Positions 1 to 64,000 of a stretch of DNA of 64,000 nt are shown here, piece after piece. Location: contig JALCQC010000010.1 of NCBI GenBank assembly GCA_022650895.1, positions 1 to 64,000 on the forward strand. Reading direction: 5' to 3'. Each line of letters opens with the position of its first letter. The first letter of the stretch is position 1. The position numbers and the translations under genes are program-made. A model generated the notes under the pieces. It was given only the letters and a program-made list of their open reading frames with translations. It made no database searches and had not been told where the DNA came from. Source of the DNA: Bifidobacteriaceae bacterium (lineage in GTDB: Bacteria; Actinomycetota; Actinomycetes; Actinomycetales; Bifidobacteriaceae).

Positions 1-777
1 GCACAGCTCGATTTCAGCGCACATGTGGACTGGAAGGCGGAGGAGAAGTTCCTCAAGGTTGATCTTCCATTGGCGCTGCAGCCGAACAACGCACAGTACG
101 AGTGCCAATACGGTCTCGTGGAGCGCCCCGTTATCAAGAACACCGCCAGTGACGAAGCAAAGTACGAATCCTGCACGCATCGTTTCCTCCGTGTGGCCGA
201 TGCCGATTACGCGGTAGGAATTGCCAACGCCTCGACCTATGGATCGGATGCCAGCGAGATTCCCGCCGACCTCCCTCACGGTCGTGGACAGGGAACGCTC
301 GTTCGACTCTCGCTTCTGACTGCTCCCCAGTTCCCTGACCCCCGCACCGATATCGGTGAGCACGACTTCGCCTGGAGTGTGGTGACAGGGCAGGATGTGG
401 CAGGAACCCTGACAGTGGCCTGCGATCTCAATGCACCCGTTCTGGATTCCATTCCGGATATCGCTCCGCTTGTCAGTCTGGACAACGTTGAGGGGACACC
501 GGTCATCGACTGGATCAAGACCGCCGACGATGGGTCAGGTGACCTCGTCGTTCGTCTTTATGAAGCTGCCGGTGGCCGTGCTACGGCGACGTTGCAGGTT
601 GACACCGATCTCTCGGGCGCCACGGTTCGTGAAACCGACGTCCTTGAGCGCAATGAACTTAATCCCGATGAACCTTCCGCACTCCGTCTCGACGGAGAGA
701 GGAAGGAAGTCGCAGCCCAGGGTGCCCGTGTTGAGTTGGGACCTTTCCAGCTCGCCACCCTGAGACTGCACCGTTAA
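1..777 (+). CDS. alpha-mannosidase, GH38-like, C-terminal part (5' end outside window)
   Basis: Frame 1 is open from base 1 (AQLDFSAHVDWKAEEKFLKVDLPLAL...). GH38 C-terminal-like motifs are present: VERPVIKNTASDEAKYESCTHRFLRVAD and GIANASTYG. Located upstream of a sugar ABC importer. Confidence 0.85.
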   Translation, partial: AQLDFSAHVDWKAEEKFLKVDLPLALQPNNAQYECQYGLVERPVIKNTASDEAKYESCTHRFLRVADADYAVGIANASTYGSDASEIPADLPHGRGQGTLVRLSLLTAPQFPDPRTDIGEHDFAWSVVTGQDVAGTLTVACDLNAPVLDSIPDIAPLVSLDNVEGTPVIDWIKTADDGSGDLVVRLYEAAGGRATATLQVDTDLSGATVRETDVLERNELNPDEPSALRLDGERKEVAAQGARVELGPFQLATLRLHR

Positions 778-820
778 TTGTGGTTCGCGAATTCACGTTC
801 CATTGAAAGGAGAAATCCCA

Positions 821-2116
821 ATGAAGGGAATTGCAAAGAAGGCGGCCGTGGTGTTTTGCTCGGTCGCAACCGTCACCTCGATGGCGGCCTGCGGAAACAG
901 TGGGGGTAACTCTACTGCTTCTTCGGACGGTAAGCTCAGCGGTGAGATTACCTTCCAGACCTGGAATCTCAAGAACGACAAGTACACCCCGTACTTCAAT
1001 GATCTCATTGATGCTTTCGAGAAAGACAATCCAGGAACCACCATCAAGTGGGTTGACCAGCCGTCTGATGGCTATCCTGACAAGCTCAGCGCGGATGCTG
1101 CGGCAGGAACCCTGCCGGATGTCACGGACATGGGCCCCAACCAGGCGTATTCCTTGGCGAAGGCCGGAGCCCTTCTCAATATCTCCGCGGAAGACCCTTC
1201 CGCGAAGGATAATTACATCGAGTCCGCATGGAATGGCGTCACCTTCAAGGGCGACGGCATGGATACCGGTGCCTACGGCCTGCCGTGGTACCTCAACACA
1301 GGCCCCACGTTCTTCAACAAGTCTGTTCTGACCAAGTGCGGTATCGACACAGAAAAGCTACCCGATACGTACGATGGACTCTTCAAGCTGTCGGACACAA
1401 TGAAGAAGAACTGCTCCGGTACCTCTCTCATGGCCAAGCTGCCGACCATCGAGAACTTCGGTGAATACGGTGTTCAGCTGATGAACGACGATCAGACGAA
1501 GTACACCTTCAACAGCAAGAAGGGTGTGGAGTTCGTTCAGCACTACATCGATATGTACAAGAATGGAACCCTGGACGGAAATGCTCTCAATGCCGACTGG
1601 ACCGGTGAGACTGACGCTTTCAAGCAGGGCAGCGTCGCCACCGTGATCGGAAGCCTTTACTCCATCGGCGACTTCAAAGAGAACGCCAAGGACGTTTATG
1701 ACAACCTTGGTCTCACCAAGCGCATTGCCAACACCTCCGGTCATATCTACATGGAGATGCTCGCCATCAACGCCCAGACCAAGAATAAGGATCTCGCACT
1801 GGCATTTGCTAAGTACGTGACCAACAAGGAGAATCAGGTTGCCTTCGATAAGAAGGCCAACGTGTTCCCCTCCTCTGTGGATTCACAGACTGATGCCTTC
1901 TTCAACCCCACCGGTGACACCCTTGAGGATGAGGGCATGAGGTTGACTGCCAAGGAAATCGAGAATGGGCACATCTGGACTCCTCCGCAGTTCTCCGACG
2001 CACTTGACGTGCCGAACCTCCGCGAGCAGATCGCACTTGCCGTTCAAGGCAAGCAGACCGCTCAGCAAGCGCTCGACAAGGTCGTCAAGGACGCCAATGA
2101 TAGGTTGGTGCAATGA
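821..2116 (+). CDS. sugar ABC transporter substrate-binding lipoprotein
   Basis: Lipoprotein signal peptide MKGIAKKAAVVFCSVATVTSMAACGN. Family 1 extracellular solute-binding pattern. RBS gaaaggag upstream of ATG 821. Confidence 0.92.
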   Translation: MKGIAKKAAVVFCSVATVTSMAACGNSGGNSTASSDGKLSGEITFQTWNLKNDKYTPYFNDLIDAFEKDNPGTTIKWVDQPSDGYPDKLSADAAAGTLPDVTDMGPNQAYSLAKAGALLNISAEDPSAKDNYIESAWNGVTFKGDGMDTGAYGLPWYLNTGPTFFNKSVLTKCGIDTEKLPDTYDGLFKLSDTMKKNCSGTSLMAKLPTIENFGEYGVQLMNDDQTKYTFNSKKGVEFVQHYIDMYKNGTLDGNALNADWTGETDAFKQGSVATVIGSLYSIGDFKENAKDVYDNLGLTKRIANTSGHIYMEMLAINAQTKNKDLALAFAKYVTNKENQVAFDKKANVFPSSVDSQTDAFFNPTGDTLEDEGMRLTAKEIENGHIWTPPQFSDALDVPNLREQIALAVQGKQTAQQALDKVVKDANDRLVQ

Positions 2117-2117
2117 A

Positions 2118-3143
2118 ATGACGTCGATGTCGAAAGACGCCACCGTGGCAGAGGTCGAAGCCAATGCTTCGGCCCCTGCCGGGGTTTCCTCTTCCCGCAA
2201 AGGTGCCAAAGGCGGGAAGCGCAACAAGCATGACGCTTCAGAAGTCAGTAAAGATCGCAAGATCGCGAGTAACGGTTCCCTCGCTCCCTGGCTTTTTCTT
2301 CTCCCTGCCATGGTGGTCGTTATTGTATTTTTCATCATTCCGTTCTTCAACACGCTTCGGTTGTCCTTCACCAACGCAACGCTGTTGAATCCCGGCCACT
2401 TCATTGGTCTTGACAACTTTAGGAAGATGTTCGAAGACGACCACGTCAAGACAGCATTGCTGAACTCTTCCCTCTACGTGGTGTGCATTGTGCCATGCAT
2501 GGTGTTCTTCCCGCTCATCCTTGCAGCCCTTGTCTCTGGCAAGGGAAAGATCATGGGGTTTTTCCGGACCTCGTTCTACATGCCCGTCGTCGTCTCTACC
2601 GTCATTGTTGGTCTCATCTGGACGAACCTGCTCGATGACCGCGGATTGATCAATTCGATCTTCAAGTCGTTCCATTGGATCACCAAATCCATCCCCTTCC
2701 TCACCGACCGATGGCTCTTGCTTTTCAGCGCCATGATCGTGACCATCTGGACGGGCTTGGGCTATTACATGGTGATTTATTTGTCTGCGCTCGCCAATGT
2801 GGATCCATCCCTGTACGAGGCTGCGGAACTTGATGGCTGCGGTCCTATCAGTCGCTTCTTCCATGTGACCATGCCAGGCGTCCGCTCCACCATGGTGCTC
2901 ATCATGCTGTTGAGCTCGATAGCGGCCTTCAGAGTCTTCAACGAGGTCTATGTCCTCACGGGAGGAACCGCCGGCGTTGGAGGCCAGGATATGACGATGT
3001 CCATCTTGATCAAGCGCGAAGGTACCGGACTCCAGGCGAGAACGGGCTACACAGGTGCCATCTCCATGCTGATGTTCGTCATTCTGGGCACGCTCATCGC
3101 TATTGAGTACATCATTCAGAGGAAGGCAGATAAAGATGCATAA
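2118..3143 (+). CDS. sugar ABC transporter permease (MalF/UgpA-like)
   Basis: Multi-TM protein with an EAA-like loop (YEAAELDGCGPISRFFHVTMPGV). Start chosen at ATG 2118 just after the SBP gene. Confidence 0.9.
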   Translation: MTSMSKDATVAEVEANASAPAGVSSSRKGAKGGKRNKHDASEVSKDRKIASNGSLAPWLFLLPAMVVVIVFFIIPFFNTLRLSFTNATLLNPGHFIGLDNFRKMFEDDHVKTALLNSSLYVVCIVPCMVFFPLILAALVSGKGKIMGFFRTSFYMPVVVSTVIVGLIWTNLLDDRGLINSIFKSFHWITKSIPFLTDRWLLLFSAMIVTIWTGLGYYMVIYLSALANVDPSLYEAAELDGCGPISRFFHVTMPGVRSTMVLIMLLSSIAAFRVFNEVYVLTGGTAGVGGQDMTMSILIKREGTGLQARTGYTGAISMLMFVILGTLIAIEYIIQRKADKDA

Positions 3144-3969
3144 GTCATCGATCACCGCTGGAAAGGTAGTCCAGTACATCTTCCTTGTTCTCTTCTTCAT
3201 CGTTCTGGTCGGCCCGATCGTGTGGCAGATCGCCTTGGCATTCAAGGGTCCGAACGACAATATTTATGCCGTTCCTCCCTACTTCCTTCCCAAGGATTTC
3301 ACCTGGGGAAATTTCACCAAGGCTTTGGCCACCATCCCCGTTCTCAGATATGTGCTGAACTCGGCGATCGTCGCGCTCATCTCGGTGTGCGGAAACGTCA
3401 TCGGCGCTTCTTTCGCCGGTTATGCGCTGGCCCGTCTTAAGTTCAAGGGCAAGGGACTGGCCACCATGGTGGTCTTCGCCGCCATGATGATTCCCGTCGA
3501 GACGGTCATTATCTCCCAGTTCCTCATCATCAGGGACATGGATCTGCAGAACACGCTTCTGGCAGCTGCACTTCCCGGTCTCATCCAGCCGATCAACATC
3601 ATGCTGATGATGAATGCCTTCCGTGGCATTCCTGACGAAATGGAGGAAGCCGCAAAGGTTGATGGAGCAAACGTGTGGCAGCGCTTCTTCAACATCTGCG
3701 TTCCTCAGGTCAAAGGCACCACGACCGTCGTCGCCATCTTCTCCTTCGTGGGAGCGTGGAACGACTTCCTGTGGCCTCTGATTGTGTTGGGCGACGATTC
3801 CCAGTACACGTTGACCGTTGGTTTGAATAAGTTGCGCGGAACCTTCTATTCGGATCCCCGACTCATCGCCGCGGGCACGGTTCTCGCCCTCATCCCAATC
3901 GTCATCTTCTTCCTGATCTTCCAACGCTACTTCTTCAGGGGCGTTGAAGCAGGCGGCATCAAAGGTTAG
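3136..3969 (+). CDS. sugar ABC transporter permease (MalG/UgpE-like)
   Basis: EAA-like motif EEAAKVDGANVWQRFFNICVPQV. Overlaps the upstream permease by 8 nt. Confidence 0.9.
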   Translation: MHKSSITAGKVVQYIFLVLFFIVLVGPIVWQIALAFKGPNDNIYAVPPYFLPKDFTWGNFTKALATIPVLRYVLNSAIVALISVCGNVIGASFAGYALARLKFKGKGLATMVVFAAMMIPVETVIISQFLIIRDMDLQNTLLAAALPGLIQPINIMLMMNAFRGIPDEMEEAAKVDGANVWQRFFNICVPQVKGTTTVVAIFSFVGAWNDFLWPLIVLGDDSQYTLTVGLNKLRGTFYSDPRLIAAGTVLALIPIVIFFLIFQRYFFRGVEAGGIKG

Positions 3970-3980
3970 GTGTTATCACT

Positions 3981-5276
3981 ATGCGCTTCGGAGTCAACTA
4001 CACTCCTTCAAAACACTGGTTCCATTCATGGCTCGATCCTCAATGGGATTCCGTCAAAGCCGATATGGAGGCCATTGCAGGGCTCGGGCTTGACCATGTG
4101 AGGATCTTTCCTCTGTGGCCGATCCTTCAGCCCAACAGGACCTTCATCAACCGCAAGGGTGTGGCCGACGTGCGACGCATGGTCGACATCGCCGCAGCGG
4201 CAGGTCTTGACAGCTATGTCGACGTCATCCAAGGACACATGTCGAGTTTCGACTTCGTGCCTTCATGGCTGGTGTCATGGCATAAAGCCAGCATGTTTTC
4301 CGACAAGGAGGCAGTTGAGGCCGAAGCCACATTGACTTCTGAACTGTACGAGGCCCTTTCCGGAGAGCCGCGGTTTAAGGGACTTACTTTCGGCAACGAA
4401 TGCAACCAGTTTGCCGACAAGTCCCACCCGCGCCGGATGTACGCCACGAGTAACGACATCACCACATGGCTGGAGGCTCTGGAATCTCCGATTGCCGCGG
4501 AGGCTCACGAGAGTGGAAGGGTGCTGCTTCACAGCGAGAACGACGCTGTGTGGTATGTGGATGGGCATCCCTTCCTGCCCACGCACGCGGCGAACCAGGG
4601 TGACGTGACGTCCATTCACTCGTGGGTGTTCAACGGCACCGCTCAGCATTACGGTTCACTGTCGCAGGAGAGCGTGCGTCATGCCGAGTACCTTGTTGAG
4701 CTTTCCAAAGCGTTCGCGCACGATCCGCAGCGGCCGGTGTGGCTTCAGGAGATTGGCGCTCCGGGCAATGTCGTGGACCCCGTAGACGCTCCGGAATTCT
4801 GTGAACAATCCCTTGATCACGTCCTTGACTGCTCGAATCTCTATGGAGTCACATGGTGGTGTTCGCACGATGTGGATTCCTCTATGGCGGATTTCCCGCC
4901 TTTCGAACACGATCTCGGACTCTTCGACCAGTCCGGTGCCCTCAAGCCCATCGGCAAGAGGTTCTCTGAAATTGTTCGTGCCGCCGCCCATCGTGTCGAT
5001 GCTGCGCAGCGCACGCAGGCCATCGTCATTCCCGTCGATGAGAAGGAGACGCCGATCTTGCGCGCGGCCAGCGCGCCGGGAGGTTCCCTCTTTGAAGAGT
5101 GGATGGAGCGCAGCGCTCGGGGAGAGCGTCCCACGTTCGTCACTTCTCGCGCGGCGCGCGATCCCGCACTCCTTGAGGCGCGTGGCATCACGGAGTGCAT
5201 CACTGTGGAATTGCGCGCGGGAACTGCCTACAACGTGGTTTCCGACCCCTCCCTTGAGGATGCAATAGCAGGCTGA
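3981..5276 (+). CDS. glycoside hydrolase family 5-like enzyme, candidate beta-mannosidase
   Basis: TIM-barrel start MRFGVNYTPSKHWFHSW. Candidate acid/base TFGNECNQ and nucleophile VWLQEIGAPG. Sits in a GH38/ABC context like bifidobacterial N-glycan loci. Confidence 0.75.
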   Translation: MRFGVNYTPSKHWFHSWLDPQWDSVKADMEAIAGLGLDHVRIFPLWPILQPNRTFINRKGVADVRRMVDIAAAAGLDSYVDVIQGHMSSFDFVPSWLVSWHKASMFSDKEAVEAEATLTSELYEALSGEPRFKGLTFGNECNQFADKSHPRRMYATSNDITTWLEALESPIAAEAHESGRVLLHSENDAVWYVDGHPFLPTHAANQGDVTSIHSWVFNGTAQHYGSLSQESVRHAEYLVELSKAFAHDPQRPVWLQEIGAPGNVVDPVDAPEFCEQSLDHVLDCSNLYGVTWWCSHDVDSSMADFPPFEHDLGLFDQSGALKPIGKRFSEIVRAAAHRVDAAQRTQAIVIPVDEKETPILRAASAPGGSLFEEWMERSARGERPTFVTSRAARDPALLEARGITECITVELRAGTAYNVVSDPSLEDAIAG

Positions 5277-5329
5277 TCTTGCAGCATTCAAGGACAGTGG
5301 AAAACGGAAATGAGACGAGGAGACGACAC

Positions 5330-7594
5330 GTGACGAGTGAAAGCACCATGATCGACGAACTGATGGGTTCGCTGAGCTTCACCGAGAAGGTGGGTCAGCT
5401 CAATCAACGCTTGCTTGGATGGAAGGCCGTGGAACGCCGCGGAGGCACGCTCGTCGTTACCGACGATCTCAAGAAAGAGATCGACCGGTGGGGAGGCCTC
5501 GGCCTTCTCTACGGTCTCTTCCGTGCGGATCCGTGGTCGGGGCGTTCCTGGAGCGATGGCATTCCTCCGCAAGAACGCGGAGAGGCCGCCCAGCTGGTGC
5601 AGGACACGGTTCGTGAACGTGGCAACAGCCACATTGGCGTGCTGCTCAGCGAAGAGGCTCCACATGGGCACCAGGCGCTGGGGGGCACCATTCTTCCCAC
5701 CAACCTTGCTCTCGGTGCCACTTTCGATCCCGACCTCGTGCGTCGCACACAAGCCTCCGTGGCCTCCGAACTTTCCGCTTCGGGTGTTCACATTGCGCTC
5801 GTCTCAGGTCTTGACATCGCACGGGACCCACGCTGGGGCCGCTGCGAGGAATGCTTTGGCGAGGATCCCCTTCTTGCTGCGCAGATGTGCGAGGCAACTG
5901 TTCTGGGAATGCAAGGCAAGCATCAGGAACGCTTCGGCAAGGGCGGCGTCGCCGTCGTTCTCAAGCATCTGGCAGCTCAAGGTGAGGCAGTCGGAGGTCG
6001 CAACGGGCAATCCGCCATCATCGGAGACCGCGACCTGCGTCAGATCCACCTTCCCCCTGTCGCTGCCGGAGTGAAGGCCGGCGTGTGGGGGTTCATGGCG
6101 GCCTACAACGACATCGACGGCACTCCCTGTTGTGCGAATCCATGGCTTCTCAAAACCTATCTGCGCGACGAACTCGGATTTGACGGGGCCATCATGGCGG
6201 ATGGTCTCGCTGTTGACCGTCTTGAGGAGATGACGGGTTCCATACCTGCTGCCGGACGGGCAGCCCTGCTTTCGGGCGTGGATATTTCCCTGTGGGATGA
6301 GGGCTTCACACAGCTCACCCGTTTCGCTGACGACCCGGCGGTCTGCTCGGCCGTCGATGCAGCCGTGCGTAAGGTACTCACTCTCAAACAGCGTTTCGGA
6401 CTTCTTGGGAACGGCTCCTCTGAAAACGACATCTCAGAAAAGGCCGTCTCGGAAAATGCTGACGAGACTTCCGCTCAGCTGCTCCACGCCATGGAAAACA
6501 CCCGTGAACTGGCACGACGGTGCGCTCGCGAGTCCCTTGTGGTGCTTCAAGGCGAGCCGGCGGCACAGTTCAGGTGTGCTGATTCGACGAACGCCTCGAT
6601 CCTTGTGACGGGCCCCTTCGCTCAGGACTCTTCCTGCTTCTTAGGTGATTACACCGCTCCGCTGTGCTCAGTTGATGCTGTTTCCGTCACTGACGAACTC
6701 CGCACTCGTTTGGGGGAGAAAGCACATATCGTCAGTAAACCGGCAACCGACATCAAGGAGTTGACTGACTGGGATCTCAGGAGCTTTGATGTGGTGATAG
6801 CCGTTCTTGGGGGAACCAGCGAACGGCGCTATACCGATTCCTTCGATAGCAACGGTGCGGCGCTGGCCGTGGCGGAAAGGGGAGCGACCGGAGGTGAGGG
6901 CGTCGACCTCAGTGACATTGACCTACCGTGGGGACAGGGCACCTTCATCCATGATCTCAGCAAGGAGACTCAGAGCCCCGTCATCAGCGTTGTTGTGTCA
7001 GGACGTGCTCACGTGCTCACACCAGTCCTCGAATCTTCCGACGCAGTGGTGTGGGCCGGCTATCCAGGTCAGTTTGCTGCAGGGGCGATTGTCGACGCTC
7101 TCCAAGGGCTCCAGCCAATGACGGGAAGAATGCCGGTGACACTGCCGGGCGCGGCCGGTGCGATACCGGTGCGCTACAACGATCGTCAGAGTGCCGACAA
7201 CGTCTATAAGGACACCTCTTCTCCGGTGCTGCGTCCCTTTGGTTTCTCGGGCAAGAGCGACACAGTGAAAAGTATCGAGGTCAAAAAAGGAAAGGCCTCC
7301 CTCGAGGTCACTCTTCGTGGCAGTTTCTCCGTGCCGCCTCTTCTTTTCGCCCAGTGCATCGACGGAGTCCACATACCGCGGCGGAGTGAACTCGTGGGTA
7401 TCGGTGTGAGCGGTACCACACAAACGAATGCTGTCACTTGGACGATTCCCCTCTCCCGCTTTGTGGGAGAAAAGGGCAGTGCGAGAGTGACGTTTTTCTC
7501 TGAAGAGTGCCACAGCGAAGACATTAAAATCGGTGATGGCTCATCCACTTACCTTGGTTCCCTCCATACGGAAGATCCCAGTGAAATGGAGTGA
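5330..7594 (+). CDS. glycoside hydrolase family 3 protein
   Basis: GH3 motifs: EEAPHGHQALGGTILPTNLALGATFDPDLV, DIARDPRWGRCEECFGEDPLL, GFDGAIMADGLAVDRL. GTG start after a gaggag RBS. Confidence 0.85.
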   Translation: MTSESTMIDELMGSLSFTEKVGQLNQRLLGWKAVERRGGTLVVTDDLKKEIDRWGGLGLLYGLFRADPWSGRSWSDGIPPQERGEAAQLVQDTVRERGNSHIGVLLSEEAPHGHQALGGTILPTNLALGATFDPDLVRRTQASVASELSASGVHIALVSGLDIARDPRWGRCEECFGEDPLLAAQMCEATVLGMQGKHQERFGKGGVAVVLKHLAAQGEAVGGRNGQSAIIGDRDLRQIHLPPVAAGVKAGVWGFMAAYNDIDGTPCCANPWLLKTYLRDELGFDGAIMADGLAVDRLEEMTGSIPAAGRAALLSGVDISLWDEGFTQLTRFADDPAVCSAVDAAVRKVLTLKQRFGLLGNGSSENDISEKAVSENADETSAQLLHAMENTRELARRCARESLVVLQGEPAAQFRCADSTNASILVTGPFAQDSSCFLGDYTAPLCSVDAVSVTDELRTRLGEKAHIVSKPATDIKELTDWDLRSFDVVIAVLGGTSERRYTDSFDSNGAALAVAERGATGGEGVDLSDIDLPWGQGTFIHDLSKETQSPVISVVVSGRAHVLTPVLESSDAVVWAGYPGQFAAGAIVDALQGLQPMTGRMPVTLPGAAGAIPVRYNDRQSADNVYKDTSSPVLRPFGFSGKSDTVKSIEVKKGKASLEVTLRGSFSVPPLLFAQCIDGVHIPRRSELVGIGVSGTTQTNAVTWTIPLSRFVGEKGSARVTFFSEECHSEDIKIGDGSSTYLGSLHTEDPSEME

Positions 7595-7707
7595 GGAGAG
7601 ATATAAGATAATAAAGTTAGCTCGATAGATAATCTCTTAATTCAAAACTTTCGTCTTCGACGTTAAGTAATGAAAAACTCGTAAGTATAAAGAAGCAGGT
7701 AGCGTAA

Positions 7708-8877
7708 GTGACGGCGGATAATTCATCGCAGACGGCGCAGGAAGGGGACAACCTCCCCAGTCCTGCCGCCCCTGTGCGTAAAAATAAGTCTGCGTCAATT
7801 AAAAAGTTACCTCGCGTCAGTCTCAAGGATATTGCTCAGGATTTGGGCATCTCGCCAACGGCTGCGTCATTTGCCATCAACGATAAGCCAGGCGTCTCGG
7901 AAGAGACGAAGAAAAAGGTGAAGGAAGCCGCCTCTCGTTTGGGATGGAGTCCAATCTATGCGGCACAGGCCCTGAGTTCCTCAAAAACCATGACAATTGG
8001 TTTCGCTCCGTCTCAGGTGCGGACTAACTTTCAAAATGAAAGCTTCATGCTGCATTTCATGGCTGGCATCCACGATTCCCTAAGCCATGAGCGCTACGGA
8101 CTTCTTTTCCGACCGAGTTCCTCGATGGCGGAAGAGCTCAACATTTACAAGGATTGGGCGCGCCGGCGCCGTGTTGACGGGGTCATTCTCACCGATCTGA
8201 GGGCCAATGATCCACGCCCCCAACTGCTCGCCGAACTGGGCGTTCCCGCGGTGCTGGCCGGCGGCCCCGATCCCCACGATTTTGTGCCTTCCCTCTCCAT
8301 CGACGATTCAAAAACCATGGAAATGATCCTCGATCATCTGGTGAAAATGGGGCATCGCCGCATTGCCTATCTCGCCGGTGATGCGGAACTGGACTACAGC
8401 CGCATCCGCGCTCAGGTGCTGCGGGACTATGCGCAACGTCATCAACTGGAGTCGGTGAGCATCCATTACACGAACTTTGACGCCAACGTCGCCACCACGC
8501 TGACGTCTTCCATCCTGTCGACGGCGGAACCCCCCACAGCCCTCATCTATGAGAATGAGATTATGGCGGCTTGGAGTCTGAGAGCTCTTGAGAAAATGCG
8601 TTTCACTGATTCCCGGGCAATTTTCTCGCAGACCGGCGAAGAGCGTGAGCTCCCACCATGGGAAAGACTGCCTGCCATCGTCAGCTTTGAGGACAGCTTC
8701 ATTTGCACCACCACTTTCCCTACACTTACTGCAGTTCATCGTGATGCCATGGAATACGGGCAAAAGGTGGCGAATTTGCTCCTGAAGGTGCTGAAGAACG
8801 AAAAGGTAGAGGGAAATCGTAAGATTCTGCCGCCGCGTCTCATTGTGAGAGAAAGCACGTCCATGGTGCGTCCGTAG
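7708..8877 (+). CDS. LacI-family transcriptional regulator
   Basis: HTH VSLKDIAQDLGISPTAASFAINDKPGVSEETKKKVKEAASRLGW and a periplasmic-binding-like effector domain. Confidence 0.93.
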   Translation: MTADNSSQTAQEGDNLPSPAAPVRKNKSASIKKLPRVSLKDIAQDLGISPTAASFAINDKPGVSEETKKKVKEAASRLGWSPIYAAQALSSSKTMTIGFAPSQVRTNFQNESFMLHFMAGIHDSLSHERYGLLFRPSSSMAEELNIYKDWARRRRVDGVILTDLRANDPRPQLLAELGVPAVLAGGPDPHDFVPSLSIDDSKTMEMILDHLVKMGHRRIAYLAGDAELDYSRIRAQVLRDYAQRHQLESVSIHYTNFDANVATTLTSSILSTAEPPTALIYENEIMAAWSLRALEKMRFTDSRAIFSQTGEERELPPWERLPAIVSFEDSFICTTTFPTLTAVHRDAMEYGQKVANLLLKVLKNEKVEGNRKILPPRLIVRESTSMVRP

Positions 8878-9070
8878 GTTCGGTGTTGATGGGCGTGATC
8901 TGCTCGGAGAGGTGATTCATCGTGCGGCGCGGTGCGCCTATAGATGCGCTTCCTCCCGCCGTTCCGCAGAAACTGTGCAGGATGCCAGTCGTGCTGCCGG
9001 TTGCCAGAAAACCCTGATAATGTCACTTGCAGCAGAGTAATGAGTGCCACAGCACTTCAAGGAGGGGCAT

Positions 9071-9751
9071 ATGGCGGACGAATTCAAGAATGATCAGGCA
9101 TCACCATCTGCGTCTGGGGTTCCTCTCGGAACCACGAACGCAGCAGCGAGGCAACGTACTTCTTCAAACGCTTCATCGTCTGTCCCGTCCACTGCTCCGA
9201 AATCGTACAGCACGAGTCGGCCCGTCATGGGCGCGGCGTCGGCCAGTAACAACGGAGCGGCCTCAACGGCCTCATCGACCCCCTCATCCCAAGACGCTCA
9301 ATCGGCCCATGGCGAGAACCCAAACTCCATAGGGCGCAAGGAACGTCGTGGTCGGCTCTCCACAGAGTCTCCCTCGGTGGCAGTGCCAAAGGCCCGTCGC
9401 ATGAAGCTCTCACTCACCAAGGTTGACCCATGGAGCGTGGCGAAAGTTTCCTTCCTGCTCTCCATCGCTGCCGGCATCATCCAGATCGTCGCGGTCGGCA
9501 TTGTGTGGTGGCTTCTCTCGGAAGTCGGCATCTTCGATAAGGTGAACACCGTCATCTCCCAGACGGGCCTCGCATCGGGCGGCCTTGACGTCAGCTCGTT
9601 CCTTGGCTTCGGCCAGGTCATCAGCTGGGTCACCATCTTCGCTGTTTTCGAGGTTGTCCTTGTGGTGATCATCGCCACCATCGGCGCCTTCCTTTACAAC
9701 GTGGTGAGTGCGCTCGTGGGTGGCGTTCACGTCACGCTCGGAGATGACTGA
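9071..9751 (+). CDS. DUF3566 transmembrane protein
   Basis: C-terminal LSLTKVDPWSVAKVSFLLSIAAGIIQIVAVGIVWWLL...NVVSALVGGVHVTLGDD is typical of the DUF3566 protein found near gyrA in Actinobacteria. RBS aaggagggg. Confidence 0.88.
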   Translation: MADEFKNDQASPSASGVPLGTTNAAARQRTSSNASSSVPSTAPKSYSTSRPVMGAASASNNGAASTASSTPSSQDAQSAHGENPNSIGRKERRGRLSTESPSVAVPKARRMKLSLTKVDPWSVAKVSFLLSIAAGIIQIVAVGIVWWLLSEVGIFDKVNTVISQTGLASGGLDVSSFLGFGQVISWVTIFAVFEVVLVVIIATIGAFLYNVVSALVGGVHVTLGDD

Positions 9752-9784
9752 CCACACTTCGTCGCCACTTTCAGTGAATTCAGC

Positions 9785-9820
9785 TCAAAAGCCGCCTTTC
9801 GAATGAGGGCGGCTCTTTTC
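9785..9820 (+). terminator. Rho-independent terminator
   Basis: AGCCGCC-TTTCGAATGA-GGGCGGCT followed by CTTTTC, downstream of DUF3566. Confidence 0.75.
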
Positions 9821-9874
9821 GTATCACGCTAAAGTTGAGGGGATACGGAAGAGATACGAGACAGTAGAGAGGCA

Positions 9875-10975
9875 ATGCTGGAGATGGCAGGATTTCTGAG
9901 CTCATTCACACAACCGTTCTTGATGTCGGTTCTTCTGGGCGTTTTCGCGTCCATTCTGCTGACTCTGCCGATTCTGGCCGTGCTCTACCACCGTCGGAAC
10001 CGTTTGGAATTCGGCACAGTCATGAGCGTCTATCTGGCAATTTTGTATGTTTTCGCTCTTGCGTTCTTCACCCTCTACCCGCTGCCTGATAATCCGACGC
10101 AGTATTGCGCTATGCATGACCTGCAGCCGCAGCTGAATCCGTTCGAATTCCTTATTGACATACGGAAGGCGGGTCTGAGTGCCCTTCTGCAGATCGGCAT
10201 GAACGTGCTGTTCTTCCTACCGCTCGGTTTCATTTTGAAGCGCATGTTTCAGTGGCGGTGGTATGCGATCATTCCTATGGGCTTCGCGGTGTCACTGCTG
10301 ATAGAGACGGCGCAGCTCACGGGGATTTTCGGCATCTATCCGTGTCCCTACCGGCTTTTCGACGTCGATGACCTCATTTGGAACACTGTGGGTACCATTG
10401 TCGGCATGTGGCTGGCGGGGCTGTGGAATCGCATTGATCCACCGGAGGCGGTTTCTCGGGCAGTGGTGACACGACCGGGACTCGTTCGCCGCATCGTCGC
10501 CTTCACCATCGATTCATTGCTGGTGGCTCTCGTCTCCACCATTGTGTCCATTCCCTTTGTCTCCTTCATCCAGAACGAGGGGGCGCAGCAGAATGTCGTG
10601 ACGGCGATCACTGCGGTGGTCTTCATCTGCGCACAGGGAATCTTGCCATGGCTGCATGGAGGTCAGACACTCGCCGGCCGCTTCGTCAACATGACTTTCG
10701 AAACGAAGCAGCGCACCGGCGCCATGAGGATGGTCTTCTATATCGTGCGTCTCGCCGTACTCTACTGCGTCACCATGTGGGCGCAAGGCGGCTGGTATCT
10801 CGCTGCCATTGCGGTTCTGTTGGTGTTCTGGTTGGTGAAGCGCTGCATGCCGTACGACCTCATTGCGGGAGCGGAATATCCGGCGCCGATGATGGGCCCA
10901 GCTGCTACGCAGGTAGCAGCGAGCTTGGGGTCACTGTCACGAACCGAGAAGGACTCCCAGGAGCAATCCCACTAA
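9875..10975 (+). CDS. VanZ-like/RDD domain membrane protein
   Basis: VanZ-like N-terminal half (NVLFFLPLGFILKRMF...IETAQLTGIFGIYPCPYRLFDVDDLIWNTVGTIVG). RDD-like C-terminal half (RRIVAFTIDSLLVAL...GGQTLAGRFVNMTF). Confidence 0.82.
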   Translation: MLEMAGFLSSFTQPFLMSVLLGVFASILLTLPILAVLYHRRNRLEFGTVMSVYLAILYVFALAFFTLYPLPDNPTQYCAMHDLQPQLNPFEFLIDIRKAGLSALLQIGMNVLFFLPLGFILKRMFQWRWYAIIPMGFAVSLLIETAQLTGIFGIYPCPYRLFDVDDLIWNTVGTIVGMWLAGLWNRIDPPEAVSRAVVTRPGLVRRIVAFTIDSLLVALVSTIVSIPFVSFIQNEGAQQNVVTAITAVVFICAQGILPWLHGGQTLAGRFVNMTFETKQRTGAMRMVFYIVRLAVLYCVTMWAQGGWYLAAIAVLLVFWLVKRCMPYDLIAGAEYPAPMMGPAATQVAASLGSLSRTEKDSQEQSH

Positions 10976-11068
10976 AGGTGACAAGAGCAGGGACGGCGTG
11001 AGGAAAGACGCCGTGCGCAGGTGCGATGCGCGCAGGGGAAATGCGTCGCGCAGGGACGCCGCAGCTCT

Positions 11069-12133
11069 TCACGTGGAGGAGCGCAGCTTGTGCGTGAATT
11101 TTTTGATGGCGCGCCGGGGTTGTGAAAAACGTCGTGACGCATAGGTCTCCGCCTTTTGCGCACGGCGTTTTTTGCTGCCGTAATAACGGGGTTCACGTGC
11201 TTTTCTGGAAGAGGCTTTCGCGAGGGCCTTCTTCTGCTCGTTGTTTTTCTTTTCGAGACGTTGGTTGGCGCGGCGCTCCACCGAGGCGGGATCGAGTTTC
11301 AGACCGAAGATGAGGCTCTGCCGCATGGATTCATAGTCGAGGTTTGAGAAAAACGCCATCGACTGCATGATCATGTACCGCTTCAAGGAGGGGTATCGGG
11401 TGAGGATGTAGTCTTCTCTGTCTTCCACGGCCTTGGACCAGTCGGAAATGAGACTTGGCGCGATCTGGCCCATGAGGGAACCCGAGCGCAGGCGGTAGTG
11501 GTACAGCGTCTGCGGCAGGCGCACCACCTTCTGTGACTCACCGAGAATGTTGCAGATGCGGGCGAGATCCTCGATCTTGCGGCCGACGGGGAACGTGAGA
11601 TTCTGTTCGCGGTAGATGGAAGCCTTGGCGACGAAGGTCCACAGGTAGCCAGCGATGTCGGAGTGCAGCTGCTGGCGGAGTGCGTCAGTGGGGCTGAGAA
11701 CTTGGATGCCGTCGTATTCGTTGTGTGCATATGACGACTTGATGGAGGCGCCGGTCACGTTGATGGTGTCGAATTTGAACATGACCACATCGGCGTCGAA
11801 ATTGCTCATCGCCTCCATGCAGCGTTCGATGAGGTCGAGTTCCATGGTGTCATCAGGGTCGAAGAAGTAGATGTAGTCGCCGGTGGCCGAATACAGTCCG
11901 GTGTTGCGGGCGGCGGCGACTCCGCCGTTATCCTGGCGGACAATGCGAATCCGTGAGTCTCTTTTCGCCCAGCCGGTGGCGATGTCCAAGGAGTCGTCGG
12001 TGGAGCCATCGTCCACCACCACAATCTCGACGTTGCCGTACGTTTGCTCAACCGCGCAGCGAAGGCTTGTATCGAGGAAGTCATGGACGTTGTAAACCGG
12101 CATGACGATGCTGACAAGTGGTTCGAGCATCAT
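11069..12133 (-). CDS. glycosyltransferase family 2
   Basis: VSIVMPVYNVHDFLDTSLRCAVEQTYGNVEIVVVDDGSTDDSL and YIYFFDPDDTMELD. Start chosen at ATG 12133 after agaaaggcg. Confidence 0.92.
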   Translation of the reverse strand: MMLEPLVSIVMPVYNVHDFLDTSLRCAVEQTYGNVEIVVVDDGSTDDSLDIATGWAKRDSRIRIVRQDNGGVAAARNTGLYSATGDYIYFFDPDDTMELDLIERCMEAMSNFDADVVMFKFDTINVTGASIKSSYAHNEYDGIQVLSPTDALRQQLHSDIAGYLWTFVAKASIYREQNLTFPVGRKIEDLARICNILGESQKVVRLPQTLYHYRLRSGSLMGQIAPSLISDWSKAVEDREDYILTRYPSLKRYMIMQSMAFFSNLDYESMRQSLIFGLKLDPASVERRANQRLEKKNNEQKKALAKASSRKAREPRYYGSKKRRAQKAETYASRRFSQPRRAIKKFTHKLRSST

Positions 12134-12332
12134 TCGTTGCGCCTTTCTGTGGTGGATCGGAGAATTCAACTCCCTGATTTTCATTCTAACGAGAGGGCTT
12201 TATTGCGCCTTCATCCGAACGGAGGAAATGGCTTGTCGCAGGTGGCACTAGTTTAGAGTTGTACCGGTAAGTATTGCAGCCGCAGCGTCGGTTCAACGGC
12301 GTTGTGCGGCGTTCAGTGGGGAACGAGGTTCA

Positions 12333-13310
12333 ATGCGATATCGCAATGTTGGCAAGGCTGGGATAAAGGTTTCAGAAATAGCGGTGGGAAGCTGGATGAC
12401 GCAGCTGCAGGACACGGAGGAGATCGAACGCGCCACCTCCGTCATTCGGACGGCGTATGAGAAAGGCGTGAATTTCTTCGATTGCGCTGATGCCTACAGC
12501 GGGGGCGATGCCGAGAAGTTCCTGGGGCAGGTGTTGAAGGATTACAGGCGTTCCTCCCTCGTCGTCTCCTCGAAGGTCTTCTTCCCGACGGGTGAGTCTG
12601 TGAACGAGCGTGGGCTGTCGCGCAAACACATCTTTGAAAATTGCGAGCGGTCTCTTCGCAATCTCAATATGGACTATCTGGATCTGTACTATTGCCACCG
12701 CTTTGACGAGTCGACCCCGATGGAGGAGACCCTGCAGGCCATGTCTGATCTGGTGGCGCAGGGAAAGATCTTGTATTACGGCGTGAGCGAGGAGTGGAGC
12801 GCGGCGCGTATCGAGCGTGCGGAACGCATCATTGAGGAGCGTGGTCTGTACCCGCTGACCGTGATACAACCCCAGTACAACATGATGGATCGCTATATCG
12901 AGCACGAACTGGTGGAGGTGTGCGATCGGTATGGCATTGGCATCACGCCGTTCTCGCCGCTTGCTCAGGGTCTTCTGACCGGCAAATACCGCAAAGGTGC
13001 GCCGCTTCCGGAGGGGTCGCGGGCAACCTATCAGGAGGATCATCAGATCAACGATATGTTGACGGGCGAGAACCTCGATATGGTCGCACAGCTGAGCGGT
13101 GTCGCCGATGAACTCGGCCTCACCATGCCGGTCCTGGCGCTGGCGTGGATCCTGAGGCTGCCGACCATCAGCTCCGTGATCACAGGTGCCTCGAAGGTGC
13201 GTCAGCTGGAGTCCAACATCGCCGCCAGTGGCGTGGAGATCCCGCAGGACGCGTTGGAACGCATCGATGAGATTCTCGGTTTCAAACGCTTCGAACGCCA
13301 TATAGGCTGA
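12333..13310 (+). CDS. aldo/keto reductase
   Basis: MRYRNVGKAGIKVSEIAVGSW, FDCADAYSGGDAEKFLG, MDYLDLYYCHRFD. Confidence 0.92.
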   Translation: MRYRNVGKAGIKVSEIAVGSWMTQLQDTEEIERATSVIRTAYEKGVNFFDCADAYSGGDAEKFLGQVLKDYRRSSLVVSSKVFFPTGESVNERGLSRKHIFENCERSLRNLNMDYLDLYYCHRFDESTPMEETLQAMSDLVAQGKILYYGVSEEWSAARIERAERIIEERGLYPLTVIQPQYNMMDRYIEHELVEVCDRYGIGITPFSPLAQGLLTGKYRKGAPLPEGSRATYQEDHQINDMLTGENLDMVAQLSGVADELGLTMPVLALAWILRLPTISSVITGASKVRQLESNIAASGVEIPQDALERIDEILGFKRFERHIG

Positions 13311-13420
13311 CGCTTCGCGCCATAGCCGGCGGTGTTGGCCACTGCCTGTTATGATTCCTGGACATGATCCGCGGCATGACCTCCAGCCGTGTCCTTTGCC
13401 GTGATCAAATAGCTGTGTTC

Positions 13421-13458
13421 AACCCCGCTGCGAACTTTTTCGCGGTGGGGTTCTTTTC
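13421..13458 (+). terminator. Rho-independent terminator
   Basis: AACCCCGC-TGCGAACTTTTTC-GCGGTGGGGTT followed by CTTTTC. Confidence 0.75.
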
Positions 13459-13516
13459 ATGTGACCTTTTCACTAGACTTGTGCTCACCGCCACACCAAA
13501 ACAGTAGGGAGAAGCC

Positions 13517-14836
13517 GTGGGCACACGAGAGAATGATGGTTTCGCCCTCACGGCGAAAACTCAGAAAGCTGAGTTTCAGAAGGAGCAATCACAGAAGGCG
13601 CAATCACAGAAAGCCGAGAATGCGGGAGAAAAAACCGGAGACGGCTTCCGCCACGATCCGCGCGCCATGGTGAAACTTCCACGCACCCGTCTGCTCCTTC
13701 TGTTCTTGGCTGCCATCGGAGCGCTGATGGGGTTGAATGCCGCGTTGGTGCGGTCGTCCCTTCCGGCGGTGGTCAGCAGGGCTCCTTTGGGCGATGGGCA
13801 CGGTGCCTTGATGGTTTTTGGGTTCTTGGGCGGTGCCATCGGCCTTGAGCGAGCCGTCGCCTATGAGGCGGGAGCTTCCGCGCATCCGCGGTGGGGTTTC
13901 CTCGCTCCGACCTTTGCGGGGCTGGGTTCCCTTCTCTTGGTGCTGGAGGCCGTGCCATATGTTTCACGTGAAACATCCTTCGCGCCCTTCGCCATGATGG
14001 CCCGCAATCCTCAGACACTTCCCGGTGCGGCATGGACTCTTTCGATGCTGGCCCTGACCGCGATCTACGTGGGTGTGTGGCACCGGCAACAGTCGGTGGC
14101 TGTGATGATTCAGCTACTCGGCTCCGTTCTCGGTGCGTTCGGTGTGGCGCTGTGGGCCCGCGGAATAGACGCGCAGATTCTGGCTCCGTGGTGGATGGCG
14201 TACTTGGTGCTCACCATCGTGGGTGAACGCATCGAGTTGGCCCGCGTGGCTTTCATCGCGCACCATGTGGAGTGGTCGATCTTCTTCTCTTCCCTCGCTC
14301 TTGCGGTGTCGTTGGCGGTGTGCATGGTTGCGCCCACCGTCGGCTACCCGGTGATGGGTGTGGCGTTGGGAGCGATGCTGCTTTTGGCGATCACTCACGA
14401 CACGGCCCGCAAAACCTTCAAAATCAAAGGTGTTACCGGTTTCATGGGGACCTGCATGCTCGTCGGCTATGCCTGGGCGCTTCTAGCGGCGGCCATCTGG
14501 ATCTTCTCGCCGACTGGTTTTTCGGGGTATTGGCGTGATCTCGCCCTTCATGCGCTGGCCATCGGGTTCGTGATGTCGATGGTGGCGGCGCACGCCTCCA
14601 TGATCGTTCCGTCCATCACCCGCAGGCCAATGCGGTATCGCCCGGTTCTGTGGGTCGGATGGGCGGTGATGCAGTTGGGGCTTCTCGTCAGATTGATGGG
14701 GACGACTCGTGGGATCACATCGCTCTGGCAGTGGGGTGACGCCATCAGCGTCGTCGGCATGCTGACCATGATGATAACGGTAGCTGCCCTGAATGTTTAC
14801 CGCTCTCCCGCCCGGATTCAGGCGAAGGAATCATGA
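13517..14836 (+). CDS. NnrS-like polytopic membrane protein
   Basis: About 12 TM segments after a hydrophilic repeat-containing N-terminus. GDGHGALMVFGFLGGAIGLERAV and HALAIGFVMSMVAAHASMIVP resemble NnrS-type membrane proteins. First gene of the nirK operon. Confidence 0.6.
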   Translation: MGTRENDGFALTAKTQKAEFQKEQSQKAQSQKAENAGEKTGDGFRHDPRAMVKLPRTRLLLLFLAAIGALMGLNAALVRSSLPAVVSRAPLGDGHGALMVFGFLGGAIGLERAVAYEAGASAHPRWGFLAPTFAGLGSLLLVLEAVPYVSRETSFAPFAMMARNPQTLPGAAWTLSMLALTAIYVGVWHRQQSVAVMIQLLGSVLGAFGVALWARGIDAQILAPWWMAYLVLTIVGERIELARVAFIAHHVEWSIFFSSLALAVSLAVCMVAPTVGYPVMGVALGAMLLLAITHDTARKTFKIKGVTGFMGTCMLVGYAWALLAAAIWIFSPTGFSGYWRDLALHALAIGFVMSMVAAHASMIVPSITRRPMRYRPVLWVGWAVMQLGLLVRLMGTTRGITSLWQWGDAISVVGMLTMMITVAALNVYRSPARIQAKES

Positions 14837-16170
14837 CGCGCACGTCAGCGCGGAAGCCTTCGCAGAAACGAAGTCTGCGTGGGCGGTGGTCCGACGATCG
14901 CTTCACCCTCGCATGGATGTTCGTCGCTGTGGTGGCATGTGCGTGCGCGCTTCTGAAGCCGCACTTTCTGCCGCAGCCGGTATGGATGCCGATCCATGCG
15001 GTGGCGCTGGGGGTGGTGTCCAACGGGATATTCCAATGGTCATGGTTCTTCTCTCGCGGTGTGCTGCATTTTCCGTTGGAGGGTGCCGTCCGCTATGCCG
15101 CTTTCGCGAGGATCATCGTTCTCAACGCGGGAATCGTGGCGCTTTTCGTCGCCATGTGGCTGGGATCTGTTCCACTGTCCGTGGTTGCCACGGTTCTGAT
15201 CTGCGGTGCCGGTCTCCAGCAGGGAGTGATGCTGGCGCGGGTCGCCCGCAGACATCGTGACAGCCGTTTCGTTCCCGTCGTTCACTATTACGTGGTGGCA
15301 TTCGTCGCTTTCGTGCTGACGTGTGCGCTGGGCGCGGTCCTTTCTTACGAGATGATGGGAAGCAATGTTCCCGCGTGGTTGGTGGGTTCCGCAGATGGCA
15401 TTGCGGTGGCGCATTCCGTTCTCGGAATCGGTGGCTGGGCGGGTATCACCATTCTGGGAACGATCGTGGTGCTGGGCCTTTCCATGCTCCATGCGCGCCA
15501 GAACGAGAAGACGTGGGCATGGGCTTCCGCCGTCCTGCCGCTTCTTGTGGCGGGGACGCTCATTGCCGGCATCGGCGCCCTTGCGGGGCTCGCTTGGATG
15601 GTGGGTGCGGGAACGCTTTTCTTTCTCGTTGCGGCCTCTGGCGGAGTCCTGTGGCCCTTATGGACGTCGTTTGGTCAACGCAGACGCAGCTCGCCGACCG
15701 CATGGACGCTGCTGGCGGGCGTGTGCTGGTTCATGCTTCTGCTGGCGGTGTTTGCTGTGAAATCAATGCTCGCCGGTTCGGTATCCCAGATTCGGGAGCT
15801 GATTGTCACACAGTTGGGAATCTTCATCGCCGCAGGTATTGGGCAGGTTTTTGTGGCATCACTGGAGTATCTGGTGCCGGTTGCGATCGGGGGTGGCCCC
15901 CGCATTCAGCGTCTCGGTGGAGAAACGGTTGCTTTCTGGTGGCCGCTCAGGCTTGGGCTGCGCAACGGTGCGCTCGTGATGTTCTTTGCGGTCCAGATTG
16001 CGGGTACGTCACAGAGTGGGCTGCAGACGGTACTTTTGGCCGCGATCTTGCTGTGTTATGCAGCGGAAGCGGTGGTGGTGGCGTATGGCGCTGTCCGACA
16101 GTTGAGGGCAAAAAATAGGGCGCGGCTGACGGAGAGTGCAGAACGGAAAGCAGTTGATGATGAAAAGTGA
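14833..16170 (+). CDS. polytopic membrane protein of the nitrite-reductase operon
   Basis: ATGA overlap with the upstream gene. Multi-TM with several membrane His residues (FSRGVLHFP, VAHSVLGIGGWAG). Confidence 0.65.
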   Translation: MTRTSARKPSQKRSLRGRWSDDRFTLAWMFVAVVACACALLKPHFLPQPVWMPIHAVALGVVSNGIFQWSWFFSRGVLHFPLEGAVRYAAFARIIVLNAGIVALFVAMWLGSVPLSVVATVLICGAGLQQGVMLARVARRHRDSRFVPVVHYYVVAFVAFVLTCALGAVLSYEMMGSNVPAWLVGSADGIAVAHSVLGIGGWAGITILGTIVVLGLSMLHARQNEKTWAWASAVLPLLVAGTLIAGIGALAGLAWMVGAGTLFFLVAASGGVLWPLWTSFGQRRRSSPTAWTLLAGVCWFMLLLAVFAVKSMLAGSVSQIRELIVTQLGIFIAAGIGQVFVASLEYLVPVAIGGGPRIQRLGGETVAFWWPLRLGLRNGALVMFFAVQIAGTSQSGLQTVLLAAILLCYAAEAVVVAYGAVRQLRAKNRARLTESAERKAVDDEK

Positions 16171-16182
16171 TGGAGAAGAAGA

Positions 16183-17790
16183 ATGACCAACCACGAACAG
16201 CCACGGGACTCTCGCCCGACGCCTGCCAGGAAAACCGAGAGTGACAAGAACTCGCACCCTGTGAAATCACGGTCTGAGGGAACGGAGACGAAAGGTCTCA
16301 CTCTGCAACAGGGCTTTCAACTGTTGGCGGGAATTCTCATCGTGGTGGCACTTGTTGTCGCCTTCGTAATGTTTCGCCCTTCTGCGGCGCAGGATGCAAC
16401 GACCACTGATTCCGCATCCTCTGCAGCCTCCGCCTCCGGTTCGGGATCTGGTTCTAGATCTGGATCGGGCTCAGCCGGTGAAAGCATTGAAGCCACCGGG
16501 AAGACGACCACTGCAAAAGTTGCGGTGGAGGGGATGTCCTTTACGCCGTCGGACATCAAGGTTCCCGCTGGCAACAAACTGGTCATCACCTTCACCAACA
16601 CCGGTAACCAACGCCACGACCTTGTTCTCAGCAACGGCGCGAAGACCCCGACAATCGCTCCGGGTGACACGGCCACCTTGGAGGCCGGGGTCATCACCTC
16701 CAGCCTTGAGGGCTGGTGCTCCCTGCCTGGACACCGGCAGATGGGCATGAGCCTGACAATCACTATGACGGGAACGGGGGCCATGTCCGGTGATAGCGCT
16801 GGCGGCAGCTCCGGCAGCACTGGCTCTGACAGCATGGAGGGCATGGATATGGGCGACTCCGGTTCCGACTCAGACTCCACGAACGACGTGGATACTCCCA
16901 CCATGGCGGCGCTGCAGAAGCAGGCGAAGAAGGAGAAGGCCTACGATGCGGAGCTCACCACCCTCGATAACAAGAAGGATCGCTATTACACGCTGACGGT
17001 CACCGAGGGAACGCAGACGCTTTCCGACGGTGTAACGCGGCAGGTGTGGACCTACAACAAGACCTCTCCCGCACCGACGCTGCACGGTCACGTCGGCGAC
17101 ACCTTCCATGTCACCTTGGTGAACAAGGGAACGATGGGGCATTCCATCGACTTCCATGCAGGGCAGAACAATCCTAAAACCGTGATGAAAACCATCGATC
17201 CCGGACAGTCGCTGGAATACGTCTTCACCGCCTCCCACGCAGGAATCTGGCTGTACCACTGCTCGACGATGCCGATGTCGAATCACATTGCCAATGGAAT
17301 GTACGGGGCCGTGGTGATTGAGCCGAAGGGGCTCAGCGATGTGACGGCGCAGTATGTGCTGGTGCAAGGAGAGATGTACCTCGGCAAGAACGGGGGTGCT
17401 GCGGATGCGAACAAAGTGGCGTCTCTCATCCCCGACATCGTGACCTTCAACGGCCGCGCCTTCCAGTACGATGCCCATCCGCTCACGGCGCGCGCAGGGA
17501 AGAGAATTCGCATCTGGGTGCTGGACGCCGGGCCGAACGCGGCGCTTTCCTTCCACATCGTCGGAGCGCATTTCAACACCGTCTGGAAAGAGGGAGCCTA
17601 TCTGTTGCGTGACAACGATTCTTCCGGCATGAGCTCGGGGGAGGCTGCCTCGCAGGCGTTGGGGCTGCAGCCCGCGGAGGGTGGCTTTGTGGAGCTCACC
17701 ATTCCGGATGCCGGCAGCTATACCATGGTGAACCACATCATGAGTCTGGCGGAGAAAGGTGCGCACGGCACCCTGAAGGTGACGAAGTGA
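16183..17790 (+). CDS. nirK: copper-containing nitrite reductase (NirK type) with a fused N-terminal cupredoxin domain
   Basis: NirK copper-ligand patterns: MGHSIDFHAG, LYHCSTMPMSNHIANGMYGAVVIEP, SFHIVGAHFNTVW, YTMVNHIMS. Additional N-terminal cupredoxin (RHDLVL...WCSLPGHRQMGMSL) and a TM anchor. Confidence 0.85.
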   Translation: MTNHEQPRDSRPTPARKTESDKNSHPVKSRSEGTETKGLTLQQGFQLLAGILIVVALVVAFVMFRPSAAQDATTTDSASSAASASGSGSGSRSGSGSAGESIEATGKTTTAKVAVEGMSFTPSDIKVPAGNKLVITFTNTGNQRHDLVLSNGAKTPTIAPGDTATLEAGVITSSLEGWCSLPGHRQMGMSLTITMTGTGAMSGDSAGGSSGSTGSDSMEGMDMGDSGSDSDSTNDVDTPTMAALQKQAKKEKAYDAELTTLDNKKDRYYTLTVTEGTQTLSDGVTRQVWTYNKTSPAPTLHGHVGDTFHVTLVNKGTMGHSIDFHAGQNNPKTVMKTIDPGQSLEYVFTASHAGIWLYHCSTMPMSNHIANGMYGAVVIEPKGLSDVTAQYVLVQGEMYLGKNGGAADANKVASLIPDIVTFNGRAFQYDAHPLTARAGKRIRIWVLDAGPNAALSFHIVGAHFNTVWKEGAYLLRDNDSSGMSSGEAASQALGLQPAEGGFVELTIPDAGSYTMVNHIMSLAEKGAHGTLKVTK

Positions 17791-18473
17791 GTGTGGAAAT
17801 GAGTTCAGAAATGAGTCCGGAAGAGAGCGGCATGATGCCGGCGGGTGACTTTCCCGACTTCCTGGAGGGAGACGCGGAGGAGGTGGCGCGTCGCCTACTG
17901 GGGTGTTACTTGATCCGCACCTTCGATCCCGCGGTGGAGTATCCTGCGGGACAGGGGCGCGAAGGGACGGTGTCACGTGTGGTCGTGCGGATCGTGGAAA
18001 CCGAGGCCTACGACCAGAACGATCCCGCCTCCCACGCCTACCATGGAAAATCCGAACGCAACAAGGCACTTTTCGGTCCCGCCGGACACCTGTATGTGTA
18101 TTTCACCTATGGAATGCACTATTGCGCGAACGTCACTTGCGGCGACGACGGTTTTGGGGCGGGAGCCTTGATTCGTGCCGTGGAACCGGTGGATGGGCAG
18201 AGTCGCGAAGTGCTTCTTGCCCGGCGCGGGCTGGCGGGTGCCACTGGAAAGAGGGCCGCGAACGCCACCAACGGGCCCGCCAAACTGTGCAAGGCCTTGG
18301 ACATCGACAAGCGCTTGTATGCCCATGATCTGCGCCGGCCGCCGTTGCAACTGGTTTCCGGGAACCTCCTGCCTGGGGAAAAGGTGCAGGCAACTGAACG
18401 CATCGGGATTTCAAAGGCGGCGGAGGTGCTGCGCCGGTTCGTCATTGAGGGGAATCCGTATCTTTCGCGGTGA
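17787..18473 (+). CDS. DNA-3-methyladenine glycosylase (MPG/AAG family)
   Basis: ARRLLGCYLIR, IVETEAYDQNDPASHAYHGKSERNKALFGPAGHLYVYFTYGMHYCANV and NGPAKLCKALDI are hallmark AAG motifs. Start codon overlaps the nirK stop (GTGA). Confidence 0.93.
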   Translation: MSVEMSSEMSPEESGMMPAGDFPDFLEGDAEEVARRLLGCYLIRTFDPAVEYPAGQGREGTVSRVVVRIVETEAYDQNDPASHAYHGKSERNKALFGPAGHLYVYFTYGMHYCANVTCGDDGFGAGALIRAVEPVDGQSREVLLARRGLAGATGKRAANATNGPAKLCKALDIDKRLYAHDLRRPPLQLVSGNLLPGEKVQATERIGISKAAEVLRRFVIEGNPYLSR

Positions 18474-18512
18474 GATGGCGCATGTATATCCGCACGCGCA
18501 TGCCTGCGCATA

Positions 18513-18552
18513 ATAAAAGGGCGGCAGCCACTGATGATGACCACCGCCCTCC
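18513..18552 (-). terminator. terminator for the minus-strand GlsB/YeaQ-like gene
   Basis: On the minus strand: GGGCGG...CCGCCC followed by TTTTATTAT. Confidence 0.55.
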
Positions 18553-18620
18553 TCCACCAACCCATGGTTGGCAGTGAGGATGCGCTATGCCGCGCACCGT
18601 TTCCGCCCAGTCGACTGGAA

Positions 18621-18869
18621 TTAGTTCTTTATGCGACTGACGAAGAATGAGACGACGGCGACGAGTATCACCGCTCCCACAATTGAAGGAATGATTGCCA
18701 TTCCTGCAAGCGAGGGGCCCCAAGTGCCAAGGAGAGCCTGTCCCAAAGATGCGCCGACAAGGCCTGCCAGGATATTGCTGATCCAACCCATGGAGTGGCC
18801 CTTTGCCGTTATGGCGCCGGCGATGGCGCCGATGATGGCGCCTACAATCAAAACCCATAACCAATGCAT
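18621..18869 (-). CDS. GlsB/YeaQ/YmgE-family (transglycosylase-associated-like) membrane protein
   Basis: MHWLWVLIVGAIIGAIAGAITAKGHSMGWISNILAGLVGASLGQALLG. RBS aaaaggagg. Confidence 0.9.
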   Translation of the reverse strand: MHWLWVLIVGAIIGAIAGAITAKGHSMGWISNILAGLVGASLGQALLGTWGPSLAGMAIIPSIVGAVILVAVVSFFVSRIKN

Positions 18870-19171
18870 GTGTCCTCCTTTTCGAAAAGGGTGCCACATT
18901 ACACCCATTAGAACGATCCTTTCAGATCTGACGGGCCCGGGCAAGTTATGCCGAGAACTAAAAAAATGGACAACTTTTTTGCTTTCGTCGATTTAAGGAA
19001 ATAACCGTTATCTGCGGGAAAATGACGAAGAGACACGGAAAGTGGTGACGGTTCCCATGAAAACGGCCATGAGAATACCCGTGAAGGTGCAGTGAAAGTG
19101 GGCTGAGAAAGCAAGAGCGTTCAGCCTTGCGGATGAGAGCGTTGAGCCCTTCCCTCGATACACTCGGAAGT

Positions 19172-20137
19172 ATGGTGAGAACAAGTTCGAGCGCGCCCGC
19201 GATTGAGCTTACGGGAGTAAGCAAGTCATACGGGAGCCATGAAGCATTGAGCCAGATTGACGCCGTCATCAACCATGGAGAGATCTTCGGATTGGTGGGG
19301 CGCAACGGCGCAGGCAAAACGACATTGATGAAACTCATATTGGGGTTGTCGTCACCCACATCAGGAACGATCTCCATCAACGGATCAAGCAATGACGTCC
19401 AGCTCAACAGGGAACGCCGCTCCATCGGCTACTTGGTGGGTCAGAGCTACTTCGGTTCCATGAACGCCGTGGAGAATCTCAAATATTTCAGCAAACTCAA
19501 GGGAGTGAGCACACGCGGAGAGGTGAAGCGGGTGCTGCGACTGGTGGGGCTTGAAGGCGTAAAGACGCCGCTCAAGGGCTTCTCCATGGGCATGAAGCAG
19601 CGTTTCGGCATCGCTAATGCGCTGCTGGGAGGCCCGCAGCTCATCGTTCTGGACGAACCCATTAACGGCTTGGACCCGCAGGGAATCGCGGAGATGCGTG
19701 AGCTTTTCAAGTATCTCAACGAAAAGGAAGGCATCACCATCCTCATCTCCTCGCACCTGCTGAGCGAATTGGCACTCACGGCAACGAGCTTCGGCGTGAT
19801 CCATGACGGCCGTCTGGTCGCCACACTCACACACTCGCAGCTGGAGCACCAGACCAAGGCGCAGCGGCTCGAAATCGTTACGAACGATAACCGCGCCGCC
19901 ATGTCTCTGCTGAGGGAAAAGTTTGGCGTGCGTCCGGGCATGGACGACGGAACCATCGTGATCGACGAACGCGGCAACGGAAAGTCGGGTGCGAGCGATG
20001 GCAACAGCAGCATCGTCCCCGAACAGATCGCGGCGGCACTGGTGACGAATGGCTTCGAGCTGCGCGAACTGCACACACGGCGTCAGAGCCTGGAAGATTT
20101 CTACTTTTCCATTACGGGAGGTGAGCGTAATGCTTAA
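19172..20137 (+). CDS. ABC transporter ATP-binding protein
   Basis: Walker A GLVGRNGAGKTTLMK, signature GFSMGMKQRFGIANALLG, Walker B LIVLDEPINGLDP. Confidence 0.95.
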   Translation: MVRTSSSAPAIELTGVSKSYGSHEALSQIDAVINHGEIFGLVGRNGAGKTTLMKLILGLSSPTSGTISINGSSNDVQLNRERRSIGYLVGQSYFGSMNAVENLKYFSKLKGVSTRGEVKRVLRLVGLEGVKTPLKGFSMGMKQRFGIANALLGGPQLIVLDEPINGLDPQGIAEMRELFKYLNEKEGITILISSHLLSELALTATSFGVIHDGRLVATLTHSQLEHQTKAQRLEIVTNDNRAAMSLLREKFGVRPGMDDGTIVIDERGNGKSGASDGNSSIVPEQIAAALVTNGFELRELHTRRQSLEDFYFSITGGERNA

Positions 20138-20879
20138 CTATTGGAAAGCCGATGCCTACCGCATCGTGCGCTCACTGAGTTTCTGGGTGCTGACTCTGGC
20201 AGCGGTGGTGATGTACGCCGCCGGGATCTTCATTCTGAGCGGCCCGAGCTACTCTGTCGGCACCCACGCCAGCGTCATCGTCATGATTGGCGTCATGGCC
20301 TCCATTTTCACGGGCCTGGGCATCTACAACACCGTCTACAGCCAGGACATCAAGGCCGGAGCCATGCGCGTGGCGATCGGGCGGGGAACGGGTCGTACCC
20401 GCGTGGTCATCGCCAAGTTCCTGGAGATGGCGGTAGTCGCCGTTATCGCAGGAATCGTGCTGTATGTGGTGCTGCTGTATTTCCCGGCCATTTTCAGCAT
20501 TCATGTGACGTCTGCGCTTTCGAGCACGGCGAGTGCGGCGGTGTGGCGGTTTGTGCTGGAGACCATCCTGTTCTCGGCGCTGGCCTCCATCATCAGCATG
20601 GCACGGCAGGAATCCGTCACGGCGACGGTGGTGTTCGTTCTGTTGGCCGCAGGCGTTGTGGATCAACTTCTGGGTCTGCTGCTCAGCATCGGCTTCATCA
20701 AGAACATGGTGGGAGATATCACTGGGTACCTGCCCCAATCTTTGGGAGCGACTGTGGGCGCGCAGTTCAGCGGTACGGGCGAGGGCGGCTTCTCGTACGT
20801 GGCGGTGTACGTGGGCTACATCGTGGTGTCGCTGGTGCTGTCATGCTGGGCTTTCCATCGCAAGGAACTGGACTTCTGA
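20130..20879 (+). CDS. ABC-2 type transporter permease
   Basis: Six-TM protein overlapping the ATPase gene by 8 nt. Confidence 0.85.
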   Translation: MLNYWKADAYRIVRSLSFWVLTLAAVVMYAAGIFILSGPSYSVGTHASVIVMIGVMASIFTGLGIYNTVYSQDIKAGAMRVAIGRGTGRTRVVIAKFLEMAVVAVIAGIVLYVVLLYFPAIFSIHVTSALSSTASAAVWRFVLETILFSALASIISMARQESVTATVVFVLLAAGVVDQLLGLLLSIGFIKNMVGDITGYLPQSLGATVGAQFSGTGEGGFSYVAVYVGYIVVSLVLSCWAFHRKELDF

Positions 20880-20998
20880 TCTTTCCTGATGCGGACACAG
20901 GCACAGGCACAGACATGGCCGCAGCCGCGGACACAGATATAGATATAGATGCAGACGAGGCTCGGGGGAGCCGAGCCAGCAAGACGGAGGAATGAACA

Positions 20999-21397
20999 AT
21001 GGCACGCAAATCTTCACTGCACGGATGGATCATCGCAGTCATCGTGGTGGTGGTCGTGGCGGCAGGCGCGATCTGGGCAAAGGGTTATTACGATGATCGC
21101 TACGCGTCACAGTCGTACTACGCACAGATTCCCGCCGATGAGTCCACGGAGATTCAGGGGCTCAAGGATCAGCATGGCAACGTGGTCGATAAAGGGCACG
21201 AATATAAACTGACGGCCTATGACAAGGACGGCACCGCCCGCGATCTCAGCGTCACGGTGTACACCAGCGATGCCAGCAAGCTCTATCAGCCCGGTACCTA
21301 TCTCAAGATAGAGGCGAGCAAGCAGATTGTGACAGGGCAGGAAGTCATCGAGAAGTCGGCGATTCCGGCAGCTGCGCTCGCCAAGATCGAAGGCTGA
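20999..21397 (+). CDS. YxeA-like (DUF1093-like) exported protein
   Basis: N-terminal TM followed by GHEYKLTAYDKDGTARDLSVTVY...LYQPGTYLKIEASKQIVTGQEVI. Confidence 0.65.
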   Translation: MARKSSLHGWIIAVIVVVVVAAGAIWAKGYYDDRYASQSYYAQIPADESTEIQGLKDQHGNVVDKGHEYKLTAYDKDGTARDLSVTVYTSDASKLYQPGTYLKIEASKQIVTGQEVIEKSAIPAAALAKIEG

Positions 21398-21744
21398 AGC
21401 GGCATGATGGCGTTCTCGTTCCGCTAGAACGAGTGCGCAGAACGTACGGATAGAACGAACGTACAGAACGTACGAATAAGGGCTCGGATGTGGTTGGTGA
21501 GGTCTCTGACTTCATGACCGGATCCGGGCCCTTTTTGCGTGAAAAAGGAGCCGCACACAGGATTATTTATGGTGTCTACGCGTGTTTTTGCAGGGAAGAA
21601 TCACCGAAAGCCGTATTTGTCGAGTCACACTTAAGAATCGTTTAAGGGCGTTTGTCCGTTTTCTCCCGGAAGGGCGGGAATAGGGGAGACGCCACCAAAA
21701 TAAGACTCGGCGTCACTGCGCGCCCCTGAGGAGGATGCCCTGGC

Positions 21745-23007
21745 ATGACTGCAACTTCCACACCTTCGTCGCCATCACGACGCCTGGAGTGGGTAGATGC
21801 CTTGAGAGGTCTCGGAATTCTCTTCGTCATCGTGGGGCACACCTCCCGCATTCCGCAGGTTACGCAATGGATCTACGCCTTCCACATGCCGTTGTTCTTC
21901 TGGCTTTCCGGCTACCTCTTTCACGCGCGCCCTCCCCGTCAGTTCATTCGCCGCAAGGTCTTCACGCTGCTGATTCCGTACCTGTTCTTCGGGGTGCTTG
22001 CATGGTTCTTCTGGGCGTTTTTCGAATATGATTATGGCGATCACGCCGATGACGTTGTGCCGGCACTTCAGAACCTTTTCATCGGTCGGGCGGGGAATGT
22101 CAACAATCCCGCCAATGCGCCGCTGTGGTTTCTGCTCTGCCTGTTCATGACCGAAATCGCGTTCCTCTTCCTTTTTCTCGGAGCGCGTACGGTGGCCAAC
22201 GCGATGGCCGCGAGGAAGTATGGGGCGGACAATCCTGAGGCCGATCGTCTGGCGGAATGGCTGCGTTTGTCAATCATCGCAGCGGCTCCCATCGGTTCCG
22301 CTTTAGGAGGCGCCGCACTTATCCACGCAAAGTTCCAGCGGCTGCCTCTTACTCTCGACATTGTTCCGGTGGCCATTGCTTTCATGGGCTTGGGGTACCT
22401 CAGCAAGCAGGTTTCTCATCGCGTTGTAGCGTTCCCTGCGGTGGCTGATCGCGTTCGCGCAGTTGGTGCCATTATTACCGTGAACTGTCCGCTGTGGTTA
22501 CGTAGAATCTGTGTCGGTATTGTTCTTCCGCTTGGAATTGGTGCCGTTGTCGGGGTGCAACTGCGCGTCCACGGCGTTCATGTGGACCTTGCCAACAACG
22601 TAATGCGCATCCCCTCCGTCGCCTACGCCGCCGCGGCAGTGATGATCTTTGCGGTGTACCTCGTCGCAAAGAATTTCTCGCCGAAATTCCTGCAGTATCT
22701 CGGAAGAGCCTCCATTGTGATTCTGGGCGTGCACGACGTGGTCAAGCACGAGGTGATCGAGGCGGTCGCTTCGGTAACCGATCTCTCCACCACGGAGGTA
22801 CGCACCGCTCCTCTGTGGGTGGCCGTGATGTCGGCAGTCATTCTGGGCATCTCTGTTCTCCTCTACGAGCTTGTGGACAGGACAATGCCCTTCGTCATCG
22901 GCAAGCAGACGGTATCTGCCTGGAGACGTGACGGCCTGCGGACCGCACCCTCCCAGCCCCTTCCCAGCTATGGAATGCCCTTGGCGAACCAGATGCAGAG
23001 AATTTAG
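21745..23007 (+). CDS. acyltransferase 3 family membrane protein
   Basis: RRLEWVDALRGLGILFVIVGHTSRIPQVTQWIYAFHMPLFFWLSGYLF. Confidence 0.9.
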   Translation: MTATSTPSSPSRRLEWVDALRGLGILFVIVGHTSRIPQVTQWIYAFHMPLFFWLSGYLFHARPPRQFIRRKVFTLLIPYLFFGVLAWFFWAFFEYDYGDHADDVVPALQNLFIGRAGNVNNPANAPLWFLLCLFMTEIAFLFLFLGARTVANAMAARKYGADNPEADRLAEWLRLSIIAAAPIGSALGGAALIHAKFQRLPLTLDIVPVAIAFMGLGYLSKQVSHRVVAFPAVADRVRAVGAIITVNCPLWLRRICVGIVLPLGIGAVVGVQLRVHGVHVDLANNVMRIPSVAYAAAAVMIFAVYLVAKNFSPKFLQYLGRASIVILGVHDVVKHEVIEAVASVTDLSTTEVRTAPLWVAVMSAVILGISVLLYELVDRTMPFVIGKQTVSAWRRDGLRTAPSQPLPSYGMPLANQMQRI

Positions 23008-23057
23008 GGACGTGAGTAGCGGATAGGGAGTTTGCGGAAAGAAAGCACGAAGAAAAA

Positions 23058-23107
23058 TACGCAGAAATGCGTAAAAATATGCAGAAGTACGCAGAAATGC
23101 AAAGAAA
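23058..23107. repeat. five imperfect 10-bp tandem units, A-tract phased
   Basis: Consecutive units: tacgcagaaa/tgcgtaaaaa/tatgcagaag/tacgcagaaa/tgcaaagaaa. Confidence 0.75.
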
Positions 23108-23206
23108 AAGGACACAGTATCCGGAAAGATGCACCGCATTCCTCTTCGCGGCGATTACGGTAGGGTTCGGGAGTCTTTTGAATCAGGCCAAAGGAGAGGA
23201 ATCCGG

Positions 23207-24124
23207 ATGAAGCATATGGTCACTCTGCCACAGGGAGCGGTGGTTCCCGCGCTGGGAATCGGCACTTGGCATACGGCGGAGACGACAATACCAAGGCAGC
23301 GTGTGCGGGAGTCGGCTGCCCTTCGTGCCGGCATTTCGTCTGGAATGCGTCTGATCGACACCGCGGAGATGTATTCGGATGGCGAGAGCGAACGGCTGGT
23401 GGGACAGGCGGTTGCCGCGGTGACGGCCCCCGTTGACAACCCCGTCATCAAACGCGGCTCCACGTTTCTCTCTCGTTCGGACCTGTTTCTTGTTTCCAAG
23501 GTGTACCCGTGGAATGCGGGTCGTGGCCACATTTTCGACAGCTGCAAGGCCAGCCTCAAGCGTTTGGGTACCGACTATCTGGATTTGTACCTGCTGCATT
23601 GGCGGGGTGCAGTGCCGCTTGCGGAGACCGTGGAGTGCATGGAAGAACTGGTGGAGCAAGGGCTGATTCGTGGCTGGGGCGTCTCCAATTTCGATGTCGC
23701 TGACATGGAAGAGCTGTGGAGCCTTCCCAACGGTGACCATTGCCAAGTGGATCAGGTGCTGTACCACGTGGCGTCGCGCGGCATCGAGTTCGCGCTGCAG
23801 CCATGGCTGACGCAACACGGTGTGGCCACGATGGCTTACTGCCCGCTTGCGCAGGGCGGTTTCCTCTCGACGAACGGACACTCGTTGTTCCACGATCCCA
23901 CCATTGTCAGCATTGCCGCCGCACATCACGCGACTGCGGCACAGGTGTTGCTCGCGTGGGTGATTCGCAACGGCTCCACGATTGCCATGCCGATGAGTTC
24001 GACGGCCCGGCATACGCAGGAAAACGCGAAGGCCGACGAAGTGGAACTCACCAGCAGTGATCTGGCGGCCATCGACAAGGCCTTCCCCGCACCGACGCAC
24101 AAGGTCGATCTCGATACCCAGTGA
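23207..24124 (+). CDS. aldo/keto reductase
   Basis: VVPALGIGTWHTAE, LIDTAEMYSDGESERLVG, LGTDYLDLYLLHWRG. RBS aaaggagagg. Confidence 0.92.
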   Translation: MKHMVTLPQGAVVPALGIGTWHTAETTIPRQRVRESAALRAGISSGMRLIDTAEMYSDGESERLVGQAVAAVTAPVDNPVIKRGSTFLSRSDLFLVSKVYPWNAGRGHIFDSCKASLKRLGTDYLDLYLLHWRGAVPLAETVECMEELVEQGLIRGWGVSNFDVADMEELWSLPNGDHCQVDQVLYHVASRGIEFALQPWLTQHGVATMAYCPLAQGGFLSTNGHSLFHDPTIVSIAAAHHATAAQVLLAWVIRNGSTIAMPMSSTARHTQENAKADEVELTSSDLAAIDKAFPAPTHKVDLDTQ

Positions 24125-24309
24125 GCGGACACTGGCTCAGTGCTGCGGCGCGCGGCGAGCGCGCTGCCATACGTAGGTGGTGCGAACGCAATCGCAATCA
24201 TAGAAAACTGGTGGCCCCGCACTCGTACCCGTTGTGCGGGCGTGGGCGCGAAGCCACCAGCAATGGAAATGGGAACCTGTCGTACTAGATCCTTTCGGGA
24301 TCGTAAAAA

Positions 24310-25314
24310 TCAGAAGGTAATGACCATACGACCCATGATCTTGCCACTGAGCATCTCATCGAAGATGTCGTTGATCTCCTCGAGTTTGCGGGGGTGGGTC
24401 TTGGGAACGACCTTGCCCTCCGCACCGAAGGCGAAGGCCTCTGCGAGATCTTGACGGGTGCCCACCAGAGAGCCGACGACCTTGATGCCATCGAGAACTA
24501 GACGCGGAATGTTGAGGTCCATGTCCTCCGACGGAAGGCCTACTGCTGACAGGCATCCACCGGCCCTCAGGCAGTAGACTGCGGAGTTGAAGGCCGAGCG
24601 GGCAACAGCGGTCACCACTGCGCCGTGAGCGCCGCCGATCTTCTCCTGCATGACCTCCGCCGCATCTTCCTTCGTGGGATTGATGCAGATATCTGCGCCG
24701 CATTCCTTGGCGAAATCGAGCTGCGCATCGTTGACATCCACTGCCACAACGTGCAGACCGAAGACGTTCTTGGCATACTGCAACGCAAGGTTTCCGAGGC
24801 CTCCCATGCCGTAGATGGCGAGCCACTGGCCAGGGCGAACCATGGCTTCCTTGATCGCCTTGTAGCAGGTGACGCCTGCACAGGTGATGGAGGATGCGGG
24901 GGCGCTCTCCAGGCCGTCGGGGACCTTGACGGAATAGTCTGCGGTGACGATGCATTCCTCCGCCATGCCACCGTCCGCGGTATAGCCCGCGTTCAGCACT
25001 GAACGACAGAGGGTCTCGCGTCCGCTGGTGCAATATTCACAGTGTCCGCAGCCCCGGTAGAACCACGCGACGCTGGCGCGATCACCAATCTTGAGTGTGG
25101 TGACGCCTGGCGCCACCTCCACCACCTCGCCAATGCCTTCGTGGCCCAAAATACGGCCTGTCTTGTCGCCGAAATCACCGTTCTTGACGTGGATGTCGGT
25201 GTGGCATACGCCACAGCAGATCATCTTGAGTCGAGCTTCGCCATGTTCCAATGGCCTCAGGGAACGGTCTTCGATCGCCACTCTGTGATCGGCCGTTGCT
25301 ACTGCTGCTTTCAT
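24310..25314 (-). CDS. adhP: zinc-dependent alcohol dehydrogenase
   Basis: [63 protein letters not shown]. Confidence 0.9.
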
Positions 25315-25382
25315 GTGCAAATCCTCCTTGATTTGTCGATAGAGCCTAGAAGAAAATTATCATAAATCTCTCGTTGACAGCT

Positions 25383-25400
25383 CTATATTTCGAAAGATAG
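25383..25400. promoter_or_regulatory. 18-bp near-perfect palindrome, candidate operator between adhP and a divergent aldo/keto reductase
   Basis: CTATATTTCGAAAGATAG pairs with its reverse complement except at two symmetric positions. Lies in an AT-rich divergent intergenic region. Confidence 0.45.
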
Positions 25401-25603
25401 TTCGATTATTTCGGCGTAGCAATTCCGTATTCGCATCCCTCGTTACGCGATCCAAGGAATTGCAGAGCGCGGCCGGATATTCGCGAATAATGTTGTTCCT
25501 GAAGCGTATCTGACAACGGACAACACTTGGCATCACACGGTGACATGACACCGTCATCGTCACCGTTGCCATACAACGACACGACATCACGTGAGGAGCG
25601 CAG

Positions 25604-26551
25604 ATGACACAGCTTGGAAAAAGCGGAATCGATATTTATCCCTTGGCCCTGGGCGGCAACACCTTTGGCTGGACGAGCGACGAGAAGGAATCCGACGCCG
25701 TTCTCGACGCATATGTTGACGCTGGTGGCAACCTCATCGACACCGCCGACGTCTATTCGGCATGGGTGCCGGGGAATGCGGGCGGTGAATCGGAGATCAT
25801 TCTTGGACGCTGGCTTGCAACGCGCGCCAACCGCAGCAAGGTTCTCATCGCCACAAAGGTGAGTCAGCACCCGCAATATCCTGGGCTTTCCGCAAAGAAT
25901 ATTGCCGCCGCTGCCGACGAGTCCTTGCTCCGGCTGGGCACCGACTACATCGACCTGTACTACGCTCATTTCGACGACGAGAAGACCCCTCTGGCCGAGA
26001 CCGCGGAAGCCCTCGATGCATTGGTGAAGCAGGGCAAGGTTCGTGCCATCGGGTTGTCGAACTACTCCACCGACCGCCTCCGCGAGTATTTTGCCATTGC
26101 GCGGGAGAACGGTTTCACACTGCCAGTGGCGCTTGAGCCGCACTACAACCTGGTGACGCGCACCAACTACGAGCAGAATCTGCAGCAGATTGCCGAGGAA
26201 GAAAACCTGGCGGTGTTCCCGTACTATTCGCTGGCCTCTGGCTTCCTGACGGGCAAATACCGCACGGCCGACGATCTCAAGGGCCGCGCTCGCGGCGGTG
26301 ACGTCAAGGGTTATATGAATGCGGACGGTCTGGCAGTGGTTGCCGAGCTGGATCGCATCGCGCAGGAACACGGTGTTGAGATCGCCACGGTTGCGTTGGC
26401 GTGGCTGCGCTCCCGCTCCCAGATCGCCGCTCCGATTGCGAGTGCGCGCACCCCCGAACAGTTGCCCGCGCTGGTGGCATCGACGACGCTGGAACTGTCG
26501 AAGGAAGATGTTGCGGCCCTCGACACGGTGTCGAGCAAGTTGATGAAGTAG
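25604..26551 (+). CDS. aldo/keto reductase
   Basis: LGKSGIDIYPLALGGNTFGW, LIDTADVYSAW, LGTDYIDLYYAHFDD. Confidence 0.92.
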   Translation: MTQLGKSGIDIYPLALGGNTFGWTSDEKESDAVLDAYVDAGGNLIDTADVYSAWVPGNAGGESEIILGRWLATRANRSKVLIATKVSQHPQYPGLSAKNIAAAADESLLRLGTDYIDLYYAHFDDEKTPLAETAEALDALVKQGKVRAIGLSNYSTDRLREYFAIARENGFTLPVALEPHYNLVTRTNYEQNLQQIAEEENLAVFPYYSLASGFLTGKYRTADDLKGRARGGDVKGYMNADGLAVVAELDRIAQEHGVEIATVALAWLRSRSQIAAPIASARTPEQLPALVASTTLELSKEDVAALDTVSSKLMK

Positions 26552-26669
26552 AGCGGTGTGATGCGCTGAGCTGGATTGCGTGTGTAGTGAACTGTCGGCA
26601 TGGGTGGGTTTGTGTGCGCACGTCGAGCTGCCACGCAATGCAGCTAGGCATGAAGTCAATTAGGTATGA

Positions 26670-26706
26670 AAAATCCCCGAGAACTATGAGGTTCTTGGGG
26701 ATTTTT
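26670..26706. terminator. bidirectional terminator between an aldo/keto reductase and the tRNA genes
   Basis: AAATCCCC(G)AGAACT-ATGA-GGTTCT(T)GGGGATTTTT. Confidence 0.8.
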
Positions 26707-26714
26707 GTTGTTTG

Positions 26715-26787
26715 TGGAGCTAGCCGGGTTCGAACCGGCGACCCTCTGCTTGCAAAGCAGATGCGCTACCAGCTGCGCCATAGCCCC
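26715..26787 (-). tRNA. tRNA-Ala(UGC)
   Basis: Minus strand GGGGCTATGGCGCAGCTGGTAGCGCATCTGCTTTGCAAGCAGAGGGTCGCCGGTTCGAACCCGGCTAGCTCCA folds as a cloverleaf with anticodon TGC. Confidence 0.95.
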
Positions 26788-26809
26788 AAATGAATCTTTA
26801 TAAACTGCG

Positions 26810-26883
26810 TGGGCCCAGGAAGACTTGAACTTCCGACCTCATCCTTATCAGGGATGCGCTCTAACCAACTGAGCTATGGGCCC
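26810..26883 (-). tRNA. tRNA-Ile(GAU)
   Basis: Minus strand GGGCCCATAGCTCAGTTGGTTAGAGCGCATCCCTGATAAGGATGAGGTCGGAAGTTCAAGTCTTCCTGGGCCCA, anticodon GAT. Confidence 0.95.
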
Positions 26884-27064
26884 ATCACTGTGATTGGAAA
26901 ATCACACAAACAGTTATGTTAAGGGTTATTGTTCCAATAGTCAATTCAGAGTGTCGAATAGACATTTAATGCGCAGTGCGTAACGTCTGCCCACCATCCG
27001 AAATACGCTCCACGCGCACCGAAATGCCTTGCCAATGCAGCCTTGGCCATGTTGGAATTGAATC

Positions 27065-27523
27065 ATGACAAAATATATAGGAAACGAGCCGTCGGAAGTC
27101 GTCTACACCGCTGTGGCGAACGTCACGGGTGGGCGTACCGGCGAGGCTTATAGCACCGAACCAGACATGCATTTGAGCATGCGTTCCCCCAAGTCCATGG
27201 GTGGGGAAGGAGACGGTACCAACCCCGAGCAGCTGTTCGCAATGGGTTGGGGCGCCTGCTTCCAGGGAGCCCTTGGACTTGCCGCCAAAGAAATGCGTAT
27301 GAGTGGACTGAAGGTTGCGAAATCCAAGGTCCGCGTCCACGTATCTTTCGGCCCTGAAGGCGAATCTTTCGCGCTGGCTGCCAAGATTGAGGTCGCGGTT
27401 CCGGGCTTCCCCTTGGAGGAAGTGCAGAAACTCGCGGACCGCACGCACGAGTTGTGCCCGTATTCCAAGGCGACGCGTGATAATGTGCCGGTTGAAGTGA
27501 TTGCAGTCGACGCTCTCGTCTGA
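27065..27523 (+). CDS. OsmC/Ohr-family organic hydroperoxide resistance protein
   Basis: TNPEQLFAMGWGACFQGAL and LCPYSKATRDNVPVEV carry the two family cysteines. Confidence 0.92.
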   Translation: MTKYIGNEPSEVVYTAVANVTGGRTGEAYSTEPDMHLSMRSPKSMGGEGDGTNPEQLFAMGWGACFQGALGLAAKEMRMSGLKVAKSKVRVHVSFGPEGESFALAAKIEVAVPGFPLEEVQKLADRTHELCPYSKATRDNVPVEVIAVDALV

Positions 27524-27635
27524 GTCGCTCGGCAGTAAATCATGCAGCAACCATGCAGTAGTCGTTGTGTAAGGGGAGGGGCTGCATCTGGCTTCTCCCC
27601 ATTTTTGACACGTGGGTCAAGTACCATAAGGACGC

Positions 27636-28256
27636 GTGCGCAACCAGAAACGAAATCAGCCGGAACCCCCCGTTGAGATCGATTACGAGGGTTTGCATAT
27701 GCTGGTGACGCGCAAGCCCATCAAGAACATGTATCTGCGGGTCAAGCCACCTGACGGTCATCTTGAGATCTCCGCTCCACTGCGAATGCGCACGAATACC
27801 ATCGAAAAGTTCGTGGATTCTCGCCGCACATGGATTGACCAGATGCAGGAGCGCATGGTTCCCGTGAATCCGCTCAATCCCTCCGATACTCAGGAACGGC
27901 ATTCTCTGGGGGATAATTGGCCTCCTGAGCGTCGGGCGGAGGCGAAGATCCGCATGACGGCACAGCTTTCGGAATTACTGCCGCGGTGGACGGCGACGGT
28001 GGGCCGCGCACCTACGGCAATCAGTCTGCGTCCCATGAAGACGAGGTGGGGCTCGTGCACGCCGCGGACTGGCCGCATTCGTCTCAATCTCGAATTGGCG
28101 GATATGCCCGAGCGCTTTCTTGAGTATGTTCTCGTGCATGAGCTCACGCACCTGCGGGCGTCGGGGCATGGGACTGAATTCCAGCGACTGATGTCGCAGT
28201 ACCTGCCTCAGTGGAAAACCTTGCGTGCAGAATTGAACCACTACGTCATTTTGTGA
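27636..28256 (+). CDS. YgjP/M48-like metallopeptidase
   Basis: TRWGSCTPRTGRIRLNLELADMP, zinc motif VHELTHLRASGHGTEF. Confidence 0.88.
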   Translation: MRNQKRNQPEPPVEIDYEGLHMLVTRKPIKNMYLRVKPPDGHLEISAPLRMRTNTIEKFVDSRRTWIDQMQERMVPVNPLNPSDTQERHSLGDNWPPERRAEAKIRMTAQLSELLPRWTATVGRAPTAISLRPMKTRWGSCTPRTGRIRLNLELADMPERFLEYVLVHELTHLRASGHGTEFQRLMSQYLPQWKTLRAELNHYVIL

Positions 28257-28360
28257 GGCGCGAGGCTGCAGATAGTTGTGAGCGGAGCTTATTGGGGAGG
28301 TTTCCTTCTCCAGTTATCCACACCCCTTGATTTTTTATTTGTGTACGTGGATTTCTCGCT

Positions 28361-28864
28361 ATGTTTGCAGTCATGACTTATGAAAATCCTTCCGCTGCGC
28401 CTCCGCCCGGGGTTTCAGGTACGCGCGCCAACAGTGGTGATGGCAGCGGTGATAACGATGGCGGCAGCAGTGGTGGCGTCAGTCGTATGAATGCCGGTGA
28501 AGGCGGGGTGAATACGGGGGTCATCCTAGATTTTGCTGATTATGGGAGATTGCGCCGAAACGGTCGTGTGGCGTTGCTGATTGCGGTTGTCGCGTCAGCG
28601 CTGTTCACTGGAGCGTCGGTCTTCGTCTTCGCTCATCCCGAGATTTTCGGGGTGCTGGTGCTCGCTGCCGGAGTGGCCGTGTTCGTGATGTTTCCGGTCT
28701 TTGTCGTTTCAACTGCTGCGGGAGTGATCGCAGCAACCGGCAGAGTCCGTGGGCATGGCGGTCTCACTGTCTTGCTGGTACTGGGGCTGGTGTGCTGTGC
28801 GGTGGTGGCATTAGTAGGTGTCGCCATTCTGGCTATTCTCATTCCGCTTCTCGTTCCCCTGTGA
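28361..28864 (+). CDS. hypothetical membrane protein
   Basis: Gly/Ser/Asn-rich N-terminus followed by three or more hydrophobic segments. No family recognised. Confidence 0.55.
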   Translation: MFAVMTYENPSAAPPPGVSGTRANSGDGSGDNDGGSSGGVSRMNAGEGGVNTGVILDFADYGRLRRNGRVALLIAVVASALFTGASVFVFAHPEIFGVLVLAAGVAVFVMFPVFVVSTAAGVIAATGRVRGHGGLTVLLVLGLVCCAVVALVGVAILAILIPLLVPL

Positions 28865-28937
28865 TCTCTCGGTGGCACGCTCTTCCGGAGGTGATTTTCC
28901 GCGATAACCTTAAGAAAAACGAATGAGAGGAGCTCTC

Positions 28938-29696
28938 GTGGCAGAGGATCAAAAGCGTAGGCGGGCAGTGGTTACCGGTGCATCAAGCGGCATTGGGGAA
29001 GCGACGGTGCGTTCCCTTGTCTCGGATGGCTGGAGCGTCGTTGCTCTTGCACGGCGTGAGGAGCGATTGAAAGCCCTTTCCGAGGAGACCGGGTGCGAAT
29101 ACTTTGTCTGTGACGTCACGAGCGAGGACTCCACCGCTGCCGCCGTCGAGAAGCTGACAGCTGCCGGTCCTGTCGACGCTTTGGTGAATTGCGCAGGCGG
29201 TGCCTTGGGAACGGATCACGTGGACGTCGCCAAGATCGACGAATGGCGCTGGATGTATGAGACCAATGTGCTTGGCACTCTGCGCATCACCCAGAAACTA
29301 CTGCCTGCCATCAAGGAACGCGAGGGTTCCGTCGTGGTCATTTCCTCCACGGCCGGCATCGAGACCTATCCCGGTGGTGGTGGCTACTGTGGCGTCAAGG
29401 CGGCAGAGAAGGCGCTCGCGCGAGCGCTGCGTTTGGAACAGGTGGGCGAGCCTGTGCGGGTGATCGACATCGCTCCGGGCCTGGTGAAGACGGCGGAATT
29501 CTCGCTGAACCGTCTGCACGGTGATCAGAAGGCGGCAGATGCCGTCTACGCCGGTGTTCCCAACCCGTTGACAGGAGAGGACATCGCAGAGGCGGTGCGC
29601 TGGGCCCTTGATCAACCCGCTGCCGTCGACATTGACGAGATGGTGGTTCGTCCCCGTGCGCAGGTTTCTTCCACGCAGGTTTACCGGACCGAGTAG
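28938..29696 (+). CDS. SDR-family oxidoreductase
   Basis: VTGASSGIGEATVRSL, VNCAGGALG, YCGVKAAEKALARALR. Confidence 0.93.
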   Translation: MAEDQKRRRAVVTGASSGIGEATVRSLVSDGWSVVALARREERLKALSEETGCEYFVCDVTSEDSTAAAVEKLTAAGPVDALVNCAGGALGTDHVDVAKIDEWRWMYETNVLGTLRITQKLLPAIKEREGSVVVISSTAGIETYPGGGGYCGVKAAEKALARALRLEQVGEPVRVIDIAPGLVKTAEFSLNRLHGDQKAADAVYAGVPNPLTGEDIAEAVRWALDQPAAVDIDEMVVRPRAQVSSTQVYRTE

Positions 29697-29798
29697 AAGG
29701 GTGGTAGGCGGGTACCGCAGGAATGCTGCGCCCACCAAACATGGTCAAAGGCACTCATGAAATCACCGGTATTGCTGGAATCGCTAGCGGAATCAAAT

Positions 29799-29829
29799 GA
29801 GGGGCGGAGCCCTTGCGGACTCCACCCCT
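29799..29829 (-). terminator. hairpin downstream of dps
   Basis: AGGGGcGGAG-CCCTTGCGGA-CTCCaCCCCT, 3' to the minus-strand dps gene. Confidence 0.5.
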
Positions 29830-29879
29830 CACTCTGCCAAACTCAATAATTCAAGAGTTCAGCAATTCAACGACTTGGA

Positions 29880-30362
29880 TCACACCAAGTGCGAGTGCAT
29901 GAACCATTGGAACTGTTCCAGAACCTGGACATGGTCCTGAACGATGTTCGAGCTGATAACGTCCAGCTCATCGAGTTCCTTGATGGCTTCACGATCTGCC
30001 TTGATGAGGGAATCATAATAGGTCACCAGCGCCTTGAGATAGTACTCAGTGGAAGCGCGACCCTTCGCTGCAAATGGTTCCCAAGTGCGTGAACGGACGA
30101 TGCCGTCCGGCGTTCCCTCGGGACTTCCACCGAGTGCTGCGATACGCTCTGCAGTTTCATCTGCCTGATCACGGACTGCGTCGACCTGAGGATCAAGCAT
30201 TTCGTGGACTGCGATGAAGTTGGGTCCTGTTACGTTCCAGTGGGCATGTTTCAGAATGAGCGCTGCCTCATTTTCGTTGTACAAGCGATCCTGAAGAATC
30301 GACACGACCTTTTCGGCCGTAGCTTCGTCGAGTCCTGGAACGGTGAATGGTGCTGACATCAT
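29880..30362 (-). CDS. dps: Dps/ferritin-like DNA-protection protein
   Basis: LYNENEAALILKHAHWNVTGPNFIAVHEMLDPQVDAVRDQADETAERIAALGGSPEGTP. RBS gaaaggag. Confidence 0.92.
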   Translation of the reverse strand: MMSAPFTVPGLDEATAEKVVSILQDRLYNENEAALILKHAHWNVTGPNFIAVHEMLDPQVDAVRDQADETAERIAALGGSPEGTPDGIVRSRTWEPFAAKGRASTEYYLKALVTYYDSLIKADREAIKELDELDVISSNIVQDHVQVLEQFQWFMHSHLV

Positions 30363-30518
30363 CGTGCTCCTTTCTGTTATCGACCCGCGCCTTCCGTTTT
30401 TGTCTTCTGCGCGAATCTGCTTATAAGAGTACCTATGTTGCCTGTCAGTCACCAGAGCATTGGGTGGGAGTTTGGCATAGTGTCAGCAAGATGACAGAAG
30501 CCGTACTCTAGCCGTGCC

Positions 30519-31916
30519 CTACTTCGACACGCCAAAGGTGTCGTCGTCGGCATCATGCACGGTTTCGGTGGCATCTTCCGCCCTGCTGAGTTTCGTGCCG
30601 TTGAGAACGGGCAAAGGAACGCCGTCTTCGGAATCGTTGCGTTTGCGGATTTCCATGGTCTGGATGCGGCGGCCGTCGACGGCGGTAACCACCATGTCGT
30701 AGCCGGCCTCCTGATGGAGGATGTCACCGACCTTTGCCATGACGCCGGTGTGGGCGAGGAAGTAGCCGGCCACGGTTTCGTAGGGTCCGTCCTCCAGCTC
30801 GATTCCGGTCACGTCTGCGAAGTCCTCAATCGTCATGCCGCCATCAACGGTGGCCACGCCGTTGATGAAGGCGGAACCGTTCGCCGTGTCCATTTCAGGC
30901 AGGTCGTATTCGTCGCGGATATCGCCAATCAGCTCCTCCGTCATGTCTTCCAAAGTGACGATGCCATCGGTGCCGCCGTATTCGTCGATGACGATGGCGA
31001 GATGGATGCCCCTTTTGCGCAGAAGGCTCAGGGACGGCAGGAGGCGTGAGGTCCCGGGCAGGGAGATTCCTTCGCGGGTGACGTCGGCAACCGTGCGGGC
31101 GGTGCTGTCACGAACGTCCAAGAGGTCACGCACGTGGACGAATCCGAGGACGTCATCGAAGTCCTCGCCGATGACCGGGTAGCGCGAGTACGGCTTGTTG
31201 TGCACCTCTTCGGCCGCCTCTTGAATGGTCATGGAGCCTTCGAGGAAGGTGACGTCAGCGCGGGGACGCATCACTTCGGCGACGGTGGTTTCGGAAGCGT
31301 CGAAAACGTCATCCAGAATGACGCGCTCTTCCTGACCGATGCGGGTGTTGGTGGAGACGAGGACGCGGAGTTCGTCATCGCTGACTTCGGATTCGGTTTC
31401 ATTCGGGTCAAAGCCCATGAGCCGTACGATTCCGTTGGTCGATTTGCCCAGCAGCCAGATGATGGGCTTGCAGATGGTGGCGAAAGTGTCGATGGCGGGG
31501 ACCACGGCGCGGGCTATCTTCTCGGTCTGCTGCAGTGCGATGCGTTTTGGCACCAGCTCCGAGATCACGATGGAGAAGTAGGAGATCACGATGGTGAGAA
31601 TGATGGTGGTGAGGACGTTGGCAAGGTTGGAAGGCATTCCCCAGCGCTCAAGAATCGGGATGATGTAGGGCGCAATCGACGAGGCACCGAACGATGCGGA
31701 AAGGAAACCTGTCAGCGTGATACCAATCTGGACTGCCGAAAGGAAGCGATTGGGATCATGCGCGACCTTTGCCACGCGGGCACCACGGACGTCTTCCTGT
31801 TCCATCTGCTCGATCTGCGAGCCGCGCAACGACACTAGCGCGAGCTCGGTGCCGGAGAAGACGGCTCCAATGAGCAGGAACACGAGGATCAGCAAAATAT
31901 TCAGCCACAGTGACAT
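30519..31916 (-). CDS. CNNM/CBS-domain transporter (CorC/HlyC-like)
   Basis: DUF21-like N-terminal membrane domain, CBS pair (VMRPRADVTFLEG), C-terminal CorC_HlyC domain (IVIDEYGGTDGIVTLEDMTEELIGDI). Confidence 0.92.
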   Translation of the reverse strand: MSLWLNILLILVFLLIGAVFSGTELALVSLRGSQIEQMEQEDVRGARVAKVAHDPNRFLSAVQIGITLTGFLSASFGASSIAPYIIPILERWGMPSNLANVLTTIILTIVISYFSIVISELVPKRIALQQTEKIARAVVPAIDTFATICKPIIWLLGKSTNGIVRLMGFDPNETESEVSDDELRVLVSTNTRIGQEERVILDDVFDASETTVAEVMRPRADVTFLEGSMTIQEAAEEVHNKPYSRYPVIGEDFDDVLGFVHVRDLLDVRDSTARTVADVTREGISLPGTSRLLPSLSLLRKRGIHLAIVIDEYGGTDGIVTLEDMTEELIGDIRDEYDLPEMDTANGSAFINGVATVDGGMTIEDFADVTGIELEDGPYETVAGYFLAHTGVMAKVGDILHQEAGYDMVVTAVDGRRIQTMEIRKRNDSEDGVPLPVLNGTKLSRAEDATETVHDADDDTFGVSK

Positions 31917-32030
31917 ATTTCAACGATACGTCATGAACTGTTGCGTTCGCCGGTGTTCATGTGGAATTCAGCGGTTACTGAACTTTTGCAGGCGCGGGAA
32001 CTGCCCGCTCGCGCCCGCATGTGCAGCCGC

Positions 32031-33329
32031 CTACTCCTCGAAGGCACCTGCGATGGCCTGGTCCAGATCGGCGATCAAATCCTCGGCATCTTCCAGACCG
32101 ATGGAAAGGCGCAGCAGATTGTCGCTCACGCCGTTGGCCTCGCGGTAGGCTGCTGGCACTTCGCGGTGCGTCACGCGCGCGGGATTCACGATCATGGAGC
32201 GAACGTCACCCACGTTGGGAATGTAGGTAAAGACTTTCACGCCCTCGACGACCTTGCGAATGTTGGACTCATCGCCGTCCAACAGGAACGAGAGCACCGT
32301 GCCCACGCCCTTGGGGAAGTACTTTGCGACCAGCTCATGCTGATCCGAATCCGGCAGCCCGGAGTAGTACACCTGTTTGACGTGTGGCAGCGACTCAAGA
32401 TGATGCGCCACTTTCACGGCGTTGCTGACGGCCTTGTCCTCGCGCTCGCTCAGCGTATCGAGACCGAGCAGCTGCAGATAGGCGTTGAACGGGCTTTGCA
32501 CCGCGCCAAAGGTGCGCACGTATTTGATCCGTACACGGCGGACGAAGGCCTCGCGCCCATATGCCTCACTGAAGCTGCGCCAGACGCCTTTCCGTTCGTC
32601 GCTCACCACGATGTCCTTTTCGGTGAACTGTGGGAATTTTCCGTTCGTCCAATCGAAATTGCCGGAGTCGATGACGACACCGCCCAGCGCGTCCCCGTGC
32701 CCGCTAATTCCCTTGGTGGTGGAGTGCACCACGATGTCGGCTCCGTGTTCGATGGGGCGGAAAAGATAGGGAGTGGGGAAGGTGTTGTCCACGATCAGGG
32801 GGATGCCGTGGCGATGCGCCACTTGGGCCAGTGCCTCGATGTCGGTGACTTCGGTGCTGGGGTTAGCAACCGATTCAGCGAAAATAGCCTTCGTCTCGTC
32901 GTTGATGGCGTCCTCGACCTCGGTGAGATCGTTGATGTTCTTGACGAAATTCGAGTGCACGCCAAAGTGGGGGAAGAAGCTTTCGAGGGCGTCCACTGAG
33001 GCGCCGTACAGATTTGTCGGCGCGATGATGTTGCCACCCATTTCGGCGGCGGCGAGAAGTGCGAACGAGACCGCCGCCATGCCGGTGGCTACGGCTACGG
33101 CTCCGATGCCACCCTCTAACTGGGCAAGGCGTTTTTCCAGGACGTCAATCGTCGGGTTGCCACATCGTGAGTAGGAGAACCCGTCAATCTCACCACTGGC
33201 AAGGCCGTCGGCCTGGCGTTCCGTCACCATGTCGAAGGCGGCGGAGGCATAGATCGGCACGTTTGCGGCGTTGGCGTGCTGCCGAGGGTCGTAGCCAGCG
33301 TGGATTCGTTGTGTATTGAAACCTGTCAT
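32031..33329 (-). CDS. metY: O-acetylhomoserine aminocarboxypropyltransferase/cysteine synthase family
   Basis: PLP-dependent Cys/Met metabolism motifs: FSYSRCGNPTIDVLEKRLAQLEGG, VVHSTTKGISGHGDALGG. Length about 432 aa. Confidence 0.9.
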   Translation of the reverse strand: MTGFNTQRIHAGYDPRQHANAANVPIYASAAFDMVTERQADGLASGEIDGFSYSRCGNPTIDVLEKRLAQLEGGIGAVAVATGMAAVSFALLAAAEMGGNIIAPTNLYGASVDALESFFPHFGVHSNFVKNINDLTEVEDAINDETKAIFAESVANPSTEVTDIEALAQVAHRHGIPLIVDNTFPTPYLFRPIEHGADIVVHSTTKGISGHGDALGGVVIDSGNFDWTNGKFPQFTEKDIVVSDERKGVWRSFSEAYGREAFVRRVRIKYVRTFGAVQSPFNAYLQLLGLDTLSEREDKAVSNAVKVAHHLESLPHVKQVYYSGLPDSDQHELVAKYFPKGVGTVLSFLLDGDESNIRKVVEGVKVFTYIPNVGDVRSMIVNPARVTHREVPAAYREANGVSDNLLRLSIGLEDAEDLIADLDQAIAGAFEE

Positions 33330-33466
33330 GGGACTCCTTCGAAAAAAGCGCTCTTAGGCTAACATTCGCAGATGTGGTGTGCTATCGAGTTTCGCCGATT
33401 CTCGGCCGAAAAGGCCGCTCTCGCCATACTAAAAATTTATAGATCGCTCAAAACGTCTGAAATAAA

Positions 33467-33508
33467 AAGCCCGTTGCGGATCTCGTGACGACAATCCACA
33501 ACGGGCCC
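33467..33508 (-). terminator. terminator downstream of ppc
   Basis: Minus strand GCCCGTTG...CAACGGGC followed by TTTTTATTT. Confidence 0.7.
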
Positions 33509-33562
33509 TACGTCACCTCACACGGTGACGTCTACCGCGAGCGGGGTGTTTCCCGCCTCACA

Positions 33563-36352
33563 TCATCCGGTGTTCTGCAGGCCTGCTGCAACACCTGAAA
33601 CGGTGCAGAGAATGAGGTAGATGAAGTCGGCCGTCTGGCTCTTGCTCAACTCGTTCTTCGCATCGCGGCGGCGCAGAGACGCCAGTGCGCGCACCTGAGC
33701 GATGGAGAGCGCATCCACATACGGCGAGCGGATGCGGATGGCCTGACCCAGCACGTGACGGTGCTGCAGTGGCCATTCATCGCCAACGATCTGCAGGACC
33801 CATTTGCGGGTGAGCTGCATTTCGGTGAGGACTTTCTCGTTGAGGTCTTCGCGATCGGCCAGAGCGAGATACATCTTCGCGATGCGCTCGTCGGTCTTGG
33901 CGAGTGACATCTCGATGTTGTCGATGAAGGTGGAGAACAGCGGCCACTCTTCGTAGGCCTTCTGCATGGTCTCCAGGTCGCCGAACTTCTCGCAGGCGGT
34001 GCCGAGACCATACCATGCCGCGAGGTTGATGCGAGCCTGTGCCCACGAGAAGATCCACGGAATGGTGCGCAGATCGTCCAGTGACTTCGCTCCCAGACCG
34101 CGTTTTGCGGGGCGTGAACCGATTGGTAGCAAGCCGACCTCAGCCAGTGGCGTCACGGTGGAGAACCACGGGGTGAAATCATCGGTGTGGAGCAGGTCGA
34201 GGAAGCGCTCGTGTGCGGCATCGTCAATCTGCTGGGCCATGTCGGCGTACTTGCGGGTCATGTCCGTGTTGGTCTTCTCCACACTGGGTGCGGATTGGAG
34301 CAGCGTGGCCGCCGCGACGCTCTCGACGTGGCGCGTGGCCAGAATCGGGTTGCCGTAGCGGGCGAAGATGACCTCTCCCTGTTCGGTGAGCTTGAAGCGG
34401 CAGTTCACGGAGCCCTTCGGCTGAGCGAGCACTGCACGGTTTGCAGGGCCACCACCACGACCCACCGCGCCACCACGACCGTGGAAGAGCGTCAGATCGA
34501 TGTCGTTCTTCTCTGCCCACTGCGCGATTTCCTCCTGCGCCTTGTGCAGAGCGAGGGTGGCGGAAGTCGGGCCGGCATCCTTGGACGAATCCGAGTAGCC
34601 GAGCATGACCTCCATCTTGCGGCCGTTTTCCTTCAGACGAGCCTGAACCTCCGGAATCTTGAGCATGCCGTCGAGAACATGGACGCAATTCTGCAGATCC
34701 TCAAGCTGTTCGAAGAGCGGAATCACATCGATGGTGGGAACGTCGGCAGGATCGGAGAAAGCGAGCCTGTTGAGTTCGTACACATCTTTGATGTGCTGCG
34801 CCGACTTGGTGAAGGAGATGATGTAACGGCGTGCCGCCTTCATCCCGTTGCGCTTCTGAATGGCGCCGAGCGCGCGGAAGGTGTCCAGCACTTCGATCGT
34901 CATCGGCTGGAGGTCGCCGCGTTCTCCGTGCAGACCGTGCTCGCGAATGTCTTCGAGCGCACGTTGGTGCACCAGCGAATGCTGACGGAACTCCATCTCG
35001 ACCATGTGGAAGCCGAAGGTCTCGACCTGCCATATCAGTGTCTGGAGGGGACCGTAGGCGGAGCGCGTTGCTCCTGCCTGGACCAGCGAGTCCTGAACGG
35101 TACGCAGGTCAGCCAGGAATTCGTCGGCGTCCTTGTACATGAGGTCCGCGTTGCGCAGCAGTGTTGCGTGGATGCGATCAGCCAGCACCAACACCACAGC
35201 ACGGTGCAGTTCGGACCGCGAGATCACGGCGGCCTTGTCGGTCAGCACCTCGCTCATTTCCTGCTGATGGCTCCACAGCAGCCGCAGCTCGCGCGACGGG
35301 GGTGTGGAACGTGAGTCGAGGGTAAGGTTGCGACCTACCTCGCGCGTGGCCTCCTCCAACTTGGTGAGCATGTGGGCATTGAACTTCGTCGCTACCTCGC
35401 GGCTCACCTTGGCGGTGACGTTCGGGTTGCCGTCGCGGTCGGAACCGATCCATGATCCTGGATGGAAGAAAGCAGGGCATGCCGGTTTGACGGTTCCCGC
35501 TTTGTCTCCCAACATCCAGTCGTCAAAGCGGCGGTACACCTTCGGCAGGGTGTCGAAAAGGGTGTTGTCGAAGATGTCGATGATGGTATCGGCCTCTTCA
35601 ACAGGCGTCGGCTTTTTGGCGGCGATGGGCGAGGTGCGGAACAGGGCGTCGATCTCGTTGAGCATCTTGCGCTCGTTCTCGGCCAAGTCGGAGCCGCCCA
35701 GACGCGGACGCTCCTCCAACAGGTCGGCGATGCGGCGGATCTTGCCCTCGACTGCCTTGCGGCGTGCCTCGGTGGGGTGCGCGGTGAACACTGGATGGAA
35801 TTCCAGTTTGTTCAGCAGCTCGGATGCCTTTGCAGGGCCCACTTCGTTGATGAGCGTCTTGTAGGCACCGGTCAGTTCGTTGACGGGGTCGGTGTCGGAT
35901 TCCTTCGGCACTGCCTTCTCGCGGTTGCGCAGTGACGTCACCCGGTAGTTCTCCTCGGAAAGATTCGCGAGGTGGAAATACGTTGCGAAAGCACGGGCGA
36001 TCTGCGTCACGTTCTCCACGGAGAGCGAGTCGATGAGCTTGACGGCATCCTCAAGGCCGTCATTGCCCGGATGTGGATCCTTGATGGCTCCGCCGGAACC
36101 TTCTGCACTCGCCTCGATCACCGATTCGCGCAGGGAGTTGAATTGCTTCAGGACTTCCGGATCGTATTCTCCCAGAACCGTTCTCAGCAGACGTAGGAAC
36201 AAATCCATGTCGTGATTGAGACTATCTGGAATTCCCTGTTCCTCGGGACCGCGGGTCCCGGTGCCAGAGTTGACGATCGTCGCATCGGCGGCGGTGATTG
36301 ATTGTTGTGATTCGGGCGTTGAATTCGTACTTTGCGATTTTTCTTGCGCCAT
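33563..36352 (-). CDS. ppc: phosphoenolpyruvate carboxylase
   Basis: VFTAHPTEARRKAV, MLGYSDSSKDAGPTSA, LFHGRGGAVGRGGGPANRAVLAQP, C-terminal VSGVAAGLQNTG. Confidence 0.97.
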   Translation of the reverse strand: MAQEKSQSTNSTPESQQSITAADATIVNSGTGTRGPEEQGIPDSLNHDMDLFLRLLRTVLGEYDPEVLKQFNSLRESVIEASAEGSGGAIKDPHPGNDGLEDAVKLIDSLSVENVTQIARAFATYFHLANLSEENYRVTSLRNREKAVPKESDTDPVNELTGAYKTLINEVGPAKASELLNKLEFHPVFTAHPTEARRKAVEGKIRRIADLLEERPRLGGSDLAENERKMLNEIDALFRTSPIAAKKPTPVEEADTIIDIFDNTLFDTLPKVYRRFDDWMLGDKAGTVKPACPAFFHPGSWIGSDRDGNPNVTAKVSREVATKFNAHMLTKLEEATREVGRNLTLDSRSTPPSRELRLLWSHQQEMSEVLTDKAAVISRSELHRAVVLVLADRIHATLLRNADLMYKDADEFLADLRTVQDSLVQAGATRSAYGPLQTLIWQVETFGFHMVEMEFRQHSLVHQRALEDIREHGLHGERGDLQPMTIEVLDTFRALGAIQKRNGMKAARRYIISFTKSAQHIKDVYELNRLAFSDPADVPTIDVIPLFEQLEDLQNCVHVLDGMLKIPEVQARLKENGRKMEVMLGYSDSSKDAGPTSATLALHKAQEEIAQWAEKNDIDLTLFHGRGGAVGRGGGPANRAVLAQPKGSVNCRFKLTEQGEVIFARYGNPILATRHVESVAAATLLQSAPSVEKTNTDMTRKYADMAQQIDDAAHERFLDLLHTDDFTPWFSTVTPLAEVGLLPIGSRPAKRGLGAKSLDDLRTIPWIFSWAQARINLAAWYGLGTACEKFGDLETMQKAYEEWPLFSTFIDNIEMSLAKTDERIAKMYLALADREDLNEKVLTEMQLTRKWVLQIVGDEWPLQHRHVLGQAIRIRSPYVDALSIAQVRALASLRRRDAKNELSKSQTADFIYLILCTVSGVAAGLQNTG

Positions 36353-36583
36353 AGAGTTTTGACCTCCTTGTCGCTCCCGTTGGTTGCCCGTCTACCGGCT
36401 TCTGCGGCTCCTCCGTAGTTGTGTGTGCCGGCCGTCCCAGGCCCAAAGCCATTGATTGCGACTGTCGAATGACATTCTAGTTACGGGTATGAGACCTTGT
36501 GTAACGAATACCTGACAGGTGGCTGTTTGGGAGCCGCATACTGGAATGGTGGATAAGTATGTGGATTTTCCCTGCCCGACAGG

Positions 36584-38254
36584 GTGAGTAAGGTGACAAA
36601 CGCAGAGACTTTTGCCTATGAGAAGTTCGCAAAGCGTTGGCACGCGGTGAACGCGACGAGGAGGATGAAAGACATGTGGCATCCGTTTGCCCATTTGCGC
36701 GAGGTTCGGGAACAGAACGAGCATCCGCACGTCGTTCACGCCGACAGTGCCCGCGCTTCCGATTCAGCTCATGCTTCCGATTCGTCGGGCAATTCCCGTT
36801 CGTTGGGCGCTTCACGCTCGTCAGAAACCTCCCATCCATCAGGTGACGGACAGCCAGCAGCGGCCCGTTTGCCGCACAGCCACGCGATTCCCCTTGACAT
36901 GGAGGACATCGTCAGGGATTACGACAAACCCATCGAAGAGGCTGGAATCGCCGCAAAATCAAGCGTCATCGTCCGTGTTGGTCAGATGGACTTGGCCGGC
37001 GGCACCGGAGGCTACCGTGTACGCGAGATGATGCACCGCATCTCCTATCCGCTCGGCGTCCACACGCGCGCCGACGTGAACCTCACGGACATCGAAGCTA
37101 CCTGCACGGACGGTTCGCATCGCCTCACTGAAGTCGTGGACCTGCCGACCACGGGCGTGAACACGTGGCGCATCTGGCAGCTGGAGCATTTCACCGACTG
37201 GTTCAATGTCAAGCTCGGGCAGAACAGCGTGTACAGCAAGCATCCGCACGATATTTCCGACGGTCCGCTCACGGTTCGTACCGCGCACCGGAAGCTGGAC
37301 GAGATCGAGCGCAAGAAGCCGCTGTATTCCCCAGCTTTCGCGGGTCTCGCGTCTGCCTTGGCCTGTGGCGCGTTCGTCTATTTGCTGGGTGGTGGCATCT
37401 ATGACATCATCGGTGCCTTCATGGGTGCCGGTATCGGGCACTGGCTTCGCCGAAGGATGTTTGCGCACCGTCTGAACCAGTTTTTCGTCACCGGAATTTC
37501 CGTGGCGGTGGCGGCGTTGGTGTGCGTGGGAACGCTGCGGCTCATCGGCTTTCTCGACCCGAGTGCGCTGGAGCACGACACCGCTTACATCGGCGCGATG
37601 CTCTTCGTGATTCCCGGCTTTCCGCTTGTCACCGGGGGCTTGGATATCGCCAAGCTCGACTTCCCCTCCGGCTTACAACGTCTGGCCTACGCAACGTCGA
37701 TCATCGTCGTCGCCACCCTCGCCGCGTGGGCGGTGGCACGGATGGTGCAGCTCAATCCGCAGGGTTTCCCCCCTCTCGGCCTCGATCCGTGGCTGAATGG
37801 AGCCTTGCGTTTCGTTGCCGCCTTCATTGGCGTGTGGGGATTCTCCGTCCTGTTCAACTCACCGCAGCGCATGGCCCTTGTCGCTGCGTTCATCGGTGCC
37901 ATCGCGGATACGCTGCGCCTTGAGATTCAGGATTTCTGGAATGTTCCTCCCGAAGCCGCCGCCTTCCTTTGCGCGCTGGTGGCGGGATTGCTGGCCACTG
38001 CATGGCGTTCGGCGGTTCGCCACGGTGCGTTGCCGCCGTCGCTGGGATTTCCCCGCATCTGCCTGACGGTGCCGTCCATCGTCATCATGGTTCCCGGCCT
38101 TTACCTGTACCGCGCGGTTTTCTATCTCGGTCAATTCGACACCTTGAACGCGCTGAACTGGGGCTTCCGCGGCATCATGGTGATTCTGTGCCTACCGATC
38201 GGCCTCGCCTTCGCGCGCGTTCTCACCGATTCTCAGTGGCGCTACGACGTGTGA
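36584..38254 (+). CDS. ThrE-like threonine/serine exporter family protein
   Basis: About 10 TM segments. RMVQLNPQGFPPLGLD and FPRICLTVPSIVIMVPGLYLYRAVFYLG are ThrE-like. Ser-rich N-terminal extension. Confidence 0.82.
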   Translation: MSKVTNAETFAYEKFAKRWHAVNATRRMKDMWHPFAHLREVREQNEHPHVVHADSARASDSAHASDSSGNSRSLGASRSSETSHPSGDGQPAAARLPHSHAIPLDMEDIVRDYDKPIEEAGIAAKSSVIVRVGQMDLAGGTGGYRVREMMHRISYPLGVHTRADVNLTDIEATCTDGSHRLTEVVDLPTTGVNTWRIWQLEHFTDWFNVKLGQNSVYSKHPHDISDGPLTVRTAHRKLDEIERKKPLYSPAFAGLASALACGAFVYLLGGGIYDIIGAFMGAGIGHWLRRRMFAHRLNQFFVTGISVAVAALVCVGTLRLIGFLDPSALEHDTAYIGAMLFVIPGFPLVTGGLDIAKLDFPSGLQRLAYATSIIVVATLAAWAVARMVQLNPQGFPPLGLDPWLNGALRFVAAFIGVWGFSVLFNSPQRMALVAAFIGAIADTLRLEIQDFWNVPPEAAAFLCALVAGLLATAWRSAVRHGALPPSLGFPRICLTVPSIVIMVPGLYLYRAVFYLGQFDTLNALNWGFRGIMVILCLPIGLAFARVLTDSQWRYDV

Positions 38255-38362
38255 TGAGCGTGCGCGGTATGCGGCATAAGTATGGCCTGTGATACGCAGC
38301 CGTGGTATGACGTTGTGACAGATATTTCTATGACAGGCAACTCATAACAGGGGAGTGGAAGA

Positions 38363-39763
38363 ATGCGTTCCGAAGCATCGGCATCGTCATCATCTGAGTC
38401 AGTATCGTCGTTATCGGCAGCATCCGCGGCAACGGGCATTTCCACCGAGGAACTCGCTCGGTATTCGCACGTGTTTTCTTCATCGCGCACCAACAGTGTC
38501 GCCGCTGCTGCCGCCACCAATAACGGCGTTCTCAAGGCCGCCGTGGACTACCGAGGGCTGCGTTCCGTGCCGCAGCAGTTTTCCATCGAACTTGAGCAAG
38601 GGTCGATCACCGCGCAGAAACGTTCCGGCCGCTGCTGGATGTTCTCGGGTCTCAACGTGCTGCGATATGAGATGATTCATCGTTGGAATCTTAAGGATTT
38701 CGAGCTGTCCGAAAGCTTCCTTTTCTTCTACGACAAGCTGGAGAAATCCAATTACTTCTTGGAGGGCGTGCTCTCCACATTGGACGAGCCGGTCAACGGC
38801 CGGCTTTTTTCCTGGATAACGCAGGATGCCGCCACGGACGGCGGATTCTGGAGCATGTTCGCCAATCTGGTCGAGAAATATGGCATCGTACCGAAGGATG
38901 CTTGTCCGGAATCTGAGAATTCCAGTGATTCTGGGGTTTTCACGCAGTACTTGCAGACGCTGTTGCGCAAGGATGCACTCGCTCTGCGCACTGCCGCCAC
39001 CGAAGGGAAACCCGTGGAGGAGGTGCGTGTTCTCAAGGCGCAGCAGATGGAGGCCGTATACCGATTGCTGGCGGTCAGCCTGGGGGAGCCCCCGCGCGTT
39101 TTCGATTTCGTCGCCCACGACAAGGACGGCAAGCTGCTGGAGGACCACGGCATCACACCCAAGGAGTTCTACAGCAAGTACATCGGCATGGATTTGCGCC
39201 GGTATGCTGCGCTGATTGATGCCCCGACCGCCGCCACCCCCTATGGCAAGCAGTACCGCTTGGCGCGCTCCGGCAACATGGCGGACCACGATGATTCCAT
39301 CTTCGCCAACGTCGGCATGACGGTGATTCGCCGCGCGATCGTGGATCAGCTCAAGGACGGTCACCCTGTGTGGTTCGCCTGCGACTGCAGCAAGTACGAG
39401 TTGCGCAAGGAGGGGATTTTCGATCGTTCCACGGTGCGGGTTGAGAACCTCTTCGATGTCGATCTCAGCTTCGACAAGGGCCGTGCGCTCGAATACCGCG
39501 ATGCCGAGGGTAATCACGCCATGACGATCATGGGGGTGAATCTGGATGCCTCGGGGCAGCCGGATCGTTGGAAAATCGAGAATAGCTGGGGCAAAGACGT
39601 CGGTAAGGACGGGTACTTCGTCGCGTCTGACGCGTGGATGGACGAATTCCTCTATGAGGCGATCATCGACCGTCGCTACCTCGACGCTGCCACCCTCGCT
39701 GTGCTCGACACCGAGCCCGTGGACCTTGAACCATGGACCCCTCTCTGCCTCATGAGCGACTAG
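38363..39763 (+). CDS. pepC: aminopeptidase C (C1/bleomycin hydrolase family)
   Basis: ITAQKRSGRCWMFSGLNVLR (active Cys), NHAMTIMGVNLD (His), WKIENSWGKDVGKDGYF (Asn). Confidence 0.95.
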   Translation: MRSEASASSSSESVSSLSAASAATGISTEELARYSHVFSSSRTNSVAAAAATNNGVLKAAVDYRGLRSVPQQFSIELEQGSITAQKRSGRCWMFSGLNVLRYEMIHRWNLKDFELSESFLFFYDKLEKSNYFLEGVLSTLDEPVNGRLFSWITQDAATDGGFWSMFANLVEKYGIVPKDACPESENSSDSGVFTQYLQTLLRKDALALRTAATEGKPVEEVRVLKAQQMEAVYRLLAVSLGEPPRVFDFVAHDKDGKLLEDHGITPKEFYSKYIGMDLRRYAALIDAPTAATPYGKQYRLARSGNMADHDDSIFANVGMTVIRRAIVDQLKDGHPVWFACDCSKYELRKEGIFDRSTVRVENLFDVDLSFDKGRALEYRDAEGNHAMTIMGVNLDASGQPDRWKIENSWGKDVGKDGYFVASDAWMDEFLYEAIIDRRYLDAATLAVLDTEPVDLEPWTPLCLMSD

Positions 39764-39790
39764 GAATTAACGGCTAGTGGTGTACTGCTG

Positions 39791-39880
39791 AGCCACAGAT
39801 CTTGGGCCACAGATTTTTGGTAGGTCTGCCGCAGACTTGGTAGATCTACCAAAGACATGGCGCATCTGACCCACAGATCT
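39791..39880. repeat. periodic repeat/palindrome array (2 x 15 bp + 3 x 20 bp imperfect units)
   Basis: Units agccacagatcttgg/gccacagatttttgg/taggtctgccgcagacttgg/tagatctaccaaagacatgg/cgcatctgacccacagatct. Contains the perfect palindromes GTCTGC-C-GCAGAC (39824-39836) and TTGGTAGATCTACCAA (39837-39852). Confidence 0.6.
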
Positions 39881-39926
39881 CGTACGTTTTGACACAATGG
39901 CGTGATGAACGGGGATCATTTCCATT

Positions 39927-40632
39927 TTGGAAGAGGTGGGAGGGGTGGTGATGGTGCCGTCTCGTGTGGTGATGAAAATCTTGTGGTGGCTGGGGTTACT
40001 TGGTTTTGCTCTTCCACTTACTGTGCCTGCCGGGCTGCTTCCGTATGCAGGACCTGTTGCGGTGACGAATAGTTTGGTGATGGACGTCCCCTCTCTTGTG
40101 GTGATTGCCGGCTGGATTCTTGGAATTGCCTGCTGGGTAGCTTGGCTCGTAATTGCTTGGGTTGTGCGCAGGCGCGCGGCGAAGGCAGCCGTTTCGAGTG
40201 AAGTGGCAGTGACGAGTTCGGGTGGACCGGTCTTTAAGCTCGCGGATCTTGCGTGTTTTGCGCTGGTTGCGCATGGGGTTTGCGGCGGTGGTCGTCGCTG
40301 CGAGTGTGCTGGTGAGTCTGGGGTATTTCGCTCTTTTCGCTGATCGTTACCATGTGCTGCGTCCGTCGAGCGCGGGCGGTTGCAGCGTTGTTGTCGAGGT
40401 GGATGGCGGCGCGTGGTTCGACACCTTCGGTAACGTGTATTTGATGAGGCCGGATTCACGCGTGCTGACGGATACCGGTGGTAGCTGGTCGGTCAGCAAT
40501 AACTCAGTGGCGGATCCGATTGAAGAGGGTACGTGGTCGCTGCGCTGGGACCACAAAACCGCGAACCTGAGTATATGGGCCACGGACCGAATCTATGATT
40601 ACTCTCCCAAGCCCATTGTGTGCCCCGAGTAA
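39927..40632 (+). pseudogene. frame-disrupted tandem copy of the membrane protein at 40778-41611
   Basis: N-terminal half (39927-40343: VVMVPSRVVMKILWWLG...AWVVRRRAAKAAVSSEV) and C-terminal half (40222-40632: ILRVLRWLRMGFAAVVVA...GTWSLRWDHKTANLSIW...KPIVCPE) match the two halves of the downstream gene. They lie in different frames and the linker is missing. Confidence 0.75.
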
Positions 40633-40777
40633 TTGTCAACAGGGCCCTTGAGAGATGACATTGTCGAGATTGCGTTACCGAAGATCATTGTCATGTGTTG
40701 GCATTGTTCCAAAATGATGACTGTAGAAGTTTTTGATGCATTCATTGTGGTCAGCTTGAAATTGAACATTCTGGAAT

Positions 40778-41611
40778 GTGGAACGCATAACCCCGGAGGG
40801 GGTGGTGATGGTGCCGTCTCGTGTGGTGATGAAAATCTTGTGGTGGCTAGGGTTGTGTGCTGTTGCTTTTTCTTTTGTGGTCTCTACTGGGCTGCTTCCG
40901 CATTTCAATCCTGCTGCTCCCAGCCCTGTTGTAATGACGGGTAGTTTGGTGATGGATGCCACGGCTCTTGTTGTGATTGCCAGTTGGGTCGTGGGAATCT
41001 TGTGTTGGGTGGTTTGGGGCATTGTTGCCTGGGTTGTGCGCAGGCGTGCGGCGAAGGCAGCCGTTTCGAGTGAAGTGGCTGCAACGAGCTCGGGTAGCGC
41101 GGCTGCGGCAAGTACAGGTAGCGCTCTTACGCCGAGTACTGTCGAGGAAGACGTTTCGGTCAACGCGTCCGCAGCGGGCTCGGTTCTTTTGGACAGCGCC
41201 TTGGTAGCAGGGTCTCTGAAGTCGTTAGTTTTGCGTGTTTTGCGCTGGTTGCGTGTGGGGTTTGCGGCGGTGGTCGTCGCCCTGAGCATGTTGATGAGTT
41301 TGCTGTGCCTGTCTATGTCTGATAACTACCATGTGCTGCGTCCGTCGAGTGCGGGCGGTTGCAGCATCGTCGTCTCGTATTCTGCGGGCTTATGGGACGC
41401 TGGCGGGTATGTGTATTTGATGAGGTCGGATTCACGAGCGCTGACGGATACCGGTGGTAGCTGGTCAGTTAGCAATGATCCGGGGTCGGATCCGATTGAG
41501 GAGGGTACGTGGTCGCTGCGCTGGAACCATGAAACCGCACAATTGAATATTTGGTCAACCGCCCCGATTGGTTATTTTGACTGGCCCAAGCCCATTGTGT
41601 GCCCCGAGTAA
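40778..41611 (+). CDS. hypothetical membrane protein, intact tandem paralog
   Basis: Single ORF collinear with both halves of the upstream copy. Three hydrophobic segments and an extracytoplasmic C-terminal domain ending in KPIVCPE. Confidence 0.75.
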   Translation: MERITPEGVVMVPSRVVMKILWWLGLCAVAFSFVVSTGLLPHFNPAAPSPVVMTGSLVMDATALVVIASWVVGILCWVVWGIVAWVVRRRAAKAAVSSEVAATSSGSAAAASTGSALTPSTVEEDVSVNASAAGSVLLDSALVAGSLKSLVLRVLRWLRVGFAAVVVALSMLMSLLCLSMSDNYHVLRPSSAGGCSIVVSYSAGLWDAGGYVYLMRSDSRALTDTGGSWSVSNDPGSDPIEEGTWSLRWNHETAQLNIWSTAPIGYFDWPKPIVCPE

Positions 41612-41749
41612 TGCCAGAGAAAAGTACATCTGCCTGGCATTACTCGGATGACAACGCACGGAAGCATAGGGAAGTGCTGGGAGTGCAGGATTGCACGGAT
41701 GCCCGTGCTCAACCCAAGATCTGCGAGGAGTCGCTTTTCAGCGCTGTCG

Positions 41750-41776
41750 CTTCAGTACTTCAGTACTTCAGTACTT
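41750..41776. repeat. 3 perfect tandem copies of CTTCAGTA
   Basis: cttcagta-cttcagta-cttcagta spanning the trpS stop codon (minus strand ATG AAG TAC TGA AGT ACT GAA G...). Confidence 0.85.
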
Positions 41777-42862
41777 CATGCCCATCGCGGAACGCACTTC
41801 GTCGAGGGTGGCCTCGGCTATTTCGTTGGCACGACGGTTGCCATCGTGCAGAATGTCGCGAATTGAATCCATGTCCTTCGCCAATTCGGCGCGGCGCTCG
41901 CGGTGGGGTGCCAAGAACTCGTTAACGGTCTCGATGACGTACTTTTTCAGAGCGCCTGCGCCTGCTGCACCAATTTCGGCGGCGATGTCTTCAGGCTCGC
42001 GCCCAGAGCAGAGTGCCGCGGTGGTGAGGAGCGCAGAAACTTGCGGGCGGTTGACGGGATCGTAGGTGATGGTGCGTTCGGAATCCGTCGGCGATTTCTT
42101 GATGAGCTTGGCGGTTTCCTCTGCGGTGGCACCCAGCATGATGGAATTGCCATACGATTTGCTCATCTTGCGGCCATCGAGGCCGGGAATCTCGGGAGCG
42201 TCGGAAAGAATGGCCGCAGGCTCCGGGAACACAGGATTCGTCGGTGCGTAGCGCTCGTTGAAACGGCGGGCAATGGTGCGCGTGATCTCAACGTGCGGAA
42301 GGTTGTCTTTGCCGATCGGCACGACGTTGGCCTTGCAGAAGAGGATGTCGCATGCCTGGTGAACGGGGTAGGTCAGCAGCAGTCCGGTCAGTGCGTGTCC
42401 GGAGGCTTCCATCTCGGACTTGACGGTGGGGTTGCGGTGCAGCTCGGCTTCTGTCACCAGCGAGAGGAAGGGCAGCAGCAGTTGGTTTTCCGCCGGTACG
42501 GCGGAATGCGTGAACATCATGGTTTTCTCGGGATCAATTCCGGCGGCCATGTAGTCCAGCACCATGTTGAGCACGTTGTCGCTGATGTGCTCGGTGGTGT
42601 CGCGATCGGTGATCACTTGGTAATCCGCGATGATGATATTGGTGTTGACGCCGCGGTTCTGCATTTCGACACGCCCCTTGATGGAGCCGAAATAGTGGCC
42701 CAGATGCAGGCGGCCGGTGGGGCGGTCGCCCGTCAGCATGCGGAACTCTCCCGGGTGGGTGTCTAGCTTCGCGAGAACTTCGTCAGAGCGCTTCTTCGCT
42801 GCGAGAAAACTGGCGTTCAGTTCATTTCCCGCCGCAGTGTATTTCTGATCGTGCGAAGTCAT
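41768..42862 (-). CDS. trpS: tryptophanyl-tRNA synthetase
   Basis: GDRPTGRLHLGHYFGSIKGRVEMQ (HIGH-like) and GLDGRKMSKSYGNSIML (KMSKS). Confidence 0.95.
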   Translation of the reverse strand: MTSHDQKYTAAGNELNASFLAAKKRSDEVLAKLDTHPGEFRMLTGDRPTGRLHLGHYFGSIKGRVEMQNRGVNTNIIIADYQVITDRDTTEHISDNVLNMVLDYMAAGIDPEKTMMFTHSAVPAENQLLLPFLSLVTEAELHRNPTVKSEMEASGHALTGLLLTYPVHQACDILFCKANVVPIGKDNLPHVEITRTIARRFNERYAPTNPVFPEPAAILSDAPEIPGLDGRKMSKSYGNSIMLGATAEETAKLIKKSPTDSERTITYDPVNRPQVSALLTTAALCSGREPEDIAAEIGAAGAGALKKYVIETVNEFLAPHRERRAELAKDMDSIRDILHDGNRRANEIAEATLDEVRSAMGMKY

Positions 42863-43007
42863 GTAAAAGTCCTTTTTATTGATCCCAATTATCGCTTTTA
42901 TCGTAAAAGTCTGAGAAGACAACAGGGGTGGTGGTAGTCTCTTCAGTGGTGAACTAGCAAATATTCGTGTTGCCACAGAGCAACCAAGGACTGACGAAGG
43001 GGGTCGG

Positions 43008-43604
43008 ATGGGCCGCGGACGTCAGAAGGCTAAGCAAACAAAAATCGCTCGTAAGCTCAAATACCTCACTACTGACACTGACTACGAGGAGCTCGCGAAA
43101 GAGTTGTCGAGTCAGGAAAAGTCAGCAGAACCGCAGACTGATGCATTTGCCGAGGTCGACAAGAAAATCCAGCATGAGCAAGAGCTGGATGAGTATGCCC
43201 AATGGGCTGCAGAGGCTGCCGCGAAGGCGGAGCAGAAGAAGCAGGTACGCAAGCCGATTCCGATTCCTGTTCCTTCGGCATTGAAGTCCAAGGCACGACC
43301 GGTGAATCCGTTGGCGAAGGTTGCAAAGGCAACTGTCAGCGCCGATTCGGCAGATGGCGATAGCGACGCCGCGAAGGCGGAGGACTCGGCTTCGGCCGCT
43401 CCTTCAAAGGCTAAGAAGGCCACGGCATCGAAGTCGGCAAAGGCAGCGAAAACGACCAAAGCAACGAAGGCAAGCAAGGCGACTACGGCCACCAAGACTG
43501 CTGGTTCGTCCAAGACTACCGCGAAAACTGCGTCGAAAACCGCTGTAAAGACTCCGAAGACCACTGCCGCGAAGTCGACCAAAAAGCCGAAGGCAAGCAA
43601 GTAA
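43008..43604 (+). CDS. DUF3073-like protein with a Lys/Ala/Thr-rich histone H1-like tail
   Basis: N-terminus MGRGRQKAKQTKIARKLKYLTTDTDYEELAKEL. C-terminal repeats KAAKTTKATKASKATTATKTAGSSKTTAKTASKTAVKTPKTTAAKSTKKPKASK. Confidence 0.8.
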   Translation: MGRGRQKAKQTKIARKLKYLTTDTDYEELAKELSSQEKSAEPQTDAFAEVDKKIQHEQELDEYAQWAAEAAAKAEQKKQVRKPIPIPVPSALKSKARPVNPLAKVAKATVSADSADGDSDAAKAEDSASAAPSKAKKATASKSAKAAKTTKATKASKATTATKTAGSSKTTAKTASKTAVKTPKTTAAKSTKKPKASK

Positions 43605-43682
43605 AACCACACAGGTAAAACTCGGCTCGCCGTGGTGCGCGCCGAGGCCTGCAATGGTTTACTCTGCCTGCTGGCTGTCGGT

Positions 43683-44123
43683 TTATGCCTCGATGGGCAG
43701 CAGCCGCGAGAGATCGTCTCTTTCTCCGACTGCGCTGATGTGACCCGCCGCCTTTTCCTGCGCCCATGTGGTGATGCCGCACGCCATGCGCATCCACACC
43801 CATGGCTCAAGTTCGATAACGTCCGGTGGCGTGAGGTTGTGCGGGTCGGAGGCGGGACCCTCCAGAATCTTGACGGCGGCATAGGGTGCCACGCGCACTT
43901 CCACGCCGGGACCGGGGGCCACCCGTTCCAGCACGTAGAGCGTGTAGCGCACGGCCATAGCCATGTTTTTTCGCGGGATCGCATTGCGTACGGGTTCGAG
44001 ATTCGTCAGCGGTGCGTTCGCTTCCGTTTGCGCCTGTGTGGACACCATCTCACGCAGCAGGTTTCTGCACTCAAGAAAGTTCTGCCGCGCGCCTTCGATA
44101 TCTCCGGATTTCAGAACTGCCAT
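43683..44123 (-). CDS. sterol carrier-like (bacterial SCP ortholog) family protein
   Basis: VEVRVAPYAAVKILEGPASDPHNLTPPDVIELEPWVWMRMACGITTWAQEKAAGHISAVGERDDLSRLLPI. Confidence 0.7.
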   Translation of the reverse strand: MAVLKSGDIEGARQNFLECRNLLREMVSTQAQTEANAPLTNLEPVRNAIPRKNMAMAVRYTLYVLERVAPGPGVEVRVAPYAAVKILEGPASDPHNLTPPDVIELEPWVWMRMACGITTWAQEKAAGHISAVGERDDLSRLLPIEA

Positions 44124-44280
44124 AACCCTCAGCCTAGCCGCTAGCCTAGTGCGCTGCGCGGAGCGAGGATAGAACAAACAGTTACAGGCACGGGAGAAAC
44201 GTGCTCAGAGGGCGTCATCTTTCATGGAGGTCTTGTGTGCCGGCGTTCCACCAGTAGCCGGCGTGGTTGCTGACTCTCAC

Positions 44281-44292
44281 ATGGTCGACCAT
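44281..44292. promoter_or_regulatory. 12-bp perfect palindrome upstream of glgP
   Basis: ATGGTCGACCAT. Confidence 0.3.
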
Positions 44293-44507
44293 AATGGGAG
44301 TATGCACGAAATTTTGCTTCGTGCAGAGTTGAGCGTAGAGGAGTGGTTGCGTGCGTCGCCGCATGGTGCGGAAGGCGTGCGGGGCGCTCTGAGGCGGAGG
44401 CCCAGTAGTTTAAGATGCGCAGCCGGTAGCACGGCTGAAGACTGAGTTTCTGTCGGATACGCAGGAAACGTGTCCGCTCAACACAGCATCACAGAAAGAG
44501 CAAGATT

Positions 44508-46955
44508 GTGAGCGACAAAGTCATCACTCAACAGTTCAAAGATGAGATTATCGCAGCGCTGCGTTATTCCCGTGGCGTCACTCCCGAGGAAGCGGATGTC
44601 GCCGATGTCTACGTGGCGGCTTCGACCGCCGTGCGCAACCGTCTGGCTGACAAGTGGATCGAAACGCGTGAAGATACCCTTCGGGGCACCACCAAGGCCG
44701 TCGGTTATCTCAGTGCCGAGTTCCTTTTGGGAACCCAGCTTCCCAACGCCGTGCTCAATGCCGGTCTGACGGAGGAGTTCGACGCGGCCATCGCCGAGCT
44801 GGGCTTCGATCCTCGCGCAGTGGAAGACGCCGAATACGAGCCAGGACTGGGCAACGGCGGTCTCGGCCGCCTCGCCGCCTGCTTCGTCGATTCGTTGGCG
44901 ACGTTGGCCGTTCCGGCAATCGGCTATGGAATTCGTTATGAGTACGGGATTTTCCGTCAGGAATTCGGCCAGGACGGTTCTCAGGTGGAGACACCGGACT
45001 ACTGGCTGAAGAACGGCAACCCGTGGGAACAGGTCGATTACCGCCGCGAGCAGAAGGTCAGCTTCGGCGGAAAGGTCGTTGAGAAAGACGGAAAGCGCGT
45101 GTGGGAACCCGAGTGGTCAGTTCGCGCGCTTCCCTACGATTACTTGGTTCCAGGCTATGGTTCGGGCCGCGTGAATACGCTGCGTCTGTGGTCGGCGAAG
45201 GCGGAGGATGAATTCGATCTCCTCACCTTCAACAAGTCCGAGTACGACGAAGCCGTCAAGCGCCAGACCAGGGCCGAAAACATCTCCAAGGTTCTCTACC
45301 CCGAGGATTCCACCCTCGTTGGCAAGCAGCTGCGCCTTGAGCAGCAGTATTTCTTCACTGCGGCCTCGCTGGCGGACACCATTTCGCTGTTCTATCCAGG
45401 CGAGGAACACCCCGATCTCACCACGCTGCCGAGCAAGATCACGTTCCAGCTCAACGACACCCACCCGGTGATCGCCATCCCCGAGCTCATGCGCATCATG
45501 ATCGACCAGTACGGCTATGACTGGTCCACCGCGTGGAACACCACCAAGCAGGTCTTCAACTACACCTGCCACACCCTGCTGCCCGAGGCACTCGAGGTAT
45601 GGCCCGCGTCGCTGCTGGGCGGTCTGTTGCCACGTCACCTTGAGATCATCCAGAAGATCAGCGATATCGCCGCAGCCGACGAAGTCGAACGGGGCGCCAA
45701 CGCCGCCACAGTGGACGCCATGCGCGTTCTCTCCAACGGCCACGACCCCCAGGTTCGCATGGCATATCTCGCAACGGTTGCCGGCGGACACGTCAACGGC
45801 GTTGCTCAGCTGCACTCCGACCTGCTGAAGGCCAGCGTCCTCAAGGACTTCGCCGACGTCTACCCCGACAAGTTCACCAACGTGACCAACGGTGTGACGC
45901 CTCGCCGCTTCGTGCGTCTGGCAAACCCGCGCCTCAGCAGCCTCATCACCGAGGGCCTGGGCACGGACACATGGCTGAACGATCTCGACAAGCTCTCGGG
46001 CCTCGAGAAGCTCGCTTCCGACGACGCCTTCGTGGATCGCTTCGCACAGGTCAAGAAGGCCAACAAGGCCGACTTCGCCGCATGGGCCAAGCAGAAGTAT
46101 GGATACGAGATCGACCCGAACTCCATGTTCAACACCATGATCAAGCGTTTGCACGAGTACAAGCGCCAGTCCATGAAGATTCTGCAGGTCATCGCCCAGT
46201 ACGCCGACATCAAGTCCGGGAAGATCGATGTGGACTCCGATGCCTTCGTACCGCGCACGGTCATCTTCGGTGCGAAGTCCGCTCCGGGCTATGCGCTTGC
46301 CAAGGAGACCATCAAGCTCATCAACAACGTGGCGCGCGTCATCAACAACGATCCGGACGTCAAGGGCAAGCTGCGCGTCGTGTTCCCGCCGAACTACAAC
46401 GTGACGGTGGCTCAGCACATCATCCCCGCCACCGACCTTGACGAGCAGATCTCGCTGGCCGGCAAGGAGGCGTCGGGCACCTCCAACATGAAGTTCGCCC
46501 TCAACGGCTCACTCACCGTTGGCACGCTTGACGGCGCGAATGTTGAAATCCGCAACCGCGTGGGTGCCGACAACTTCTTCCTCTTCGGCATGGAGGTTTC
46601 CGAGGTCGAGGAGCTCGAAGCCGCAGGCTACAACCCCCGCAAGTACTACGAGGAGGATGCGCAGCTCAAGAACGCGATCGACATGATCGTGTCCGGCGTG
46701 TTCTCCGAGGGGCACAAGGGCGCGTTCTCCATGTTCACCGACGACCTTCTCCACCATGATCGCTTCATGGCACTCGCTGACTTCCGCGCCTACATGGACG
46801 TTCAGGCCGGCATCGAGGCACAGTTCAAGGACGGGCACGAGTGGGCACGCAAGGCGCTGCTCAACGTCTCGCGCTCCGGCTTCTTCAGCTCTGACCGCTC
46901 GATTCGTGATTACCTCGAGCGCGTATGGCACACGGAGGGACTGTCGGCTCGCTGA
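44508..46955 (+). CDS. glgP: glycogen/maltodextrin phosphorylase
   Basis: EPGLGNGGLGRLAACFVDS, TFQLNDTHPVIAIPELMR, KRLHEYKRQSMKILQVIAQYADI, GKEASGTSNMKFALNGSLTVGTLDGANVEI. Confidence 0.97.
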   Translation: MSDKVITQQFKDEIIAALRYSRGVTPEEADVADVYVAASTAVRNRLADKWIETREDTLRGTTKAVGYLSAEFLLGTQLPNAVLNAGLTEEFDAAIAELGFDPRAVEDAEYEPGLGNGGLGRLAACFVDSLATLAVPAIGYGIRYEYGIFRQEFGQDGSQVETPDYWLKNGNPWEQVDYRREQKVSFGGKVVEKDGKRVWEPEWSVRALPYDYLVPGYGSGRVNTLRLWSAKAEDEFDLLTFNKSEYDEAVKRQTRAENISKVLYPEDSTLVGKQLRLEQQYFFTAASLADTISLFYPGEEHPDLTTLPSKITFQLNDTHPVIAIPELMRIMIDQYGYDWSTAWNTTKQVFNYTCHTLLPEALEVWPASLLGGLLPRHLEIIQKISDIAAADEVERGANAATVDAMRVLSNGHDPQVRMAYLATVAGGHVNGVAQLHSDLLKASVLKDFADVYPDKFTNVTNGVTPRRFVRLANPRLSSLITEGLGTDTWLNDLDKLSGLEKLASDDAFVDRFAQVKKANKADFAAWAKQKYGYEIDPNSMFNTMIKRLHEYKRQSMKILQVIAQYADIKSGKIDVDSDAFVPRTVIFGAKSAPGYALAKETIKLINNVARVINNDPDVKGKLRVVFPPNYNVTVAQHIIPATDLDEQISLAGKEASGTSNMKFALNGSLTVGTLDGANVEIRNRVGADNFFLFGMEVSEVEELEAAGYNPRKYYEEDAQLKNAIDMIVSGVFSEGHKGAFSMFTDDLLHHDRFMALADFRAYMDVQAGIEAQFKDGHEWARKALLNVSRSGFFSSDRSIRDYLERVWHTEGLSAR

Positions 46956-47000
46956 GTGCGGTAGGGCGGATTCTCGCCGGTCCCAGTAATGAATGAAAAG

Positions 47001-47040
47001 ACGGTGGAAAGCGTTTTCGAGCGCTTTCCACCGTTCTTTA
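47001..47040 (+). terminator. Rho-independent terminator of glgP
   Basis: ACGGTGGAAAGCG-TTTTCGAG-CGCTTTCCACCGT followed by TCTTT. Confidence 0.85.
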
Positions 47041-47134
47041 TGGAGTCAGCCGGTCAGGGATTGGGAGAAGGCCGTAGCCGCGACCATGCGAGTGCGCAGG
47101 TGCGTGATTACGGGTGTGCGGCGGCCGCAGCGCC

Positions 47135-48001
47135 CTAGAGCCCGAGCCGCCAGCCTGCGATGTCGCTGACGTCGAAAGGCGCCTCGACGGATTTCCTGTA
47201 GATCTTTTCGTACATGGCCCTGCGTTGTGCGTTGTCGGCTTTCAGCATGTTTCTGCTGTTCTCCGCCACCGACTTGTGCGGATCCGGGAAGATGGGGTCA
47301 AGCACATGGACGACGTAGCGGGTGTGGTTGAACTCGTCGTTGTTCCGTTCGGGAATCCCAGTGTCGATGATTTCAGTGAAGCACGAGATTACGGGGACGC
47401 CGGCTTGGGCTGCGAAATCGTAGGCACCGTGCTTGCCGGGGCGCGGACGTCGGTAGTTGAACCACATCTCCTCTTCGGGGTAGATGAGGATGAAATGACC
47501 CTGCCTGAGTGTGGAGTCGATGATCTGCAGAAAGCGTCCGCTGAGATAGGCACGGTCCTTGGTGATGGGAATCGTGTCGAAATAGCGCATGAAATAGCCG
47601 ATGAACCCCTTCATGGCGAGGTTCGTGTCCTGGCTGACAGCGAAGGTGCGGCGCTTGCCGGCCTTGCGCATGGTCGTAAGAACGGTCAGCACCTCGATGG
47701 GGTTGAAGTGGTTGGAGGTGACGATGGCGCCCGTTCGGATGCCCTTGAGCTTTTCGAGACCGATGTAGGTGGTCGAGGTGTTCATGCAGCGCGCGAACAC
47801 ATAGACCGCATGACGTGCGACCCAATTGTTGAACCGGTATCTGAAGGTGTGCATCGAATCAAGATGGTGACGCACATAGGTGATCTTTCCCGCTTTGTTG
47901 AGATGCGGGTCGCCCACCTCGACCTTCACATTGAGTTTGCCCTCCTCAACGGCTTTCTCGATGTTTCGGACCACCTGCCGCTTGCTGCCGCCGATGATCA
48001 T
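47135..48001 (-). CDS. lysophospholipid acyltransferase-like (PlsC family) protein, NHx4E variant
   Basis: IVTSNHFNPIEVLTVLT and LIYPEEEMWFNYRRPRPGKHGAYDFAAQAGVPVI. Overlaps the upstream gene by 4 nt. Confidence 0.82.
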   Translation of the reverse strand: MIIGGSKRQVVRNIEKAVEEGKLNVKVEVGDPHLNKAGKITYVRHHLDSMHTFRYRFNNWVARHAVYVFARCMNTSTTYIGLEKLKGIRTGAIVTSNHFNPIEVLTVLTTMRKAGKRRTFAVSQDTNLAMKGFIGYFMRYFDTIPITKDRAYLSGRFLQIIDSTLRQGHFILIYPEEEMWFNYRRPRPGKHGAYDFAAQAGVPVISCFTEIIDTGIPERNNDEFNHTRYVVHVLDPIFPDPHKSVAENSRNMLKADNAQRRAMYEKIYRKSVEAPFDVSDIAGWRLGL

Positions 48002-48963
48002 AGGGTCACCCTCACACCGTTCCTGGCGAGCTTGCTGAAAGTCACGGGGTTTTGGGGGATCTGCGCGGCCTGCCTGATGAGTCCCTCCCGTTTCATGGCG
48101 TCCGAGAGCTTCTGATCCTGGGTGAAGCTGTTGAGGCCGTCGACGAGCTTGGAGTAGTAGGGGCTCCTCTCGGCATAATCCCAGAAGTAGTCCGCATTCG
48201 GCGCATCACGGTAGTTCCACGGCTTGCCGAAGAGGTTGTAGTGGATGATCTTGGGATCGTGCGTGAGCGCCTCGCCCTCGGCCATCATGGTGTTCCACTC
48301 CGGGCCGAGCTTGAGGATCCTGTCATGGCAGATGACGTTGAGATAGTCCTGATCCGCCGCGATGGACTGCACGTGGTAGGTGGTGAGGAGACCGCTGAAG
48401 AAGGACGCGAAATGCTGCTCCCGCAGCTCTCTGAGGTTCATCACGAGCACGCCTGAATTCACATAGTCGTGGACGGGGAATCCCAGCGCGTCGGTGACGT
48501 AGTCGGAGGTTTCCGGGTGCCCGGAGATGAAGTTGTCGTGCACCGCCGCGACAAGGTTGTCGTTGAGATCGAGGGCATAGAGCTCGGCGATGTCGGTAGT
48601 GATGACGGTGTCAGCATCGATGTAGAGCGCCTTGTCGAGCTGGGGGAACATCTCGGCGATGAAGAGACGGTAGTAGATGGTCATGGTGACGTAGTCGAAG
48701 CGCAGCTTGTTCTTGTCCGTCTGGACCGTTTTCAGGTGCTCCTGGTCGATGGGGAAGAACCTGATGTGGACAGTGTCCGTTGCCATGCTTTGCAGCCTCT
48801 GCCGGGTCTCCTCCGTCACGTCATGGTAGAGAACGGTGACGTCGTACAGGTTCCCTGCGCTCGCGTTTTCGATGAGGGATTCGAGCGAGACCGAAAGGTA
48901 GGGAGCGTAGCCGTCGTCCGTTGCGAAAAAGACGGGAATAACGTGTTGAGTCGTGGTGGTCAC
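47998..48963 (-). CDS. glycosyltransferase family 8
   Basis: VIPVFFATDDGYAPYLSVSLESLIENAS, KALYIDADTVITTDIAELYALDL, YVNSGVLVMNLRELRE. GTG start overlaps the upstream stop (GTGA). Confidence 0.9.
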   Translation of the reverse strand: MTTTTQHVIPVFFATDDGYAPYLSVSLESLIENASAGNLYDVTVLYHDVTEETRQRLQSMATDTVHIRFFPIDQEHLKTVQTDKNKLRFDYVTMTIYYRLFIAEMFPQLDKALYIDADTVITTDIAELYALDLNDNLVAAVHDNFISGHPETSDYVTDALGFPVHDYVNSGVLVMNLRELREQHFASFFSGLLTTYHVQSIAADQDYLNVICHDRILKLGPEWNTMMAEGEALTHDPKIIHYNLFGKPWNYRDAPNADYFWDYAERSPYYSKLVDGLNSFTQDQKLSDAMKREGLIRQAAQIPQNPVTFSKLARNGVRVTL

Positions 48964-49796
48964 TGTGCGAGATCCATTTCTGTGAGAAGTGATTGATAAC
49001 GGTTGAGAAGGTCGTCGTACTCGTGCAGTCCCAGTTCGGAGTGCACCTTTTCCACGTTCCAGGGCTTTACCGTCACGGTGTGGACGGTCGGCCAGAAGCG
49101 GAAGCTCGTGGTGAAGTGTTGGAAAACAGTGTCTGGCTGCAGCCTGTGCTGTTCGTTGAACCTCTCCGGCACGATTTTCTTGGCGGACGCCAGCTTGTTG
49201 AGGGCCGATTGATCGGGCATGAAGAGTTTTTTGCTGCTGCACAGGTCCCTGCACTTGCGAAACAGCTCGGTCCGCTTGATCTCCGCCATGTTCAACAGCA
49301 GGAGTCCGGAGTTGAGGTAGTCGAGTCCCCACTTCAGATAGTTCTCTTTGAAGAACCACTTGCCGTAGTAGTCCAGTACGCCGGCGATCTCCATGCCCTC
49401 CATGTCCTGGTGGTAGAAGGCGGTGCAATCCTGTCTGCAGACCACGTCCGTGTCCATGTACAGCAGACGATCCGGCAGGTCCACAAGGTCGGCGTAAAGC
49501 CTCAGCATGCAGTACGGCGTGAAGAAGGTGTCTATGTTCGCTGTGGGAGGGTGGGCAAGGAATTCGCTGGTGACGTCGATTCGCTTCACTGAACTCTCCG
49601 GATTGCTCTTCTTCACGAGAGAATCGAGGAAGTCCACCTGCGATTGTGGTACTGGCGAGAAGGCCTTTTCCTTGGTAGAGATCGTTGCGGTGAGAACATA
49701 CACATGCAGTGGCTCGCGCACGTTGTCCGTGAGAGAGAGGATGGAGATGAGCAGGCCGTCCTTCATGGCGGAGTCACCGCTGTAGAGAATGTTCAT
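48960..49796 (-). CDS. glycosyltransferase family 8
   Basis: MNILYSGDSAMKDGLLISILSLTDN, RLLYMDTDVVCRQDCTAFY, YLNSGLLLLNMAEIKR. Confidence 0.9.
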   Translation of the reverse strand: MNILYSGDSAMKDGLLISILSLTDNVREPLHVYVLTATISTKEKAFSPVPQSQVDFLDSLVKKSNPESSVKRIDVTSEFLAHPPTANIDTFFTPYCMLRLYADLVDLPDRLLYMDTDVVCRQDCTAFYHQDMEGMEIAGVLDYYGKWFFKENYLKWGLDYLNSGLLLLNMAEIKRTELFRKCRDLCSSKKLFMPDQSALNKLASAKKIVPERFNEQHRLQPDTVFQHFTTSFRFWPTVHTVTVKPWNVEKVHSELGLHEYDDLLNRYQSLLTEMDLAQ

Positions 49797-50560
49797 GAAT
49801 CCTTCTTCCTATACTGCTGGTATTCATAGGTGGAAGCCGAGCTTCTTCTCTGCATAACCGCAAAAATCTGATCTCTGAGGGCGCGCCGCTGCCGTTCCTC
49901 GTCAAGGGAGGGATCTGGGTAAAAGGGGCCGTCAATGAACACGGTGACGCGTGGGCGCTTGCCGAACCGGCGCTGCTGGTAGGTGACGGTGGAAGCGAAG
50001 GCCGGCACCCCGTAGCGAGGTGGGTACTTGAAGGAGCGATCCGGGAACGGCCTGATCTTGGTGTAGTACGGCCAGACGTGCGCCTCGGGGTAGATGGCGA
50101 TGGCGGCATGCTGTTCCACCAGCTGTGCCATGGCCTGCTTGAAGGCCACGCTCTGCCCCTTGGTGTGAGGGACGGCAAGCATGTCGCAGTGGCGCAGAAT
50201 AAGGCCGATCACCGGAATTCCGAAATTGGCGGGACTCATGATGGCGGAAACCTTGTGCGGGTAATTCAGCAACACCGTGAGCGCTATGTCTCCCTGGGGA
50301 AGGGTGTGGTTTCCATAGATGAAGGAGGCCTCGGAGGCGTGCTTTTTCAGCGAGGCGGCATCCACGATGCGAAGGTGGAGAACGGCATGGGCGTATACCC
50401 ACGAAACGACGAAGAAGATGAAGTAGAAAATATTGAAGAAGAGAGAGTGAAGAACGCCGTGACGCACCCAGATGTGGTGCGGTGGCAGGTGGTAGCTCTG
50501 GTTATGAGAGGTGACGAAATCGTCATTCACGGACTCATAAATATGCGCGCGTTGTCCCAT
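49793..50560 (-). CDS. lysophospholipid acyltransferase-like (PlsC family) protein
   Basis: FIYGNHTLPQGDIALTVLL, IAIYPEAHVWPYYTKIRPFPDRSFKYPPRYGVPAFAS. N-terminal TM. Overlaps the next gene by ATGA. Confidence 0.82.
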   Translation of the reverse strand: MGQRAHIYESVNDDFVTSHNQSYHLPPHHIWVRHGVLHSLFFNIFYFIFFVVSWVYAHAVLHLRIVDAASLKKHASEASFIYGNHTLPQGDIALTVLLNYPHKVSAIMSPANFGIPVIGLILRHCDMLAVPHTKGQSVAFKQAMAQLVEQHAAIAIYPEAHVWPYYTKIRPFPDRSFKYPPRYGVPAFASTVTYQQRRFGKRPRVTVFIDGPFYPDPSLDEERQRRALRDQIFAVMQRRSSASTYEYQQYRKKDS

Positions 50561-50616
50561 TCTCTCCTCTCGTCACAGTATCCCGGCTGAGATGCCCTGA
50601 GAATTGTAATCCAACG

Positions 50617-50634
50617 ACTTACGATACCGTAAGT
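50617..50634. promoter_or_regulatory. 18-bp near-perfect palindrome, candidate operator of the LPLAT-GT8 operon
   Basis: ACTTACGATACCGTAAGT, 16 of 18 positions symmetric. Upstream of minus-strand start 50560, followed on the minus strand by a TACAAT -10-like hexamer. Confidence 0.5.
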
Positions 50635-50720
50635 TCGCGATGATTTTGCTCGTCCATAAGGATTAATCGGACAGCGTGCGTCCGTGTGTCCATCTGTTGG
50701 AGTGCTAGTGACGAATACAA

Positions 50721-50756
50721 CGATGGGGCCGGTCCCTTGTAGGACCGGCCCCATCG
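50721..50756 (-). terminator. long perfect hairpin (15-bp stem) downstream of the 50781-51047 gene
   Basis: CGATGGGGCCGGTCC-CTTGTA-GGACCGGCCCCATCG. The U-tract is weak. Confidence 0.55.
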
Positions 50757-50780
50757 CACAACAGAGGTTAGTGAAGAGAA

Positions 50781-51047
50781 TTACTTCTCGGCTGGCTTGT
50801 CGGCATCGGCTTCTGCGGCGTCGGATTCATCCGTCTTCTCGTCTCCTTCGACCTCATCGACGGCGTCGTCGGTGGAGTCATCGTCGAATCCGAGATCAAC
50901 AGGCGAAGAGCTGTTCTCCCATGGCTCTTCCCATGGGTCATACTCAGGATTTTGCTGCTTGTAAACGTAATATCCGACTGCGCCCGCGAGCAATGCGCCG
51001 AACAACAGGGCGAAAAACTTCCAACCGTTTCCGGATTTGTTTTCCAT
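50781..51047 (-). CDS. small single-pass membrane protein with an acidic tail
   Basis: MENKSGNGWKFFALLFGALLAGAVGYYVYKQQNPEYDPWEEPW followed by an Asp/Glu-rich tail. RBS aaggagccacc. Confidence 0.75.
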   Translation of the reverse strand: MENKSGNGWKFFALLFGALLAGAVGYYVYKQQNPEYDPWEEPWENSSSPVDLGFDDDSTDDAVDEVEGDEKTDESDAAEADADKPAEK

Positions 51048-51166
51048 GGTGGCTCCTTAGTTTGTGCGACTCGTAGTGTTACAGCGTCGTCTTTATACCA
51101 ATACTATTGCCTCAACTCACAGTTTGCATACAGCTGGCTGAAAATGTGTGGAATACAGTTGTCACT

Positions 51167-51958
51167 ATGTCACAGCGATTCTTCCAGCGACCCGGTACCG
51201 GCCGGCGTAACCCCTTCAGTTCGTTGACGAACCCACGTCGCATTAAATACGAGTGGCGTAATGGTGGCCCGGTGATAACAACCGCAATACTTCTGCTGTG
51301 TGTGGCGGTGTGGATGGTGGAGATCGTTTCGCGGTATCTGTTCCCGAATTTCTTCTCCGCCTTCGTCAGTGCGGGGGCCTTTGCCCCGGTGTTTTTCCCG
51401 CTGCGGCCATGGTCTGCATTGACCTCGATGTTTCTGCATTCCACATCAATTTTTCACATTCTGTTCAATATGCTGACGCTGTGGATGGTGGGTCCTGTCC
51501 TTGAGAAGATGTTGGGGCACCTTCCCTACTTGGTTTTGTACGTGCTTTCGGGCCTTGGCGGCAGCATGGGTCTAATGTTGTGGACGCGGCTGGCTCCCGT
51601 TTCCATGAGCACGCTCTCCATCTCGGCATACGGCGCTTCGGGAGCTATCTTCGGCTTGTTCGCGGCGCTGCTGCTGGTATATAGGCGGATCGGCCTCGAT
51701 ATTCGGTCCATGCTCCTCATGCTCGCCATCAACTTCGCGATGCCGGTCATCTATTCCAACATCGCATGGCAGGCTCACGTCGGCGGATTTGTTGTGGGGG
51801 GACTTCTGACCATGTTGCTGATGTGGAGGGTTCCCGGACTGCGCAAGATGGGGCTTCCGGCGCGAACAGGGCTTTTCGGCGGCATTCTCTTCGTCGTGGT
51901 GGTGGCGGTGATGGTGTGGTGCTCGTACGGCATCAGTGCCTACGTCAATTTTGGATGA
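51167..51958 (+). CDS. rhomboid-family intramembrane serine protease
   Basis: Catalytic ISAYGASGAIFGLFAALLL (GxSG) and WQAHVGGFVVGGLL (His). SMFLHSTSIFHILFNMLTLW. Confidence 0.93.
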   Translation: MSQRFFQRPGTGRRNPFSSLTNPRRIKYEWRNGGPVITTAILLLCVAVWMVEIVSRYLFPNFFSAFVSAGAFAPVFFPLRPWSALTSMFLHSTSIFHILFNMLTLWMVGPVLEKMLGHLPYLVLYVLSGLGGSMGLMLWTRLAPVSMSTLSISAYGASGAIFGLFAALLLVYRRIGLDIRSMLLMLAINFAMPVIYSNIAWQAHVGGFVVGGLLTMLLMWRVPGLRKMGLPARTGLFGGILFVVVVAVMVWCSYGISAYVNFG

Positions 51959-52001
51959 TGCCCGTTCACGGTTTCGTCTTCTTGATTTTGTTTTTCGGCC
52001 T

Positions 52002-52032
52002 TCGACCCCTACATATAGGGGTCGATTTTTTT
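52002..52032 (+). terminator. Rho-independent terminator of rhomboid
   Basis: TCGACCCCTA-CATA-TAGGGGTCGA followed by a T-run. Confidence 0.9.
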
Positions 52033-52317
52033 ATGCACACAAGAGTGAATAACTGTGGAAAAGTGGGTAAAAGTTTTTCCACCATTGTGGATAACTTGAG
52101 TGTGGAAAACCTGTTTCACAGTGATGTAAGTATCCACAGTGTTCATAGAACCTTGTTATTTCAACGGTTTGAGGATTCGTTGGAATTGGTGGAATCACAT
52201 GTGTGTAATTTATCCACCATGGTGGAAAAGGTTGTGGATAACTCGGGATAACCGGTGTAAAACTTAGAAATTCCGTGGTTTGGGGTGATTGCGGAAAGTT
52301 ATCCACACTCTGGTTTC
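52031..52317. promoter_or_regulatory. cluster of DnaA-box-like 9-mers
   Basis: Perfect TTATCCACA at 52086(-), 52233(-), 52309(+). TTWTNCACA matches at 52031(+), 52054(-), 52101(-). 8/9 matches at 52130(+), 52210(+), 52221(-). Confidence 0.75.
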
Positions 52318-52441
52318 CTCATGGCCGCTTTGTGTCCGGAGAAAGTGAACTGTTTTTCATGGTGAAGGACGAGATCAAGTCAACAGGGTGGAACGGATGA
52401 AGGGATCAGAGGTTTCGTGCTTCCCATCGTGCCGCGACATG

Positions 52442-52482
52442 AAAAATCCCCGGCGCCACGCACGAAGGAGCGTGACCGGGGA
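52442..52482 (-). terminator. terminator downstream of crgA
   Basis: CCCCGGcgcCACGC-ACGAAGGA-GCGTGaCCGGGG, followed on the minus strand by ATTTTTC. Confidence 0.7.
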
Positions 52483-52617
52483 CAGTGAGGTCTCTGTGAC
52501 ATCTGAAATCGCTGAGATCTCTAAATCGCTGCGACCTCAAAGATTGCTACATGCTACAGAAGATTGTTGAAAAATCGCTGCTGCGAAAGGGCAACGTGAA
52601 AAAGCGTTGCGAAACTA

Positions 52618-53109
52618 CTAGTTCCACCACATCGTCATGAGGAAACCAACCATCATGATGGCGAAGCCGATGAGCAGGTTCCAGTTGTGGATGTTCGGAA
52701 TGGGCCAGTTACTGTCGGTCACATAGGTGACGACGACCCACGCCAAGCCGATGACCAGCAGAAGCACGAACACGGGGACGAACCAGCGGGGGTTCGTCTT
52801 CGCGCCCTTGATGGACTCCTCCACGCGCTTGGAGCTTTCCTGCTCACGGGCGAGCAGACGCTGCACGTTCTTCGGAAGATCACGTGAATCCGCGCTCTTA
52901 TTGAGAACATTCTGCACTTCTTCGAGGGAGAGCTCTTCGGGATCGCGGCCCTCGTCGGCGGCATCGGTAGTGTCAGAAGCCGCAGAAGTGGCCTGATCGG
53001 AAGTGGCTTCCACAGTGGACGAAGCGCTTGCTTCGCTTGCAACTGCAGTGTTCTCAAGCTCGTCGTTGGCGGTCTTTTCGACTGCGTTGGCGTCGTCGTT
53101 GTGAGCCAT
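52618..53109 (-). CDS. crgA: cell division protein CrgA with a long N-terminal extension
   Basis: C-terminal NPRWFVPVFVLLLVIGLAWVVVTYVTDSNWPIPNIHNWNLLIGFAIMMVGFLMTMWWN is CrgA-like. About 100 aa of acidic/Ala/Ser-rich N-terminus. Confidence 0.9.
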   Translation of the reverse strand: MAHNDDANAVEKTANDELENTAVASEASASSTVEATSDQATSAASDTTDAADEGRDPEELSLEEVQNVLNKSADSRDLPKNVQRLLAREQESSKRVEESIKGAKTNPRWFVPVFVLLLVIGLAWVVVTYVTDSNWPIPNIHNWNLLIGFAIMMVGFLMTMWWN

Positions 53110-53203
53110 GGGCTTAGTCTCCTTCGATAAACTACATAGACATAGTACCGGCTACTGTTGGACGAGGGGAAAAACGACACGTCAGTGGGTCTCAGGAGGT
53201 GTA

Positions 53204-54028
53204 ATGAGTCGGCATGGCAAACGTCGTAGTGCTCAGCAGAAGCTGACGACAAGCCTCATCGTGCTGTTGATCTGCGCGGTGGCGGGCTACCTCTTCGAAG
53301 TGAATGTGCGCACGAACGGTTCATCGGTGACAAGTTCGGACACTGGTGACCTCTTGGAGGAGCGCACGAAGCAGGTCAATCAGCTGCAGAAAGACATCAC
53401 CGACCTCAGCTCGCAGATCGACACCCTCAAAAAAACCTTGGGCGATGATGCCACCACGGGAAGTGGCTCAAGCGAAAGCGACGCGGGATCCTCCTCCGAT
53501 GCGACCACGGGTTCCGGCGACTCAGGCTCCGACTCCACTAGTTCTACGAACAGTTCCGATTCCGCAACCGTTCTCCCCGCATACTCCGGCCAGGGGATGA
53601 CGGTCACCCTCTCCGATTCTCCGCTATGGCAGGACGCCGAAACCTCCGGTAACCTCGCCGATAGTAATGTCAACGATTATGTGGTTCATCAGCAGGATCT
53701 CGAGGCCGTCATCAATGCGTTCTGGGCAGGTGGCGCCGAAGCCATGATGATCCAGGACCAGCGGGTGCTCCCCACCACCGCCGTGCGATGCGTGGGCAAT
53801 GTGCTGCTGCTGCAGGGCAAACAGTATGCACCTCCGTACACGGTCTCGGCGATTGGGCCGGTGGAGAAGATGCAGAAGGCGCTCGATACGTCCACCGCCG
53901 TCATCATCTATAAGCAATATGTGGAGTCCGATGGTCTGGGCTGGGAACAGAAGGTGTTGAAGAACCTCAAGTTCCCGGAGAGCACGGCTGTGCTCCAGAC
54001 CCTCAAATACGCTTCTGAAGCAGACTAG
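53204..54028 (+). CDS. DUF881 family protein
   Basis: GMTVTLSDSPLWQ...YVVHQQDLEAVINAFWAGGAEAMMIQDQRVLPTTAVRCVGNVLLLQGKQYAPPYTVSAIGP. Confidence 0.9.
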   Translation: MSRHGKRRSAQQKLTTSLIVLLICAVAGYLFEVNVRTNGSSVTSSDTGDLLEERTKQVNQLQKDITDLSSQIDTLKKTLGDDATTGSGSSESDAGSSSDATTGSGDSGSDSTSSTNSSDSATVLPAYSGQGMTVTLSDSPLWQDAETSGNLADSNVNDYVVHQQDLEAVINAFWAGGAEAMMIQDQRVLPTTAVRCVGNVLLLQGKQYAPPYTVSAIGPVEKMQKALDTSTAVIIYKQYVESDGLGWEQKVLKNLKFPESTAVLQTLKYASEAD

Positions 54029-54051
54029 GCATAGGCAGGGAGGCAAAACCG

Positions 54052-55302
54052 ATGACGGCTTCTGGTGGAGGTTCAGGCAGGCACGCGGTCGGCCATGCCG
54101 GTGTGCAATACAGCGATCAGTACGGTGATCAGTCGGATACGCAGTCGGGTATGCAACCCGTGCCGTCGGTCGCGCCTGCGTATGACGCCCAACAGACTCC
54201 GCAACAGCCCTCACAGCAACCCCCGCGCAGAAAGCGGAGAGTCCTGGGAAGCGTCGTGGGAATCATCGGCGAGATCTTCCTCACCCTTGCCGTGGTGTGT
54301 GCCCTTTACATCGTGTGGCAGCTGTGGTGGACGGGTGTGGTGTCGGAGCAGACGCAGGAGAAGCAGAGCTCCGAGGTCTCCTGGACGGCACCGTCCCAGT
54401 CCGACGGCAGCTATCAGATCGCCAAGGCGCAGAAGGGTGATCCACCCATCATCGACAAGCCTTCAGCAGGTGATGTTGTCGGCCAAATCTACATCCCGCG
54501 CTTCGGTGCGCAATGGAAGCGCCTCATCGTGGAGGGAACCACCGCCGACCAGCTCGCGCGGCACGGACTAGGGCATTACCCCACCACCCAGCTACCCGGC
54601 GAAGTCGGCAATTTCGCTGTTGCAGGGCACCGCTCCGGCTATGGCGAACCGCTCGGCAACGTGCCGGATCTCAAAGAGGGCGACCCCATCGTGATCCGCA
54701 CCGGCGACTATTGGTACGTGTACCACTACACCAGCCATGAGATCGTACTGCCGTCGCAGACGGCGGTGGTGGCACCCGTCCCGAACCGGCCGGACAAAGA
54801 GCCAACCGAACGCTTCATCACCCTCACCACGTGCGAACCACGCTATACATCCGCCACGCACCGCTGGATTTCTTACGGCACCTTCGACTACTGGGCCAAG
54901 GTCTCGGACGGCATTCCGAAGGAACTGGCCAGTACCGACGCGACCGGCGCGGTTCAGTTCGTGCAGAACGATACGCAGTCGTGGACGAGTCAGATTCCCC
55001 GTCTCACCACACTGCTGCTGTGGCTGGTCATCTCCTACGCGATTCTGTACATCGCCGGCGCCATCGTGTGGCGTTACCCGGCAGCGAGAGCACGCAAGGC
55101 CTCGGCTACTTACGAAAGCCAGACGGCGAGCATCTACGGCTGGATCTACCGTCACCAACCTGCCATCGCGCCGATTCGATGGCTCCTCATGGTGATTCTT
55201 CTTCTCATCGTCACCGTGGTGCTCTTCGAATGGGTTTTCCCATGGGCGGCATCCACCATTCCCTTCCTGCGGGTGGCGTCGAATTATTCGAGTGTAGTCT
55301 GA
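54052..55302 (+). CDS. class E-like sortase
   Basis: GQIYIPRFGAQWKRLIVEGTTADQLARHGLGHYP, FAVAGHRSGYGEP, ITLTTCEPRYTSATHRWI. N- and C-terminal TM. Confidence 0.92.
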   Translation: MTASGGGSGRHAVGHAGVQYSDQYGDQSDTQSGMQPVPSVAPAYDAQQTPQQPSQQPPRRKRRVLGSVVGIIGEIFLTLAVVCALYIVWQLWWTGVVSEQTQEKQSSEVSWTAPSQSDGSYQIAKAQKGDPPIIDKPSAGDVVGQIYIPRFGAQWKRLIVEGTTADQLARHGLGHYPTTQLPGEVGNFAVAGHRSGYGEPLGNVPDLKEGDPIVIRTGDYWYVYHYTSHEIVLPSQTAVVAPVPNRPDKEPTERFITLTTCEPRYTSATHRWISYGTFDYWAKVSDGIPKELASTDATGAVQFVQNDTQSWTSQIPRLTTLLLWLVISYAILYIAGAIVWRYPAARARKASATYESQTASIYGWIYRHQPAIAPIRWLLMVILLLIVTVVLFEWVFPWAASTIPFLRVASNYSSVV

Positions 55303-55538
55303 AGGCGAGCGCCTCATGAGGCGTTAGCGGATAGGTCAGTTCAGTGAATGAGTAAGGACTGCGATATGGGTATGGGTACGGCGAGAGTCACGCAGGCGGC
55401 GAGCATGCCGCGTGGCCGTCGATGGCGGGTGTGAACGCCATCGCAACCCGTGCGAAAATCCCTATGAAAATCCATATGAAAACGAAAAGTCCGAAAATCT
55501 AAAGTCTGACAGGGACATCCCTACGTGAGGAATGAACT

Positions 55539-56201
55539 ATGAGTGATTCTGCTCGCATTCTCGTTATCGATAATTACGATTCGTTTGTCTACACCATCGT
55601 CGGCTACCTGAAGACCTTGGGTGCCACAGTGACGGTGTACCGCAACGATGCCGTCACCACCGAAAACATGAAGGAGCTGGTGGGTGCCGCGGACGGAGTG
55701 CTCATCTCCCCGGGACCCGGCACGCCGCGAGAGGCCGGCTGCTCAGAAGAGGTGATTCGCGAGTGCGCCCGTCAGTCCACTCCGATGTTGGGCGTGTGCC
55801 TAGGTCTGCAGGCGCTCGCGGAAGTCTACGGCGCCTCGGTGGACCATGCGCCCACCATCATGCACGGCAAGACCAGCTTGATCGACCATGTGGACGGTGG
55901 CCTTTTCGAGGGAGTTCCCAACCCCATGACGGCGACCCGGTACCACTCACTGGCGGTTGAACCATCTACTGTTCCCGATTCCTTGGAGGTCATTGCACAG
56001 ACGCGCGATCACATTATCCAAGGCTTGAAGCACCGTGAGCTGCCGCTGTATGCAGTGCAATTCCACCCCGAATCCGTGATGACGGTGGGTGGCTACCGGC
56101 TCTTTGCCAACTGGCTTGCGGTCTGTGGACAGACCAATGCCATTGAGCGCTCGCACGGATTGGTGCCGAATGTGTCGAAGCAGGCTGAGGCGAAACTGTA
56201 G
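55539..56201 (+). CDS. anthranilate/aminodeoxychorismate synthase glutamine amidotransferase subunit
   Basis: ILVIDNYDSFVYTIVGYL, LISPGPGTPREAG, MLGVCLGLQALAE, VQFHPESVMT. Confidence 0.93.
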   Translation: MSDSARILVIDNYDSFVYTIVGYLKTLGATVTVYRNDAVTTENMKELVGAADGVLISPGPGTPREAGCSEEVIRECARQSTPMLGVCLGLQALAEVYGASVDHAPTIMHGKTSLIDHVDGGLFEGVPNPMTATRYHSLAVEPSTVPDSLEVIAQTRDHIIQGLKHRELPLYAVQFHPESVMTVGGYRLFANWLAVCGQTNAIERSHGLVPNVSKQAEAKL

Positions 56202-56215
56202 GTGTAGATGCAGGT

Positions 56216-56264
56216 GAGGGGCTACAGGGAGTGAGTGAACCCTGCAGCCCCTCGTTTCTTTCTC
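56216..56264 (+). terminator. terminator of the pabA/trpG-like gene
   Basis: GAGGGGCTaCAGGG-...-CCCTGcAGCCCCTC followed by GTTTCTTTC. Confidence 0.65.
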
Positions 56265-56276
56265 TCGAAAGCAGAA

Positions 56277-56310
56277 GCTGGCCCGACGGTTAGTTCACCG
56301 TCGGGCCAGC
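56277..56310 (-). terminator. perfect 14-bp stem hairpin downstream of the DUF5107-TPR gene
   Basis: GCTGGCCCGACGGT-TAGTTC-ACCGTCGGGCCAGC. Confidence 0.6.
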
Positions 56311-56320
56311 CGGCCGCGAG

Positions 56321-59300
56321 CTAGAGAATGTGGCGATGGGCCACTTCGTCTGCGAAGAGGTTGGCCTGCAGGTGAGAGGCGTCCAGTTTGAGTGCTTTCG
56401 CGAGCCACCGAGTTGCCGCAGTCCTCTTTTCGTCTCCGGCAGCGAGATCTCCTGCGCTTTCGGCATGCTTCGCCAAGCCGATATTCGCAATTCCCATGAG
56501 ATACAGGCAGTGAATCTTGTTCATCAGCGTGTAGTCGTTCTCGAAGATGAGGAAATCGGGCAGCGAAACGGCAAAATAATCGTAGGAGATGTGATCTTCC
56601 ACATGGCGCTCGCCGTAGTCGAGAAGGCGGTAGAAGCGTGCGTTGGCGGGACCCGTCTCTCCGAGGGCAAGGTGAGCAAGACCTTGGAACAGGATCATTT
56701 CAGCGGGTTGATCGTTGTAGTAGAGAGCGCCCTTGACCTCGTCCGGGCCAATGGTTGCCTTGCGGAACTCCTCGCGAGATTCTTCCGTTTCCCCGAGCTC
56801 ACGCAGCACAAGACCGAGATAATAATGCAGGTCGTTATCCTTCTGCCCCTCGAGCTTTCCTTCGCCGAGGTTGTGTGGATAGGTCATGGCTGCGGTGAGA
56901 TGGCTCTGAGCCGCTCTCCAATCCTTGGCCGCCATGTCATCCTTGGCGAGCAAGGTGAGTGCAATGCGGTACTGCGAGGTGATCTTTCCCTCGCCACCCT
57001 CCCAAGGATGGAAGTGGCGCGTCCCCATGAGTTCGTAAGCCTTCGCGTAAGCACCGGTCATATTGAGTGCGGTGAGATATTCGATGAACAGGTCGTCACG
57101 TTGGGCGACTACATCCGGATGCGCTTCGAAGACCTCAAGTCGCTGTTCGAAACTCCATCCGAGCTTGCGGTGCAGCTGATCCAACTCGAGCAGCACACGG
57201 GCGTCGGACTCGTCGAGTGCATAGGCGCGTTCCATGTGAGTGGAAGCGCTTTCGCGGTCATTGAGCTTGTTGTAGTAGGCAAGAGCCAGATTGCGGTGAG
57301 CCGTGGGGAAGGTGTCGTCGAGCTGCACGGACTGTTCCCAGAGCGCCACGGCCTTTTCGGTCTGTAGCTTGTCGTAGTAAAGGCAGCCGAGGTAATACGG
57401 CGCCTTGGCACCACTGTTCTGGCTGATGGCGAAGTCGAGAACGGCGATATCCTCCAATTTATTGGGGAAGCAATAGTCGCTGGGCGCCTGTTCCGCGAGA
57501 GCGAGCGCTGTGGCGGCATCATCCGTACGGTCGAGTTTGCTCAGATAGTACGCCTTGTAATACAGCGCAAGTGGTGTGGAGCGGTTGGCGATGAAGCGGT
57601 CAAGTACGTCAACGGCTTCCGCATACGCGCCGAAAGCGGCATAGCTACGGGCGGTTGCCAGATAGTTGCCCTCGAAGTCGCGCATGAGATGTGCGCAGGT
57701 CTCTTGCAGGGCCGCAGTGGCCTTATCCGACTCGTCGGAGAGCCGCATCTGCTCTAAGCGTGAGACGAAATCGAAGGGGAAGTGCTTCAGCGTCGCAGCG
57801 GCCTTGGTGCGTGCCTCGTCGGTGCGGTTCAGCATTCGCAGCAGGAAGGTGTGTAGGCCGTGGGCTCGGATGTTGCTGGTGTTCTTGGTCAGCCCACGTT
57901 CCACGAAGTCCAGTGCCTTCTGCCATTCGTGGCGCTTGGCGGCGATGAGAGCAAGGTAGAAGAAGGCCATCTCCTGCTGGGCGTCGTCCCAGGTTGCCTT
58001 GTAGAAGGCGTCGTAGGCAGCGTCGAGATCGTTGAGGTAGTACTGGGCTACGCCGAGGTTGAAGTAGGCCTCGCAATCGTAGGGATTGGGATTTTTCCAC
58101 GTGAGCCGTTTGATGGCGGCGTTGAAATAGGTGAGAGAACCGCTGAAGTTTCCGCGGCGCAACAGCAGGCGGCCGTAAGCATTGTTGAGACGGGCGTCGC
58201 CCGGGTCGCGCTTGAGCCCTTCGAGATAGTAGGGGTCGGGGAGGTAGGTGGCGTGACGGTACTGCTCAAGGTGCAGTCCGGTCAGGTACAGTTCCTCCGT
58301 GGTGGCGATGTCCTCGGGGTCGGCGGCTGCTTGCGCGGGGTCGGGAATCTCGGCGATGGAAGGTTTGGCGGGCGTGTACGACACCAGCTCGGTGGCACCG
58401 TCCGTGGCAGTGAGGGTGATATCGGATTCCGCACAATCGCCGATCTCAAAGCTTTCCGTCACGGTATCTTCGGGTGAGATGGCGACGTTCTTGTCAAGCA
58501 GAACCCTGCCGTCTGCAGTGGTGGCGAGGAGACGTACTTGGGCGTGGGGGGCTGTGACGTAGAGCGTGGCGGTGGCGGAGCGTGGGGTATTCGCCGAAGT
58601 ACTAGGCGAAGCCTGAGCCGGAGTCGAAGCGTCCGCCGAGGTTCCAGAGAATTCGAGGCCCAGGCTGGCTTCCGTGGTGGCGTTCTTGACCTGTCCCACG
58701 TTTTTGTACGGCATGAAGTACTGGGTGAAGGTCTTCTCTTCGAAGGGTTTGAGCCAGGTGAAGTCGGGTTGGTTATCGGTGAAGACGCCGGTCATGAGCT
58801 CCACGTAAGGGCCGTTGGCGTCGGTGAGGTTGCGATCCCATGCGTGGCCGAAGTCACCCGACCCCCAAGTCCACTGCTTCTTACCCGGTGAAACGTGGTG
58901 GTCGGCGACGTGGAGGATGCCCGCACGCTCTTTGTAGTCGTAGCCACCCACGAAATCGAAGTTCGACTTTGCTGCCATGTAGGAGGTGGGCACGGGGATA
59001 TTTTTGTAGCGGGAGATATCAACTCCCTCGCTGTAATCGTGCTTGTAGTAGGTGCCGGTAGCGATGGGGAAGCGGGAAACATCGCGCTTGCCGTGATCCA
59101 TCACCGCAGTGACGTCGGGCGGGAAGATCGATTGAGTGTGGTCGTTGACCGGGACCGCCGGATTGGCCCACCAGAGGAAGGATTGCGGCAGCGAGGTGCC
59201 GTTGTAGAGGCGGGCGGAGATCTCGATGTACGCCTTGCCTGGGTGAAGACCGATGCTGACGATGACCTCGGTACCGTGAATCTGGTCGGTGTCATGGCAA

Positions 59301-59734
59301 AGAACTGCTTTACCGCCATCGGGAAGGTCCTTAACTTCATAATCGACCGGCAGATAGGTGGTGGGCCGGTGGTGCTGCGGCCAGTTGAATTCGATGCCAC
59401 CTGAAATCCAAGGGCCTAGAAGACCTACGAGGGCGGGTTTGATGACGTCGTTGTGATAGACGAAGTCGTAGTTATTCGTTTTGTCGAGCGCGTACTGGAT
59501 GCGCCCGCCGAGCTCCGGGAGAACAGTGACCTTGAGATACTCGTTTTCAATGATGACGGCCTTGTAGTCCTTATCGACCTTCTCGTCACTGATGGTTTCG
59601 ACCACCGGGTACGGATACACCTTGCCGGTACTTCCCTGGTAGACGCGCTTCTCGATGAATTCCGGGTTCTTGTCCGCCGCGCCGATTTCGTAAGTCGGGA
59701 TGGTCAGGATGGTGTCGTTGATGGTGACAGCCAT
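56321..59734 (-). CDS. DUF5107 and tetratricopeptide-repeat protein
   Basis: Mutarotase-like N-terminal region (LPELGGRIQYALDKTNNYDFVYHNDVIKPALVGLLGPWISGGIEFNWPQHHRPTT) followed by many TPR-like repeats (AYFNLGVAQYYLNDLDAAYDAFYKATWDD). Confidence 0.85.
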   Translation of the reverse strand: MAVTINDTILTIPTYEIGAADKNPEFIEKRVYQGSTGKVYPYPVVETISDEKVDKDYKAVIIENEYLKVTVLPELGGRIQYALDKTNNYDFVYHNDVIKPALVGLLGPWISGGIEFNWPQHHRPTTYLPVDYEVKDLPDGGKAVLCHDTDQIHGTEVIVSIGLHPGKAYIEISARLYNGTSLPQSFLWWANPAVPVNDHTQSIFPPDVTAVMDHGKRDVSRFPIATGTYYKHDYSEGVDISRYKNIPVPTSYMAAKSNFDFVGGYDYKERAGILHVADHHVSPGKKQWTWGSGDFGHAWDRNLTDANGPYVELMTGVFTDNQPDFTWLKPFEEKTFTQYFMPYKNVGQVKNATTEASLGLEFSGTSADASTPAQASPSTSANTPRSATATLYVTAPHAQVRLLATTADGRVLLDKNVAISPEDTVTESFEIGDCAESDITLTATDGATELVSYTPAKPSIAEIPDPAQAAADPEDIATTEELYLTGLHLEQYRHATYLPDPYYLEGLKRDPGDARLNNAYGRLLLRRGNFSGSLTYFNAAIKRLTWKNPNPYDCEAYFNLGVAQYYLNDLDAAYDAFYKATWDDAQQEMAFFYLALIAAKRHEWQKALDFVERGLTKNTSNIRAHGLHTFLLRMLNRTDEARTKAAATLKHFPFDFVSRLEQMRLSDESDKATAALQETCAHLMRDFEGNYLATARSYAAFGAYAEAVDVLDRFIANRSTPLALYYKAYYLSKLDRTDDAATALALAEQAPSDYCFPNKLEDIAVLDFAISQNSGAKAPYYLGCLYYDKLQTEKAVALWEQSVQLDDTFPTAHRNLALAYYNKLNDRESASTHMERAYALDESDARVLLELDQLHRKLGWSFEQRLEVFEAHPDVVAQRDDLFIEYLTALNMTGAYAKAYELMGTRHFHPWEGGEGKITSQYRIALTLLAKDDMAAKDWRAAQSHLTAAMTYPHNLGEGKLEGQKDNDLHYYLGLVLRELGETEESREEFRKATIGPDEVKGALYYNDQPAEMILFQGLAHLALGETGPANARFYRLLDYGERHVEDHISYDYFAVSLPDFLIFENDYTLMNKIHCLYLMGIANIGLAKHAESAGDLAAGDEKRTAATRWLAKALKLDASHLQANLFADEVAHRHIL

Positions 59735-59884
59735 ATCTCCTCCTTGAGATTATCTTTAATTCCTGCTCTTAATTTAGGGGAAGAATTGCTATAATTTACG
59801 GAGAAAATTGCGTTGTACTCTAGGAAAACTGCTTTTAGAAGTGCCAGCATGTTTTCAACGAGTGGTGAGTGACAAGGAGAGGCA

Positions 59885-60742
59885 ATGAAGCCAGCCGAAC
59901 ACAAGGTCTTGACGAAGCCGTCGGATCTCTATATCTACACCCCGAGCAAAACGGCTCGGTCTACTTTTCTCTATGCGCTCCGCGTTGGCTTCTATGTGTA
60001 TGAGCCTGGTTACAAACAGGAACGCACTGCCTTCGACAGCTTCCTGCTGATGTATGTGAAAAGTGGCTGTGTGCAAGGGACAACGGGTGAGAGGAGTTTT
60101 GAAGCACGCGAAGGTCAGTTCGTGCTGATCGATTGCTACGAGCATCACTCATACTCCATGGCGGAGCGTACGGAAATATCCTGGCTCCATTTTGACGGGA
60201 TATCCGCTCGTCCCTATTTTGAGTACATCGTCGGCAAGCTGACGAACGTTTTCACAGTGCGCGATCCCATCTTTGCTCTTAATCGGTTGCAAAAGGTATT
60301 CGATACGCTCGCTGCAGGGAAACGCTTCTCTGAAGTCTCCATGGCCAAATACATCTTCGACATTTTGACGGAACTCGCCACCTTTGCGGGTGAGCCCGGG
60401 GCGGAGGAGCGGCGTCCCCACGTCATTGAGGATGTGGTGGCCTACATTTCTCAGCACCTCAGCGAGCGTCTGACGGTATCGGAGCTGGCGGAACGTTCGT
60501 ACATGAGTGAGTACCACTTCATCCGAACTTTCAAGAAGGAGACGGGCTACACCCCTCACGCCTACATCATGGAGGCTCGAATGAATGTGGCGAAATTCCT
60601 GCTGACGAACAGCGAGGAGCCCATCAAAGTGATTCTTGAAAAATGCGGTTTCTCTGATCTCAGTGTTTTTGGTGCCGCTTTTCGGAAACGAACAGGGTTG
60701 ACGGCCAGTGAATACAGGGAGCGTGGCAAAAAAGAAAAATGA
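59885..60742 (+). CDS. AraC-family transcriptional regulator
   Basis: Cupin-like N-terminus and two HTHs (LTVSELAERSYMSEYHFIRTFKKETGYTPHAYI, IKVILEKCGFSDLSVFGAAFRKRTGLTASEYR). Confidence 0.95.
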   Translation: MKPAEHKVLTKPSDLYIYTPSKTARSTFLYALRVGFYVYEPGYKQERTAFDSFLLMYVKSGCVQGTTGERSFEAREGQFVLIDCYEHHSYSMAERTEISWLHFDGISARPYFEYIVGKLTNVFTVRDPIFALNRLQKVFDTLAAGKRFSEVSMAKYIFDILTELATFAGEPGAEERRPHVIEDVVAYISQHLSERLTVSELAERSYMSEYHFIRTFKKETGYTPHAYIMEARMNVAKFLLTNSEEPIKVILEKCGFSDLSVFGAAFRKRTGLTASEYRERGKKEK

Positions 60743-60779
60743 TGGGGGTGAAGTTGTGTTGACCTTCACCCCCATCATT
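60738..60779. terminator. bidirectional hairpin, perfect 16-bp stem including the AraC stop codon
   Basis: AATGATGGGGGTGAAG-TTGTGTTGAC-CTTCACCCCCATCATT. Confidence 0.7.
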
Positions 60780-60793
60780 CATTTGCGACTGCT

Positions 60794-63478
60794 CTATTTA
60801 ACGAGAGAGGCAATAACATCCTCATCTATTTTTTGTTTTGGCTCAAAGAGTGGTGAATCAAGGTAGGAGTAGATGGACTTCTGGAGGGCGCGCGCCTCAG
60901 GATATTTCTGAAGATCTTGAATTCCCATGGAAGAGAACAGCAACTTTCCTCCGCCACACTGACATTCAAACAACTGTGCCATCGGTCGGATATAGGCGTA
61001 GCTATCCATTTCAGTGACGATGGATTCATAAGGCTTCGGAAGAATAACTGCCCTCTGCGTTGCCATAGGCCACCACTGCCAGTTTGTATGGAATTCTGTT
61101 GGGAATTCTTTGAAGAGTGGATGTTGAGAGTCGATGAGCTGTCCCATTCCTCCATCTTGCTTGGTAAAGGTTCCAACTGACCAGAAATCGGTTGAGAACT
61201 GCGCCTGAATTGAAGATGGCAGAGCCTCTTTCGTTGAATGGGGGGACAAGTAGACCGTTCCTCCTCGATGGAGGATATTCCGCGCGTCTTCGTCAAAATG
61301 CTCTGTCTCATACACGGAATCTGGACGAACAGGTGCTCCAGATGGGTATACCCATACGGGGTAGGTATTAGTTATTCCCGCGATTTCGATAGTCAGGTTT
61401 AGCCGTTCTGTCTCTTTGATATCACCCAGAGGAAGGCTGATGCTTCCAACTTCAAGAAGATTCCCTGCGGGATAATAGCCCTGCTCGAGATCACCATTGA
61501 AATACACTTTGTGACCGGTTAGCTTATAGTGCGCAGAGCCCGCTAAAGCAGTTTTTCCATAGTTGGCGACCTTGATGGTGGCATTGAGGGTTTCGTTATT
61601 TGAATAGGTATATTTCGGCAGGAGAGCTAGAGGAAGCTGATCGGTGAAGAATGCGTTGAATCTATCAGCCTGAGCAAATGAGTATGGCTTCGGCTTAAGA
61701 TGTGCATTCAGCATTCCGACGAGTGCTGTTCCCTGTCCTGGAAAATCCTGCACTCCGAGAAGAGAAAGGCCGCTGAAATCCTTTGTGCGCATAGATGCTT
61801 CAACTTCTTCGCGATAGCACAATAACGACAACTCTCCTGAGGCCGCCACATATTCGTGCCACTGGTCTTCAAGTCCGCTGTTGTGTACTCTGTCACGGAT
61901 TATTCTGTAATTCGCAGGATCGGTGACCCCTTTGAAATCATCAATTTCATCAAAAGCGGGCAGAACTTCGTATTGGCCCACTTCGAATCCAAATACAGGC
62001 TTCGAATAATGCTCGCGAATCTTGTTCATCGCGTCATCGTAGGTGTTCTGAGAATTGGGGTAGCGATGATTGAGGAATCCATGCATCTCGGCAAAAGTCG
62101 CTCGTAAGTCACATTCATGAAATGCCTGCGAAGTATAGAAATCGCTGTCTTGATCATACCCTTGGGCTCCATAATGTGGATTTGATCCATTTGCATAGAG
62201 ACGGGTGCTGTCTAGCGTGTGAGCGAGCTGAAGCAGCTCACTCATGCGTTCGTGCCCCTTGTCGCCTGTTGCTAATTCGTTGCCTAGAGTGAGCATGACG
62301 AATGAGGGATGGTTGCTCAGGTGTCGAATGATTTGCTCAAGCTCTGTCTTGTAGTAATTGAAGCTTTTGTCACTTTCAAAAGCATGGTGGGGATCCCAGT
62401 GGGATAGTTCCGGCTGCATCATCATGCCGAGTTCATCCGCAACAGTAAAAGCGGCATCCGGGGGGCAATGCGAATGGAAGCGCACACAATTGATGCCATA
62501 GTTTTTGTAAGTCGTTAGAATCTCGCGCCATTCATCCACCGACATGGGTGGGTAGCCGGTCTCAGGAAATTCTGCGCAATTGGCTTCGCTCCTGAGAAAA
62601 AGAGGTCGACCGTTGAGCGCAAGACGACCGTTTGAGCTATTAAAATCACGAATTCCAAAACGTACAGTTTTGATAGATGACGTTGAGAGACAGGCAGAAA
62701 GATAATAGAGATTCCCCTCAAATTCATCCCACTTCTTAAGTCCGGTCTTTAGAGCGAGATCTTTGAGATGCACTTCTTGCAAACCGCGTGGAATAGAAAT
62801 TCGTTCGGTGATCTGTGGTTGTCGAAGGGATGCTGACTCAAGCGTGAGAACGCCGGAGTAACCTTCGGATGAGCTGATTTGAAGCGTGACATCAAGGAGA
62901 TTCCCGTGCGGGTAAGCAGCCAGAGAGTGGATGAACGTGCTCTCTTCTGTGCGAAGACGAATGTATCCGAGCAATCCGTTCCAATTCGTCTGTGTCTCGT
63001 CGGTGGCGGTAGAAGAGTAGACGATTGCATCGTGTGGGAGCCCGGGATAGCTATTGTCTGAAAGAATCCTCATCTCGGTATTTTCTTTGATGAGATTTGT
63101 TACCTCAAAGATGTGCGGGGTGCTGAGGGAAGCGGGTATGAAGTGGTCGACTTCATAGTTGTCGATAAAAAGACGAAGGCATCGGGCACGTTCAATTTCC
63201 AAAAAAGTGCGTTTCCCATCACTTGGAACAGCAAAATCAAGTTTTTTCGAGAACTCCGCTTTTCCCTCAAAAGTATGTTTACGTGTGAGACGGGTTACCC
63301 ATGGACGAAGATCAACTACTGATTGCTCATTCTCTTGCATCTTAACTTTTTCAGAGGGTGCCTGTGCAACGTCGATGACGCCGATTCCGTTCTCGTCTAA
63401 CGTTCCGGGGAGCGTGACCGGTCGTACGATGTTGTCGCCAATAGTGACGCTCCATTTACCCTCTAGGTTGGTGATCAT
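60794..63478 (-). CDS. glycoside hydrolase family 2-like protein
   Basis: LNGRPLFLRSEANCAEFPETGYPPMSVDEWREIL, acid/base MLTLGNELATGDKGH, nucleophile region VFGFEVGQYEVLP. Confidence 0.85.
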   Translation of the reverse strand: MITNLEGKWSVTIGDNIVRPVTLPGTLDENGIGVIDVAQAPSEKVKMQENEQSVVDLRPWVTRLTRKHTFEGKAEFSKKLDFAVPSDGKRTFLEIERARCLRLFIDNYEVDHFIPASLSTPHIFEVTNLIKENTEMRILSDNSYPGLPHDAIVYSSTATDETQTNWNGLLGYIRLRTEESTFIHSLAAYPHGNLLDVTLQISSSEGYSGVLTLESASLRQPQITERISIPRGLQEVHLKDLALKTGLKKWDEFEGNLYYLSACLSTSSIKTVRFGIRDFNSSNGRLALNGRPLFLRSEANCAEFPETGYPPMSVDEWREILTTYKNYGINCVRFHSHCPPDAAFTVADELGMMMQPELSHWDPHHAFESDKSFNYYKTELEQIIRHLSNHPSFVMLTLGNELATGDKGHERMSELLQLAHTLDSTRLYANGSNPHYGAQGYDQDSDFYTSQAFHECDLRATFAEMHGFLNHRYPNSQNTYDDAMNKIREHYSKPVFGFEVGQYEVLPAFDEIDDFKGVTDPANYRIIRDRVHNSGLEDQWHEYVAASGELSLLCYREEVEASMRTKDFSGLSLLGVQDFPGQGTALVGMLNAHLKPKPYSFAQADRFNAFFTDQLPLALLPKYTYSNNETLNATIKVANYGKTALAGSAHYKLTGHKVYFNGDLEQGYYPAGNLLEVGSISLPLGDIKETERLNLTIEIAGITNTYPVWVYPSGAPVRPDSVYETEHFDEDARNILHRGGTVYLSPHSTKEALPSSIQAQFSTDFWSVGTFTKQDGGMGQLIDSQHPLFKEFPTEFHTNWQWWPMATQRAVILPKPYESIVTEMDSYAYIRPMAQLFECQCGGGKLLFSSMGIQDLQKYPEARALQKSIYSYLDSPLFEPKQKIDEDVIASLVK

Positions 63479-63920
63479 GAGAATTTCCTTGTCTTGGAAA
63501 GTGGCATTGAAATCATGTTTTTCTAGGCGAAGCCTTTTTAGCCTATATGTCTAATGTATGTTCTCGTTTTTTAGTGGGGTTGGGGAAAGTTGCTGAACTG
63601 TATAGAAATTCTCTCTTCAGGTGAAGTCCGAACCAAAATAACGAGCATGATCTAAGAAAATTACGGAAAACGGTATGAGCAATTTTTCTATATTGATGAG
63701 CAACTGTATCAAATCCTATAGAAATCTTGCTGCCTATAATCGGCTGTAATCACTGAAGAAAGAATAGCTGCCACTTACAACGTCAATGCAACAGCATAGA
63801 TTACCGCAGGGTAAAGTGACTGCTTTCTCTCGTTCTCGAGGAGGAGACAAGTGCAATATTTATCTAGTTATCGATGGGAATATTTCCTGACGACACTAAA
63901 TCTGAAGAAGGGGATTCGTC

Positions 63921-64000
63921 ATGCAGACTAAATCGCTTGATGTTTCTGTAGATGGTGTACGCGTCAACAAACACCGACGTGATTGGCGCGGTTGGAAGTT
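63921..64000 (+). CDS. start of an unidentified CDS truncated by the window end
   Basis: ATG at 63921 after gaagggg, open to the window end: MQTKSLDVSVDGVRVNKHRRDWRGWK. Not in the ORF track. Divergent from the GH2 gene. Confidence 0.5.
   Translation, partial: MQTKSLDVSVDGVRVNKHRRDWRGWK

Follow-up and report, generated by a model that had tools for sequence, protein, structure and literature searches.

The horA gene encodes the hop-resistance pump of beer-spoiling lactobacilli and pediococci. It is carried by plasmid pPECL-8, where four of the five genes around it are phospholipid or cell-wall genes; by RNA-seq, each of these four was transcribed more than 3-fold above horA in beer, and the horA-flanking genes have some of the highest transcript levels on the plasmid under this condition (PMC3765258). 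The proteins they encode have been termed LPLAT and GT8 proteins (PMC4394401), and neither PMC3765258 nor PMC4394401 assigns a biochemical role to the four genes.

The mycobacterial PIM pathway (PimA/PimB' with PatA) combines glycosyltransferases with sugar acylation by an LPLAT-fold enzyme. In Listeria, the lmo2555/lmo2554 enzymes act on ready-made diacylglycerol. These are the two glycosyltransferases that work in sequence on a membrane glycolipid in GT4-type synthesis of the lipoteichoic acid anchor (PMC2764115), and two GT4 enzymes also take part in anchor glycolipid synthesis in Lactobacillus gasseri (PMC8401598).

The locus described here lies in the window, by which we mean the whole 64,000-nucleotide stretch of Bifidobacteriaceae DNA that was analyzed, and consists of four minus-strand genes spanning 50560-47135. 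Gene A (49793-50560, 255 amino acids) encodes an LPLAT-superfamily acyltransferase with the motifs NHT(Q/L)xxGD (HX5D) and YPEAHVWP. It is followed by gene B (48960-49796, 278 amino acids), encoding a GT8 glycosyltransferase with DxD (D115/D117), NSG, DQ and KPW motifs, by gene C (47998-48963, 321 amino acids, GTG start), encoding a second GT8 glycosyltransferase with DxD (D116/D118), NSG, DQ and HxNLFxKPW, and by gene D (47135-48001, 288 amino acids), encoding a second LPLAT-superfamily acyltransferase with NHFNPIE (HX4E) and YPEEEMWFNY. Reading of the open reading frames and junctions confirmed the positions given in a first-pass annotation of this DNA, as well as its claim of a 4-nt overlap at all three junctions. 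These are stop-start overlaps on the minus strand, with ATGA between A and B (49793-49796), GTGA between B and C (48960-48963) and ATGA between C and D (47998-48001).

From the overlaps and the spacing we infer that A, B, C and D are co-transcribed. A terminator scan identified a terminator-like hairpin (13 pairs, then CTTTTC) at 47001-47034 on the minus strand, 100 nt beyond D, which is common to D and the convergent glycogen phosphorylase gene (44508-46955, plus strand). A second, G+C-rich hairpin at 50722-50755 (minus strand), between a small membrane-protein ORF (51047-50781, minus strand) and gene A, was seen by eye, was absent from the terminator-scan output, and is read as the putative upstream limit of the four-gene unit. 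A sigma-70 scan, a weak test in an actinobacterial host, returned no promoter. Elsewhere in the window, a small membrane-protein gene looks tandemly duplicated on the plus strand (39927-40632 and 40778-41611), with the stretches MKILWWLGL, RVLRWLR and YHVLRPSSAGGCS present in both copies.

The LPLAT-GT8-GT8-LPLAT make-up was borne out by Pfam for B, C and D and by family alignment and fold for A. The first-pass annotation had proposed profile searches with PF01553 and PF01501, and these placed B, C and D above the Pfam cut-offs but not A. B and C scored 49.8 and 160.8 bits against PF01501 (cut-off 24.3 bits) and belong to GT8, while D scored 46.5 bits against PF01553 (cut-off 23 bits). Although single-protein searches with A returned no match in Pfam or the PDB, PF01553 was matched by 23 of 30 proteins in its family. 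The AlphaFold2 model of A (pLDDT 91.7) matched only LPLAT-superfamily structures at E <= 0.001 (LpxM, PlsC, PatA and GPAT1), so that family and fold both place A in the LPLAT (PlsC-like) superfamily, where PF01553 places D. The D profile had no sequence match in the PDB, and the D model (pLDDT 87.4) was nearest in fold to PlsC (5kym). Alignments behind the models were made without plasmid-record rows. Because the TM-scores were modest (0.4-0.6), the match of D to PlsC is read at the level of the superfamily.

Both GT8 families, B and C, have the DxD metal/UDP-sugar motif, NSG, DQ and KPW invariant or nearly so. Their nearest solved relatives are LgtC and WbbM, which act on lipid-linked saccharides, a kinship that does not fix the acceptor of B and C. 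Long GT8-containing ORFs of Bifidobacterium proper are of a different class and were set aside.

Both acyltransferases had been described as deviating from the NHx4D box, and a comparison of 55 A and 70 D sequences upheld this for A. In family A, HX5D is invariant and NHTxxxGD occurs in most members, so the departure from the HX4D catalytic box is family-wide and no local oddity of the window gene. In contrast, most of the 70 D relatives have HX4D and some have HX4E, which makes the HX4E of the window's D a trivial, minor variant. A departure from the HX4D charge relay is also seen in PatA and HtrB-type enzymes, and PatA shows that an LPLAT-fold enzyme can acylate a sugar hydroxyl (PMC4792965). 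By analogy with PatA, the HX5D of family A may likewise depart from the charge relay. The structural alignment of A with PatA has 12-13% identity, and the PIM pathway differs from the quartet in its glycosyltransferase family and in its inositol phospholipid acceptor.

The quartet resembles the PlsX/PlsY/PlsC pathway in the PlsC fold of D and in the two acyl transfers expected of it, but no PlsX or PlsY partner lies beside the set, two GT8 genes are found instead, and the motifs are different. The nearness of D to PlsC by fold, and the place of both A and D in a superfamily of glycerolipid acyltransferases, would suit a reading in which A and D are spare glycerol-3-phosphate or lysophosphatidic acid (LPA) acyltransferases for ordinary phospholipids, the GT8 enzymes act elsewhere, and the linkage reflects joint transfer. 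We regard this as improbable: families A and D have fixed motifs of their own, unlike those of PlsC, the four genes are kept together, or elsewhere in the same genome, over very divergent lineages, and the CDP-alcohol phosphotransferases required for phospholipids were not found in six of the seven Saccharibacteria carriers considered below.

When plasmids were searched with D by tblastn, the matches were mainly to brewery plasmids. S. paracollinoides, L. brevis, P. claussenii pPECL-8 and F. lindneri have the order B, horA (opposite strand), A, C, D. All four orthologues lie in one block around horA (E 1e-53 to 1e-98), and in the two plasmids compared they were 51% (B), 38.5% (A), 47% (C) and 37% (D) identical to the window proteins. 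The same four gene families are thus found in one block in both settings. However, the brewery block is plasmid-borne, with horA on the other strand between the first GT8 (B) and the first LPLAT (A), whereas the window genes are contiguous, overlapping and without horA, and so represent the same enzyme set but not a horA cluster. The earlier statement that no cluster of this composition is known is wrong in one sense, because the same four genes are the conserved horA flank of beer-spoilage plasmids (PMC3765258, PMC4394401). Searches of the literature on glycolipid clusters with GT8 enzymes and acyltransferases, on Saccharibacteria lipid genes and on RF39 yielded no account of the quartet.

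Scanning genome contigs with D alone yielded 63 loci, of which 58 had B, 59 had C and 51 had A within 10 kb of D. B, C and D occurred together in 56 loci and all four genes within 10 kb in 49; the quartet is a real unit, beyond chance. It is carried by Bifidobacteriaceae, Lactobacillaceae, Clostridia, Bacilli and gut Saccharibacteria. The conservation that the first-pass annotation had proposed to look for reaches beyond bifidobacteria and Actinobacteria, with a gene order that varies by lineage: A-B-C-D in most Bifidobacteriaceae carriers, Lactobacillaceae, most Clostridia and one Roseburia plasmid, and B-C-D with a convergent A in Bacilli and most Saccharibacteria. Overlaps or short gaps at the junctions are common across loci. 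Ten genomes have no A next to D, and in seven of them a clear A is encoded at another place.

Two related genomes (L065 and L070) are without both A and B yet keep C and D. In three complete genomes of one Bifidobacteriaceae genus (g15; L132-L134, L007-L009), D, A and B lie together with C far off. The joint absence of A and B and the separation of C from D-A-B suggest that each GT8 enzyme is paired with one LPLAT enzyme, B-A and C-D.

Several loci differ in copy number or neighbors. One genome of genus g15 has a divergent pair of C genes, and two genomes of the window's family (L136 and L137, genus g2) carry C (GT8b) as a tandem pair flanked by B and D, with which the number of sugars may vary. 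In a group of Clostridia (L084, L086-L090, L092, L093, L098) a TetR regulator lies directly upstream of gene A, and the quartet may be inducible in this group. Some Saccharibacteria and Clostridia (L067, L081, L083, L038, L096) encode a PF03706 LPG_synthase_TM-type membrane protein, a possible lipid transporter, close to the quartet. A lasting link to one transporter was rejected, as neither HorA (brewery plasmids), ABC exporter pairs (four loci) nor the PF03706 protein (five loci) is constant, and no flippase was found as a constant partner among the recurring neighbors.

D was present in 9 of 189 Bifidobacteriaceae genomes, distributed over four genera, and in one of the three genomes of the window's genus; Aeriscardovia aeriphila (L037) is among the loci from this family. 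The nine Bifidobacteriaceae D proteins formed one clade in a quick tree (SH-aLRT 99), which falls within a group that also includes Lactobacillaceae and three Clostridia, and the B tree gave a similar group. This single clade suggests that the Bifidobacteriaceae probably acquired the genes once, with nearest kin in lactobacilli, followed by frequent loss or onward passing. Base composition offers no argument for recent transfer into this genome: the G+C content of the cluster (0.572) is that of the window (0.571), and its GC3 is ordinary. The quartet is a mobile enzyme set that has moved between lineages.

We consider it somewhat probable (roughly 0.6) that the quartet is one mobile, self-contained membrane-glycolipid pathway that handles two hexoses and two acyl chains in GT8-LPLAT pairs. 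We infer its donors, acceptors, reaction order, product and permeability role as follows. B and C, as retaining GT8 enzymes, would each transfer one hexose from a UDP-sugar, and D and A would each transfer one fatty acyl chain from an acyl thioester (acyl-ACP or acyl-CoA), in two GT8-LPLAT steps with C paired with D and B with A. The acyl chains might be placed on glycerol, as by PlsC-like relatives that use glycerol phosphates, or on sugar hydroxyls, as by PatA. The product would be a membrane glycolipid carrying two sugars and two acyl chains, probably a sugar-bearing membrane lipid so far undescribed, and it would lower the permeability of the membrane to weak acids and amphiphiles. In the window's Bifidobacteriaceae genome the acyl donor would probably be the host's own acyl-CoA or acyl-ACP. 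The GT4 systems would be comparable to this arrangement in their outcome, with two sequential glycosyltransferases on a membrane glycolipid, but are unlike it in starting from a preformed diacylglycerol acceptor, without dedicated acyltransferases or acyl-ACP supply genes.

Such supply genes adjoin the quartet at roughly half of the 63 loci; almost all of these are from Bacilli and Saccharibacteria that are poor in fatty-acid synthesis. There, an AMP-dependent PF00501 acyl ligase and a PF00550 ACP lie beside the set, usually joined by a PF01648 phosphopantetheinyl transferase, in varying orientations. A pathway that loads imported fatty acids onto ACP for use by A and D requires these activities.

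Gut Saccharibacteria are otherwise thought to be wholly dependent on host lipids. We searched seven carrier genomes from this group (MAGs of 0.4-0.9 Mb, completeness not given) with profiles for PlsY, FabH, PF01553 and CDP-alcohol phosphotransferase. PlsY and FabH were not found in any of the seven MAGs, in each of the seven the only PF01553-type proteins found were A and D, and CDP-alcohol phosphotransferases were not found in six. Only one of 288 genomes of the phylum (Patescibacteria) had a strong D, namely the search-centre genome itself. Because D is nearly absent from other Patescibacteria, the carrier Saccharibacteria appear to have gained a lipid pathway missing from most of the phylum. 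The Bifidobacteriaceae and Lactobacillaceae carriers have further PF01553 enzymes, so in these families the set may only modify existing lipids.

This last point bears on the main rival to a self-contained pathway, in which B and C would lengthen a glycosyl-diacylglycerol while A and D attach further acyl chains to its sugars; the resulting tri- or tetra-acyl lipid would anchor lipoteichoic acid or a lipoglycan. Glycolipid-anchored surface polymers occur in lactobacilli and bifidobacteria, where the further PF01553 enzymes would serve ordinary phospholipids, and the top fold matches of A include LpxM and the sugar-acylating PatA. Some Lactobacillus anchors also carry an extra acyl group on a hexose, for which, to our knowledge, no responsible enzyme is known. 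However, no LtaS-type gene was recognized among the recurring neighbors of the set. In six of the seven Saccharibacteria, moreover, PlsY, a CDP-alcohol phosphotransferase and another PF01553 LPLAT were not found, so there is no evident home-made diacylglycerol lipid to decorate. Anchor decoration could operate in lactobacilli and bifidobacteria but fits the Saccharibacteria less easily, and we give it a tentative place only.

The neighbors also speak to a reading in which a secreted polysaccharide or protein is acylated and glycosylated, which we think very unlikely. In other systems, serine-rich adhesins are substrates of GT8 enzymes, but no adhesin, SecA2, Wzx/Wzy or membrane O-acyltransferase was recognized among the recurring neighbors, and the linkage to an ACP and an acyl-AMP ligase points to lipid assembly in the cytosol. 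The first-pass annotation had left room for acylation of a glycan, and this option found no support, as no Wzx/Wzy-kind polymerase or flippase recurs beside the set. Its other proposal, a dedicated pathway for a small glycosylated and acylated envelope lipid, is well supported by the conservation of the quartet across phyla, by the acyl-ACP linkage and by A and D being the only LPLATs found in Saccharibacteria in which PlsY and FabH were not.

By sequence and gene neighborhood, then, the quartet appears to be a variant of glycolipid biosynthesis with unexpected ties to hop resistance and to acyl-ACP supply. A further, speculative step, which we rate as doubtful, is that the quartet with acyl-ACP synthetase and ACP makes up a full, phosphatidic-acid-independent pathway that turns imported fatty acids and UDP-sugars into a diacyl dihexosyl lipid, that gut Saccharibacteria acquired it, and that the same lipid made from horA plasmids confers resistance to hop acids. 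The horA-flanking genes, long seen by brewing microbiologists without an assigned role, gain a testable function from the proposed self-contained pathway. It also provides a four-enzyme hypothesis for a membrane lipid common to bifidobacterial relatives, lactobacilli, clostridia and small-genome gut Bacilli, and it makes testable whether some gut Saccharibacteria assemble their own lipid from imported fatty acids.
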